From Bacteroidales bacterium (GTDB taxonomy: Bacteria > Bacteroidota > Bacteroidia > Bacteroidales > UBA932): 44,186 bases of DNA. This document shows positions 1 through 44,186 of this stretch, one piece after another (the first letter of the stretch is position 1; each line of letters starts with the position of its first letter). The position numbers were made by a program, and so were the translations under genes. Under the pieces are notes generated by a model, which had not been told where the DNA came from, searched no databases, and saw only the letters and a program-made list of their open reading frames with translations. Location of the stretch: assembly GCA_012798805.1 (NCBI GenBank), contig JAAZMM010000020.1, forward strand, positions 1-44,186, read 5' to 3'.

Positions 1-260
1 AAAAACTTACCGAAACGGAAATTCAAAAAAGAGTTGACGACTATATTGCGTGTGTGGCTGCGCAGGATGAGGTTTTTACCAAATATGCCGCCGAGTTTAA
101 AAAGGTGCTCCCCATAGAAAAGGTGGCTAAACTTTATGTTGCGGAGGAAAAGTTCCGCATAAAGATGATACGCGGATTCAGGGATGGAAGTACCAGCAGG
201 AAGGGTCTTAAGGAGAGATCCGTGCCGGCTTCATCTGCTTCGGAAACGGAAAAGGATTAG
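1..260 (+). CDS. C-terminal fragment of a Spy/CpxP-like periplasmic protein (probable)
   Basis: The frame is open from the left edge, starting at base 3, and ends at a TAG at 258-260, so only about 85 C-terminal residues are present and the start lies outside the window. The piece is charged and helical, with a stretch reading KKVLPIEKVAKLYVAEEKFR near the middle. That pattern is typical of small Bacteroidales exported proteins resembling Spy/CpxP, often annotated as sensors of ECF sigma factors. The last 20 or so residues are rich in Ser, Glu and Lys and look disordered. An in-frame GTG at 54 is not a convincing start because coding continues upstream. It converges on trmN6 with a 4-base stop-codon overlap. 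The family assignment rests on one motif and is tentative. Confidence 0.6.
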   Translation, partial: KLTETEIQKRVDDYIACVAAQDEVFTKYAAEFKKVLPIEKVAKLYVAEEKFRIKMIRGFRDGSTSRKGLKERSVPASSASETEKD

Positions 261-1006
261 AAATTGAGATAAAATTTATGGGTAAGCGACTTATACTCTT
301 GGGTAAAGTCGCTTTTTGTTTGTATTACCAGCTCTTCAGTCTTGGTTGGGGGTGCATTTTCACCTATATTATCTTTAAAGGAAAACTCCATCAATGCTCT
401 TTTGGGTGGAGTCCCGGGCAGAGATTTTACCAAACAGAGGCGGGTCAGCTCCAGTCCTTTCAAGTGAGCCTTGCGCTCAAATATTTGGCTCTCTTCCACA
501 GGGAGTATCAGCGCAAGCCGGCCACCCGGGGCGAGAATTCCGATAGTTCCTTCGATAATGTCTTCGTAGCTCAGAGTATCATTGTGGCGTGCCGTGCTGC
601 GCCTTTGTGAAGGGGCCTTATGCGAATCTATGAAATAGGGGGGATTGGAGACAACAAGATCAAAAAGCTCTCCCTCGTAGCTGGCAGCAAAATCCTGAAA
701 AGAGATGTGATGGGCACTCAATGCCCCGCTCCAGGGCGAACCGGCAAAGTTCTCCGCCGCCTCCTGCGCCGAATCGGAGTCGATATCGATAGCTGTTACG
801 AGAGCATTTCCTTCGCAGCGCTGGGTAACGACCAGGGCTATGACACCCGTTCCGGTGCCTATATCCAGTACCCTCAAAGGGTATTGATGAGAATTATGCT
901 CTTGTTGAAGGGCCACCCATGCGCCGAGCAGTACGCCGTCGGTATTGACCTTCATGGCTGACTTCTCATTGGAGAGGCTGAATCTTTTAAATCTGAAAGT
1001 GCTCAT
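257..1006 (-). CDS. trmN6: tRNA1(Val) (adenine(37)-N6)-methyltransferase
   Basis: This is a class I SAM-dependent methyltransferase of about 249 residues. Motif I (VLDIGTGTGVIAL, residues 47-59) binds SAM, and the catalytic NPPY tetrad, typical of N6-adenine methyltransferases, is at residues 121-124. The N-terminal block FRFKRFSL...VNTDGVLLGAW is characteristic of the TrmN6/YfiC family, which methylates A37 of tRNA-Val. I chose the ATG at 1006 because the open frame upstream of it runs into the lolD-like gene and the family begins at MSTFRFK; that leaves 4 bases after the lolD stop. It is the last gene of the EF-G2-lolD-trmN6 operon and its TAA overlaps the convergent stop at 258-260. Confidence 0.88.
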   Translation of the reverse strand: MSTFRFKRFSLSNEKSAMKVNTDGVLLGAWVALQQEHNSHQYPLRVLDIGTGTGVIALVVTQRCEGNALVTAIDIDSDSAQEAAENFAGSPWSGALSAHHISFQDFAASYEGELFDLVVSNPPYFIDSHKAPSQRRSTARHNDTLSYEDIIEGTIGILAPGGRLALILPVEESQIFERKAHLKGLELTRLCLVKSLPGTPPKRALMEFSFKDNIGENAPPTKTEELVIQTKSDFTQEYKSLTHKFYLNF

Positions 1007-1010
1007 GCGG

Positions 1011-1664
1011 CTATTCGACAAACTCTCCGTCTTTGATTTCGAGAGTCCTGTCCGAGAGGGCTGCAAGCTCTTTGTCGTGAGTGACTATGAGGATGGTGAG
1101 ATTGTATCTGTCCCTCAGGTCAAAGAATAGTCGGTGGAGTTCCTCTTTGTTTTTGCTGTCGAGATTGCCGGAGGGCTCATCAGCCAGCAGGAGTGCCGGA
1201 TTGTTGACCAGAGCGCGGGCAATGGCTACACGCTGTTGCTCTCCTCCGCTGAGTTCTGAGGGCTTATGATTGACCCTTTCACGCAATCCGAGCTGGTTGA
1301 GCAGCTCTATTGCTTTTGAAGAGGCCTCTCTGCGGCTATTTCCGGCTATCAAGGCGGGGATCATTACATTTTCAAGCGCAGTAAATTCAGGGAGCAGATG
1401 GTGCGCTTGAAAGACAAATCCGATCCTGGTGTTGCGGAAACGGGCCAGCTCTTTGTCAGAAAGAGCAAAAACATCTGTCCCGTCTATGATGACCCTTCCG
1501 CTGTCGGGTCTGGAAAGTGTGCCGAGAATGTGCAGAAGAGTGGATTTGCCGGCGCCACTGGCTCCTACGATGCTCACAACTTCTGCAGTCCTGGCTTTAA
1601 AAGAAATATCCTTCAGGACGACAAGCGTCCCGAAGGATTTCCTGATATGTTCGGCTATAATCAC
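1011..1664 (-). CDS. LolD-type ABC transporter ATP-binding protein
   Basis: This 217-residue stand-alone nucleotide-binding subunit has Walker [10 protein letters not shown] (about 34-42), a Q-loop near [10 protein letters not shown], the signature LSGGEQQR, Walker B ALLLADEP followed by SGNLDS, and an H-loop in VTHD. The sequence fits the LolD/MacB-type family, which powers FtsX-like permeases such as LolCE that release lipoproteins from the inner membrane. No permease gene is adjacent, so its partner must be encoded elsewhere. The start is a GTG at 1664 whose G is also the last base of the EF-G2 TAG stop, which suggests translational coupling. LolD is likely; another member of the same subfamily cannot be excluded. 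Confidence 0.8.
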
Positions 1665-3781
1665 TAATCTTCCTCTTTAGCCTCAGCTTCGTATTCTCTA
1701 AGGAGTTTGTCCTGTATGTCAGCAGGTACCTGCTGGTAGTCAATAAGCTCCTGAGTAAAGGTTGCACGGCCTGAAGTGAGTGAACTCAACGAGGTGGAAT
1801 ATTTATAGAGTTCTGCCAGGGGAACGCGTGCGCGGAGTACCTGGAAGCCTTTTTTGGAGCTCATTCCCTCAATCATACCGCGACGGTTCTGAATGTCGCT
1901 CATAACATCTCCCATGCAGTCGCCGGGTACCAGCACCTCTACCATATAGATAGGCTCCATAATCTTCGGGCCTGCATTTTTGAAGGCCTCTCTGAAAGCA
2001 TTACGGCCTGCAATGATGAAAGCGATCTCCTTGGAGTCAACCGGGTGCATCTTTCCGTCATATACGAATACACGGATATCACGGGCATAAGAACCTGTCA
2101 GAGGGCCTTCCTCCAATCTCTGGATTATACCTTTCTTGATTGCGGGCATGAAGTTGGCATCGATGGCACCACCTACAACACAGTTGTAGAACTCCCATTT
2201 ACCGCCCCAGGCAAGTTCAAATTCCTCTTTGGCTCTAACGTTGAGCACCTGCTCTTTGCCGTCAATTTTGAACTTTGCGGTAGTCTCAACTCCCTCTACG
2301 ATGGGCTCTACAATGAGAGCAACCTCACCAAATTGACCTGCACCACCTGATTGTTTTCTATGACGGTATGTGGCATTTGCAACTTTTGTAATGGTCTCGC
2401 GATAGGGGATCCTCGGAGCAAAGAGGTCAATCTCTATCTTGTTGGTATTGTTGAGGTGCCATTTGAGAATATTTATGTGTTGCTCGCCCTGACCGTTGAG
2501 AATGGTCTGTTTGAGCTCTTTGGAATACTCCACAACCAATGTGGGGTCCTCTGATGCTGCGCGGTTGAGGGCTTCGCCGAGTTTCTCCTCATCCTTTTCA
2601 TCCTGTGCCTTGATGGCAGTACGGTATCTGGAAGGAGGGAATACGGTAGGCTCGACAACCTCGTCGTATCCGGGCTGGTTGAGGGTCTGGTTGACCTTTA
2701 CAGCTCTGAGCTTTACAGTACAACCCAGGTCGCCTGCCATAAACTCGGATACTTTCTCTTTCTTTTTACCTGCAACGGCATAAAGGGCTGAAACCCTCTC
2801 TTTGGCTCCTGTAACGGGGTTGACCAAATCCTGGCCTTCGCCGATCTTGCCTGACATTACCTTAAAATAGGATACCTCACCAAGGTGCTGCTCTACGGTT
2901 GATTTGTAAACGAAAAGCGAGATGGGGCCATCAGCTTTCTCTGAAGGAGCGGGAGCAACCTCTGTCATAAACTCCATTATGCGCTTTACACCGATACATT
3001 TCTTTGCAGAGAGGCAGAATATCGGATAGAGGTCTCCTTTTACAAAACCGATGTTCAGACCTTTATTGATATCCTCTTCCGTGAGTTCTCCCTCTTCGAA
3101 AAACTTCTCCATCAGGGCCTCGTCACTCTCTGCAGCCATCTCCATAAGCTCTGCACGCATCTCCTCTGCCTTGCCTAACTGATCTGCGGGAATATCAAGC
3201 TCTTCACGTGTACCATTGTCATCCGTGTACTTGTACATCTTCATCGTGAGGACATCTATAAAACTATCAAAGCCGAGACCCGGATTGACGGGATACTGGA
3301 ATACTACGGCTTTTGAGCCAAATGCCTGTTTGATGCTGTCAATGGTGTTTTCCCAGTTGGCTTTCTCGGTCTCAAGCTGATTGACTGCAATTACTACGGG
3401 GAAATTGCGTTCCTCAGCATAGCGTCCGTGGATCTCAGTACCAACCTCAACTCCCTGCTGTGCGTTGATTAGCATAATGCCGGAGTCACACACCTTCATT
3501 GCAGATACCACACCGCCTATAAAATCGTCAGCACCGGGTGCATCAATTATATTAAGCTTGTGGTCCATAAATTCTGCATAGAGTGGAGTGGAATAGATTG
3601 AGCGTTGGAAGATCTGCTCGACTTCGGTGTTGTCAGAAACTGTGTTCTTTGCCTCAATTGTACCTCTGCGGTCAATGACTTTGCCCTCAAAAAGCATAGC
3701 CTCGGCAAATGTGGTTTTGCCCGACCTTGTACCACCCAGTAGAACGACGTTTCTGATCTTGTCTGTGGAGTAAGTTTTCAT
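1664..3781 (-). CDS. fusA2: Second elongation factor G (EF-G2-like), degenerate GTPase centre
   Basis: This 705-residue protein has the full EF-G architecture (G domain, domains II-V), the same size as the canonical FusA also in this window. Its GTP-binding loops differ sharply. The P-loop is GGTRSGKTT (16-24), with Arg19 in place of the Asp of AHIDAGKTT. Switch I has RSIY (60-63), so the Mg-coordinating Thr of RGIT is Tyr63. G3 reads DAPGADDF (80-87), so the catalytic His of DTPGH is Ala84. G4 reads NQLE (134-137) instead of NKMD. Bacteroides species are known to carry an EF-G2 that supports translation without GTPase activity, and this looks like an orthologue. It heads an operon with lolD and trmN6 and has its own promoter. 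Confidence 0.87.
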
Positions 3782-3845
3782 TGTATTAATCGATTTGAAT
3801 ATATTTATTTATGTATTACAAGAGAATTTCCCGTAAAAATAGCCC

Positions 3846-3878
3846 ACAAATTTATGTTTTTTGCATTAAATATGCAAA
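3846..3878 (-). promoter_or_regulatory. Promoter of the EF-G2-lolD-trmN6 operon
   Basis: Read on the minus strand, TTTG (3878-3875) is followed after 20 bases by TAAATTTGT (3854-3846), matching the Bacteroidota -33 TTTG and -7 TAnnTTTG consensus. The -33 box lies inside the 3' end of the RNase HII coding part. The predicted leader to the ATG at 3781 is about 55-60 bases. Confidence 0.6.
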
Positions 3879-5569
3879 TTCAATTGCCTGCAAGTCAGAT
3901 TGAATGAACGGCGATGGTAGGGAGTGAGGCCATAAAGGGCAATCGCTTCTTTGTGTTTTGCCGTAGGATAGGCCATATTTTCTTCCCATTCATATTGGGG
4001 ATATTCGGCTGCAATCTGGCGCATATATTCATCCCTGTGGGTTTTTGCCAGGATTGAGGCAGCTGCAATGCAACTTAATTTGCCGTCACCCTTAACTATG
4101 CAGTGATGGGGCGTTTCTCCGTAGGATCTGAATCTGTTGCCGTCCACGAATATTATCGACGGGATCACCTTTTCTCCATCTGAGTCTTTTAGGTTGTCGA
4201 GTGCTCTGTGCATTCCCTTGATGGAGGCGTTGAGGATATTGATGCGGTCAATTTCTCCGGCATCAATGGAGGCAACGCTCCAGGCCATAGCCTCTTTTTC
4301 GATAATCTTACGCAGTTCCTCCCTTTGACTGGTGTTAAGCTGCTTTGAATCATTTAGAAGCGGATGGGAGAAGCCTTGCGGTAATACCACCGCAGCTGCA
4401 AAAACAGGTCCTGCAAGGCATCCGCGGCCCGCTTCGTCGCATCCGGCTTCGACCAGAGCAGGGTCTTTGCCGCTAAGCAGCACTTCCGCTGAATTGATGC
4501 AACTCTGCCTGTCGGGACAAATATCCATCAGCTGATAAACATTCCCTATTTTATGTTTTTTTATCAATTCGGGGCTTACGGTACTCTCGCCACACACTAC
4601 CACCGGAGACTTGCCATATTTCCGGCAGAGCGAGGCGATGCCGTCAATCAGTTTACCACTCAAACTCTGGGTGTCGAAACGCCCTTCTCCTGTAATGATT
4701 GTTTCCGCAGCAGCTATTTTTTCCTCCAGGGAGAGCATTTCTGCAAAAAGTTGCCATCCGGGCCGGAGTTCAGCTTTGAAAAAGCTATAAAAAGCAGCAC
4801 CGAGTCCCCCGGCGGCTCCTCCTCCGGGGATAAGGGTGATATGGGCCGCACGCTTGGCAAATTCTCCTCCACAGGACATCAGTATAGATTGCGCTTTGGA
4901 TGCATAGAACTCCATTCGTTGCTCCAGCTGTGGAAGAGTCGTTTGGTTCGCCCCCTTTTGCGGAGCATAGACCATAGTGGCTCCATCCAGGCCCAGCAAA
5001 GGATTATCCACATCGCAGGCCACCTGGAAAGTGATTTTATCGCACAATTGTACTATCTCTTCGGGAGAAATGCTGCCATTTTTACCCCAGATGCCGTAAC
5101 CCATATCGTTGGTTGCACTCCCTCCTATGCCGATGATAATCCTGCGTGCACCTGCTTCGGCTGCAGCGCGTATCATCATACCAAGCCCGTAAGTGTCGGT
5201 TTTGAGCGGATCCCGCTCCTTTTCCTTGAGTAAGGTCAATCCGCAGCAGCGTGCCATTTCGATAAAAGCACATTGCTTTCCATCGCTGCGAAAGAGCAGC
5301 AGGGGAGCTGTCAGAGGTCTCCTGAGCGGATCGCAGCACTCTACATCCATAAAACGTGCTTCAGATGAAAAATTTTTTGAAAGTGCCTCGTACATCACAT
5401 CCAGGGAGCCATCGCCACCATCTGCCATCGGGATTTTCTCTATCTCCAGTTCTGACAAGTGGACCATTCGCATCCTAATGGCCTCTTCTACTGCATCTGC
5501 TACCTGAGAAGCACTTAAGGAACCCTTGAATTTATCCGGCACAATCAATATTTTTCTTTTTGAAACCAT
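3866..5569 (-). CDS. Glycerate kinase - ribonuclease HII fusion protein
   Basis: One open frame of 567 codons encodes two complete enzymes. Residues 1 to about 362 are a GlxK-type glycerate kinase (phosphorylates glycerate using ATP), with PDKFKGSLSA, MADGGDGS, GIGGSATNDMGYG, GGGAAGGLGAA and ITGEGRFDTQSLSGK. Residues from about 363 are RNase HII (removes ribonucleotides from DNA), with CDEAGRGCLAGPV carrying the first Asp/Glu pair, an Asp in IFVDGNRF and an Asp in SILAKTHRDEY, so all four acidic residues are present. Each part is close to normal length. No stop or frameshift separates them. An in-frame GTG at 4483-4481 sits where a free RNase HII would begin (MLLSGKDPALVEAGCDE), so internal initiation could also give a separate enzyme. 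Confidence 0.88.
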   Translation of the reverse strand: MVSKRKILIVPDKFKGSLSASQVADAVEEAIRMRMVHLSELEIEKIPMADGGDGSLDVMYEALSKNFSSEARFMDVECCDPLRRPLTAPLLLFRSDGKQCAFIEMARCCGLTLLKEKERDPLKTDTYGLGMMIRAAAEAGARRIIIGIGGSATNDMGYGIWGKNGSISPEEIVQLCDKITFQVACDVDNPLLGLDGATMVYAPQKGANQTTLPQLEQRMEFYASKAQSILMSCGGEFAKRAAHITLIPGGGAAGGLGAAFYSFFKAELRPGWQLFAEMLSLEEKIAAAETIITGEGRFDTQSLSGKLIDGIASLCRKYGKSPVVVCGESTVSPELIKKHKIGNVYQLMDICPDRQSCINSAEVLLSGKDPALVEAGCDEAGRGCLAGPVFAAAVVLPQGFSHPLLNDSKQLNTSQREELRKIIEKEAMAWSVASIDAGEIDRINILNASIKGMHRALDNLKDSDGEKVIPSIIFVDGNRFRSYGETPHHCIVKGDGKLSCIAAASILAKTHRDEYMRQIAAEYPQYEWEENMAYPTAKHKEAIALYGLTPYHRRSFNLTCRQLNLHI

Positions 5570-5574
5570 TTCTT

Positions 5575-5583
5575 TATTTTTGT
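5575..5583 (+). promoter_or_regulatory. Possible -7 box for the S46 peptidase gene
   Basis: TATTTTTGT fits TAnnTTTGY and lies 48 bases upstream of the ATG at 5631. No clear -33 TTTG is seen at the usual distance. Confidence 0.35.
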
Positions 5584-5630
5584 AGGATGAACTCTAAAAT
5601 TAATCCATTTTTTTGACAATTATTTGAAAT

Positions 5631-7772
5631 ATGAAGAAAATTAGAATCCTGGCTCTTCTTGCGCTCTTTTTTGTAATAGTTCCCGTAAGCGCAGATGAGG
5701 GAATGTGGCTTCTTCCGTTGCTGGAAAAGATGAATATCAAAACAATGCAGCAGATGGGCCTCAAACTTTCGGCAGAAGAGATTTACAGTATCAATAAATC
5801 CTCAATCAAGGATGCAATTGTTCATTTTGGTGGCGGTTGCACAGCCGAAATGATCTCTTCAGAGGGACTTTTGATTACCAACCATCACTGTGGCTACGGC
5901 TCCATTCAGCGCTTGAGCTCTGTGGAGAATGATTATCTCGCCAATGGTTATTGGGCAATGGATCGCTCGCAGGAGCTCCCCGCGGAGGGTCTTTCGGTGA
6001 CATTTCTCGAGAGCATGACTGATGTGACAAAGGATGTCGAGAGGGCGCTCAGAAGAGCAAAGACCGAAGAAGACAGCACCGCTGCTATGAAGCAGATTGA
6101 AGCCAATCTTACAGGCAAAGCAGTAGGAGAGAACAAACATCTTCGCGCCAGAGTCTATTCGATGTATGGCGGCAATGCCTACTATCTCGTTGTTTCCAAA
6201 GTCTATAATGATGTTCGTTTTGTAGGTGCTCCCCCTTCATCAATCGGTAAATTTGGAGCAGATACCGACAACTGGATGTGGCCCCGTCACACTTGTGATT
6301 TTGCTATGTTCAGGGTTTATGCCGATAAGGACAACAATCCCGCTTCCTATTCTCCCGACAATGTGCCCTACAGGCCTAAACAGCATCTTAAAATCTCCCT
6401 CAAAGGCATTCAGCCCAATGATTTTACGATGATTATAGGATATCCCGGCCGCACAAACCGTTTTATGACGCAGTCGGAGCTTGTTGAAACGCGTGATATC
6501 TCCAATGCCATCAGCATCTATATCAGAGGCAAACGCCAGGAGTTGATGATGGAGGACATGCTCGCAGATCCCAAAGTAAAACTCCAGTATGCAAGCAAAT
6601 ACAGCGGCTCTTCAAATGGCTGGAAAAAGTGGATGGGAATGAATGAGACATTTGCGAAACTTGATGTCGAGTCACGTCGCGCCAAAGAAGAGGTTGAGTT
6701 TAAGGAGTGGGTGGGCCAAAAAAGATCCCGTATCAAAAAATATGGTGACGCTCTGGATAAGATAAATTATGCCGTCAAAGAGAGGGCAGAGGCTTTGACC
6801 ATCTATACTACGCTCGCAGAAAGCGTGGGCCGTATCGAGATAATGTCTATTGCATCTGCGGTCAACACCTTCTACAACACTGTATTTACCACCGATCAGG
6901 AGCAGGAACGGTATAGCGATATGATTAATGGTCGCATCGCCTCTTTTTATAAGAATTACTCCGAGCCTACGGACAGGAAGATTACCAAGGCGATGATTAA
7001 AATTGCAAAAGAGCGTCTTCCCGAGGCAAATCTTCCTTCATTCTACAGAGAAATTGAGAGACAATTTGCGGGTGATGTGGATGCTTATGTCGATTATCTC
7101 TTCGATAATTCCATTTTTACATCTGAAAAGAGTGTTTTGGATGCCATTGCAGCCGGAACTCCCGTTAAAGAAGATCCCGCTGTAATGCTGGCAAATTCAT
7201 TTAACCTGGTTATTCCGCCTCTCAGAGCTAAGATTGCCTCTTACCAGAAAACATTTAATGAAGGCAAGAAGGCCTATATTGCCGGTACGCTCGAGATGCG
7301 AAAGGGCGAAGCTATCTATCCGGACGCCAATTCCACAATGCGACTCACTTATGGTCAGGTGCTTCCCTATTCTCCAAGGGATGCCGTAGTCTATAACTAC
7401 TACACAACTCTTGAGGGTGTGATGCAGAAGGAAGATCCCGATAATTGGGAATTTGTAGTACCGGAAAAACTTAAAGAGCTTTACAGGGCTAAAGATTATG
7501 GCAGATATGCCATGCCTAACGGAGAAATGCCCGCCTGCTTTATTACCAATAGTGATATTACCGGCGGTAATTCCGGCAGTCCCGTACTCAATGCAAATGG
7601 TGAGCTTCTTGGATTGGCCTTTGATGGCAACTGGGAGGCTATGTCGGGTGATATCATCTTTGAGCCCGAACTGCAACGCTGTATCAATGTCGATATCCGT
7701 TATGTCCTCTTTATCATGGATAAATTTGGCGGAGCGGGTTATCTTCTCGACGAAATGGATATAGTGGAATAA
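5631..7772 (+). CDS. S46 family dipeptidyl peptidase, DPP7-like
   Basis: This 713-residue serine peptidase has an N-terminal signal peptide (hydrophobic residues 5-18, likely cut near SADEG) and removes dipeptides from peptide N-termini in the periplasm. The S46 triad is visible: His in LLITNHHCGYG (85-86), Asp in CDFAMFRVY, and Ser648 in GGNSGSPV. The residue 18 positions after the catalytic Ser, which sets specificity in this family, is Gly666, as in DPP7 (hydrophobic or broad P1), not the Arg of the acidic-specific DPP11. Length matches Porphyromonas DPP7/DPP11 (about 710-720). It fits an amino-acid-fermenting lifestyle. The start is the only ATG preceding the signal peptide. Confidence 0.92.
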   Translation: MKKIRILALLALFFVIVPVSADEGMWLLPLLEKMNIKTMQQMGLKLSAEEIYSINKSSIKDAIVHFGGGCTAEMISSEGLLITNHHCGYGSIQRLSSVENDYLANGYWAMDRSQELPAEGLSVTFLESMTDVTKDVERALRRAKTEEDSTAAMKQIEANLTGKAVGENKHLRARVYSMYGGNAYYLVVSKVYNDVRFVGAPPSSIGKFGADTDNWMWPRHTCDFAMFRVYADKDNNPASYSPDNVPYRPKQHLKISLKGIQPNDFTMIIGYPGRTNRFMTQSELVETRDISNAISIYIRGKRQELMMEDMLADPKVKLQYASKYSGSSNGWKKWMGMNETFAKLDVESRRAKEEVEFKEWVGQKRSRIKKYGDALDKINYAVKERAEALTIYTTLAESVGRIEIMSIASAVNTFYNTVFTTDQEQERYSDMINGRIASFYKNYSEPTDRKITKAMIKIAKERLPEANLPSFYREIERQFAGDVDAYVDYLFDNSIFTSEKSVLDAIAAGTPVKEDPAVMLANSFNLVIPPLRAKIASYQKTFNEGKKAYIAGTLEMRKGEAIYPDANSTMRLTYGQVLPYSPRDAVVYNYYTTLEGVMQKEDPDNWEFVVPEKLKELYRAKDYGRYAMPNGEMPACFITNSDITGGNSGSPVLNANGELLGLAFDGNWEAMSGDIIFEPELQRCINVDIRYVLFIMDKFGGAGYLLDEMDIVE

Positions 7773-7798
7773 TTAGGAAACTATAAAAACAGAACAAA

Positions 7799-8248
7799 AT
7801 GGGTTTGGAAAAGCAGATCCAGCAGGATCTTAAAGCTGCAATGTTAGCCAAGGATACGACTGCTTTGACCTCCATCAGAGGGATTAGAGCGGCTATTCAG
7901 CTGGCAAAAACGGCTCCGGGAGCATCAGGTGAACTTACCGATGCCGATATTGTTAAAATCATACAGAGGCTTGTAAAGCAGCGCAAAGAGAGTGCAGCCA
8001 TTTATACCGAGCAGTCACGTCCGGAACTCGCTGAGGCGGAGTTGGCAGAGGCTGCAATTATGGAGAAATATCTCCCCGAACAGTTGAGCGAGGAAGAGGT
8101 TGAAGAGGCTCTCAAAAAGATAATTGCCCAAGTCGGGGCAAAATCGCCGGCCGACATGGGCAAAGTCATGGGAGTGGCCACCAAAGCCCTTGCAGGGCAG
8201 GCTGACGGCCGTCTTATTTCAACAATTGTGAGGCGGCTGCTTTCATAG
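7799..8248 (+). CDS. yqeY: GatB/YqeY domain-containing protein
   Basis: This 149-residue protein belongs to the YqeY family, related to the tail domain of the GatB amidotransferase subunit. The family features are all present: an N-terminal helix pair starting LEKQIQQDLKAAMLAKD, the core IIQRLVKQRKESAAIY, EKYLPEQLSEEEVEE, and a C-terminal GKVMGVATKALAGQADGRLI block. Biochemical function is unproven; a tRNA-linked role is inferred from the GatB similarity. It follows the S46 gene by 26 bases and may be co-transcribed with it. Its last 35 bases overlap the 3' end of the convergent mrp gene. Confidence 0.88.
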   Translation: MGLEKQIQQDLKAAMLAKDTTALTSIRGIRAAIQLAKTAPGASGELTDADIVKIIQRLVKQRKESAAIYTEQSRPELAEAELAEAAIMEKYLPEQLSEEEVEEALKKIIAQVGAKSPADMGKVMGVATKALAGQADGRLISTIVRRLLS

Positions 8249-9119
8249 CATCAAATAAAGGTCCGTCGTGGAGTGCGGCGGGAGTACCTTCGTCGCCTCC
8301 TTCTCGGATACTCTGAACTATAGGAACCTGTCCCAATAGGGGCAGGTTATATTTTTCTGCCATGGCTTTGCAGCCCTCTTTTCCAAAAATATAATACTTA
8401 TTTTGCGGCAGCTCTGCCGGAGTAAACCAGGACATATTTTCGATAATGCCGTAGATATGTTTGTTGATATGTTCATTTTTGAACAGGTTGACGCTCTTTT
8501 CCACGTCGGCAAGGGCGACGGCTTGAGGAGTGCTCACGATGATGGCTCCATCCAGCGGAATATCGTGTACCAGAGAGATATGGATATCTCCGGTTCCCGG
8601 GGGAAGGTCTATCAGCAGAAAGTCCAGTTCGCCCCATTTTACCTGAAGGATCATCTGCTTTAAGGCGTTGCAAGCCATAGGGCCACGCCATATCAGTGCC
8701 TGTTCGGGGCGGGCGAAATAGCCGATTGACATCCATTTTACGCCGAATTTTTCTATCGGGAGGATAATCTCGCTACATTCATCGCTCAACTCCCCATAAT
8801 TTTCGACAAGATTGCCGTTCGGGTCATATATTTCAACTCCCGGAGTTTCTCCTTCGGTGCCGGTCATCTTGGGCACTGAGGGGCCGTAAACATCGGCATC
8901 GGCCAGACCTACTTTGTAGCCCATACGGGCAAGAGTAATGGCCAGATTGACGGAAACTGTGGATTTGCCGACTCCTCCTTTGCCGGAGGCAATGGCAATG
9001 ATTTTGTCCACATTGGTAAGTTGTTCTTGATCGAGATCAAGAATGGTTCTTTTCTTTTTTTCTTCTCTCTTTGGAGGATTGGGATTGTAAGGTCCCTTGA
9101 TGTTGTATGGATTTGTCAT
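8214..9119 (-). CDS. mrp: Mrp/NBP35-type P-loop ATPase (iron-sulfur carrier family)
   Basis: This 301-residue ApbC/Mrp protein has the deviant Walker A ASGKGGVGKST (about 43-53), the switch motif DADVYGPSVP, WRGPMACNALKQM and FLLIDLPPGTGD. The family moves Fe-S clusters to apoproteins. Two differences from the E. coli form stand out. The N-terminal DUF59 domain is missing, replaced by about 35 Pro/Lys-rich residues. The CxxC cluster-binding pair is absent; the equivalent stretch reads ENMSWFTPAELPQNKYY. From memory the second change is common in Bacteroidales Mrp proteins. Directly upstream on its strand lies a dispersed repeat and then higBA, so it may depend on transcription through that module. 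Confidence 0.87.
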   Translation of the reverse strand: MTNPYNIKGPYNPNPPKREEKKKRTILDLDQEQLTNVDKIIAIASGKGGVGKSTVSVNLAITLARMGYKVGLADADVYGPSVPKMTGTEGETPGVEIYDPNGNLVENYGELSDECSEIILPIEKFGVKWMSIGYFARPEQALIWRGPMACNALKQMILQVKWGELDFLLIDLPPGTGDIHISLVHDIPLDGAIIVSTPQAVALADVEKSVNLFKNEHINKHIYGIIENMSWFTPAELPQNKYYIFGKEGCKAMAEKYNLPLLGQVPIVQSIREGGDEGTPAALHDGPLFDAMKAAASQLLK

Positions 9120-9160
9120 GTAGTGTGTAGTATGTAGTGAGGGGTGTTATGGGTTGCGGG
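9120..9160 (+). repeat. Dispersed intergenic repeat, copy 1
   Basis: The repeat fills the entire gap between the mrp start and the higA stop. It contains the 11-mer GTAGTATGTAG at 9127-9137 and then a G/T-rich tail with GGGGTG and GGGTTGCGGG. The same 11-mer occurs exactly, in one orientation or the other, at 9918-9928, 17978-17988 and 43138-43148. Confidence 0.75.
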
Positions 9161-9505
9161 TTAAAGCGTTGCACACATTTCGCGCACTTGCCTCAGTCGT
9201 TCGGAGAATGATTTATTGTTTTTAGCTGTTTGCAAGTTATATTTAGTTTGCATGCTTAACAAAGGGGTAGCATCAATATCCAGCGCGGCCTCTAAAAGAA
9301 GCGCTATTTCTGCAGAGAGTGGACGTTTCTCATTGAGAATCTCATTAAATTGTGAGTAAGAAATTCCCATTTGAGCAGCCAGTTTTCGCTGACTGATGCC
9401 TCTGAACTCCAGCTCATCTTTGATAATACTACCAGGATGAACCGGCTCAAAAGGGGTGAGATTATTGGCAATCATCTGAGGATCTACGCCTTTTAGTGTA
9501 ATCAT
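9161..9505 (-). CDS. higA: HigA-type antitoxin, XRE-family regulator
   Basis: This 114-residue protein has the HigA layout: a short N-terminal segment with PFEPVHPGSIIKDELE, then a helix-turn-helix (SQRKLAAQMGISYSQFNEIL) followed by NEKRPLSAEIALLLEAAL. The family binds and neutralises HigB and represses its own operon. It begins 11 bases after the higB stop, in the toxin-first order usual for higBA. A good operator candidate lies upstream of higB. The last 30 or so residues are a charged tail beyond the HTH. The locus sits between repeat copies 1 and 2. Confidence 0.88.
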   Translation of the reverse strand: MITLKGVDPQMIANNLTPFEPVHPGSIIKDELEFRGISQRKLAAQMGISYSQFNEILNEKRPLSAEIALLLEAALDIDATPLLSMQTKYNLQTAKNNKSFSERLRQVREMCATL

Positions 9506-9516
9506 AATGAGTAAAG

Positions 9517-9831
9517 TTATTTATAGTGGCTGGATAATTCGGTAATTAAACAAATGGTTACAACAGGTTCTTGTACTTCTTGCACGGTGAACTCAATGCG
9601 GTATTTTTTATCAACTCGTATCGAAAATGTTTCTTTTTTGTCGCCTGTAAGTTTTTTAAGATTTAGCCCATTGTATTTGGCAAGTGTCTGCAAATCGGGT
9701 GTTTCTAATAGAAATTCTATACAGTTCTTATATTTACGAATAACCTGAGGTTGAAAACGATATTTTTTCTCACTGCTTTTTCCGTATTGATAAAGCTCCT
9801 GCAAATATTTTTTATCAAAAACAACAATCAT
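9517..9831 (-). CDS. higB: HigB-type toxin, RelE/ParE superfamily
   Basis: This 104-residue basic protein lies directly upstream of higA. It has the RelE/ParE/HigB pattern: a helical N-terminal half with a Lys-rich region, LNLKKLTGDKKETFSIRVDKKYRIEF (given here in outline: a Leu-Lys-Gly turn, then Phe-Ser-Ile-Arg and Tyr-Arg-Ile-Glu strands) and a final ITELSSHYK. HigB toxins are ribosome-dependent mRNA endonucleases; the conserved Arg and Lys residues of the beta sheet are present. There is no sign of truncation, so the pair looks intact. The ATG at 9831 is preceded by a recognisable promoter. Confidence 0.85.
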   Translation of the reverse strand: MIVVFDKKYLQELYQYGKSSEKKYRFQPQVIRKYKNCIEFLLETPDLQTLAKYNGLNLKKLTGDKKETFSIRVDKKYRIEFTVQEVQEPVVTICLITELSSHYK

Positions 9832-9851
9832 AGCCTTCCCTTCTTAACCAT

Positions 9852-9898
9852 GCAAATGTAGGTATTATTTTTTGATTGTTCGCAATTTTGTGAACAAT
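9852..9898 (-). promoter_or_regulatory. higBA promoter and candidate HigA operator
   Basis: On the minus strand a -7 box TACATTTGC lies at 9860-9852, 20 bases before the higB ATG. Just upstream, 9875-9898 is an inverted repeat with 11-base arms (ATTGTTCGCAA and TTGTGAACAAT, one mismatch, 2-base spacer). It sits where the -33 region would be, as expected of an autoregulatory operator. Confidence 0.65.
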
Positions 9899-9908
9899 TT
9901 TTATTTCC

Positions 9909-9945
9909 AACTACTTTCTACATACTACCAACTCATAACTCGAAA
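9909..9945 (-). repeat. Dispersed intergenic repeat, copy 2
   Basis: Read on the minus strand, this copy begins at the base after the aspS TAG stop with TTTCGAGT and contains GTAGTATGTAG (9928-9918). It is inverted relative to copy 1, so the two bracket higBA. Confidence 0.75.
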
Positions 9946-11709
9946 CTAATTTTTAGCGGTGCTTTTTAGAAAAAGTTCGGCCATTTGGGCATCGTCGATC
10001 TTTGAGGGAGCATCGCACATTATATCTCTGCCGGTGTTGTTTTTGGGGAATGCAATATAGTCCCTGATGGTCTCATGTCCGCCGAACAGGGCGCAGAGAC
10101 GGTCAAATCCGAAAGCGATGCCGCCGTGAGGGGGAGCTCCATATTTGAATGCATCAATCATGAATCCAAACTTGTATAGATACTCCTCTTCATCCATTCC
10201 GAGCACCTCAAACATTCTTTTCTGGATATTGGAATCAAAGATACGGATCGATCCGCCACCCAGCTCGGTGCCATTGAGCACAAAGTCGTAGGCATTGGCA
10301 GAGACCTGCTCCAAATCCTCTTTGCGATTGCTGTAAAACTTCTCCATATCTTCGGGTTTGGGAGAGGTAAAGGGGTGGTGCATTGCATAGAAACGCTCTG
10401 TCTCATCATCCCACTCCAGCAACGGGAAGTCATATACCCAGAGGGGAGCAAAATGATCAGGACGGCGAAGTCCGAGACGATTGCCGAGTTCGATACGCAG
10501 GGTGCCGAGAGCCACCTGAGTTTTCCTCTTCTCACCGGCCATGATAAGAATCATATCACCGGCTTTTGCACCCATATCGTCGGCCAGAGTCTGAAGCTCC
10601 TCAGCTGAGAAAAATTTGTCAACGGAGGACTTTACGCCCTCTTCGGTTACTCTGATATAGATAAGTCCTTTTGCTCCTACCTGGGGCCTTTTAACCCACT
10701 CTGTGAGTTCGTCTATCTGCTTGCGGGTGTAAGATGCGATACCTTCCACTACCATTCCGCCGATATAGGGAGCTGAATCAAAGACCACGAAGTCACGTCC
10801 TTTGACCTTATCGGTGATCTCCTGAATCTTCATTCCGAAACGGATATCGGGCTTGTCGGAGCCGTAGTATTTCATGGCATCGGCATAGCTGATACGGGGA
10901 AATTGCTCTTTAAACTCCACTTCAAGTACACTTTTGAAGAGGTGTTTCATCATATCCTCGAAGGTGTTGAGCACGTCCTCACGCTCCACAAAGGACATTT
11001 CACAGTCAATCTGTGTAAATTCGGGCTGACGATCTGCACGCAGGTCCTCATCTCTGAAGCAGCGTACAATCTGGAAATATCTGTCATAACCGGCCACCAT
11101 AAGCAGCTGTTTGAACTGCTGGGGACTCTGGGGAAGTGCATAAAATTGGCCCGGATTCATACGGCTGGGAACTACGAAGTCGCGTGCCCCTTCCGGAGTC
11201 GATTTAATCAGATAAGGGGTCTCTACTTCGAGAAAATTGCGGCTGTCGAGGAAGTTGCGTGTCTCGTGAGCCAGTTTGTGACGCAATGTAAGAGCTCGTT
11301 TGAGAGGATTGCGCCTCAGGTCGAGATAGCGGTACTTTGCCCTGATCTCCTCTCCTCCGTCCGATTCATCTTCAATGGTAAAGGGAGGGGTTTCAGACTC
11401 GTTGAGAATGTTGAGGTGGGTAAGTTTTATCTCAATATCTCCGGTAGGAATACGGGGATTTTTGCTTTGACGCTCCTCAACAGTTCCTTTTACCTGGATT
11501 ACAAATTCGCGTCCTAGACGGGATACCTTCTCGTTAAGTTCACTTGATGATGATTCGTCAATCACCACCTGGGTAATACCGTAGCGATCCCTGAGGTCAA
11601 TGAAGCTCATACCGCCCATTTTGCGGTTTCTCTGAACCCAGCCAGCTAGTGTAACGCTCTGGCCGACATTTTCAAGCCTCAGTTCTCCACAAGTATGTGT
11701 TCTGTACAT
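9946..11709 (-). CDS. aspS: Aspartyl-tRNA synthetase
   Basis: This is a 587-residue class IIb synthetase that charges tRNA-Asp. Domains in order: an N-terminal OB-fold anticodon-binding domain (to about residue 110, with [19 protein letters not shown]), the class II catalytic core with motif 2 in [18 protein letters not shown], the bacterial GAD insertion domain in the middle, and motif 3 in [15 protein letters not shown]. Length matches the bacterial-type enzyme. The ATG at 11709 follows the SGNH gene's stop by 6 bases, so it is the last gene of ychF-SGNH-aspS. Whether it acts on Asp only or also on Asn tRNA cannot be judged from this window. Confidence 0.96.
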
Positions 11710-11715
11710 ATTCTG

Positions 11716-13065
11716 TTAAAAATTAGGTTCTATAATGAGTATCCTGTGCCCTTCGGCAAGTTTCTTTGCCCATATAAAATAGCCCGTAGCACTGAGATGG
11801 ATGCCATCCGTGGTATATTCATCAGCAAGGTCTCCATTGTCGTCGCTCAAAAGTGATGCTATATCGAGGTATATATATCCATATCTATCTTTTGCGGCAT
11901 CGAGCAATTTGTTTAGCTCGAAGATTCTCTCATTAGTGCCTTCGTAAAATTTTGACTTGGGATTGAGGGGAAGGGTGCTCTGTACATAAAGAATGGTCCC
12001 CGGCACTGCCTCTTTAATTTTTACGATAAGTGACTCATATTTGGTCCACAGTTCGGAAACCGGAAGATCTTTATCGTTGAGAAGGTCATTGGTTGAGGTC
12101 ATCAGGAAGACCTTTTTGGCGTTTTCGTCTGCGATCTCATCAATTCTGTCGATCACACCCTCGACAACGTCCCCGCTGATGCCACGGTTAAGGATGTTGA
12201 GGAAGGGGAAGAGCTCTTTCCAGGGAGCATTATTGATCAAACTGTTACCAAGCATTACTATTGAAAATTCTTCACTGTTGGGTAGTGAGCGGAATATGGA
12301 AAGGCGGTGATTGTAGTGGTCAAATCTCTCAGCCTTTACTTCGCCTTCCTGCGCTTTGTTGAGGGCAGTCAGTCCCACAAAAGGCTCGATGGCCTTTGCG
12401 TAGGCTTCGTAGCCGGCCCCGTTGAGCAACATTCCATTCCAGCTGTAAGCGGGATTGATGGCTCCGCTCTCATCGGTAAGTACGCTTGCCATATCGATGA
12501 AAGTGTAGCCATTCTTCTCAGCAGATTGTGCCAGAGAGGCGTTGAGTTCAGCAGCCTGCGCAACTTGTTCAACTGTCATTTCTCCGAGAGGAGTAACACC
12601 GATATAATAGACATCGCTTTCGGGGGAGGCTTTCCGGATTATTGTGCAGATTTCAGCAACGCGCTCAAGTATGGCAGCATTGTCGTCGCCGTGCATTATA
12701 TCTCTTGCGCCTGCGCTGAGAAATATTTTTTGGGGTTTGCCTGCGGCAATGGTGCCGATCCTATAGCGAATATGTTCGGTGCCATCGTATGTAATGCCTC
12801 TTCCGACAACATCGGCCGAGCCGAAAAAATCATTCCACATACCCCTGTCGATAAAGTCATCACCAACCAATACGATATTGGAAGATGTCACCGGCAATTC
12901 GGCGTACATTACGTGTTTCTCAAGGAAATAGGCTTCATTGGTGTACCAGGAGGGCTCTATGGCCTTCTCTCCCTGTTTGCAGGAAGTGGTAAATATTACT
13001 GCGACAAATGTCGCAAGAGTCAATAGCAATAATTTTTTTCTCATTTTATCATTAATTTTTGTCAT
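11716..13065 (-). CDS. Lipoprotein with two SGNH-hydrolase domains, the first catalytically degenerate
   Basis: A signal peptide ends in FTTSC, a probable lipobox with Cys29. Two SGNH/GDSL domains follow. In the second (about 265-449) the catalytic set is present: GNS at 273-275, Gly295 in NRGISGD, Asn326 in STND, and Asp420/His423 in DGIHLS. In the first (about 60-235) the same places read GDD (68-70), ARD (120-122) and WNGMLLN, so Ser, Asn and His are all lost. Such esterases often act on acetylated glycans or lipids; the substrate is unknown. The ATG at 13065 overlaps the ychF stop by one base (TAATG). An alternative ATG at 13044 gives a shorter signal peptide. It lies between ychF and aspS in one operon. 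Confidence 0.82.
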   Translation of the reverse strand: MTKINDKMRKKLLLLTLATFVAVIFTTSCKQGEKAIEPSWYTNEAYFLEKHVMYAELPVTSSNIVLVGDDFIDRGMWNDFFGSADVVGRGITYDGTEHIRYRIGTIAAGKPQKIFLSAGARDIMHGDDNAAILERVAEICTIIRKASPESDVYYIGVTPLGEMTVEQVAQAAELNASLAQSAEKNGYTFIDMASVLTDESGAINPAYSWNGMLLNGAGYEAYAKAIEPFVGLTALNKAQEGEVKAERFDHYNHRLSIFRSLPNSEEFSIVMLGNSLINNAPWKELFPFLNILNRGISGDVVEGVIDRIDEIADENAKKVFLMTSTNDLLNDKDLPVSELWTKYESLIVKIKEAVPGTILYVQSTLPLNPKSKFYEGTNERIFELNKLLDAAKDRYGYIYLDIASLLSDDNGDLADEYTTDGIHLSATGYFIWAKKLAEGHRILIIEPNF

Positions 13066-14168
13066 TATACATTGAAAAGGAAGTGAATTATGTCTCCATC
13101 CTGCACCACATACTCTTTACCTTCACTGTTGATTTTTCCTGCAGCGCGACAGGCAGCCTCCGATCCTAGTGCCACATAGTCATCATATTTGATTACTTCG
13201 GCACGTATAAATCCTTTTTCGAAGTCGGAATGGATGACTCCGGCCGCTTTTGGAGCCTTGTCTCCCTTTGTGATGGTCCAGGCCTTCAATTCAGGCCCTC
13301 CTATCGTGAAAAAAGTCTGTAGATTGAGTAGTGAATAGGCCGACTGTATCAGACGCACAACTCCCGATGCTTCAAGGCCGATCTCATGTAGAAACATCTC
13401 TCTTTCCTCAAAACTATCGAGTTCGGCAATTTCGGATTCAATCTTGGCAGCGATAACCAGTATCTCGGCATTTTCGCCATTGATCGCTTCACGCACCATT
13501 TCCACATAGGCGTTGCCGGATGCGGCAGAGTCCTCATCCACGTTGCAAACATACATCACGGGTTTGCAGGTCAGAAGGTAAAACTCCTTTGCAATCTTTG
13601 CATCCTCTGCATTGTCAATTACCACTTCGCGGGCGTTACGTCCCATCTCCAACACCTCTTTGTATCTGAGAAGTAAGTCCAGCACTCTTTTTGCATGCTT
13701 GTCGCCGCCGGATTGAGCTTGTTTTTCTATCTTTACTATACGTTTGTTGACCGTATCGAGATCCTTAATCTGAAGTTCAATATCTACAATCTCTTTATCT
13801 CTCACCGGATCTACGGTACCATCCATATGAACCACATTTGGATCATCAAAACAGCGGAGTACATGCAAAATCGCATCTGTTTGGCGGATATTGGCCAGAA
13901 ACTGATTGCCAAGGCCTTCGCCTCTGCTGGCTCCCTTTACAAGTCCTGCAATATCCACTATTTCTACAGTGGCAGGTACTACGCGGGGTGGCTTTATCAT
14001 ATTTTCAAGAACCGTAAGCCGCTCGTCAGGTACGGTGGTAAAACCTATATTTGGCTCTATAGTGCAAAAAGGGAAATTGGCTGCCTGTGCTCTTGAGGAG
14101 CTGATACAGTTGAAAAGAGTTGACTTTCCAACATTTGGCAAACCTACTATTCCACATCTTAAAGACAT
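13065..14168 (-). CDS. ychF: Redox-regulated ATPase YchF
   Basis: This 367-residue Obg-family P-loop NTPase has the YchF-specific G1 GIVGLPNVGKST (6-17), the block FPFCTIEPNIG in the switch region, G3 DIAGLVKGAS, and NVDE at the G4 position instead of NKxD. The last is why YchF/OLA1 proteins prefer ATP to GTP. A C-terminal TGS domain (from about 280, with ...AWTITKGDKAPKAAG... and VVQDGDIIHFLFNV) is complete. It associates with ribosomes and stress responses in other bacteria. It is the first gene of ychF-SGNH-aspS, with a -7 box about 60 bases upstream. Confidence 0.95.
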   Translation of the reverse strand: MSLRCGIVGLPNVGKSTLFNCISSSRAQAANFPFCTIEPNIGFTTVPDERLTVLENMIKPPRVVPATVEIVDIAGLVKGASRGEGLGNQFLANIRQTDAILHVLRCFDDPNVVHMDGTVDPVRDKEIVDIELQIKDLDTVNKRIVKIEKQAQSGGDKHAKRVLDLLLRYKEVLEMGRNAREVVIDNAEDAKIAKEFYLLTCKPVMYVCNVDEDSAASGNAYVEMVREAINGENAEILVIAAKIESEIAELDSFEEREMFLHEIGLEASGVVRLIQSAYSLLNLQTFFTIGGPELKAWTITKGDKAPKAAGVIHSDFEKGFIRAEVIKYDDYVALGSEAACRAAGKINSEGKEYVVQDGDIIHFLFNV

Positions 14169-14223
14169 ATTAACTAACTACAATAATTGTTTGAATGATG
14201 TACAAATAAAATTGCACCAAACT

Positions 14224-14232
14224 GCAAAAATA
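14224..14232 (-). promoter_or_regulatory. -7 box of the ychF operon
   Basis: On the minus strand TATTTTTGC fits TAnnTTTGY, 55 bases from the ychF ATG. No convincing -33 element is seen. Confidence 0.4.
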
Positions 14233-14275
14233 GTAATAATTTGTTTATCTTGGCGTTCAAACAGGGAGGTATGTG

Positions 14276-15295
14276 ATGAGAGGATTGTTTTTGAGCCTTC
14301 TGCTCATTTTTGCCGCTCCGTTTCAGGGGCCTGCGCAAGAAGAAATCAGAGTGATGTTTTGGAATGTCGAGAACTATTTCGACCCTTTTGACGATGAGGC
14401 CACGAATGATGAGGATTTTATCTATGGGGGTCGCAACAGGTGGTCCTGGAAGCGTTTTGTGCGGAAGCGCAATGCAATTGCCAAGGTGATAGCCTCTTCG
14501 GCGGAGGAGCTTGGGGGATGGCCCGATCTGGTGGGACTGTGTGAGGTGGAAAACAGGATGGTGCTTCGTCAGCTGGTTAAGCAGACGCCGCTTGTGCGTC
14601 TGGATTACGATATAGTCCACTATGATTCGCCGGATGTGCGAGGTATAGATGTGGCGTTGCTCTATCGCAAGGAGCGATTTAGAGTGTTGCGCTCGAGAGC
14701 GGTGGCTGTTTCTCTGCCGGATAGTTCCGCTACACGCGATATTCTCTATGTATGTGTCACCCCGCTGCAAGGAGAGGGGAGTATGGATACGCTTCATCTA
14801 TTTGTCAACCATTGGCCCTCAAAATTGAGCGATGATTCGGAGCTTTCTCCGCGCAGAATGGCTGCTGCAAATACTCTAAAGGAGGCGGTGGATTCGGTGA
14901 GAATCATTTCGCCGGAGGCGGAAATTCTGATAATGGGCGATTTCAACGATACTCCGGATTCGCGCCTTCTGGTCGATTTTTCTAAGGAAATGAAGTTGTA
15001 TGCTCCTGCTGCCGACCTGGCGGCCAAGGGGCTGGGTACCATTAGATATAAGGGTGTTTGGGAGCTTATTGATCAATTTTTCCTTTCGGAAAATCTTTCC
15101 CGAAAAGTTGTTCGCTGGGGTGATGGCGCTCATATACGCATCTTTGCTCCCATTTTTCTGCTGGAAGCAGATAAGCAGTTTCTTGGACAAAAGCCGAGGC
15201 GTACATTCATTGGACCGCGATACAATGGGGGAGTGAGTGACCACCTTCCGATTTTGCTGCGATTGCAGCGAAAAATGCATATATTTGCACAATGA
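14276..15295 (+). CDS. Secreted endonuclease/exonuclease/phosphatase family protein
   Basis: This protein of about 339 residues has an N-terminal signal peptide ([21 protein letters not shown]) and an EEP-fold domain. The metal-dependent active-site motifs are visible: FWNVENYFD near the start, GLCEVENR with the metal-binding Glu, [17 protein letters not shown] and a final SDHLP. The substrate could be nucleic acid or a phosphoester; it cannot be told from sequence. I prefer the ATG at 14276 because GGGAGG at 14265-14270 gives a rare clear Shine-Dalgarno match for this window; a GTG at 14273 is also in frame. Its stop overlaps the thyA start by 4 bases. Confidence 0.85.
15280..15288 (+). promoter_or_regulatory. 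-7 box just upstream of thyA
   Basis: TATATTTGC fits TAnnTTTGY. It lies inside the last codons of the upstream gene and only 3 bases before the thyA ATG at 15292. A TTTG occurs at 15253-15256, 4 bases further away than the usual spacing. Confidence 0.4.
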
Positions 15296-16086
15296 AACAG
15301 TATCTTGGCTTGCTTGAACATATAATGCGCACCGGCGTTGATAAGAGTGACCGCACCGGCACCGGTACCCGAAGCATTTTCGGTTATCAGATGCGCTTTG
15401 ATCTTAATCAGGGTTTTCCGGTGCTTACCACCAAAAAACTGCATCTCAGATCGATTATTTACGAACTTTTGTGGTTTATAGCAGGAGATACCAATATCCG
15501 CTACCTCAACGACAATGGTGTGACGATATGGGATGAGTGGGCTGATGAGAATGGTGATCTGGGGCCTATCTACGGTCATCAGTGGCGCAGTTGGCCTACT
15601 CCTGACGGAGAGACTATCGACCAGCTGGCTGCGCTCGTAGAATCGCTTAAAAGCAATCCCGACTCGCGCCGTCATATTGTGTCGGCCTGGAATGTGGCTG
15701 AGGTTAGCAAAATGGCACTCCCGCCTTGCCACGCCCTTTTCCAATTCTATGTAGCCAACGGCAAACTCTCCTGCCAACTCTATCAGCGAAGTGCAGATGT
15801 TTTTCTTGGAGTACCCTTCAACATAGCCTCTTATGCGCTGCTGACTATGATGTTGGCGCAGGTATGCGGCTATGATTTAGGTGAATTTGTCCATACCTTT
15901 GGCGATGCCCATATCTATCGCAATCATTTTGAGCAGGTAGCTCTTCAGCTCTCCCGCGAGCCTCGTCCACTCCCTCGAATGATCATTAACCCCGACAAAA
16001 AGGATCTCTTCAGTTTTGAGTATGAGGATTTCACTCTCGAAGGATATGATCCTCATCCCGGTATTAAAGCTCCTATTGCCGTATGA
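15292..16086 (+). CDS. thyA: Thymidylate synthase
   Basis: This 264-residue enzyme methylates dUMP to dTMP using methylene-tetrahydrofolate. It has the same length as E. coli ThyA. The active-site Cys146 is in [12 protein letters not shown], preceded by the phosphate-binding [10 protein letters not shown]. The N-terminal [12 protein letters not shown] and the later [15 protein letters not shown] and HIYRNHFEQ blocks are intact. Start and stop overlap both neighbours by 4 bases (ATGA), so translation is probably coupled. It pairs with folA, which regenerates the folate it oxidises. Confidence 0.98.
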
Positions 16087-16610
16087 GTGCAGTGCCTGTC
16101 ATATCCCTTATAGCCGCTGTTGCAACGGATGGAGCCATTGGCAAAGACAACACTATGCCATGGCATATTTCCGATGATCTGAAGTACTTTAAGCGGGTTA
16201 CCTACGGGAAATCCGTCATAATGGGACGCAAGACCTGGGAGTCCCTTGGTAGCAAGCCTCTTCCCGGAAGGGATAATATCATTATCAGCCGGACGCTATC
16301 AATACCCACTCCACAGACATCCCGGGTACATTATGTGCGCTCCTTGGAGAGTGCGCTTGATCTTGCGCGGACTATTGCTCTCGAGACGGGACAGAACGAG
16401 ATCTTTGTCATCGGCGGAGGCAATATTTATCGTCAGGCGATGGAGAAGGCTTCGAGAATCTATCTGACTAGGGTCTATACGTCGGTACCAGAAGCGGAGA
16501 TATTTTTCCCGGATATTGATCCGGAAAAATGGCATATTGTCACCCGCAGTGGTGTAGCTATGGATGAAAAATCAGGTTTAAACTATGAATTTTTGATATA
16601 TGAGTGCTAA
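16083..16610 (+). CDS. folA: Dihydrofolate reductase
   Basis: This 175-residue protein reduces dihydrofolate to tetrahydrofolate with NADPH. It has the DHFR landmarks: [22 protein letters not shown] with the Trp of the substrate loop, the acidic residue in [11 protein letters not shown], the NADPH-binding MGRKTWESL and [12 protein letters not shown], and [13 protein letters not shown]. It overlaps thyA by 4 bases and the NSS transporter by 11. The arrangement thyA-folA is a common functional pair. Confidence 0.97.
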
Positions 16611-17967
16611 AAAATCACAGATCACAAGCGCTACCGGGCGTGATTCGTTTACCAGTTCTTTCGGAATACTTGTTGCGCTTGCAGGTTCGGCTGTCGGGCT
16701 GGGCAATCTCTGGAGGTTTCCCTATCTCGTCGGAGAAAATGGTGGCGCAGCTTTCATCTTCATTTACATTGCTTTCGTCTTTATCCTTTGCCTCCCGATA
16801 ATGTATTCGGAATTTATTATCGGGCGCAGAAGTCAAAAAAATGTCTTTGGTGCATTTAAGGTGCTTGCACCCGGCTCTAAATGGGGGATTGTAGGCATCT
16901 TTGCGGTACTTTCAGCTCTTTGCATCCTGTCGTTTTATAGTGTTGTGGGAGGATGGTCTATAGAGTATCTGGCCAAATCCATTACGTTTGATTTTACCCG
17001 CGAAGGAGGAGCCAATCTTGATACGATGTTCGGTGAATTTGTCTCCTCTCCCATAAAGCCGATTATCTGGCATATAGTATTCCTGCTGTTGACAGCTCTT
17101 GTGGTGATTGCCGGGATAGAAAAAGGTATAGAGAGATACACCAAAATGATGATGCCTTTGCTTTTTGTGATGATCATCCTCATTGCCATACGTTCGGTGA
17201 CTCTTGAGGGGGCAAAAGAGGGTATTGCCTATCTTTTTAAGCCCGATTTTTCCAAAGTGACTTTTAAAACCTTACTGGCTGCTTTGGGACAGGCATTTTT
17301 CTCGCTTTCAATAGGCTGCGGCACAATAATGACTTATGCTTCCTATGTTAGCAAAAGTGAAAATATAGTAAAGACATCTGCCCTTACGGCAGTTGCAGAT
17401 ACCACTTTTGCCATCATTGCCGGTTGCGCAATCATGCCGGCGGTGTTTGCATTTGGGATAAGTCCCGGAGAGGGTCCCGGTCTGGTTTTCATCACATTGC
17501 CAAAAATCTTTGCTCAAATGTCGATGGGAGGCATTTTGGCCATTATCTTTTTCTTTGTACTTCTTATTGCTGCCCTGACCTCCTCCATCTCTCTGCTCGA
17601 GGTGGTTGTGGCATATCTCAAAGAGGAGTTTAATATTAAACGCACCACAGCCGTGATCATCGGGTCCTCGGTTTTCCTTGTAACGGGCTGTCTCGCTTCT
17701 CTTTCTATGGGGGTGCTTTCAGATGTCAAGATCTTTGGAAAGACCTTCTTTGATCTCTTTGATTCTCTTTCATCCGATTTCTTTATGACCATGAGCGGTC
17801 TGCTGGTTGTGATCTTCGTGGGCTGGAGGCTCGGCAAGGCCAACGTGATGGATGAACTCACCAATAGCGGTACTCTCAAGCTTCCCGCTTGGTTTACCGA
17901 AACCACGTTTTTTATCATCCGTTTTCTCGCTCCGGTAACTATTTTGGTTATAATGATTTTTGGATAG
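16600..17967 (+). CDS. Sodium-dependent transporter, NSS (SNF) family
   Basis: This 455-residue multi-spanning membrane protein has the NSS fingerprint in TM1 (SAVGLGNLWRFPYLVGENGG), where Na+ and substrate bind in LeuT-like proteins. Eleven or twelve hydrophobic segments are apparent. Members cotransport amino acids or related amines with sodium. The substrate cannot be assigned. The ATG at 16600 lies inside the folA end, overlapping 11 bases, so it is the last gene of the four-gene unit beginning at 14276. Repeat copy 3 starts at the base after its TAG. Confidence 0.92.
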   Translation: MSAKKSQITSATGRDSFTSSFGILVALAGSAVGLGNLWRFPYLVGENGGAAFIFIYIAFVFILCLPIMYSEFIIGRRSQKNVFGAFKVLAPGSKWGIVGIFAVLSALCILSFYSVVGGWSIEYLAKSITFDFTREGGANLDTMFGEFVSSPIKPIIWHIVFLLLTALVVIAGIEKGIERYTKMMMPLLFVMIILIAIRSVTLEGAKEGIAYLFKPDFSKVTFKTLLAALGQAFFSLSIGCGTIMTYASYVSKSENIVKTSALTAVADTTFAIIAGCAIMPAVFAFGISPGEGPGLVFITLPKIFAQMSMGGILAIIFFFVLLIAALTSSISLLEVVVAYLKEEFNIKRTTAVIIGSSVFLVTGCLASLSMGVLSDVKIFGKTFFDLFDSLSSDFFMTMSGLLVVIFVGWRLGKANVMDELTNSGTLKLPAWFTETTFFIIRFLAPVTILVIMIFG

Positions 17968-18016
17968 TTTCGAGTGTGTAGTATGTAGTGTGTAGTGTTA
18001 CGGGGTGCAGGGTGTG
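17968..18016 (+). repeat. Dispersed intergenic repeat, copy 3
   Basis: It starts directly after the NSS stop with TTTCGAGTG, contains GTAGTATGTAG at 17978-17988 and GTGTAGTG, then TTACGGGGTGCAGGGTG. The relation to the preceding stop (TAG then TTTCGAG) is the same as that of copy 2 to aspS. Confidence 0.75.
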
Positions 18017-18024
18017 GTAAAAAT

Positions 18025-18074
18025 CACATTTTTGGTACCAATAATGTGGAATTTTCCACATTTTTAGCACCAAT
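18025..18074. repeat. Imperfect direct repeat flanking a palindrome
   Basis: An 18-base unit, CACATTTTTGGTACCAAT (18025-18042), recurs with two mismatches at 18057-18074. Between and overlapping them is a palindrome with 9-base perfect arms, AATGTGGAA and TTCCACATT, at 18043-18062. Confidence 0.6.
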
Positions 18075-18230
18075 GCTCGTTTTTCATAGCATCTTATAAG
18101 CCAACGGCCAAAGGCTAATAGCAAACGGCCTACACCTTGAATATCCACTCATAAAGAGGAACAACCTCTATATCATCTATTCGTTTTCTTTAATTATCCT
18201 CAACATACTGCGGATAATTCTCTGTTTAGC

Positions 18231-18262
18231 CGTGCACCGCGTAACCTGCACCCCGCACCTCC
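18231..18262 (-). repeat. Dispersed intergenic repeat, copy 4 (G/C-rich half only)
   Basis: Read on the minus strand this carries GGTGCGGGGTGCAGG followed by TTACGCGGTGCACG, matching the G-rich half of copies 3 and 5 but lacking the GTAGTATGTAG half. Confidence 0.6.
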
Positions 18263-18266
18263 AAAC

Positions 18267-18298
18267 AAAAAACGGGCAGCCGCAGCCACCCGTTTTTT
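18267..18298. terminator. Bidirectional intrinsic terminator
   Basis: AAAAAACGGG (18267-18276) pairs with CCCGTTTTTT (18289-18298) around a 12-base loop. It lies between the convergent ends of the NSS transporter and the OmpA/TPR lipoprotein gene and has A/T tracts for both directions. Confidence 0.85.
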
Positions 18299-18317
18299 AG
18301 TTTGGAATGTGCTCTAA

Positions 18318-19958
18318 CTATCTGAGAATCTTGGCAAATTCGATATCGTTTACCATTCTCTTGGCGTAGTCTTCTCTCTTGGCTGCATTTTCAAGCTCTT
18401 TCTTGCAGGTCTCAGCGTCACCGGCACGTGCTGCGATAACAGCCTTGAGGTAAGATGCATGAGGACATTTGCAAGTTACGACTGCCTTTTCAGGCTGTCC
18501 GTTGAGGATATGAGCAAGGGGCTCATTGTGGTCACCTGTACCCTCAAGTTTGTTTAGAGCCTCTTTGTATCTGCCTTCGAGAATATCAATAACTGCTGCA
18601 TTGATCTTGCCCTGAGGACGGTGTGTCTCTGCAAACCATTTTTTGGCTTCCTCATAGTCGCCTTCGCGCATAGCGATAACGCCCATTGCATTCTTGTAGT
18701 AGCAGTTCTTGTTGTTCATCTTTCCGAGAAGAGACTTGGCTGCACTGTTCTTTCCAAGGTTGAGGTTGACGCAAGCTGCGTTGTATTTCGCGCGGTCGCT
18801 GTCAAATTCTTTAATAGCCTTGTTGTAGATATCAATTTTTGCGTCATTATCTCTTGTCAGAGTAGCTACGCGGAGTAGAGCTTCTTCATCGAGAGCATCA
18901 ATGTTGGTCTCTACAAGCTCTTTGAGCTCGTCAGCGCTATAGTTGGTGTACTCGATATCGGTAATGAACCTTGCACGGCGAAGCTCGGGAAGAATAGTCT
19001 CGGCAAGTGTTTTATATACCTGAGACATATTTCTGATCTCTCTCTCGCGTACATTGGAGTCGCTGTACATTGAAAGAACGCGGAGGATAAGCTCCTTGTC
19101 CTCAATGTTGGAGTTGCTTACAAGCTCCTGGAAGCCTTCCCAGTCCTCACCTAGACTCTTGGTGCTTACTTCACCGGTCTCAAGTTTGCGTGCAAATCTG
19201 GTAAATGCTCTCTCAGCGCTCTTTTCGCGATTTGCGGAGAGTCTGTTGTTGAAGTCAACTGCACCCTCGGGTGAAGCATAAGCAACGATTTTAGTTCCCT
19301 TAACCTCTCTGCGCTCGTCTTGCTCCAGATCTTTAAGAGCTTGTTCGAAGTTCTTGATATCTTGACTTCTGAGCTGTGAGGGGCGTACGGTTGCGCTATT
19401 CACAAGATAGAGAATTTGTGCCTCCTCAGTCTCGGGAATTACTTCCTGATAATTGTCCTTCATCATCTCGTATGCACCGTCAGTTTCTACGAGCATATAG
19501 GTGGTGTTGGCACCGTCAGCAATCTTGATGTCAGCGGGGAAGGGGAACTCTCTGCCTTTGAAGAGAACGGTGGCGCGAGCAATGAGCTGTGATCTCTCCA
19601 TACCTGGAACATAATCAAAATGAATGCGTTCGCTGATGGTTGCGCCATCTTCCGTCACGAGTTTGTAATTGTCGGTAATCTTCTCTCCCTGATAAACGAA
19701 AGGCTTACCCTCAACCTCTCCGCCACTGTAAACCAATACTGGAATCACCTCAAGAATTGCCTTTGGATGGAAGTATTCGGCAGGGAATGTAACGTCAACA
19801 ACGGCGTCAATATTGCCTGCGATTACCTCGAGAACCTCAGGATTGCAGTTGATTTTTACCTGGTCAGCGGCTTCAATCATTTTGGAAGGATTGCCGCAGG
19901 ATGCCATAGCTACGGATACGAAAGCTATGAGCATAAGATTGATGATGTTTTTTCTCAT
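18318..19958 (-). CDS. Lipoprotein with OmpA-like and TPR-like regions
   Basis: This protein of 546 residues begins with a lipoprotein signal ending MASC (Cys21). The N-terminal half has beta-rich sequence. Around 230-265 an OmpA-like peptidoglycan-binding core is recognisable from KIVAYASPEGAVDFNNRLS and the following Arg-rich helix. The C-terminal half, from about 375, is helical with TPR-like pairs (YNKAIKEF..RAKYNAACVNLNLGK, then NAMGVIAMREGDYEEAKKWF). This suggests an outer-membrane protein that contacts cell wall and partners. I used the ATG at 19958 because the 21 codons upstream are not signal-like and cover promoter sequence. It has a -7 box 60 bases upstream and diverges from the sigma-54 activator gene. 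Confidence 0.8.
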   Translation of the reverse strand: MRKNIINLMLIAFVSVAMASCGNPSKMIEAADQVKINCNPEVLEVIAGNIDAVVDVTFPAEYFHPKAILEVIPVLVYSGGEVEGKPFVYQGEKITDNYKLVTEDGATISERIHFDYVPGMERSQLIARATVLFKGREFPFPADIKIADGANTTYMLVETDGAYEMMKDNYQEVIPETEEAQILYLVNSATVRPSQLRSQDIKNFEQALKDLEQDERREVKGTKIVAYASPEGAVDFNNRLSANREKSAERAFTRFARKLETGEVSTKSLGEDWEGFQELVSNSNIEDKELILRVLSMYSDSNVREREIRNMSQVYKTLAETILPELRRARFITDIEYTNYSADELKELVETNIDALDEEALLRVATLTRDNDAKIDIYNKAIKEFDSDRAKYNAACVNLNLGKNSAAKSLLGKMNNKNCYYKNAMGVIAMREGDYEEAKKWFAETHRPQGKINAAVIDILEGRYKEALNKLEGTGDHNEPLAHILNGQPEKAVVTCKCPHASYLKAVIAARAGDAETCKKELENAAKREDYAKRMVNDIEFAKILR

Positions 19959-20017
19959 AAATATTAAATGTGTTTTTGTTAAAATAATTCTTCGGTAAAT
20001 AATATATCTAATATCAT

Positions 20018-20026
20018 ACAAATGTA
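20018..20026 (-). promoter_or_regulatory. -7 box of the OmpA/TPR lipoprotein gene
   Basis: On the minus strand TACATTTGT fits TAnnTTTGY and leaves a leader of about 50 bases. It stands back to back with the plus-strand box at 20055-20063, so the two promoters must share the A/T-rich 28 bases between them. Confidence 0.5.
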
Positions 20027-20054
20027 ATGATAATTTTTTTCAGATAAAAATTTA

Positions 20055-20063
20055 TAACTTTGC
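20055..20063 (+). promoter_or_regulatory. -7 box of the sigma-54 activator operon
   Basis: TAACTTTGC fits TAnnTTTGY. Only 4 bases separate it from the ATG at 20068, so the transcript probably begins at or next to the start codon. A run of seven T at 20034-20040 occupies the -33 area. Confidence 0.55.
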
Positions 20064-20067
20064 AAAT

Positions 20068-21291
20068 ATGGATTTAAGGCAAATAAAAGATAAATATCAG
20101 ATTATCGGCAAGGATCCGGGGCTTGACAGGGCTATTGAAGCGGCGGTAAATGTAGCTTCGACCGATCTTTCCGTGATTGTGACCGGCGAAAGTGGTGTTG
20201 GAAAGGAGTATATTCCGAGGATTATCCACGATCACTCTCCCCGCAAACACAGGCGCTATATCGCAGTCAACTGCGGAGCGATTCCTGAAGGGACTATAGA
20301 TTCTGAGCTTTTCGGCCACGAAAAAGGTGCTTTTACGGGTGCGGTGGATAGCCGTAAAGGTTATTTCGAAGAGGCGGATGGCGGTACGATATTCCTCGAT
20401 GAGGTTGCCGAACTGCCGATAGGCACTCAGGTACGTCTGCTCAGGGTTCTTCAGAACGGCGAGTTTATAAGAGTGGGATCCTCCAAGGTGCAGAAGACGG
20501 ATGTGAGGGTGATAGCAGCTACCAATATTCAGCTCGACCATGCGGTGGCAACCGGAAAATTCAGGCGTGACCTTTACTATCGTCTGAATACGGTGCCGAT
20601 CGTGGTGCCTCCGCTCAGAGAGCGCAAAGGAGACATCCGTATGCTTTTCCGTAAGTTTGCAAGCGATTTTGCAGATAGATATACTATGCAGGCAGTGCGC
20701 CTCGATGAGGAAGCGATGGAGCTTCTCGAGAACTATCAGTGGCCGGGAAATGTCCGCCAGCTCAAGAGTGTTACAGAGCGGATATCGATTATGGAGACCG
20801 ATCGTTTTATTACCGCCGAGGTCTTGTCGGGTTACCTTCCGAAGGATAATTCTTCTCAAATGCCGGTGCTCTCTTCCGGTTACTCCTTTGATAGTTGTTC
20901 GGACCCTTACAGGGAATTTCTCATTAAGCTCTATGCACAGTATCAGCAGCTTAGGATAGAGGTGGACGAGCTGACCCGTCTTGTCAAGGGAAGTGCTCCG
21001 ATCGCACAAGTGCATCCGGTTACAACTATCGATCACACCCATATGCTTACGGAGGGTTCCGGGGTGCGGGGTACGGGTTCCGAGTTGCAGGGTCCGGTGA
21101 TTGAGGTTGAGGAGGTGGAGAATGTTGCCGAACCTCAGGAAGAGATGCCACTTACTCTGGATCAAATTACCCGTAAGGCCATTGCAGAGGCACTGCAGCG
21201 TAATGGTAACAATCGCGAAAAGGCTGCGGCGGAGCTTGGAATCTCCGCACGAACCATTTACAGGAAGATCAAAGAATTTAATTTGGAATAA
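20068..21291 (+). CDS. Sigma-54-dependent transcriptional activator, no N-terminal receiver
   Basis: This 407-residue AAA+ activator starts almost directly with the ATPase. Walker A GESGVGKE is at 40-47, the sigma-54-contacting loop GAFTGA at 87-92, Walker B GGTIFLDE at 105-112, and an Arg-finger region follows (FRRDLYYRLN). A Fis-type helix-turn-helix closes the protein (NREKAAAELGISARTIYRKI). There is no receiver, GAF or PAS domain, so control must come from another protein, a C-terminal signal or the ATPase itself. The linker at about 331-343 (GSGVRGTGSELQG) is encoded by a piece resembling the dispersed repeat. It leads into lptE, a TPR-like gene and secG, with gaps of 7-16 bases. Confidence 0.93.
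   Translation: MDLRQIKDKYQIIGKDPGLDRAIEAAVNVASTDLSVIVTGESGVGKEYIPRIIHDHSPRKHRRYIAVNCGAIPEGTIDSELFGHEKGAFTGAVDSRKGYFEEADGGTIFLDEVAELPIGTQVRLLRVLQNGEFIRVGSSKVQKTDVRVIAATNIQLDHAVATGKFRRDLYYRLNTVPIVVPPLRERKGDIRMLFRKFASDFADRYTMQAVRLDEEAMELLENYQWPGNVRQLKSVTERISIMETDRFITAEVLSGYLPKDNSSQMPVLSSGYSFDSCSDPYREFLIKLYAQYQQLRIEVDELTRLVKGSAPIAQVHPVTTIDHTHMLTEGSGVRGTGSELQGPVIEVEEVENVAEPQEEMPLTLDQITRKAIAEALQRNGNNREKAAAELGISARTIYRKIKEFNLE
21059..21095 (+). repeat. Repeat-like segment inside the sigma-54 activator gene (copy 6)
   Basis: The segment reads GGGGTGCGGGGTACGGGTTC and continues CGAGTTGCAGGGT. The same words (GGGGTGCGGGGT, CGAGTT, TGCAGGGT) make up the G-rich half of the intergenic copies. Its length leaves the reading frame intact and encodes the linker before the DNA-binding domain. 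Confidence 0.5.
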
Positions 21292-21299
21292 GGGACAAA

Positions 21300-21818
21300 A
21301 TGAAAAAAATATTAAAAACAGTACTTCCTCTTGTCGCAATTTTTGCCATATCATGTCTGGTTACAGGTTGCTGGCTTTATTCCTTTAGCGGTACCTCCAT
21401 CCAGCCGGATGTCAAAACAATATGTATAGAACCTGTTCAAAACAGGGCCCTCAAGGTAAACCCTACACTTGCAAACTCTCTTTATGAGGCACTTTCGGAT
21501 AAATATCGTAAACTTACACGTTTGGAGCAGGTGGAAGATGCCGGAGATCTCTATGTGCTTTGTACCATAGAGGGATATGATGTCTCTGCGACCGCAATTA
21601 CCGCAGATGAGGTGGCTGCTAAAAACCGCCTCACAGTCTCGGTGAAGGTAAAGTTTGTGAATGAAAAGTACCCTGAGGAAAATTTTGAACAGAATTTTGC
21701 AGGATATGAGGATTATGATTCCGAACGCTCGCTTGACGAAGTCGAAGCGACGCTTTGCGACACGATACTGGAAAAAATCGTTGAAGATATATTCAATGCA
21801 ACCGTTGCCAACTGGTAA
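21300..21818 (+). CDS. LptE-like lipoprotein
   Basis: This 172-residue protein has a lipoprotein signal ending LVTGC (Cys24). The mature part follows the Bacteroidota LptE-family pattern: YSFSGTSIQPDVKTICIEPVQN, then NPTLANSLYEALSDKYRK and a beta-rich remainder. LptE plugs the LptD barrel that delivers lipopolysaccharide to the outer surface. The position between a sigma-54 activator and secG is, from memory, conserved in Bacteroidales, which supports the call. It starts 8 bases after the activator stop. Confidence 0.82.
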   Translation: MKKILKTVLPLVAIFAISCLVTGCWLYSFSGTSIQPDVKTICIEPVQNRALKVNPTLANSLYEALSDKYRKLTRLEQVEDAGDLYVLCTIEGYDVSATAITADEVAAKNRLTVSVKVKFVNEKYPEENFEQNFAGYEDYDSERSLDEVEATLCDTILEKIVEDIFNATVANW

Positions 21819-21834
21819 CACTTAAGATTAAGAG

Positions 21835-22410
21835 ATGGAATTGAAAGAGCTCTCCATATCACAACTTGAAGAATTACTGGAACTTTATCCTTGGTTCGCA
21901 GTTGCGCGCAAGGAATATGTCCTTCGTAAAGGCGAAGCCGGTGATGAAGAGCTCCATGGTGCTGCTGCTGAAGCAGGAATGCATCTTCTCGGACGCGCTC
22001 ATTTTGTCAGGTCGGTAAAGAATGCCCTCAAAGAGCGTCGCAATGACATTGTTATGGAAAAAAAACCTGCCAAGACCGAACACAGGCTGAAATATTATGT
22101 TGTTGGGGGAGACTATTTCAGTCAGGAGGATTTCAAGGAATTAGAGCGCAGCGGCGAGGCATTTAAGGAGACTTTTAACCTCAATCCGATCTCTTCAACA
22201 CTAAGTTCGCTGCCCGATTTTGACGTTGAGGAGAGAAAATATTCCGGGGATGATTCCGATCAATTTTGTACGGAAACTCTCGCAAAAGTTTATGTGGAAC
22301 AGGAGTTTTACGATGAGGCACTTTCAATTTATGAGAGACTAATTTTGTTAAATCCGGAAAAAAGTGCTTACTTTGCGTCCCTTATAGAAAATATTAAAAT
22401 ACTAAAATAA
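21835..22410 (+). CDS. Conserved protein with a C-terminal TPR-like motif
   Basis: This 191-residue cytoplasmic protein has no signal peptide or membrane segment. The N-terminal 60 residues form two amphipathic helices (LSISQLEELLELYPWFAVAR). The middle is charged and low in complexity. The last 50 residues contain one TPR-like helical pair (TETLAKVYVEQEFYDEALSI and YERLILLNPEKSAYFASLIE). Function is unknown. It lies 16 bases after the LptE-like gene and 7 before secG, so a role in envelope biogenesis is plausible from context only. Confidence 0.75.
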   Translation: MELKELSISQLEELLELYPWFAVARKEYVLRKGEAGDEELHGAAAEAGMHLLGRAHFVRSVKNALKERRNDIVMEKKPAKTEHRLKYYVVGGDYFSQEDFKELERSGEAFKETFNLNPISSTLSSLPDFDVEERKYSGDDSDQFCTETLAKVYVEQEFYDEALSIYERLILLNPEKSAYFASLIENIKILK

Positions 22411-22417
22411 CATAGTT

Positions 22418-22780
22418 ATGCAAGCAGCATATGTAACAGTATCTATCATTATAGTGATATTGAGTGTCTTACTGACACTCGTAGTTTTGATTCAGAACTC
22501 CAAAGGCGGCGGATTGGCAGCAAACTTTGCAGCAGGCAACCAGGCATTCGGAGTACGTCAGACGGCAGACTTCCTTGAGAAGATCACCTGGGGTCTGGCA
22601 ACTTCAATTATGGTGCTCTGCATAGTTGCCACATTCCTTATTCCTGACAAGAATGCATCAGGTTCAAAACTCAGAGATGCTATTGAGCAGCAGGTGACGA
22701 CAGAAGGTACTCCTATTGTTAACCCCGAAGTTGCTGTTCCTGCAGAACTTCCGACTGCTCCGGAGAGCGAAAATAATTAG
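22418..22780 (+). CDS. secG: Preprotein translocase subunit SecG
   Basis: This 120-residue protein has the SecG form: a first membrane helix (about 4-24), the conserved loop VLIQNSKGGGLAANFA, then a second helix (about 56-77). SecG assists SecYEG-mediated export across the inner membrane. A hydrophilic C-terminal tail rich in Pro, Glu and Thr (about 80-120) is longer than in E. coli and typical of this phylum. It ends the operon; a strong terminator follows 20 bases downstream. Confidence 0.93.
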   Translation: MQAAYVTVSIIIVILSVLLTLVVLIQNSKGGGLAANFAAGNQAFGVRQTADFLEKITWGLATSIMVLCIVATFLIPDKNASGSKLRDAIEQQVTTEGTPIVNPEVAVPAELPTAPESENN

Positions 22781-22800
22781 GGGAGAGGTACTTTTAAGAG

Positions 22801-22828
22801 AAAAAGTGACAAATTCGTCACTTTTTTT
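22801..22828 (+). terminator. Intrinsic terminator after secG
   Basis: AAAAAGTGAC (22801-22810) pairs with GTCACTTTTT (22817-22826) around a 6-base loop and runs into a T tract. Confidence 0.88.
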
Positions 22829-22871
22829 AAAAAAATAGTACTTGGTGATACAAGGTATTATAAAAAATATA

Positions 22872-22898
22872 TATATTTGCATTGCAAAATTAATTGCA
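22872..22898 (+). promoter_or_regulatory. Promoter and possible PadR operator of the pspC-padR-pspC operon
   Basis: TATATTTGC (22872-22880) fits the -7 box. Overlapping and following it are three TGCAA half-sites: TTGCATTGCAA (22877-22887) is a perfect inverted repeat, and TTGCA recurs at 22894-22898. A PadR-type repressor bound here would cover the promoter. Confidence 0.5.
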
Positions 22899-22936
22899 TA
22901 ACCAACAATCATTTTAAACCAAATAGTAAAATCACT

Positions 22937-23521
22937 ATGAAAAAAGTAGTAAATGTAGGTATCGGAGGCAGAACTTTCGTCCTGGAAGAGGATGCCTATG
23001 GCAGAATGGAATCTTACCTCGCTTCATTCAAATCTAAAATCAATATGGGTTATCAGGAGAGTGAGGTTATGGATGACCTTGAAATGAGGATTGCTGATCT
23101 TTTTGAGGCGAAGCTCGGCTCCAGAAATGAAGTGGTAACTTTACAGATGGTCGAAGAGATTATCGCACGTCTCGGTATGCCCGACGGTAGTTCTCCCTTT
23201 GAAAATGAAGGTGGGACATCATCCTCTTCTTCCGCCCAGGCGGAGAATAAAGGCCCCCGCAAATTTTACCGCGATTATGACAACCGCGCCATCGCCGGTG
23301 TCTGCAGCGGTCTTGCTCAGTATCTCAACATTGACGTTGTACTTGTACGTATCCTCTTTGTGCTGCTTACCCTTCTTGGCAGCGCCGGTATTTGGGTCTA
23401 TATCATCCTCTGGATAGTGGCACCTAAAGCGGAGACTGCTGCACAGAAATGTGAGATGAGGGGCTGGCCGGTCACTGCGGAAAACATTAGAAGGGTATCA
23501 CAGTTTCAAAAAAGAAAATAA
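22937..23521 (+). CDS. PspC domain-containing protein
   Basis: This 195-residue protein has an N-terminal domain of about 85 residues (MKKVVNVGIGGRTFVLEED, then alternating charged helices), a Ser-rich linker (TSSSSSAQ), and a PspC domain (KFYRDYDNRAIAGVCSGLAQYLNIDVVLVR in outline) with one or two membrane helices (LFVLLTLLGSAGIWVYIILW). PspC proteins sense envelope stress. I chose the ATG at 22937 because the second PspC protein here begins the same way (MKKVEKVSIG); an ATG at 22877 falls in the promoter. The N-terminal domain is clearly paralogous to that of the 23850 gene. Confidence 0.87.
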   Translation: MKKVVNVGIGGRTFVLEEDAYGRMESYLASFKSKINMGYQESEVMDDLEMRIADLFEAKLGSRNEVVTLQMVEEIIARLGMPDGSSPFENEGGTSSSSSAQAENKGPRKFYRDYDNRAIAGVCSGLAQYLNIDVVLVRILFVLLTLLGSAGIWVYIILWIVAPKAETAAQKCEMRGWPVTAENIRRVSQFQKRK

Positions 23522-23523
23522 TT

Positions 23524-23853
23524 ATGGAACATATAGTTGACAACATTAAATCACAGATGAGAAAGGGGCTGCTCGAATATTGCATTCTCCTTATTCTCAA
23601 TAAAAAAGAGGCCTACGCCTCCTCTATTATAGAGGAACTCAAGCAGGCCAATATGATTGTGGTGGAGGGGACCCTCTACCCGCTCCTGATTCGTCAAAAG
23701 AACCAGGGGTTGCTCAGTTACCGCTGGGAAGAATCTACTCAGGGACCTCCCCGTAAGTATTATATGATTACCGAAAAGGGTAAATCTTTGATAGGTGAGA
23801 TGGATCTCGCCTGGCAGGAAATAGTATCCACAATAGAAACAATCCGGAAATGA
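23524..23853 (+). CDS. PadR-family transcriptional regulator
   Basis: This 109-residue winged-helix protein matches the PadR family: KGLLEYCILLILNKKEAYAS and IIEELKQANMIVVEGTLYPL give the recognition helix and wing start, and STQGPPRKYYMITEKGKSLI is the PadR signature. It lies 2 bases after one pspC gene and overlaps the next by 4 (ATGA), so all three are one operon. The likely target is the operon's own promoter, which carries TGCAA half-sites. The family often responds to envelope or membrane signals. Confidence 0.92.
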   Translation: MEHIVDNIKSQMRKGLLEYCILLILNKKEAYASSIIEELKQANMIVVEGTLYPLLIRQKNQGLLSYRWEESTQGPPRKYYMITEKGKSLIGEMDLAWQEIVSTIETIRK

Positions 23854-24884
23854 AAAAAGTAGAAAAAGTAAGTATCGGCAGGTATGCTTTCACGCTCAAT
23901 GAGGATGCATACCGCAAGGCATCGGAGTATCTTGACGAGCTCAATGGCTATTATTCACAGAGGGAGGGCGGCAATGAGATTATGGAGGGTATAGAAGAGA
24001 GGATGGCAGAGCTGCTCCTTGAAAAATGTGGTCCCGGAGGCATTGTGAGTGCAGAAATGATTGATGAGGTTATTTCCATTCTCGGCAGGCCCGAGGTTAT
24101 AGAAGAGACGACCTCTGATGGCTCATCTGACTCCGGCGGCGCCAATCTGCATTATAATGCCAAGAAAAAACTTTACAGAGATCCCTATTCAAAGGTTCTG
24201 GGCGGCGTCAGCAGCGGCCTGGCAGCCTATTTCAATATCGACACCGTGTTGGTTAGAATTATCTGGCTGTTGCTTTGGTTTATTTTTTCCTCCGCGGGAG
24301 CATTTACATTGCCCGTACTTGGCGGAGCATTCATTCCTGTGGTGTACATAATAATGTGGATAATAGTGCCTCCGGCAAAAACAGTACAGCAACGCTGCCA
24401 GATGAGAGGAGAGGATGGTACGCTTAGCGACCTGGAGAAGAGTATTTCCAAGGGGGCTGATTATGTTGGCCGTAAGGCTCAGGAGATTGGCAGATCGGAT
24501 TTTTGGAAGACTCTCGGCAGGGTACTTGGGATCGTTATCGGAATAATTTTGTTGATTATCGGCGTTTCAGGCCTGATGGCAGGTGCATTGGCTCTCTTCG
24601 GCATCACTGTCTTTAACCATGATACGTTGTTGAATATGGGTTTGGATTGGCTTTCAGAATATGCTCCCATATTTGCGGTGGGTGTGCCTGTAGTATTGCT
24701 CAAGATTGCTCTTATTCTTGTGGTATTTTTGCCCTTCCTGGGTATGTTGTATGGCGGTATCCAGATGATTTTCGGCTTTAAGCCTCCCCGATGGAAGCCC
24801 GGTCTGGTAATTTTCATTATTTGGATGATTTCGCTTATAGCACTTGCATTTCTTGCCGTGGCGGGAATTTTTTCAGTAGGATAA
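23850..24884 (+). CDS. Larger PspC domain-containing membrane protein
   Basis: This 344-residue paralogue of the 22937 protein has the same N-terminal domain (MKKVEKVSIGRYAFTLNED), then a PspC domain (KLYRDPYSKVLGGVSSGLAA, then YFNIDTVLVRI) with its membrane helix, then about 150 extra residues with at least three more hydrophobic segments (around 226-260, 278-303 and 318-342). The extra part is absent from the shorter protein. It overlaps padR by 4 bases. The two PspC proteins may form a complex or respond to different signals; that is inference from the arrangement. Confidence 0.87.
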   Translation: MKKVEKVSIGRYAFTLNEDAYRKASEYLDELNGYYSQREGGNEIMEGIEERMAELLLEKCGPGGIVSAEMIDEVISILGRPEVIEETTSDGSSDSGGANLHYNAKKKLYRDPYSKVLGGVSSGLAAYFNIDTVLVRIIWLLLWFIFSSAGAFTLPVLGGAFIPVVYIIMWIIVPPAKTVQQRCQMRGEDGTLSDLEKSISKGADYVGRKAQEIGRSDFWKTLGRVLGIVIGIILLIIGVSGLMAGALALFGITVFNHDTLLNMGLDWLSEYAPIFAVGVPVVLLKIALILVVFLPFLGMLYGGIQMIFGFKPPRWKPGLVIFIIWMISLIALAFLAVAGIFSVG

Positions 24885-24983
24885 TTTTCATGTTGAGTAA
24901 AAATATTTTGGTTAAATTAAACCTTTTGCTACTATCGTAGTCAAAGATACGACTATTCGTTAGTTTTTCTTAGGTTAAGTGAG

Positions 24984-25019
24984 GGGGGCTGCATCAATTC
25001 CAAATCTGATGCAGCCCCC
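24984..25019. terminator. Strong intrinsic terminator between convergent genes
   Basis: GGGGGCTGCATCA (24984-24996) pairs perfectly over 13 bases with TGATGCAGCCCCC (25007-25019), loop of 10 bases, followed on the plus strand by a T-rich stretch. It stands between the pspC operon and the minus-strand glycosyltransferase gene. Confidence 0.88.
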
Positions 25020-25056
25020 TGAATTTTTATTTATCCTTAAAAAATCGTTGTCTAGT

Positions 25057-26199
25057 TCAAAGCTTCTCACAGAAGTCAGTCATTGCTTTTGCAAACGATG
25101 TCCAGGACATTATCTCTTTTAGTTTGCGGATATTTTCTACAAAAATGGATTTATCGGGATGGTTGAAATAGGATTCCACCGCCCTTACTACGCCTTCAGT
25201 TGAGATTTCGTCAGCTAAAATGCCGATACCCGGCTCTTCAATGGTCTCTTCCAGTCCACCTGTCCGGGTAGCGACCACCGGTATTTCGAAATGGAGGGAT
25301 ATAGCGGTAATTCCACTCTGTGTGGCGCTTTTGTAGGGTAGAACACAGAGATCCGAGGCGGAAAAGAATGCCGGTACCTCATCGTCATCGATATATCTGT
25401 TGAATACAAATATGCGATCTGCTGCAGAAGGATCTTCGGCGATGATGTTTTGTAACTGCTCCTGATATTTGTCAAAACTGCCGTAACTCTCACCTGCAAT
25501 TATAAGACGGTAACTCTTGTCGAGGTGCCTCATTGCCTCAATCAGCAGATCAAGTCCTTTGTAATCCCGGATAAGTCCGAAAAAGAGCAAGGTTTTCATT
25601 TCGCCGTCATTTGCGATACCAAGTCTTTCGCAGGCTTCCGCTTTATCCATTTTCATCCCGAAATGATCATAAGGGGGATGAGGCTGGAGTATATAGGGCT
25701 TGTCCGGTGCAAGACTGAGCATATCGTTGAGTACGGAGCCGGTCATTGCGATACATCCGTTGCTATGTTTTAAAAACCATTTTGCAAATGGCTTATCAAA
25801 AAATTTTCTCTCGTGAGGGATGACGTTATCGAGGATTGTGACCACTTTGATGCCCCTTTTTCTAAGGAGTCTGGCTACTGTGCCCAATGACGGGGCAAGG
25901 TAAGATACCCAATACCTCATTATGACAACATCCGGCTCCAGAGCGGCTATCTTTTTGGCAGCTTTATAGTAGGAGAAAGGATTGATTGAGTCGAGTATGG
26001 GAATGCTTTCCACCACTTTTGCGTTGTCCCGCTCCGTTACATATTGAGTCTTGCCGGGAAAAAGAAGTGAAGGGTACTGTCTGCTGAATGTAAAGGCTTT
26101 GACCTGATGGTTCTTTGCGAGTTCTTCGTAAAGATTGGCATTGAACTGGGCTATGCCTCCCCTATAGGGGTAAAAAGTGGAGAGAAATGCTATCTTCAT
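25057..26199 (-). CDS. GT4-family glycosyltransferase
   Basis: This 380-residue GT-B fold protein begins MKIAFLSTFYPYRGGIAQFN, with the glycine-rich acceptor-side loop. The C-terminal nucleotide-sugar domain has FFGLIRDYKGLDLLIEAM (about 204-221) and the family's EX7E-like region SGITAISLHFEIPVVATRTGG then LEETIEE. Such enzymes build lipid- or protein-linked glycans at the inner membrane. Donor and acceptor are unknown. I used the ATG at 26199 since the nine codons before it lie in the intergenic gap. It is the last gene of rsgA-MATE-GT4, 43 bases after the transporter. No other glycan genes are nearby, so it may act in a conserved single step. Confidence 0.88.
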   Translation of the reverse strand: MKIAFLSTFYPYRGGIAQFNANLYEELAKNHQVKAFTFSRQYPSLLFPGKTQYVTERDNAKVVESIPILDSINPFSYYKAAKKIAALEPDVVIMRYWVSYLAPSLGTVARLLRKRGIKVVTILDNVIPHERKFFDKPFAKWFLKHSNGCIAMTGSVLNDMLSLAPDKPYILQPHPPYDHFGMKMDKAEACERLGIANDGEMKTLLFFGLIRDYKGLDLLIEAMRHLDKSYRLIIAGESYGSFDKYQEQLQNIIAEDPSAADRIFVFNRYIDDDEVPAFFSASDLCVLPYKSATQSGITAISLHFEIPVVATRTGGLEETIEEPGIGILADEISTEGVVRAVESYFNHPDKSIFVENIRKLKEIMSWTSFAKAMTDFCEKL

Positions 26200-26242
26200 A
26201 ATAAGAGGGAGAGTTATATAAGACAAATATAGGCAAATAATC

Positions 26243-27550
26243 TCATTTTATAGTTAAAGCTTTTTTTCTCACAATCGTCAGATAGAGACTGCGCACCAGC
26301 AGGTGAACGAAATAGGCCAGATAGAGTGACTGTATGCCGAGTAGAGGCTCAAAGATAATGTAAGTAGCAACAAAGAGCAGGGCAGACCAGATCATGCTAT
26401 TACGCAGTTGAATGGTAGCGGTAGCTCCAATAAAAATACCATCCCAGGTAAAGGCGATGCAGCTCACCACAGGCATAAGCAGCAGCCAGAACAAAAATGG
26501 GGTGGAGGCCTCCACAACTTCAACATTGTCAGTCATAAGCCGGAACATCGGTTTGCCCAGTCCTGCATAGATCAGAGTAGAAATTGCACTTATTGCAAAG
26601 CACCAGATAAAAATCCAGCGTACCGTACTCATCAATGCATCGCTATTTTTCTCTCCAATAAAACGCCCTACAAGCGCTTCACCTGCATAGGCGAACCCAT
26701 CCACAAAATAGGAGTATAGCATCAGAAGCTTCATCATAACCGAACTTACAGCCAGCAGGGTGTCTCCATACCTCGCCGCAATTGAGGTAAACCCGATATA
26801 GATGACCAGCATACAGAAAGAACGGACGAAAAGATTGCCGTTGATCGAGAAAAACCCCTTCATTTTCTTCCACTTGACGCTCGCGCGCACCGATATAAGG
26901 TGGAAATGTTCCTTGAAATTGCAGGTCATCAGGACTATGGCAAGTATGAGCCCACTATATTGCGCCACCACCGTACCGGCGGCAACACCGGCTACCCCCA
27001 TAGGGGTGTAAACGGCAAGGATATAACTGGCCACCACATTGATCACATTGACCGTAATATCGACAGCCATTGGCAGCACGGTATTCTGCATCCCAATAAA
27101 CCATCCCTTGAATACCATCAGCGATAAAGTGGCCGGAGCAGCCCATACCCTGATGAAGAAATATTGCCTTGCGATACTCTCCACTTCAGGTGAGCAAACG
27201 ATCAGAGCAAATGCCGCTTCCACATAGACCCATTGGATGATCCAGATCAGCAGAGCTACCGTCAGGGCGGTAACAATACCTCTGGTAAATGTATCCATCG
27301 CCTCTTTGAAATCCCTCCTGCCGTATGCCTGCGCTGTAATACCACCTGTTCCAACCCTCAAAAACCCCATATTCCAGTAGAGCAGATCGAATAGCATGGA
27401 ACCGATGGCGATACCTCCGATACTTGCGGCATCTCCCAGGTGTCCGGCTATGGCAAGGTCAACTATACCCACGAGGGGTACGGTGATATTTGCCAAAATG
27501 CTCGGCAGAGCCAGACGCAGGATATTTCGGTTAATGCTACCTATTTTCAT
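26243..27550 (-). CDS. MATE-family efflux transporter
   Basis: This 435-residue protein has about 12 membrane helices in two similar halves, the MATE pattern. The N-terminal LALPSILANITVPLVGIVDL and the GGITAQAYGRRD segment after TM2 are typical. MATE proteins export drugs or metabolites by exchange with H+ or Na+; the substrate is unknown. The start overlaps the rsgA stop by 4 bases (ATGA). The DinF/NorM-like branch is possible but cannot be fixed by eye. Confidence 0.92.
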   Translation of the reverse strand: MKIGSINRNILRLALPSILANITVPLVGIVDLAIAGHLGDAASIGGIAIGSMLFDLLYWNMGFLRVGTGGITAQAYGRRDFKEAMDTFTRGIVTALTVALLIWIIQWVYVEAAFALIVCSPEVESIARQYFFIRVWAAPATLSLMVFKGWFIGMQNTVLPMAVDITVNVINVVASYILAVYTPMGVAGVAAGTVVAQYSGLILAIVLMTCNFKEHFHLISVRASVKWKKMKGFFSINGNLFVRSFCMLVIYIGFTSIAARYGDTLLAVSSVMMKLLMLYSYFVDGFAYAGEALVGRFIGEKNSDALMSTVRWIFIWCFAISAISTLIYAGLGKPMFRLMTDNVEVVEASTPFLFWLLLMPVVSCIAFTWDGIFIGATATIQLRNSMIWSALLFVATYIIFEPLLGIQSLYLAYFVHLLVRSLYLTIVRKKALTIK

Positions 27551-28500
27551 CGATATTTGGTCTCCTCTTCGAGCATTCCGAGGTAGGAATTGTATCTTTC
27601 GTATGAGATGCTTCCCTCTTCAAGCGCTTCTTTTACAGCACAGTCAGGTTCATGAGTATGAGTACAGGGCATGAATTTGCAGTTGTCCATCACTCTGAGC
27701 ATCTCAGGGAAATAGGTGCTCAACTCATGAGGTTCGATATCCACCAGTCCGAAGCCGCGAATGCCCGGAGTGTCGATGATGAAACCTCCGCTTTGCAGAG
27801 GATACATCTCGTAGAAGGTAGTAGTATGCCTTCCCTGCAGGTGAGCTTGTGATATTTCTCTGATTTTGGGATCCAGTGTGGGGTCAATAGCGCGGATAAG
27901 GGAGGACTTTCCTACTCCTGACACTCCTGAAAAGAGCGAAACATTGTCGCCATCTTTTCCCTTGCAAAGTTCCCTGATGGGTTCGATACCCTCGCCGGTG
28001 ATAGCGGAAACCTCCATTATGTCGTATCCGGCACCGGAGTAGATACTTTTGAATATCTCCATTTGTTCAAGGGCGAAGCGGTCATAGATATCGACTTTAT
28101 TGATGACCAGCACCACTTTGATGTTATAGGCTTCGCATGTGACCAGAAATCTGTCCACAAAGGCAGGTTTTACCTCCGGAAACTCTATGGTCACAATCAA
28201 AAATACGCGGTCCAGATTGGCAGCAATGATATGAGCCTGACGGGAGAGATTGACCGAGCGGCGGATAAGATAATTGGTGCGGGGAAGTATTTCTTCTATG
28301 GTAGCCAGTGCGTCATCACCGCTGTCGTGAAGAGTGTAACGTACTTTATCTCCTACGGCTATAGGATTGGTGGCAGAGGAATCTCTGAGACGGATCCTGC
28401 CGCGGATGACCGAGGGAAAAGGGTCCCATTCGGGCAGATGCGAGAGCAGATAATGACTGCCCGTGTGTTTGACTACGGTGGCAACAGATGATTTTTCCAT
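27547..28500 (-). CDS. rsgA: Ribosome small subunit-dependent GTPase RsgA
   Basis: This 317-residue circularly permuted GTPase matures the 30S subunit. After an N-terminal OB domain, the G motifs come in permuted order: NKVD (134-137), GVSGVGKS (192-199), DTPG (243-246). A C-terminal zinc site follows with Cys274, Cys279, a His at 281 or 283, and Cys287. I chose the ATG at 28500 because the family starts there; an in-frame ATG at 28533 lies upstream of the -7 box. It is first in rsgA-MATE-GT4. Confidence 0.95.
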   Translation of the reverse strand: MEKSSVATVVKHTGSHYLLSHLPEWDPFPSVIRGRIRLRDSSATNPIAVGDKVRYTLHDSGDDALATIEEILPRTNYLIRRSVNLSRQAHIIAANLDRVFLIVTIEFPEVKPAFVDRFLVTCEAYNIKVVLVINKVDIYDRFALEQMEIFKSIYSGAGYDIMEVSAITGEGIEPIRELCKGKDGDNVSLFSGVSGVGKSSLIRAIDPTLDPKIREISQAHLQGRHTTTFYEMYPLQSGGFIIDTPGIRGFGLVDIEPHELSTYFPEMLRVMDNCKFMPCTHTHEPDCAVKEALEEGSISYERYNSYLGMLEEETKYR

Positions 28501-28504
28501 TGGC

Positions 28505-28513
28505 GCAAAGATA
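28505..28513 (-). promoter_or_regulatory. -7 box of the rsgA operon
   Basis: On the minus strand TATCTTTGC fits TAnnTTTGY and ends 4 bases before the rsgA ATG, so the mRNA should have almost no leader. The opposite-strand box at 28534-28542 is only 20 bases away, so both promoters are unlikely to be occupied at once. Confidence 0.5.
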
Positions 28514-28533
28514 GTAAATTGTCCAAAATCCAT

Positions 28534-28542
28534 TATATTTGT
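28534..28542 (+). promoter_or_regulatory. -7 box of the polyprenyl synthase gene
   Basis: TATATTTGT fits TAnnTTTGY, 26 bases before the ATG at 28569. Confidence 0.5.
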
Positions 28543-28568
28543 AGATCAAAAACCAATTTTTATTATTT

Positions 28569-29546
28569 ATGCTTTCACAAGAGGACATAAAGAATATCAT
28601 AGACAGGAGTATTATAAATCTCGATCTAAAAGGAGAGCCTGAGTCGCTCTACCGGCCGATAGTCTATATGATGTCAGTTGGAGGTAAGCGCATCAGGCCA
28701 CGCCTCTGCCTTACCGTATTCAATCTTTTCAGTGACAATGTCGGCAATGATATCATCTATCCGGCCATTGCTCTCGAGATGTTTCATGAGTTTACACTCA
28801 TTCACGATGATATAATAGACAATTCAGATACCCGTCGCAACCAGCCTACGGTTTTTAAAAAATGGGGTCCCAACAGCGCTATCCTTTCGGGTGATGTAAT
28901 GATGATGTTAGCATGCAAATATATTACATTCTGCAACAAGGAGATCATGCCGGAGGCTATGCGGCTCTTTACCGATACTGCGGTGAAGGTATGCGAGGGT
29001 CAGCAGTTTGATATAGATTTCGAGAAGAAACCCTTTATCACAATGTCCGACTATCTCTCCATGATAGGGCTTAAAACCGGAGTTCTTCTCGGCTGTTCGG
29101 CGGAAATGGGAGCTCTTATCGCAGGTGTTTCCCGGGAGATCCGTGATGCTCTCTATAAGTTTGGCTACCAACTCGGCCTGGCATTTCAGATAGCAGACGA
29201 TTATCTTGATACTTTTGGAGATCAACAGATTTTTGGTAAAAAAATAGGCGGAGATATTATCAATAACAAGAAGACCTGGCTTCAGGTTGAGTGTATCCGT
29301 AGGGCGGAAGGAGCAGACAAGGAGTGTCTTGATATGATTTTGGAGATGGGAGAGGATAGGAGTGAAGAAAAGATCGCTTCGATGCAACAGTTATATATCG
29401 ATCTCGGTATAAAGGATGATGCACGGGAGGCTATTCTGGATTATCACAATAAGGCATTTGAAGCTATTTCCGGTATAGGTTTGAATGAGATACAGACCCA
29501 ACGGCTCCATCAGTTTGCAGAACAACTCATTCATCGTGAAAAATAG
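28569..29546 (+). CDS. Polyprenyl diphosphate synthase
   Basis: This 325-residue all-trans isoprenyl diphosphate synthase elongates allylic diphosphates with IPP. Both aspartate-rich metal sites are present: DDIID at 80-84 (first) and DDYLD at 210-214 (second), with the substrate-binding GGKRIRP at 38-44. Product length (farnesyl, geranylgeranyl or the longer quinone chain) cannot be read from the sequence. It is followed with an 11-base overlap by the U32 peptidase gene. Confidence 0.92.
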   Translation: MLSQEDIKNIIDRSIINLDLKGEPESLYRPIVYMMSVGGKRIRPRLCLTVFNLFSDNVGNDIIYPAIALEMFHEFTLIHDDIIDNSDTRRNQPTVFKKWGPNSAILSGDVMMMLACKYITFCNKEIMPEAMRLFTDTAVKVCEGQQFDIDFEKKPFITMSDYLSMIGLKTGVLLGCSAEMGALIAGVSREIRDALYKFGYQLGLAFQIADDYLDTFGDQQIFGKKIGGDIINNKKTWLQVECIRRAEGADKECLDMILEMGEDRSEEKIASMQQLYIDLGIKDDAREAILDYHNKAFEAISGIGLNEIQTQRLHQFAEQLIHREK

Positions 29547-30771
29547 GGATAACATAGAGGTAATGGCCCCTGCGGGCAATTTTGAGTGCCTTATGGCTGC
29601 CATACAGGGCGGTGCAGATTCGGTTTATTTCGGCATTGACAAGCTGAATATGCGTTCCCATTCGGCCAACAATTTTGCCCTCGAAGATCTCGAGAAGGTT
29701 TGCAATATCTGTCGGGATAATGATGTAAAATCCTATTTGACCCTCAATATCGTGCTTTATGATGAAGATCTGGAGGAGATGAGGGAGATTTTACAGATGG
29801 CAAAAAAGGCGGGTATTACTGCTGTAATTGCATCGGATATGGCCGCTATCATATATGCCCATTCCCTCGGGATGGAGGTACATATCTCTACTCAGCTAAA
29901 TGTTTCCAATGTGGAGGCTTTGCGTTTCTATGCAGAATATGCGGATGTGATAGTACTTGCCAGGGAGCTCAATTTAGAGCAGGTGGCAAAGATAAAGGAG
30001 GCGATAGATCTTGAAAATATCAAGGGTCCTTCGGGCCGTAAGGTGGAAATTGAGATGTTTTGTCACGGTGCTCTCTGCATGGCGATCTCCGGTAAATGCT
30101 ATCTTTCTCTTCATGAGTATGCTGCCTCTGCCAATCGCGGATCATGCTATCAGATTTGTCGTCGCGGATATCGCGTTACCGATCTTGAGACCGGATCCGA
30201 ACTGGAGATTGACAATAAATATATAATGTCTCCTAAGGATCTCTGTACTATTGAGTTTATAGATAAAATCATTAAAGCGGGAGCTACTGTACTGAAGATC
30301 GAAGGACGTGCCCGTTCCTCTGAATATGTCAAGACCGTCACAAGTGCCTATCGTGAGGCAGTGGATGCAGTTCTTGCAGGTAAATATACTCCGGAGCTGG
30401 CTGCATCGCTCAAAGAGCGGCTGGCAACTGTGTTTAACAGAGGTTTCTGGGATGGATATTACCAGGGTGCACGGCTGGGTGAGTGGAGTGATGTTTATGG
30501 AAATAAGGCCACACGCACCAAGACTTATGTCGGTAAGGTGACCAACTATTTTTCAAATGTAGAGGTGGCTGAGATCATGGTATCGACCGGTACCTTTTCA
30601 GTTGGAGATTCGTTGCTCATTACAGGACCGACCACCGGTGTCGTGGAGTATGAGGTCTCTGAGATCAGAGTTGATCTCAGGAATGTAGGTAGCGCAGTAA
30701 AAGGAGATTTGTGTACTATTCCTGTTTCCGAAAAGCTCCGTCGTGGCGACAAAGTCTATTTTTTTCAGTAA
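29536..30771 (+). CDS. U32 family peptidase / tRNA or rRNA hydroxylation-type protein
   Basis: This protein of about 411 residues begins with VKNRDNIEVMAPAGNFE, matching family starts. I therefore propose the GTG at 29536; an in-frame ATG at 29485 lies deep in the upstream gene. The U32 signature is present: EMFCHGALCMAISGKCYLS, then SANRGSCYQICRRGY, giving four or more conserved Cys. Members of this family in E. coli (TrhP/YegQ and RlhA/YdcP) hydroxylate tRNA U34 or 23S rRNA and need an iron-sulfur cluster, so an RNA-modifying role is more likely than proteolysis. It overlaps the polyprenyl synthase by 11 bases. Confidence 0.87.
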   Translation: MKNRDNIEVMAPAGNFECLMAAIQGGADSVYFGIDKLNMRSHSANNFALEDLEKVCNICRDNDVKSYLTLNIVLYDEDLEEMREILQMAKKAGITAVIASDMAAIIYAHSLGMEVHISTQLNVSNVEALRFYAEYADVIVLARELNLEQVAKIKEAIDLENIKGPSGRKVEIEMFCHGALCMAISGKCYLSLHEYAASANRGSCYQICRRGYRVTDLETGSELEIDNKYIMSPKDLCTIEFIDKIIKAGATVLKIEGRARSSEYVKTVTSAYREAVDAVLAGKYTPELAASLKERLATVFNRGFWDGYYQGARLGEWSDVYGNKATRTKTYVGKVTNYFSNVEVAEIMVSTGTFSVGDSLLITGPTTGVVEYEVSEIRVDLRNVGSAVKGDLCTIPVSEKLRRGDKVYFFQ

Positions 30772-30805
30772 CTTTTTCTATTAAATCGTACTTACAGTTA
30801 TTCCA

Positions 30806-30836
30806 GGCAGCATTTTTTTTTGAATTAAATGTTGCC
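30806..30836. terminator. Hairpin after the U32 gene, possible terminator
   Basis: GGCAGCATTT (30806-30815) pairs with AAATGTTGCC (30827-30836), with one G-U pair and a T-rich 11-base loop. No T tract follows on the plus strand, so terminator function is uncertain. Confidence 0.35.
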
Positions 30837-30924
30837 GGTCTCAACTTTTTGCAAATATCCATCAAGCTGTGGAAGTATTTAGTGATTGACTGCGTATATG
30901 TAGTAAGAAGTTTAATAATTTTTG

Positions 30925-30933
30925 TAACTTTGT
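30925..30933 (+). promoter_or_regulatory. -7 box of the rocD-ctlX-TonB receptor operon
   Basis: TAACTTTGT fits TAnnTTTGY and lies 42 bases before the rocD ATG, the only good match in the 204-base gap. No further promoter-like gap occurs until 39347, so it probably drives six genes. Confidence 0.5.
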
Positions 30934-30975
30934 TGATTGTAAACAAATAAAAAAGCATAAAACAGTTCAGGAATT

Positions 30976-32205
30976 ATGGTTATTACTAAAAACGCTCAAA
31001 AATTTATAGATCAGGAAGCAAAATTTGGTGCCCACAATTACAAACCGATGCCGGTAGTCCTTTCAAAGGGAAAAGGTGCATTCGTATGGGATGTTGACGG
31101 AAAAAGATATTTTGATTTTTTGTCAGCCTATTCGGCTGTCAATCAGGGTCACTGTCACCCCAAAATCGTAAAGGCTCTCTGTGACCAGGCAGAGGAGATT
31201 TGTCTCACCTCAAGAGCATTTTACAATGATTGTCTCGGCCCTTATGAAGAGTTTGCAACGAAGTTTTTCGGTTATGACAAGCTTCTTCCTATGAATACAG
31301 GCGCTGAAGCGGTGGAAACCGCCCTTAAACTTGCACGTAAATGGGGTTATGTAAAGAAGGGTATTTCTGAGGACAAAGCCATTATCGTAGTTTGCGAAGG
31401 CAATTTTCATGGTCGCACGATAACTGTAGTATCAATGTCCACAGATCCCGAATCGTATGGTCAGTATGGACCTCTGACTCCCGGTTTTATAAAGATACCT
31501 TACAATGATGTTGCTGCTCTTGAGGATGTTCTCGAGAAGCATGGCAAAGATGTGGCCGCTTTTCTCGTAGAGCCCATTCAAGGGGAGGCAGGTGTAGTGG
31601 TGCCCGATGAGGGTTATCTCAAGAAATGTTATGATGCCTGCAAGCGCCACAATGTGCTTTTTGTTGCTGATGAGATACAGACCGGTATCGCCCGCACAGG
31701 CAAAATGATCTGCTGTGAGCATGAAAATGTCCGCCCCGATATTCTCATTCTTGGAAAATCTCTTTCAGGTGGCGTCCTGCCTGTTTCGGCTGCCTTGGCT
31801 GATGATGATGTAATGCTCACCATCAAGCCCGGTCAGCATGGTTCTACTTACGGAGGATTTCCTCTTGCATCAAAAGTTGCCATAGCAGCTCTTGAGGTGG
31901 TAAGGGATGAAAAACTTTCGGAAAAGGCCGAATATCTTGGTAAGATTTTCAGAGATGAGCTTTCCAAATTCAAATCGCCTTTTATCAAAAAGGTGCGCGG
32001 AAAAGGTCTTCTCAATGCTGTGGTAACCACTCCCGTCAATGGTAAAGAGGCCTGGGATATCTGTCTTAAAATGGCGGAATATGGTCTTATCGCAAAGCAA
32101 ACACATAGACATATCATCCGTTTCGCTCCCCCTCTCGTGATTACCGAAGAGGAGCTTCGCCAGGCAATCGAGATCATTAAAAAAGCATTTAGAGATCTGG
32201 AGTAG
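30976..32205 (+). CDS. rocD: Ornithine--oxo-acid aminotransferase
   Basis: This 409-residue class III PLP aminotransferase moves the delta-amino group of ornithine to 2-oxoglutarate, giving glutamate semialdehyde. The PLP lysine is Lys261 in [13 protein letters not shown]. The [12 protein letters not shown] block binds the cofactor ring, and the N-terminal [14 protein letters not shown] with Tyr22 and the [18 protein letters not shown] stretch fit ornithine aminotransferase over acetylornithine enzymes. It is followed by ctlX after 4 bases, which supplies ornithine from citrulline. Together they would feed glutamate or proline synthesis. Confidence 0.94.
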
Positions 32206-32209
32206 TTCT

Positions 32210-33136
32210 ATGGCGGGTGTTTCTTTCAGACAGACATCGGGGCGTGTTCTTATGGTACGTCCCTGTTCTTTTGGTTTCAATGTTCAGACCGCGACCAATA
32301 ATGCTTTCCAGCGACGCGGTTTTGAATCAGGAGCTCAGGAGGCTGCATTAAAGGAGTTCGATGCCTTTGTGGCCCTTCTTCGTTCGCATGGTGTGGTGGT
32401 GGATGTGATAGAGGATACTCCGCAGCCCCATACACCTGACTCTATTTTTCCAAACAACTGGTTTTCCACTCACTCGGACGGCACAATGGTGCTTTTCCCG
32501 ATGTGTGCTCCAAATCGGCGTTTGGAACGCAAACAGAGTGTGATGGATCACCTTATTGGTACTTTTGATATACGCAATATTTATGATCTGTCACCCTATG
32601 AGTCTGAAGAGAAGTTTCTTGAAGGGACCGGCAGTATGGTTATTGACCGCGAAGCGGGTATGGTATATGCTTGCCGTTCGCCCCGTACCGACGAGGATGT
32701 GCTGAAGGAATTTTGCAAGCTGTTCGGATGGGATTATTTCCTTTTCGATGCCCTGGATGCGGCAGGGAATGCCATTTATCATACCAATGTAATGATGTGT
32801 GTGGGGAGCCGTTTGGCGGTGGTTTGTCTGGAGAGCATCAGAGATGCTTCGGTCAGAGAGGCACTTGTGCGTTCGCTGGGTGAGAGGGATATCGTGGATA
32901 TTTCGTTTGGGCAAATGGAGAGTTTTGCGGGTAATATGCTCGAGTTGCAACCCCGTGGTAAAGAGAGGCCGCTATTAGTAATGTCGGCAGCTGCCGCAAA
33001 GTCGCTCCGTCAGGAGCAATTGCTTCTGATTGAGTCGCATTGTGATATAGCTTCTCCGGATCTGAATATTATTGAGGCCAATGGCGGAGGATCCGCCCGT
33101 TGTATGCTTGCGGAGATTTTTTATGAAGAAGATTAG
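32210..33136 (+). CDS. ctlX: Citrulline hydrolase of the CtlX type
   Basis: This 308-residue guanidino-group-modifying (pentein-fold) enzyme belongs to the CtlX family, which hydrolyses citrulline to ornithine, CO2 and ammonia. Catalytic elements are visible: Asp in TPDSIFPNNWFSTHSDG, the Glu in FLEGTGSMV, the His in YHTNVMMCVG, and the nucleophile Cys298 in GGGSARCMLAEIF. The last block is near the C-terminus as expected. It lies between rocD and an exported protein it overlaps by 14 bases. Arginine or agmatine deiminase is less likely on overall pattern. Confidence 0.86.
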   Translation: MAGVSFRQTSGRVLMVRPCSFGFNVQTATNNAFQRRGFESGAQEAALKEFDAFVALLRSHGVVVDVIEDTPQPHTPDSIFPNNWFSTHSDGTMVLFPMCAPNRRLERKQSVMDHLIGTFDIRNIYDLSPYESEEKFLEGTGSMVIDREAGMVYACRSPRTDEDVLKEFCKLFGWDYFLFDALDAAGNAIYHTNVMMCVGSRLAVVCLESIRDASVREALVRSLGERDIVDISFGQMESFAGNMLELQPRGKERPLLVMSAAAAKSLRQEQLLLIESHCDIASPDLNIIEANGGGSARCMLAEIFYEED

Positions 33137-33833
33137 GTTATTATTTCTGATCACCCTGCTGTACTCTTCCTTCTGTGGAGCAGAGGCTCAATCCACAATT
33201 TACGAAAAATATGCGCAGGAAGCGGGTGATGCGCTTATGATCTATCGCGGGCGCAAGGCTATGCACTACTCTTTTCAATTTAACGGGACCTTCTACTGGG
33301 AGAGATCGGAGTTTATGAAGGGAGATGTGGTTTATAATGGCAAAAAATATAAGGATCTTTTGCTCAATATTGATGCAAATCTACAGCTGCTGATGGTAAA
33401 ACATCCTGCCAATGCTCTTACCGTGGTGCTCAATCCTACCTGCCTGACCTCATTTAATATTGGTGAAAAGCAATTTATCAATCGTGATGAGGGCATTTTT
33501 GAGGTAATCCGGGATGGAAAAGTTGCTCTTTTGCGTCAGATTACCAGAAAATTTTCTCAAAACATACATTTGAAAAATGGAGAGGAGATAGGCTATTACG
33601 ACCCCGATTTCAAAGAGAATGTATTCCATTATTTTAAATATGAATCCACATTATATTGTCTCAAAGATGATGTATTGACCCCAATTAAGAGCGGTCGCGA
33701 TATCCTTAATTACTTCCCTTATCACAAAAGGCAGTTAAGGGTATTGATCAGAAGGGCCAATATTTCTCCCAAAAGAAACCTTGAAGAGTATTGTTTAAGA
33801 GTAATCGGTTATGTTGAAAGTACGCTCGAATAG
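33123..33833 (+). CDS. Conserved exported protein upstream of a TonB receptor
   Basis: This 236-residue protein has a signal peptide (MKKIRLLFLITLLYSSFCG, cut near AEAQ). The rest is beta-rich with the string GKKYKDLLLNIDANLQLLMV, a Phe-Ile-Asn-Arg turn, then YYDPDFKENVFHYFKYEST and a Lys/Arg-rich C-terminal helix pair ending in SPKRNLEEYCLRVIGY. I recognise this as a Bacteroidota family of unknown function usually beside TonB receptors. The ATG at 33123 is preferred over upstream starts as it gives a proper signal peptide. It overlaps ctlX by 14 bases and the receptor by 23, so translation is probably coupled. Confidence 0.8.
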   Translation: MKKIRLLFLITLLYSSFCGAEAQSTIYEKYAQEAGDALMIYRGRKAMHYSFQFNGTFYWERSEFMKGDVVYNGKKYKDLLLNIDANLQLLMVKHPANALTVVLNPTCLTSFNIGEKQFINRDEGIFEVIRDGKVALLRQITRKFSQNIHLKNGEEIGYYDPDFKENVFHYFKYESTLYCLKDDVLTPIKSGRDILNYFPYHKRQLRVLIRRANISPKRNLEEYCLRVIGYVESTLE

Positions 33834-36486
33834 GCTGGCATTATTCTTTGTTTTGTCATTCCTTGTTATGTGTGGCTCGGGAGGGCTTTTGCATGCCCGG
33901 CAGACTAATATTCGTTTGAATCATATCTCTATCGACTCATTGGTCAATTTTGTTAGGGGCATTCACCCTAAGACCTACTTTATCTCCGATGGCCTCGACC
34001 AGGCAAATTATACGGTTGAGGCTCCGCGTGAAAAGATACTCGAAAGTATTATTTCCTTGCTTAAGGAGAAGGGCTATGCCATTACATATTTTGACGATGG
34101 GATCTATATTTTGAGGACAGTTGGATTTGCAACCGAACTCCCCATTGGCTATTTCAATACGAAAGAGCCGGTGCAGCGTGATACCTCCATCTATCTCGAT
34201 CAATCAGGTTACAAGTTTACATTTGCCAATAAGGTCTATGAGATAGGAGAGTCAAATAGTGGTGTTACGGGCAATGTATATCTCAGCGGCCATATTACCG
34301 ATGTGGCTACCGGTGAGCCTTTGGTGGGTATTTCAATCCTTGAGGAGAGTACCGGTATCTATGCCCAGAGTGATGCGACCGGATTTTATAGAATATTGTT
34401 GCCTGTGGGTGAGCATATTCTCAAATTTTCGGGTTATTCACTTGAGGATCTGGATCTCAATGTCCTGCTTCACGATGGCGGATCTCTCGATATTACCATG
34501 AAAGAGAAGGTTTTTGCCCTAAAAGGAGCTATTATCACTTCCGAGGGGATGGCCAACCATCGCAGCAGTCGTATGGGTATAGAGAGAGTTCGTGTCGAGA
34601 ATATTAAAAAAGTGCCCGTGGTTTTCGGTGAGGCCGACCTTTTAAAAGTGATAATGACGCTTCCCGGTGTTAAGTCCGTAGGTGAGGCATCCGGCGGATT
34701 TAATGTGCGTGGAGGAGCCAATGATCAAAATCTCATTCTTTTCAATGAGGGCACGATTTATAATCCGAACCACCTTTTCGGTCTCTTTTCCGCCTTCAAT
34801 ACCGATGTCGTAAGCGATGTAGAGCTCTTCAAAAGCTCCATTCCGGCTGAGTATGGCGGAAGAATATCCTCTGTGCTCGATATCAGGGGCCGTGAGGGCA
34901 ATAGCAAAAAGATGGTGGGTTCGCTTGGTCTGGGGCTTCTTACAAGCAGATTTCATCTTGAAGGTCCTGTCAAAAAGGAGAAAAGTACATTTATCCTTGG
35001 TGGCAGAACTACCTATTCCGACTGGATTTTGGGGCTGCTTCCCAAGACCAGTGAATATTCCAATGGTACAGCTTCGTTTTATGACCTCAATGCACAACTA
35101 AACCACAAATTTAGTCCGCGCAATTCTCTCAATTTTTCCGGCTATTTTTCAAGGGACAGATTTAGCTTTACCTCCAGTACCATCTACAGATATCACAACG
35201 CCAATTTTTCCGTGAGGTGGAGAAATCACTTCAGCAGCCGCCATTCTCTGGCTCTTTCGGCAGGATATGATAAGTATGGCTACAGCGTTGAGGAGAGCCA
35301 AAATGCATGGAGTGCATTTACCCTCTCCAGTAACATCAGGCAAGGTTTTTTAAAGCTTAAATTCCAGTCACACGTTACTGCTAAACATACGTTTTCTTAT
35401 GGTTTCAATACTACGGTTTATGGTATAGAGCCGGGCAACATGCTTCCTTTTAAGGATTCCTCATCAGTTAACCCACATTGTTTGGTAACGGAAAGAGCTC
35501 TGGAGGGTGCACTTTTCGTCAATGATACTTACAAGCCAACGGATCGTCTCTCTTTTGATTTCGGATTGAGGCTTTCCGGCTTTTCAAGTTTCAATACCCG
35601 CAAATTTTACGGCGCTCCCGAACTGCGTCTCTCCGGAAAGTACTCATTTCTCCCCAATCTCTCCATTAAAGCGGGATTCAACAGCATGACGCAGTATATC
35701 CATAAGATCTCCAATGCCGTCTCCATTTCTCCCACCGATACGTGGAAGCTTGCTGACGCCAATATTGAACCACAGAGGGGCTGGCAGGCAGCGGCAGGAC
35801 TCTATTGGACGGTATTTGACCATCAGGTGGATCTCTCTCTCGAGGGATACTACAAGATGATGCACCACTATCCGGACTATAAGAGCGGAGCCATCCTCGA
35901 GATGAACGAAAATCTTGCAGAGGATCTGGTTCCCACAAAGGGTAAGGCTTATGGAGCTGAATTTATGGTCAAAAAGCCGGGCGGAAAACTTAACGGCTGG
36001 CTCTCATATACCTATTCAAAGTCAATGTTGCGGGAAATGCAGGACAGAGGTCTTGAGACCATCAATAATGGAGAGTGGTATAATGCAGCGCATGATAAAC
36101 CGCACGATGTTAAATTGGTGGCCAATTATAAATTTACTCACAGATACAGTCTATCCGTCAATCTTGATTACTCTACAGGTCGTCCGGTGACGGTCCCCGT
36201 AGCAAAGTATTACTATGGTGGCGGCTATCGTCTCTACTATTCCGAGCGCAACGGTTATCGCGTACCCGATTATTTCCGTCTCGATATAGCTATGAATATT
36301 GAGCCCAGCCACTATCTCCGTCAGTTATCACATCTTTCCGTGACCTTTGGAGTCTATAATGTCACCGGTCGCAAGAACCCCTATTCTGTGTTTTACACCC
36401 GAAACAGCGCAGGAGGTGTAATCAGTAATATGCTATGCGTTTTTGCGGTGCCTATACCATATATCAACCTCAACCTCAAATTCTAA
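33811..36486 (+). CDS. TonB-dependent receptor with STN and carboxypeptidase-regulatory-like domains
   Basis: This 891-residue outer-membrane transporter has, in order: a signal peptide (1-29), an STN (secretin/TonB short N-terminal) domain (about 31-103), a carboxypeptidase regulatory-like beta sandwich (about 157-231, GHITDVATGEPLVGISILEE), a plug (about 263-362, PGVKSVGEASGGFNVRGG and AEYGGRISSVLDIRG), and a beta barrel to the C-terminal Phe. STN domains contact regulators such as FecR, yet no FecI/FecR pair is present. The plug lacks obvious siderophore-type clues. The next gene is DUF4249, which may replace a SusD-like lid. Its position after rocD-ctlX suggests a nitrogen-rich substrate; that is inference. 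Confidence 0.92.
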   Translation: MLKVRSNRLALFFVLSFLVMCGSGGLLHARQTNIRLNHISIDSLVNFVRGIHPKTYFISDGLDQANYTVEAPREKILESIISLLKEKGYAITYFDDGIYILRTVGFATELPIGYFNTKEPVQRDTSIYLDQSGYKFTFANKVYEIGESNSGVTGNVYLSGHITDVATGEPLVGISILEESTGIYAQSDATGFYRILLPVGEHILKFSGYSLEDLDLNVLLHDGGSLDITMKEKVFALKGAIITSEGMANHRSSRMGIERVRVENIKKVPVVFGEADLLKVIMTLPGVKSVGEASGGFNVRGGANDQNLILFNEGTIYNPNHLFGLFSAFNTDVVSDVELFKSSIPAEYGGRISSVLDIRGREGNSKKMVGSLGLGLLTSRFHLEGPVKKEKSTFILGGRTTYSDWILGLLPKTSEYSNGTASFYDLNAQLNHKFSPRNSLNFSGYFSRDRFSFTSSTIYRYHNANFSVRWRNHFSSRHSLALSAGYDKYGYSVEESQNAWSAFTLSSNIRQGFLKLKFQSHVTAKHTFSYGFNTTVYGIEPGNMLPFKDSSSVNPHCLVTERALEGALFVNDTYKPTDRLSFDFGLRLSGFSSFNTRKFYGAPELRLSGKYSFLPNLSIKAGFNSMTQYIHKISNAVSISPTDTWKLADANIEPQRGWQAAAGLYWTVFDHQVDLSLEGYYKMMHHYPDYKSGAILEMNENLAEDLVPTKGKAYGAEFMVKKPGGKLNGWLSYTYSKSMLREMQDRGLETINNGEWYNAAHDKPHDVKLVANYKFTHRYSLSVNLDYSTGRPVTVPVAKYYYGGGYRLYYSERNGYRVPDYFRLDIAMNIEPSHYLRQLSHLSVTFGVYNVTGRKNPYSVFYTRNSAGGVISNMLCVFAVPIPYINLNLKF

Positions 36487-37679
36487 TGAAAGTAAGAAGA
36501 TCAATACTAATATTTCTCTTTTCGGTTCTCCTGATTGGGAGCTGTATCTATCCGTTTACACCGGAAATAGAGGATGTTGATGTTGGATTGTTGGTTATCG
36601 AGGGCGACATTCGCATCGGAGCTATGTCGCATATATATGTGCACTATAGCCAGCCGCTCGGCAGTATCGAAAAGCCCGATTATATTAGTGCCAATGTGTG
36701 GGTGGAAAGCGACAAGGGAGAGATAATAAGTGCCGGGTCTTTCAAGAATGGCGCCCATATCATCGATACCCGCGATCTTGATCCCAACAACTCCTATCGC
36801 CTCCATGTCAAACGCTATGGAGGCGGTTTGACCCGTGTCACGGCTAGTCATGCTCCTGCTTATGCAATTAATGATGAGTATGTAACCGACTGGCTGGATG
36901 TGCTCCATACTCCGGAGCTTGAGGATGTCATATTCAAAGTTGATGATATTGGAGAGAAAGTAACATTTCATGTCAGCACTACCAATCAGGATGATAATCC
37001 CTATTACAAATGGGACTGTATAGAAGATTGGGAATACACAGCTTACTATAATGCGACACATGAGTTTGTTCCCGGAGCAAACATTGTGAGAAGGATTGTG
37101 GGAGCAAACAATTATTTTTGCTGGGATAATGATGTAGTTTCCAAAATAATGATTGCCAGTACGGGAGCACTCAAAGAGAATCGTCTTGTAGAGCATCAAA
37201 TCTATGAACTTCCCTTCAGGAGCAAAAAACTTAGTTTTTTGTACTCTACTGAAGTAATCCAGAGTTCCATTTCGCGGGAAGCCTATATCTACTGGGAGGT
37301 AATGTCGCGCAACACGGAGCAGACCGGAGGTCTTTTCTCTCCTCAGCCTAGTGAGATCAGGGGCAATATCCACTGTGTAAATGATTCTACTAGGATAGTT
37401 GTTGGTTATATCTCCGCTTCAACGGTCTCCAGTAGCAGGGTATTTGTCTCCGTCCACGATCTTCCGAGGATGACTAGAGGCGAGGATTGCGGACCTCTCG
37501 TGGAACTCGTCATATCCGAGGGGTATTTTATGAGAAGGTATCACGAAATAGGTTACCGTATGATTTATTACGATCGGGAGGAGCAAAAGACCTTCTGGAC
37601 CAAGCAGCGTTGTGTTGACTGCACAACGAAGGGAGGAACAAAGGATAAGCCGGACTTCTGGCCTAATGCACATTTATAA
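36486..37679 (+). CDS. DUF4249 family lipoprotein
   Basis: This 397-residue protein has a lipoprotein signal ending LIGSC (Cys20). The DUF4249 pattern is clear: an N-terminal beta sandwich (FTPEIEDVDVGLLVIEGDI), ...YRLHVKRYGGG..., a central aromatic-rich part, and a C-terminal CVDCTTKGGTKDKPDFWP. Such proteins are encoded beside TonB receptors in Bacteroidota and are thought to be surface partners, but the biochemical role is unknown. The start overlaps the receptor's TAA by one base (TAATG). Cys residues in the CVDC pair may form a disulfide or bind a ligand. Confidence 0.88.
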   Translation: MKVRRSILIFLFSVLLIGSCIYPFTPEIEDVDVGLLVIEGDIRIGAMSHIYVHYSQPLGSIEKPDYISANVWVESDKGEIISAGSFKNGAHIIDTRDLDPNNSYRLHVKRYGGGLTRVTASHAPAYAINDEYVTDWLDVLHTPELEDVIFKVDDIGEKVTFHVSTTNQDDNPYYKWDCIEDWEYTAYYNATHEFVPGANIVRRIVGANNYFCWDNDVVSKIMIASTGALKENRLVEHQIYELPFRSKKLSFLYSTEVIQSSISREAYIYWEVMSRNTEQTGGLFSPQPSEIRGNIHCVNDSTRIVVGYISASTVSSSRVFVSVHDLPRMTRGEDCGPLVELVISEGYFMRRYHEIGYRMIYYDREEQKTFWTKQRCVDCTTKGGTKDKPDFWPNAHL

Positions 37680-37682
37680 AAG

Positions 37683-39347
37683 ATGAGAAGAGATTCTAAT
37701 ATACTTGTAATACTAGCAGCCTTATTGCTGCTGATATCTGCTCCATCGTATGCACAGCGCGTGGAGCGAGTATGGTTTTCCACCGACAGGAGCCTATATG
37801 TGGCGGGAGAGCGGATATGGTGCTCGGCACTCTGTATGGATGTTGCTACCCGCACTCCCTCTGAGTTGAGCAGTATTGCATATATGGAGCTGCATTCTGC
37901 GTCGGGAGTGGCACATACGGCAAAAATTGCACTTATGGAGGGGCGTGGAGCAGGTTATTTAGACCTTCCCAATACTCTTCCTACCGGCAATTATCGTCTG
38001 ATTGCCTACACTTCGGCCAATCTCAATGAGCGTGGGTATGATTTTAATTCTTCTTTCAGCAGGGAAATTTCGATTTTCAATGTGCTGACAACTGCAAGGA
38101 GCGGGGAGGTGAAAGTAGTCGGGGAGAGTGAATATTCCACCGCAGCAAAAGCGGCATCTAAGTCAAAACCGTGTGCAGATGTTCAAATCAATGTTATTCC
38201 GGAAACAGGATGTTCTCATCAGATTCCTATCAGAATAGAGAACCGTACCGATGAGGAGATAACCTTCTCTCTCTCGATATTCAATGATGACGGTATCCTG
38301 GTAAGCCGTGCAAAGGGACCGGAGGAGTTTCTGGAGATGCTTCCCAATGCGGATGAAGTACTCTTTGATCGTAACCGTATTCCGGAGTATGAAGGAGAGA
38401 TCATTACTGCCAAATGTGCAGAAAAAACAGCCTATATTTCGGCTATTGGCAACTATTCGGACATATATATAGCGGAGAGTGCCGATGATGGAACGGTTCG
38501 TTTCTTTACAAGCAACATCTATGGAGATGTAGAGTTGGTTGGCAATATCACTTCAATTGAGCGGCCATTTGTCGAGCCGCAGCTCGAGGCTCCATCTCCT
38601 CTGTTGATCAGTGAATCGCTTAGGGATCGCCTTCAGTTCAGAGGTGCTGCAATGCAGATCGGAAGACGCTTTGATTACGAAATTCTCTATGAATTGCTTC
38701 CTAGAAGGGAGAATCCCCTCTTTGGCGACGAGCACATCACCTATCGTCTTGACGATTATACCAGGTTTCCCTTGATGGAGGAAATTATCATCGAATTTAT
38801 TCAAGAGATACGTGCCCGAAAAAAAACTGATGGCACAAGAGATTTACAGGTCAGGGTTGAGGATGTATTTCGCAGACCTCAATTTTCGCAAGATGCATCC
38901 CTGATGATGGTGGATGGAGTACCGGTGCTTGATCACGAAATCATCTATAGATACGACCCTCTGCTGATAGAATCAATAGATATTTATCCCTATGCTTACT
39001 TCATAGGCAGCAGGCAGTTTGACGGTATTGTCAATATTAAGACATATAAAGGCACCATCCCTTCGCTTACCTTAGGTTCCGAAGTGCGTATTATGGAGTT
39101 CCAGGGAGCTGCCATTCCAATGGCATATACCTGTCAAAATCTGGCTGAAAATGCAGACTATCCCGATTACAGACAGACTCTCTATTGGCATCCTCTGCTC
39201 ACTGCCGGAGCTGAGGGTACAACAGATTCTTCAACTACCATCATCTGTAACACTCCTGACTATAGCGGAACATTTTCAATAGTGCTGGAGGGCATCACTT
39301 CTTCAGGCCGTCCGGTTTTTTGTAAAAAAACTTTCAAAGTGCAGTAA
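37683..39347 (+). CDS. Exported protein with MG2-like and barrel-less TonB-plug-like domains
   Basis: This 554-residue protein has a signal peptide (about 1-24). Residues 28-135 resemble an alpha-2-macroglobulin MG2 sandwich of the Bacteroidota type (VWFSTDRSLYVAGERIW and LPTGNYRLIAYTS). The middle is beta-rich and unrecognised. Residues about 396-460 resemble a TonB receptor plug: LMMVDGVPVLD (VDG at 410-412) and FDGIVNIKTYKG, but no barrel follows; the protein ends 95 residues later with a beta-rich tail. It lies 3 bases after the DUF4249 gene. A docking or gating role beside the receptor is possible. No transcription terminator is evident before the str promoter. Confidence 0.75.
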   Translation: MRRDSNILVILAALLLLISAPSYAQRVERVWFSTDRSLYVAGERIWCSALCMDVATRTPSELSSIAYMELHSASGVAHTAKIALMEGRGAGYLDLPNTLPTGNYRLIAYTSANLNERGYDFNSSFSREISIFNVLTTARSGEVKVVGESEYSTAAKAASKSKPCADVQINVIPETGCSHQIPIRIENRTDEEITFSLSIFNDDGILVSRAKGPEEFLEMLPNADEVLFDRNRIPEYEGEIITAKCAEKTAYISAIGNYSDIYIAESADDGTVRFFTSNIYGDVELVGNITSIERPFVEPQLEAPSPLLISESLRDRLQFRGAAMQIGRRFDYEILYELLPRRENPLFGDEHITYRLDDYTRFPLMEEIIIEFIQEIRARKKTDGTRDLQVRVEDVFRRPQFSQDASLMMVDGVPVLDHEIIYRYDPLLIESIDIYPYAYFIGSRQFDGIVNIKTYKGTIPSLTLGSEVRIMEFQGAAIPMAYTCQNLAENADYPDYRQTLYWHPLLTAGAEGTTDSSTTIICNTPDYSGTFSIVLEGITSSGRPVFCKKTFKVQ

Positions 39348-39370
39348 AATGCGATTTTGTTGATAACTTG

Positions 39371-39402
39371 TTTGTAAATCGGATTATTTGTTCTATCTTT
39401 GC
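39371..39402 (+). promoter_or_regulatory. Promoter of the rpsL-rpsG-fusA-rpsJ operon
   Basis: TTTG (39371-39374) and TATCTTTGC (39394-39402) are 19 bases apart, an excellent match to the Bacteroidota consensus. The transcript would start near 39406-39410, about 50 bases before rpsL. Confidence 0.75.
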
Positions 39403-39405
39403 AAC

Positions 39406-39420
39406 CCGCAAAAAGTGCGG
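39406..39420 (+). promoter_or_regulatory. Short hairpin at the 5' end of the str leader
   Basis: CCGCA (39406-39410) pairs with TGCGG (39416-39420) around AAAAG. It would sit at the very start of the mRNA and could stabilise it or take part in ribosomal-protein feedback. Confidence 0.35.
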
Positions 39421-39455
39421 AAGTATAAACATAAATAAAAGATTTACAACCATTT

Positions 39456-39836
<381 letters not shown>

Positions 39837-39868
39837 CCATTATTTTTAACTATTAATTTTGAGAAAAA

Positions 39869-40345
39869 ATGAGAAAAACGAAGCCTAAAAAGAGGATTCT
39901 ACTTCCTGATCCCAAGTATCACGATGTACAGGTTACCCGTTTCGTGAATAACTTGATGTTGCAGGGGAAGAAGAGTATCGCTTATTCTATTTTTTACGAT
40001 GCAATTGACATCATCGGCGAGAAGATGAAAGATTCTGACAAGGCTCCTCTCGAAATTTGGAAAAAAGCATTGGAAAACGTTACTCCGCAGGTTGAAGTAA
40101 AAAGCCGCAGAGTAGGTGGTGCGAACTTCCAAGTACCGACAGAGTTGCGTCCGGAAAGAAAAATCTCGATCAGTATGAAGAATATGATCAATTATGCTCG
40201 TAAACGTTCCGGCCGCTCAATGTCTGAGAAGTTGGCTGCAGAAATAATGGCTGCATATAATAATGAAGGTGCAGCATTCAAGAGAAAAGAAGATATGCAT
40301 AGAATGGCTGAGGCTAACAAGGCCTTTGCTCACTTCCGTTTCTAA
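39869..40345 (+). CDS. rpsG: 30S ribosomal protein S7
   Basis: This 158-residue S7 organises the 3' domain of 16S rRNA. It shows the family's start ([19 protein letters not shown]), [20 protein letters not shown], the [19 protein letters not shown] block and [20 protein letters not shown] followed by [10 protein letters not shown]. In E. coli S7 represses its own operon; whether it does here is unknown. It lies 32 bases after rpsL. Confidence 0.98.
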
Positions 40346-40364
40346 TCAGGTATATGTACATTAG

Positions 40365-42485
40365 ATGGCAAGAGATCTAAAATATACAAGAAACATTGGT
40401 ATTATGGCTCACATCGATGCCGGTAAGACCACTACATCGGAGCGTATCCTCTACTACACGGGTAAGACCCATAAGTTGGGAGAGGTGCACGAAGGTGCTG
40501 CTACCATGGACTGGATGGTTCAGGAGCAGGAGAGAGGTATTACCATCACATCGGCTGCTACCACCGCTTTTTGGAATTATAATGATCAGCAGTACCAGAT
40601 CAATCTTATAGATACTCCGGGTCACGTTGACTTCACCGTTGAGGTGGAGCGTTCACTTCGTGTTCTTGATGGTACGATCGCCACTTTCTGTGCGGTAGGT
40701 CGCGTACAGCCTCAGTCGGAGACCGTATGGCGCCAGGCAGACAAGTATCGCGTACCCAAGATTGCCTATGTCAATAAGATGGATCGAGTAGGAGCCGATT
40801 TTCTTGCTGTGGTGGAAGAGATTAACGAGAAGCTCGGTGCAAGAGCCATTCCCATAGCGCTTCCTATCGGAGCAGAGGATAATTTCGATGGAGTTGTCGA
40901 TCTTATCTCAAGAAAGGCCTATATCTATAATTTGAGCAAGGACCTTGTTAATTATGAGATAAAAGAGGTGCCCGAAAATATGGTAGCTGAAGTTGAGGAG
41001 TGGCGTGGCAAACTGATTGAATCGGTTGCCGAATACGATGAAGAGATTCTCGAGAAGTTTTTCGAAGATCCCGATGCAATCACCGAAGAGGAGATCATCA
41101 ATGCTCTCAGAAAAGCTACTATTGATATGGCAGTGGTTCCCACTACTTGTGGCTCTTCCTTCAAAAACAAAGGAGTACAATTCCTTCTTGATGCCGTTAT
41201 GCGTTATCTCCCTTCTCCTCTGGATAAGGGCGAAATTAAAGGAACGGACCCACGTACCGGTGCTGAACTTATCCGTAAGTACGACACTACGGAACCCTTC
41301 TGCGCATTGGTGTTCAAGATTGCTACTGACCCCTTTGTAGGAAGACTGGCATTTATCAGAGCCTATTCGGGCAAACTGGATGCCGGTTCCTATGTACTCA
41401 ATACCCGTTCCGGTAAAAGGGAACGTGTTGCAAGGCTTTACCAGATGCACTCCAATAAACAGAATCCCATCGATTGCGTTGAGGCGGGAGATATTTGTGC
41501 TGCCGTAGGTTTCAAGGAGTTGCGTACGGGTGATACTATTTGTCGTGAAGATAAACCGATCATTCTGGAGTCAATGACATTCCCGGATCCGGTTATCGGT
41601 TTGGCTGTAGAGCCTAAGACTCAAAAAGATCTCGACAAACTCGGTGTTGCTCTTGGTAAGCTTTCAGAAGAAGATCCTACTTTTACCGTTCAGTCTGATG
41701 TTGAGACCGGCCAAACCATAATCAGCGGTATGGGCGAGCTCCATCTTGATATCATTGTGGATCGTTTACGTCGTGAATTTGGCGTTGAGATCAACCAGGG
41801 TGCGCCTCAGGTTAATTATAAAGAGGCCATCACCGGTTCCTATCAACACAGAGAGGTATTTAAGAAGCAGACAGGCGGTAGAGGTAAATTTGCTGATATA
41901 ATTGTCGAAATATCCCCTGCAGATGAGGGCGTGACAGGACTTCAGTTTATCGACGAGGTGAAAGGTGGAAATATTCCCCGTGACTTTATCCCCGCTGTCG
42001 AGAAAGGCTTCAAGTCAGCAATGTCAAATGGTGTTTTAGCAGGTTATGAATTGACATCCATGAAGGTAAGACTTTTGGATGGCTCTTATCACTCTGTCGA
42101 TTCAGACTCTCTTTCGTTTGAGATCTGTGCCCGCCAGGCATACCGTAAGGCACTTCCAAAATGTGCGCCTGTGCTGATGGAGCCCATTATGTCTCTTGAG
42201 GTTGTTACTCCCGAGGAATATATGGGTGACATTGTCGGTGACATTAACCGTCGCAGGGGCCAGATTGTAGATATGGATTCGAAAGGCAATGCTAGAATTG
42301 TCAAAGCCAAGGTTCCCCTCTCCGAGCAGTTTGGTTATGTTACCGTCCTAAGAACACTCTCTTCCGGACGCGCCACAGCCACAATGGAGTTTTCGCATTA
42401 TGCGGAAGTTCCTGAAAACATAGCAAAGGATGTCGTTGAAAGACATGGCGGACGCAGGTTTTATGACGATGATGATGACGAATAA
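40365..42485 (+). CDS. fusA: Elongation factor G
   Basis: This 706-residue canonical translocase has intact GTPase loops: [10 protein letters not shown] (P-loop, Asp18), RGIT (57-60), DTPGHVDF (83-90, catalytic His87) and NKMD (137-140). Domains II-V follow, ending in an acidic DDDDDE tail. It catalyses GTP-dependent movement of tRNA and mRNA on the ribosome. The contrast with the second EF-G at 1664-3781 shows that the latter's substitutions are not lineage-wide. It starts 19 bases after rpsG. Confidence 0.98.
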
Positions 42486-42502
42486 TTAAAAAAACAACAA
42501 TA

Positions 42503-42808
42503 ATGAGCCAGAAAATAAGAATAAAATTGAAATCTTACGATCATGCACTGGTTGACAAATCAGTGGACAGGATCGTGAAAACAGTAAAATCGACAGGTGC
42601 TGTTGTCAGTGGTCCGATACCACTTCCCACAGACAAGAAAATTTTTACTGTCAACCGCTCGACTTTTGTAAATAAAAAGGCACGCGAGCAGTTCGAACTC
42701 AATTCATTCCGTCGCCTCCTGGATATTTACAGCTCAACTCCTAAGACTGTTGATGCGCTTATGAAGCTTGAGCTCCCCAGTGGTGTTGAGGTTGAAATTA
42801 AGGTTTGA
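42503..42808 (+). CDS. rpsJ: 30S ribosomal protein S10
   Basis: This 101-residue S10 shows the expected start ([20 protein letters not shown]), [20 protein letters not shown], and [16 protein letters not shown], with SGVEVEIKV at the end. S10 also joins NusB in antitermination. It lies 17 bases after fusA. In Bacteroides the gene is normally followed by rplC and the rest of the S10 operon; here a tRNA promoter and tRNA-Met follow. Confidence 0.97.
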
Positions 42809-42820
42809 TACTATTATATT

Positions 42821-42852
42821 TTTGCGATAAATCATTATTTTACTACTTTTGT
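42821..42852 (+). promoter_or_regulatory. Promoter of the tRNA-Met gene
   Basis: TTTG (42821-42824) and TACTTTTGT (42844-42852) are 19 bases apart, the same spacing as the rpsL promoter. The transcript would begin about 70 bases before the tRNA. Confidence 0.65.
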
Positions 42853-42930
42853 CGCACAATAAATCGTCAGCATCTCCGGATGTCGATGACCCTAAAAAGA
42901 TTATCTTTTGTTCATCATAGATAGTTTCAG

Positions 42931-43005
42931 GTCCCATAGCTCAGTTGGTTAGTAGCACCTGACTCATAATCAGGGGGTCACTGGTTCAAGTCCAGTTGGG
43001 ACCAC
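42931..43005 (+). tRNA. tRNA-Met (CAT), elongator type
   Basis: The cloverleaf is clear: acceptor GGTCCCA (42931-42937) with TGGGACC (42998-43004), anticodon arm CCTGA-CTCATAA-TCAGG with anticodon CAT, T arm ACTGG-TTCAAGT-CCAGT, discriminator A. The first pair is G-C, unlike initiator tRNA, and CCA is not encoded. tRNA-Ile2 (CAT read after lysidine) is an alternative that I judge less likely. The D arm reads GCTC...GTTAGTAGC, one base longer than the usual GTTAGAGC, so the stem has a bulged base or a C-U mismatch at its loop end. Confidence 0.92.
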
Positions 43006-43010
43006 AAAAG

Positions 43011-43040
43011 CAAAAACGCTTCCATTCGGGAGCGTTTTTG
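43011..43040 (+). terminator. Terminator after tRNA-Met
   Basis: CAAAAACGCTTCC (43011-43023) pairs with GGGAGCGTTTTTG (43028-43040), loop ATTC, one T-G pair, ending in T-rich sequence. Confidence 0.88.
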
Positions 43041-43077
43041 TCTTTTGTGGTCCAGTCGCTTCGCTCCGAATTTCCAT

Positions 43078-43166
43078 ACCCCGCACCATGAAACTCGCAA
43101 CGTGCACCCCGAAACTCGCACCCCGTAATTCTCCTCACTACATACTACACACTACACACTCAAAAC
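43078..43166 (-). repeat. Dispersed intergenic repeat, copy 5 (longest)
   Basis: Read on the minus strand it begins GTTTTGAGTGTGTAGTG, contains GTAGTATGTAG (43148-43138), then ATTACGGGGTGCGAGTTTCG, GGGTGCACGTTGCGAGTTTC and GGTGCGGGGT. The order is the same as in copy 3 but the G-rich part is repeated. It ends 7 bases before the promoter box of the next gene. Confidence 0.75.
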
Positions 43167-43173
43167 TATTTAA

Positions 43174-43182
43174 TATCTTTGT
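43174..43182 (+). promoter_or_regulatory. -7 box of the 43186 lipoprotein gene
   Basis: TATCTTTGT fits TAnnTTTGY and is 3 bases from the ATG, again implying almost no leader. Confidence 0.5.
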
Positions 43183-43185
43183 AGC

Positions 43186-44040
43186 ATGAAAAGAATTTTA
43201 ATTGCTGCGGCATTTGCCGTTGTTGTGTTGTGCTGCGGTTGCGGCAACGCAAAGAGTGAAAATGATATCGTGGCGATGTCATTTAATATACGTCTGAGTC
43301 TCAGCGATGACTTTGACGGAGAAAACAGCTGGATATTCCGAAGAGAAGCTGTGATTGAGATGATAAACGAAGTCAATCCCGATGTTTTCGGTATTCAGGA
43401 GGGTCTTTTAGGACAGGTCAACTATATGGCGGAGCATTTGCCGGGATATAGCTTTTACGGAGTGGCTCGCAATGATGGCCCAAACACGGGCGAATCCAAT
43501 GCCGTTTTTTATAAAAAGAGCCGTTTTGAACTTTTGGAAAGCACTACTTTCTGGTTGAGTGAAACTCCGGATGAGGTTTCAGTGGGCTGGGATGCGGCCT
43601 TTCATCGGATTGTTACAATGGTTCGTCTATTGGACAAAAATAGTGGTCAAGAGTTGTATTTCTACAATACTCATTTTGATCATGTAGGTAAGATTGCCCG
43701 TGAAGAGTCCGGTAAACTCATTGTAGAGCGTATGAAAAGTTTAATACCGGATGATGCAGCAGTGGTGCTTACCGGTGATTTCAATGCGATGTATGATGAT
43801 CCCATTTTGGACCCCATTGAGGAGTATTTGACTCCAGCGCGCAAAGCGGCTACTGTTACCGACACGCTCAATACATTCAACAGTTGGGGCAAAATTGCCC
43901 CCGAAGAGGGTGGTAAAGTAATAGACCATATCTATTTCAGAAATCTGTCTCCGTTGCTATTCCAAACTCTTACCGGCTCCTATGCAGGTGTAGAGTACAT
44001 CTCCGACCACTATCCCGTAATTGCGGTATTTTCCCCTTAG
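43186..44040 (+). CDS. Endonuclease/exonuclease/phosphatase family lipoprotein
   Basis: This 284-residue EEP-fold protein has a lipoprotein-type signal ending LCCGC (Cys19 likely). Active-site motifs are all present: AMSFNIRLS, FGIQEG with the metal Glu, YNTHFDHVG, LTGDFNAMYDD and a final SDHYPV. It is shorter than and not closely similar to the EEP protein at 14276. Related Bacteroidota proteins are annotated as secreted phosphodiesterases or sphingomyelinase-like enzymes; the substrate here is unknown. Its stop overlaps the convergent cation-efflux gene by 4 bases (TTAG). Confidence 0.86.
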   Translation: MKRILIAAAFAVVVLCCGCGNAKSENDIVAMSFNIRLSLSDDFDGENSWIFRREAVIEMINEVNPDVFGIQEGLLGQVNYMAEHLPGYSFYGVARNDGPNTGESNAVFYKKSRFELLESTTFWLSETPDEVSVGWDAAFHRIVTMVRLLDKNSGQELYFYNTHFDHVGKIAREESGKLIVERMKSLIPDDAAVVLTGDFNAMYDDPILDPIEEYLTPARKAATVTDTLNTFNSWGKIAPEEGGKVIDHIYFRNLSPLLFQTLTGSYAGVEYISDHYPVIAVFSP

Positions 44041-44186
44041 GGATGCTCGTAATCAAGAGGTTCGACATGAATTGTCGAAGTGATGTTGAAGCGCTCCTCA
44101 ATCATTTTCTCAATTGCAGTTGCGACTGAGTGACCCTCTTCAAGTGATAATTCTCCGGGGAGTCTTATGTGAAATGTCATTTCCTG
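44037..44186 (-). CDS. C-terminal end of a cation diffusion facilitator transporter
   Basis: The last 49 residues of a minus-strand gene entering from the right edge read MTFHIRLPGELSLEEGHSVA, then IEKMIEERF and STIHVEPLDYEHP. This is the cytoplasmic dimerisation domain of CDF (CzcD-type) metal exporters, where the THIHVEP-like strand is conserved. The membrane part and start are outside the window, so the metal cannot be guessed. The TAA lies at 44039-44037. Confidence 0.75.
   Translation of the reverse strand, partial: QEMTFHIRLPGELSLEEGHSVATAIEKMIEERFNITSTIHVEPLDYEHP

Follow-up and report, generated by a model that had tools for sequence, protein, structure and literature searches.

The six genes at positions 30976-39347 of the window (the whole analyzed stretch of Bacteroidales DNA, 44,186 nucleotides long) are best read, with a probability of roughly 0.6, as two separate functional blocks that meet beside ribosomal genes and not as a dedicated citrulline importer. 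In the first block, rocD-ctlX, the enzyme families imply that CtlX would hydrolyze citrulline to ornithine, which RocD would then transaminate to glutamate semialdehyde. The second block has a gene order that is widespread in Bacteroidota and would act as an outer-membrane uptake cassette. The main useful result is this cassette, in which an exported protein, a TonB-dependent receptor, a DUF4249 lipoprotein and an MG2-domain protein recur as a four-gene unit. Its cargo is a testable question.

Organization of the six-gene unit

All six genes were confirmed on the forward strand. The features are as follows.

30925-30932, + strand: TAACTTTG, candidate promoter element of the Bacteroidota -7-like kind, preceding rocD
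30976-32205, + strand: rocD, ornithine aminotransferase, 409 aa (TIGR01885, PF00202); gap of 4 bases before ctlX
32210-33136, + strand: ctlX, putative citrullinase, 308 aa (NF046062); overlap of 14 bases with the exported protein gene
33123-33833, + strand: exported protein, 236 aa, first cassette gene; overlap of 23 bases with the receptor gene; in most related loci a homologue immediately precedes the receptor gene
33811-36486, + strand: TonB-dependent receptor, 891 aa (CarbopepD_reg_2 PF13715, plug PF07715, barrel PF00593); overlap of 1 base (TAATG) with the DUF4249 gene
36486-37679, + strand: DUF4249 lipoprotein, 397 aa (PF14054, 3e-33; lipobox LIGSC), probable partner of the receptor; gap of 3 bases before the MG2 gene
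37683-39347, + strand: exported MG2-domain protein, 554 aa, last cassette gene (MG2 under cut-off)
39371-39401, + strand: TTTG-N19-TAnnTTTG promoter-like element before rpsL (motif match)
39456-42485, + strand: rpsL-rpsG-fusA, ribosomal-gene anchor (names read from translations); relatives carry homologues at the equivalent position after the cassette

For the DUF4249 gene, the listed open reading frame begins at 36435, and 36486 is preferred as the start since a signal and the lipobox follow there. The gene order and tight spacing described in an earlier, sequence-only reading (gaps of 3-4 bases, overlaps of 1-23 bases, one strand) are borne out. The order rocD-ctlX-cassette is not due to chance, because it recurs in nine genomes of the genus, counting that of the window, and rocD to the MG2 gene is likely one transcription unit in the window's lineage. 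The same reading had assumed one promoter, which the motif matches do not bear out. We take TAnnTTTG, also within the longer TTTG-N19-TAnnTTTG, to be the Bacteroidota promoter motif (-7-like element). Further forward-strand copies of TAnnTTTG lie inside ctlX (32560), the exported protein gene (33565), the receptor gene (34218) and the DUF4249 gene (37113). The longer form has five matches in the window compared to a mean of 1.19 in shuffled sequences, and the one at 39371-39401 likely marks the end of the six-gene unit. A sigma-70 promoter scan is ill suited to Bacteroidota.

Exchange of the citrulline step beside the ribosomal genes

Both enzyme assignments hold, as the products of rocD and ctlX exceed the cut-offs of their family models (682 versus 378 bits for TIGR01885; 390 versus 334 bits for NF046062). 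The translation of ctlX has FPNN and HTN where deiminases carry aspartates, and these are the motifs reported for CtlX (PMC9007349). The pathway in that paper is built on mutant fitness, and the paper itself asks for biochemical proof (PMC9007349). The window resembles the system outlined there in that ctlX adjoins an ornithine-consuming gene and that family and motifs agree, but its ctlX is paired with rocD instead of with ocd or aruG and leads into an outer-membrane cassette. No match to CtlX was found among PDB sequences, and a search for proC in the window genome (85% complete) gave no hit. Two proteins with an OTCace domain are present in this genome.

Within the genus, the genes upstream of the cassette fall into three groups: rocD-ctlX in nine genomes, carbamate kinase in 17 and neither in seven (33 in total), so that the cassette lies beside ctlX or carbamate kinase genes in 26 out of 33. 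Ornithine carbamoyltransferase accompanies carbamate kinase in 16 of the 17. The citrulline step between rocD and the cassette is thus swapped, with ctlX in one case and carbamate kinase plus ornithine carbamoyltransferase in the other, and no genome among the 71 of the family has both ctlX and arcC. The idea that citrulline genes occupy this place in ctlX genomes only was rejected, as the other two enzymes fill it elsewhere. At this locus, one catabolic step is served by two alternative routes that replace each other in a fixed position. The carbamate-kinase branch of the arginine deiminase pathway shares the citrulline-to-ornithine step, at this same place in 17 genomes of the genus, whereas the window's clade has ctlX there, whose family suggests a route without ATP yield.

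Within the genus, the cassette immediately precedes rpsL. In 27 of the 33 genomes rpsL follows directly; in the other six, it is found on another contig with cassette genes (G028) or the contig ends first (n = 5). Elsewhere in the family, the cassette is absent from all 18 loci examined, while rocD, ctlX or a YfcC-like gene stands beside rpsL in seven of them (G040, G042, G044, G049, G056, G067 and G068). The two blocks probably meet because both sit beside rpsL-rpsG-fusA in the family. Many of the comparison genomes are fragmented, so a gene scored as lying elsewhere may only be cut off by the end of a contig. No rocD, ctlX or arcC is seen in the stretch covered for eight more copies of the cassette or receptor (L145, L146, L148 and L150-L154); two of these, L145 and L151, are whole contigs of short length, the latter perhaps part of the main locus of G039. 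At locus L051 (G051), a piece of a receptor-like open reading frame lies about 2.5 kb downstream of ctlX, with no cassette gene above threshold.

The receptor tree places the g12 copies found at rpsL beside those of the genus (support 86, not starred) and is consistent with one arrival followed by inheritance. Nearness to rocD, ctlX or arcC changes six times and nearness to rpsL ten times, a count inflated by contig ends and tandem second copies. These counts do not favor rpsL as the firmer tie. The first tree included L149, L152 and L072; the second was made without them (L149 and L152 dropped, L072 left out).

Distribution of the cassette and alternative readings

Beyond the genus, the four cassette genes are found together in taxa ranging from Bacteroides to Chitinophagaceae and Hymenobacter. 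Among the best 80 of at least 595 named receptor loci, a selection that may not include the genome of the window itself or those nearest to it, the full four-gene cassette is present in 61, spread across Bacteroidota. The DUF4249 gene accompanies the receptor in 75 of these 80 (61 + 11 + 2 + 1) and is conserved across genera; the cassette HMMs miss distant DUF4249 proteins (L191). By the sequence-only reading's own standard, the functional link would fail if homologous receptor sets showed no tendency to sit near rocD or ctlX in other genomes. On checking, 79 of the 80 loci have no rocD, ctlX or arcC within the stretch covered (flanks of at most 9 kb, many cut by contig ends), and the one with rocD nearby (L072) belongs to the window's genus. 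No neighbor family occurs in more than five of the 80. Seen from the other side, the cassette is absent from all ten ctlX loci examined outside the window's family, five of which have rocD adjacent to ctlX. In two of the ten, a receptor-lipoprotein pair of another kind lies no more than about 6 kb from ctlX. The pair in G147, where CtlX is under the cut-off, joins a different receptor to DUF4249 at a distance of about 5 kb, and the one in G442 is SusC/SusD-like and lies 0.4 kb downstream. In G250, a second, weaker CtlX place was left out of the neighborhoods.

It is unlikely, even if several observations favor it, that the receptor and its DUF4249 partner import compounds that contain arginine or citrulline (peptides above all), the citrulline of which CtlX and RocD would degrade. 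The genes are tightly packed, 26 of the 33 genus cassettes stand beside ctlX or carbamate kinase genes, and the enzymes are swapped at one spot. Presence is also correlated within the genus, where the exported protein gene occurs in every one of the 29 genomes that have ctlX or arcC and in four of the 11 that have neither (Fisher p = 2e-5, compared to p = 0.2 for cassette and citrulline route in the rest of the family); these tests ignore kinship and call presence by E cut-offs. A YfcC-like antiporter gene (363 bits, under the 500-bit cut-off) precedes rocD in G026 and G036, and in G050 and G069 it lies between cassettes. In G050, it runs into one cassette copy (gap of 16 bases), while rocD-ctlX is divergent from another copy, about 70 bases off. 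The receptor pairs near ctlX in G147 and G442, although of other kinds, led us to lower the probability of two abutting blocks from 0.62 to 0.60 and to raise slightly those of dedicated import and of its recruitment by one lineage. Against dedicated import, the cassette itself shows no association outside the lineage, it is retained in G002, G016, G019 and G022 despite neither ctlX nor arcC, and its nearness to the enzymes can be explained by the rpsL neighborhood. Neither TIGR01078 arginine deiminase nor PAD_porph was found in the window genome (85% complete), yet four of its six closest ctlX relatives have a deiminase hit. The earlier claim of citrulline or arginine import thus keeps its association within the genus but loses it outside the lineage and in the seven genus cassettes that stand alone, and a tie of the receptor set to such compounds is weakly supported at best. 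Since the neighborhood recurs in the genus and enzyme types are exchanged there, the link between receptor and citrulline is weakened, not closed. It is somewhat more doubtful still that this rumen-associated Bacteroidales lineage recruited a common DUF4249-type TonB cassette specifically to import peptides rich in arginine or citrulline, while the intracellular citrulline step remained exchangeable at one conserved locus.

A quite improbable alternative is that the cassette is a general peptide importer on which the rocD-ctlX promoter confers amino-acid control without substrate specificity. The upstream partner of the cassette varies by genome (ctlX, U32, MATE, YfcC-like), which fits a general importer, but a link to nitrogen is not evident for either U32 or MATE, and both cargo and regulation are hypothetical. 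Among the seven genus cassettes without rocD, ctlX or arcC beside them, U32 lies upstream in G002 and G010 (gaps of 0 and 23 bases) and MATE in G016 (gap of 27 bases), G019, G022, G030 and G032. A functional link drawn from spacing alone was rejected, since the cassette also follows U32 (G002, G010) and MATE (G016) at short distances. Short intergenic gaps beside a ribosomal anchor are weak evidence for shared function and call for caution.

In the favored reading, two blocks that abut at this anchor account for the arrangement without any dedicated import of compounds of citrulline or arginine. In the genus, rocD-ctlX points at the cassette and is packed with it into a tight, probably co-transcribed unit. 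Co-transcription of both blocks is plausible, and their co-expression may be useful to the cell.

Cassette proteins and related transporters

The receptor had been labeled STN-type, but Pfam assigns it no STN domain, and it scores 28.5 bits against the SusC/RagA model TIGR04056, far under the cut-off of 368. The presence of a non-SusD lipoprotein beside it is upheld, as this protein matches PF14054 (DUF4249) alone. Compared to the SusCD/RagAB uptake systems, the window shares a receptor with a partner lipoprotein but has no SusD gene beside the receptor. Neither the receptor nor the DUF4249 protein matched a PDB sequence. The predicted DUF4249 model (pLDDT 91) is beta-rich and weakly resembles Ig/FNIII tandems; of its 33 fold matches at E <= 0.001, those listed are receptor ectodomains or tandems of the Ig/FNIII-like kind, and none of them exceeds a TM-score of 0.21 to the query.

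In the literature searched, a single paper mentions DUF4249. The sequence-only reading knew of no described system of this make-up, yet for the receptor-DUF4249 pair a precedent exists, as the TonB transporter BT2172 with its DUF4249 partner BT2173 is already proposed in the consulted part of PMC11003636. The likeness is one of gene pairing, a TonB transporter adjoining DUF4249 in what is reported to be an operon conserved in dozens of genera; the exported protein, the MG2 protein and rocD-ctlX are unmentioned in that part (PMC11003636). The siderophore transporter XusAB similarly joins a TonB transporter with a carboxypeptidase-like domain to a non-SusD surface lipoprotein (PMC13142918). XusB is a DUF4374 beta-propeller (PMC13142918), whereas the window's DUF4249 protein is predicted to be of the beta-rich type described above. 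By analogy, the DUF4249 lipoprotein probably caps the receptor from outside, as SusD or XusB do.

The exported protein and the MG2-domain protein are presumably accessories of the cassette. The former matched no Pfam family, and its AlphaFold2 model (mean pLDDT 94) found a best fold match of only E = 0.12. The latter had been called MG2/plug-like. MG2 scores 27.9 bits in the window protein (Pfam cut-off 32.8), a profile comparison with the receptor aligned no plug, and among 24 aligned proteins MG2 is present in 22 and Plug in only four.

Six genes beside rpsL

The six genes are best read as two blocks resident beside rpsL, one a gene pair for citrulline catabolism and the other a widespread, putative uptake cassette, which in the window's lineage would have been fused into one likely transcription unit. 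Their order and spacing (gaps of 4 and 3 bases; overlaps of 14, 23 and 1) agree with the sequence-only reading.

30976-39347 (+): rocD, ctlX and the four cassette genes, encoding an exported protein, a TonB receptor, a DUF4249 lipoprotein and an MG2 protein
36486 (+): start of the DUF4249 protein, with a lipobox
20068-21291 (+) and 20074-21354 (-): long ORFs of 407 and 426 aa, almost fully overlapping, of which probably only one is a gene

RocD and CtlX each score above the curated NCBIfam cut-off for the family. The translated CtlX carries FPNN and HTN, which are described as CtlX motifs in an excerpt of PMC9007349. For the receptor, Pfam reports CarbopepD_reg_2, plug and barrel domains and no STN domain, so its earlier label of STN-type is not confirmed. 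The label MG2/plug-like is fair for MG2, as the match, though sub-threshold for Pfam in the window protein, recurs in 22 of the 24 proteins aligned, but weak for the plug, detected in four of the 24. One promoter for all six genes is plausible from candidate elements, TAACTTTG upstream of rocD and a fuller element upstream of rpsL.

The cassette among named genomes

Named genomes were scanned by receptor alignment, and cassette genes in the best 80 of at least 595 loci were labelled with HMMs built from related loci. The complete four-gene cassette is present in 61 of these 80 loci, from Bacteroidales, Chitinophagaceae, Hymenobacter, Pontibacter and other hosts. A recognised exported gene is absent in 11, exported gene and receptor stand alone in three, DUF4249 and receptor stand alone in two, DUF4249 is missing in two and MG2 in one, with some of these loci at contig ends. 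Rough clustering yielded no flanking-gene family in more than five of the 80, and none contains ctlX. As the four genes recur together without constant neighbours, the cassette is considered a unit of its own. A single locus (L072) combines it with rocD, carbamate kinase and rpsL; its receptor and the one in G029, a genome of the window's genus, are identical over the part that was compared.

Tandem whole-cassette copies, some cut by the stretch, occur in L039 (3588-15913), L040 (4187-18154), L062 (2466-15583), L158 (2657-15785), L070 and L078. Three to four consecutive DUF4249 genes behind one receptor are found in L126 (3841-8547), L114 (4077-7673) and L139 (11329-14883), whose hosts are a Mucilaginibacter, a Hymenobacter and a further genome of the Bacteroidota; such rows are perhaps exchangeable caps for a single receptor.

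The exported protein is modelled confidently (pLDDT 94), and a fold search returned no solved look-alike. The DUF4249 model (pLDDT 91) matches Ig/FNIII-like tandems at low TM-scores, and a PDB sequence search found no sequence relative. By analogy with SusD and XusB (PMC13142918, in part), DUF4249 probably caps the receptor. The pair of transporter and DUF4249 is the subject treated in PMC11003636, as far as its excerpt goes, the only paper in the literature searched to name DUF4249; the cassette itself is worth studying.

The rpsL locus in genus and family

In total, 118 genomes including that of the window were searched for DUF4249, CtlX, the exported protein, RocD, the MG2 protein, carbamate kinase and arginine deiminase. 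The genus sample comprises 40 genomes, again including the window's, and 33 carry the exported gene. Directly 3' of the cassette lies rpsL in 27 of the 33; in five the contig ends first, and in G028 rpsL is on a separate contig with cassette genes (L149). Upstream, nine carry rocD-ctlX on the same strand (the window's genome G000, G005, G012, G014, G017, G020, G026, G036 and G038) and 17 carbamate kinase on the opposite strand, accompanied by ornithine carbamoyltransferase in 16 (G015 is cut) and by rocD, no more than 5.4 kb from the exported gene on the same contig, in 14. The other seven have neither and show a U32 (G002, G010) or MATE gene (G016, G019, G022, G030, G032) instead, with gaps of 0 (G002), 23 (G010) and 27 bases (G016). 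The cassette-internal order differs too in G002 and G032; a more distant carbamate kinase occurs elsewhere in G010 and G030, and ctlX elsewhere in G032. Because U32 and MATE genes can also adjoin the cassette with such small gaps, tight packing at this locus does not indicate a common function.

An in-frame stop splits ctlX in the close relative G005 (L046, 8857-9783), by real loss or assembly error. In several genus genomes, a gene for a small charged exported protein adjoins ornithine carbamoyltransferase (L025, 3222-3806, and relatives).

In g12 (G050, G069), another genus of the family, rocD-ctlX is divergent from one of two tandem cassette copies, a YfcC-like antiporter gene separates the copies, and rpsL follows. 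A further 18 family loci, inspected around rocD or ctlX, contain no cassette, and in seven of them rpsL adjoins rocD, ctlX or a YfcC-like gene. The rpsL-rpsG-fusA flank is a recurrent home of these three arginine/citrulline genes across the family (L050, L163, L164, L170, L171, L192, L195).

In a receptor tree of 57 rows, rooted on Chitinophagaceae and Hymenobacteraceae, the rpsL-side copies of g12 branch beside those of the window's genus (support 86, not starred). Within the genus, two genomes with ctlX, G036 and G026, are basal, followed by the window clade, and the carbamate-kinase genomes are nested. This topology fits a single arrival beside rpsL and subsequent inheritance, with the carbamate-kinase route later replacing ctlX. 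The single-arrival picture is nonetheless not clean: two long-branched rows from outside the genus, L066 and G065, are placed among its members, and the tree needs six changes for nearness to rocD, ctlX or arcC (25 of 57 rows) and 10 for nearness to rpsL (29 of 57), a figure that contig ends and second copies in tandem inflate.

Citrulline catabolism and the cassette

The two citrulline-to-ornithine routes, marked by ctlX (29) and arcC (20), are mutually exclusive across 71 family genomes. Within the genus, the exported gene occurs in 29/29 genomes with either marker versus 4/11 without (p 2e-5), and the DUF4249 gene in 29/29 versus 6/11 (p 7e-4), kinship being ignored in both; in the family outside the genus, the cassette occurs in 7/20 versus 1/11 (p 0.2). 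These numbers allow a link between cassette and citrulline route inside the genus. At E 1e-40, CtlX was found in 13 of 393 genomes of the order, 12 of them above the cut-off and three belonging to the window's family. One ctlX place was inspected in each of the 10 outside the family: rocD adjoins ctlX at five and the cassette is at none. The recurrent pair is rocD-ctlX, and the cassette is not part of it. Co-occurrence of ctlX with the receptor/DUF4249/MG2 set recurs in the genus but is absent from these 10 loci and from the 80 named ones. Of the sequence-only reading, the observation is confirmed and the interpretation finds partial support, a single transcription unit being likely in this lineage.

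Two loci place receptors near ctlX. In G442, which belongs to a different family of the order, genes for a SusC-like receptor and a SusD-like lipoprotein begin 0.4 kb downstream of ctlX on the same strand (L189, 9833-16071), and in G147 a receptor-DUF4249-CotH row lies about 5 kb from a CtlX scoring below the cut-off (L191, 12370-17885). Both may be due to chance, since receptors of this broad type are common: the window's genome by itself has 21 CarbopepD_reg_2 matches. The row in G147 represents another partner set for DUF4249.

Neither a TIGR01078 arginine deiminase nor ProC (TIGR00112) nor PAD_porph was found in the window's genome, which is 85% complete. TIGR01078-like deiminases occur in 60 of the 118 genomes, all below the cut-off. 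As four of the six ctlX relatives closest to the window's genome (G005, G014, G017, G038) have such a match, a route from arginine via citrulline to ornithine is likely in the window's clade.
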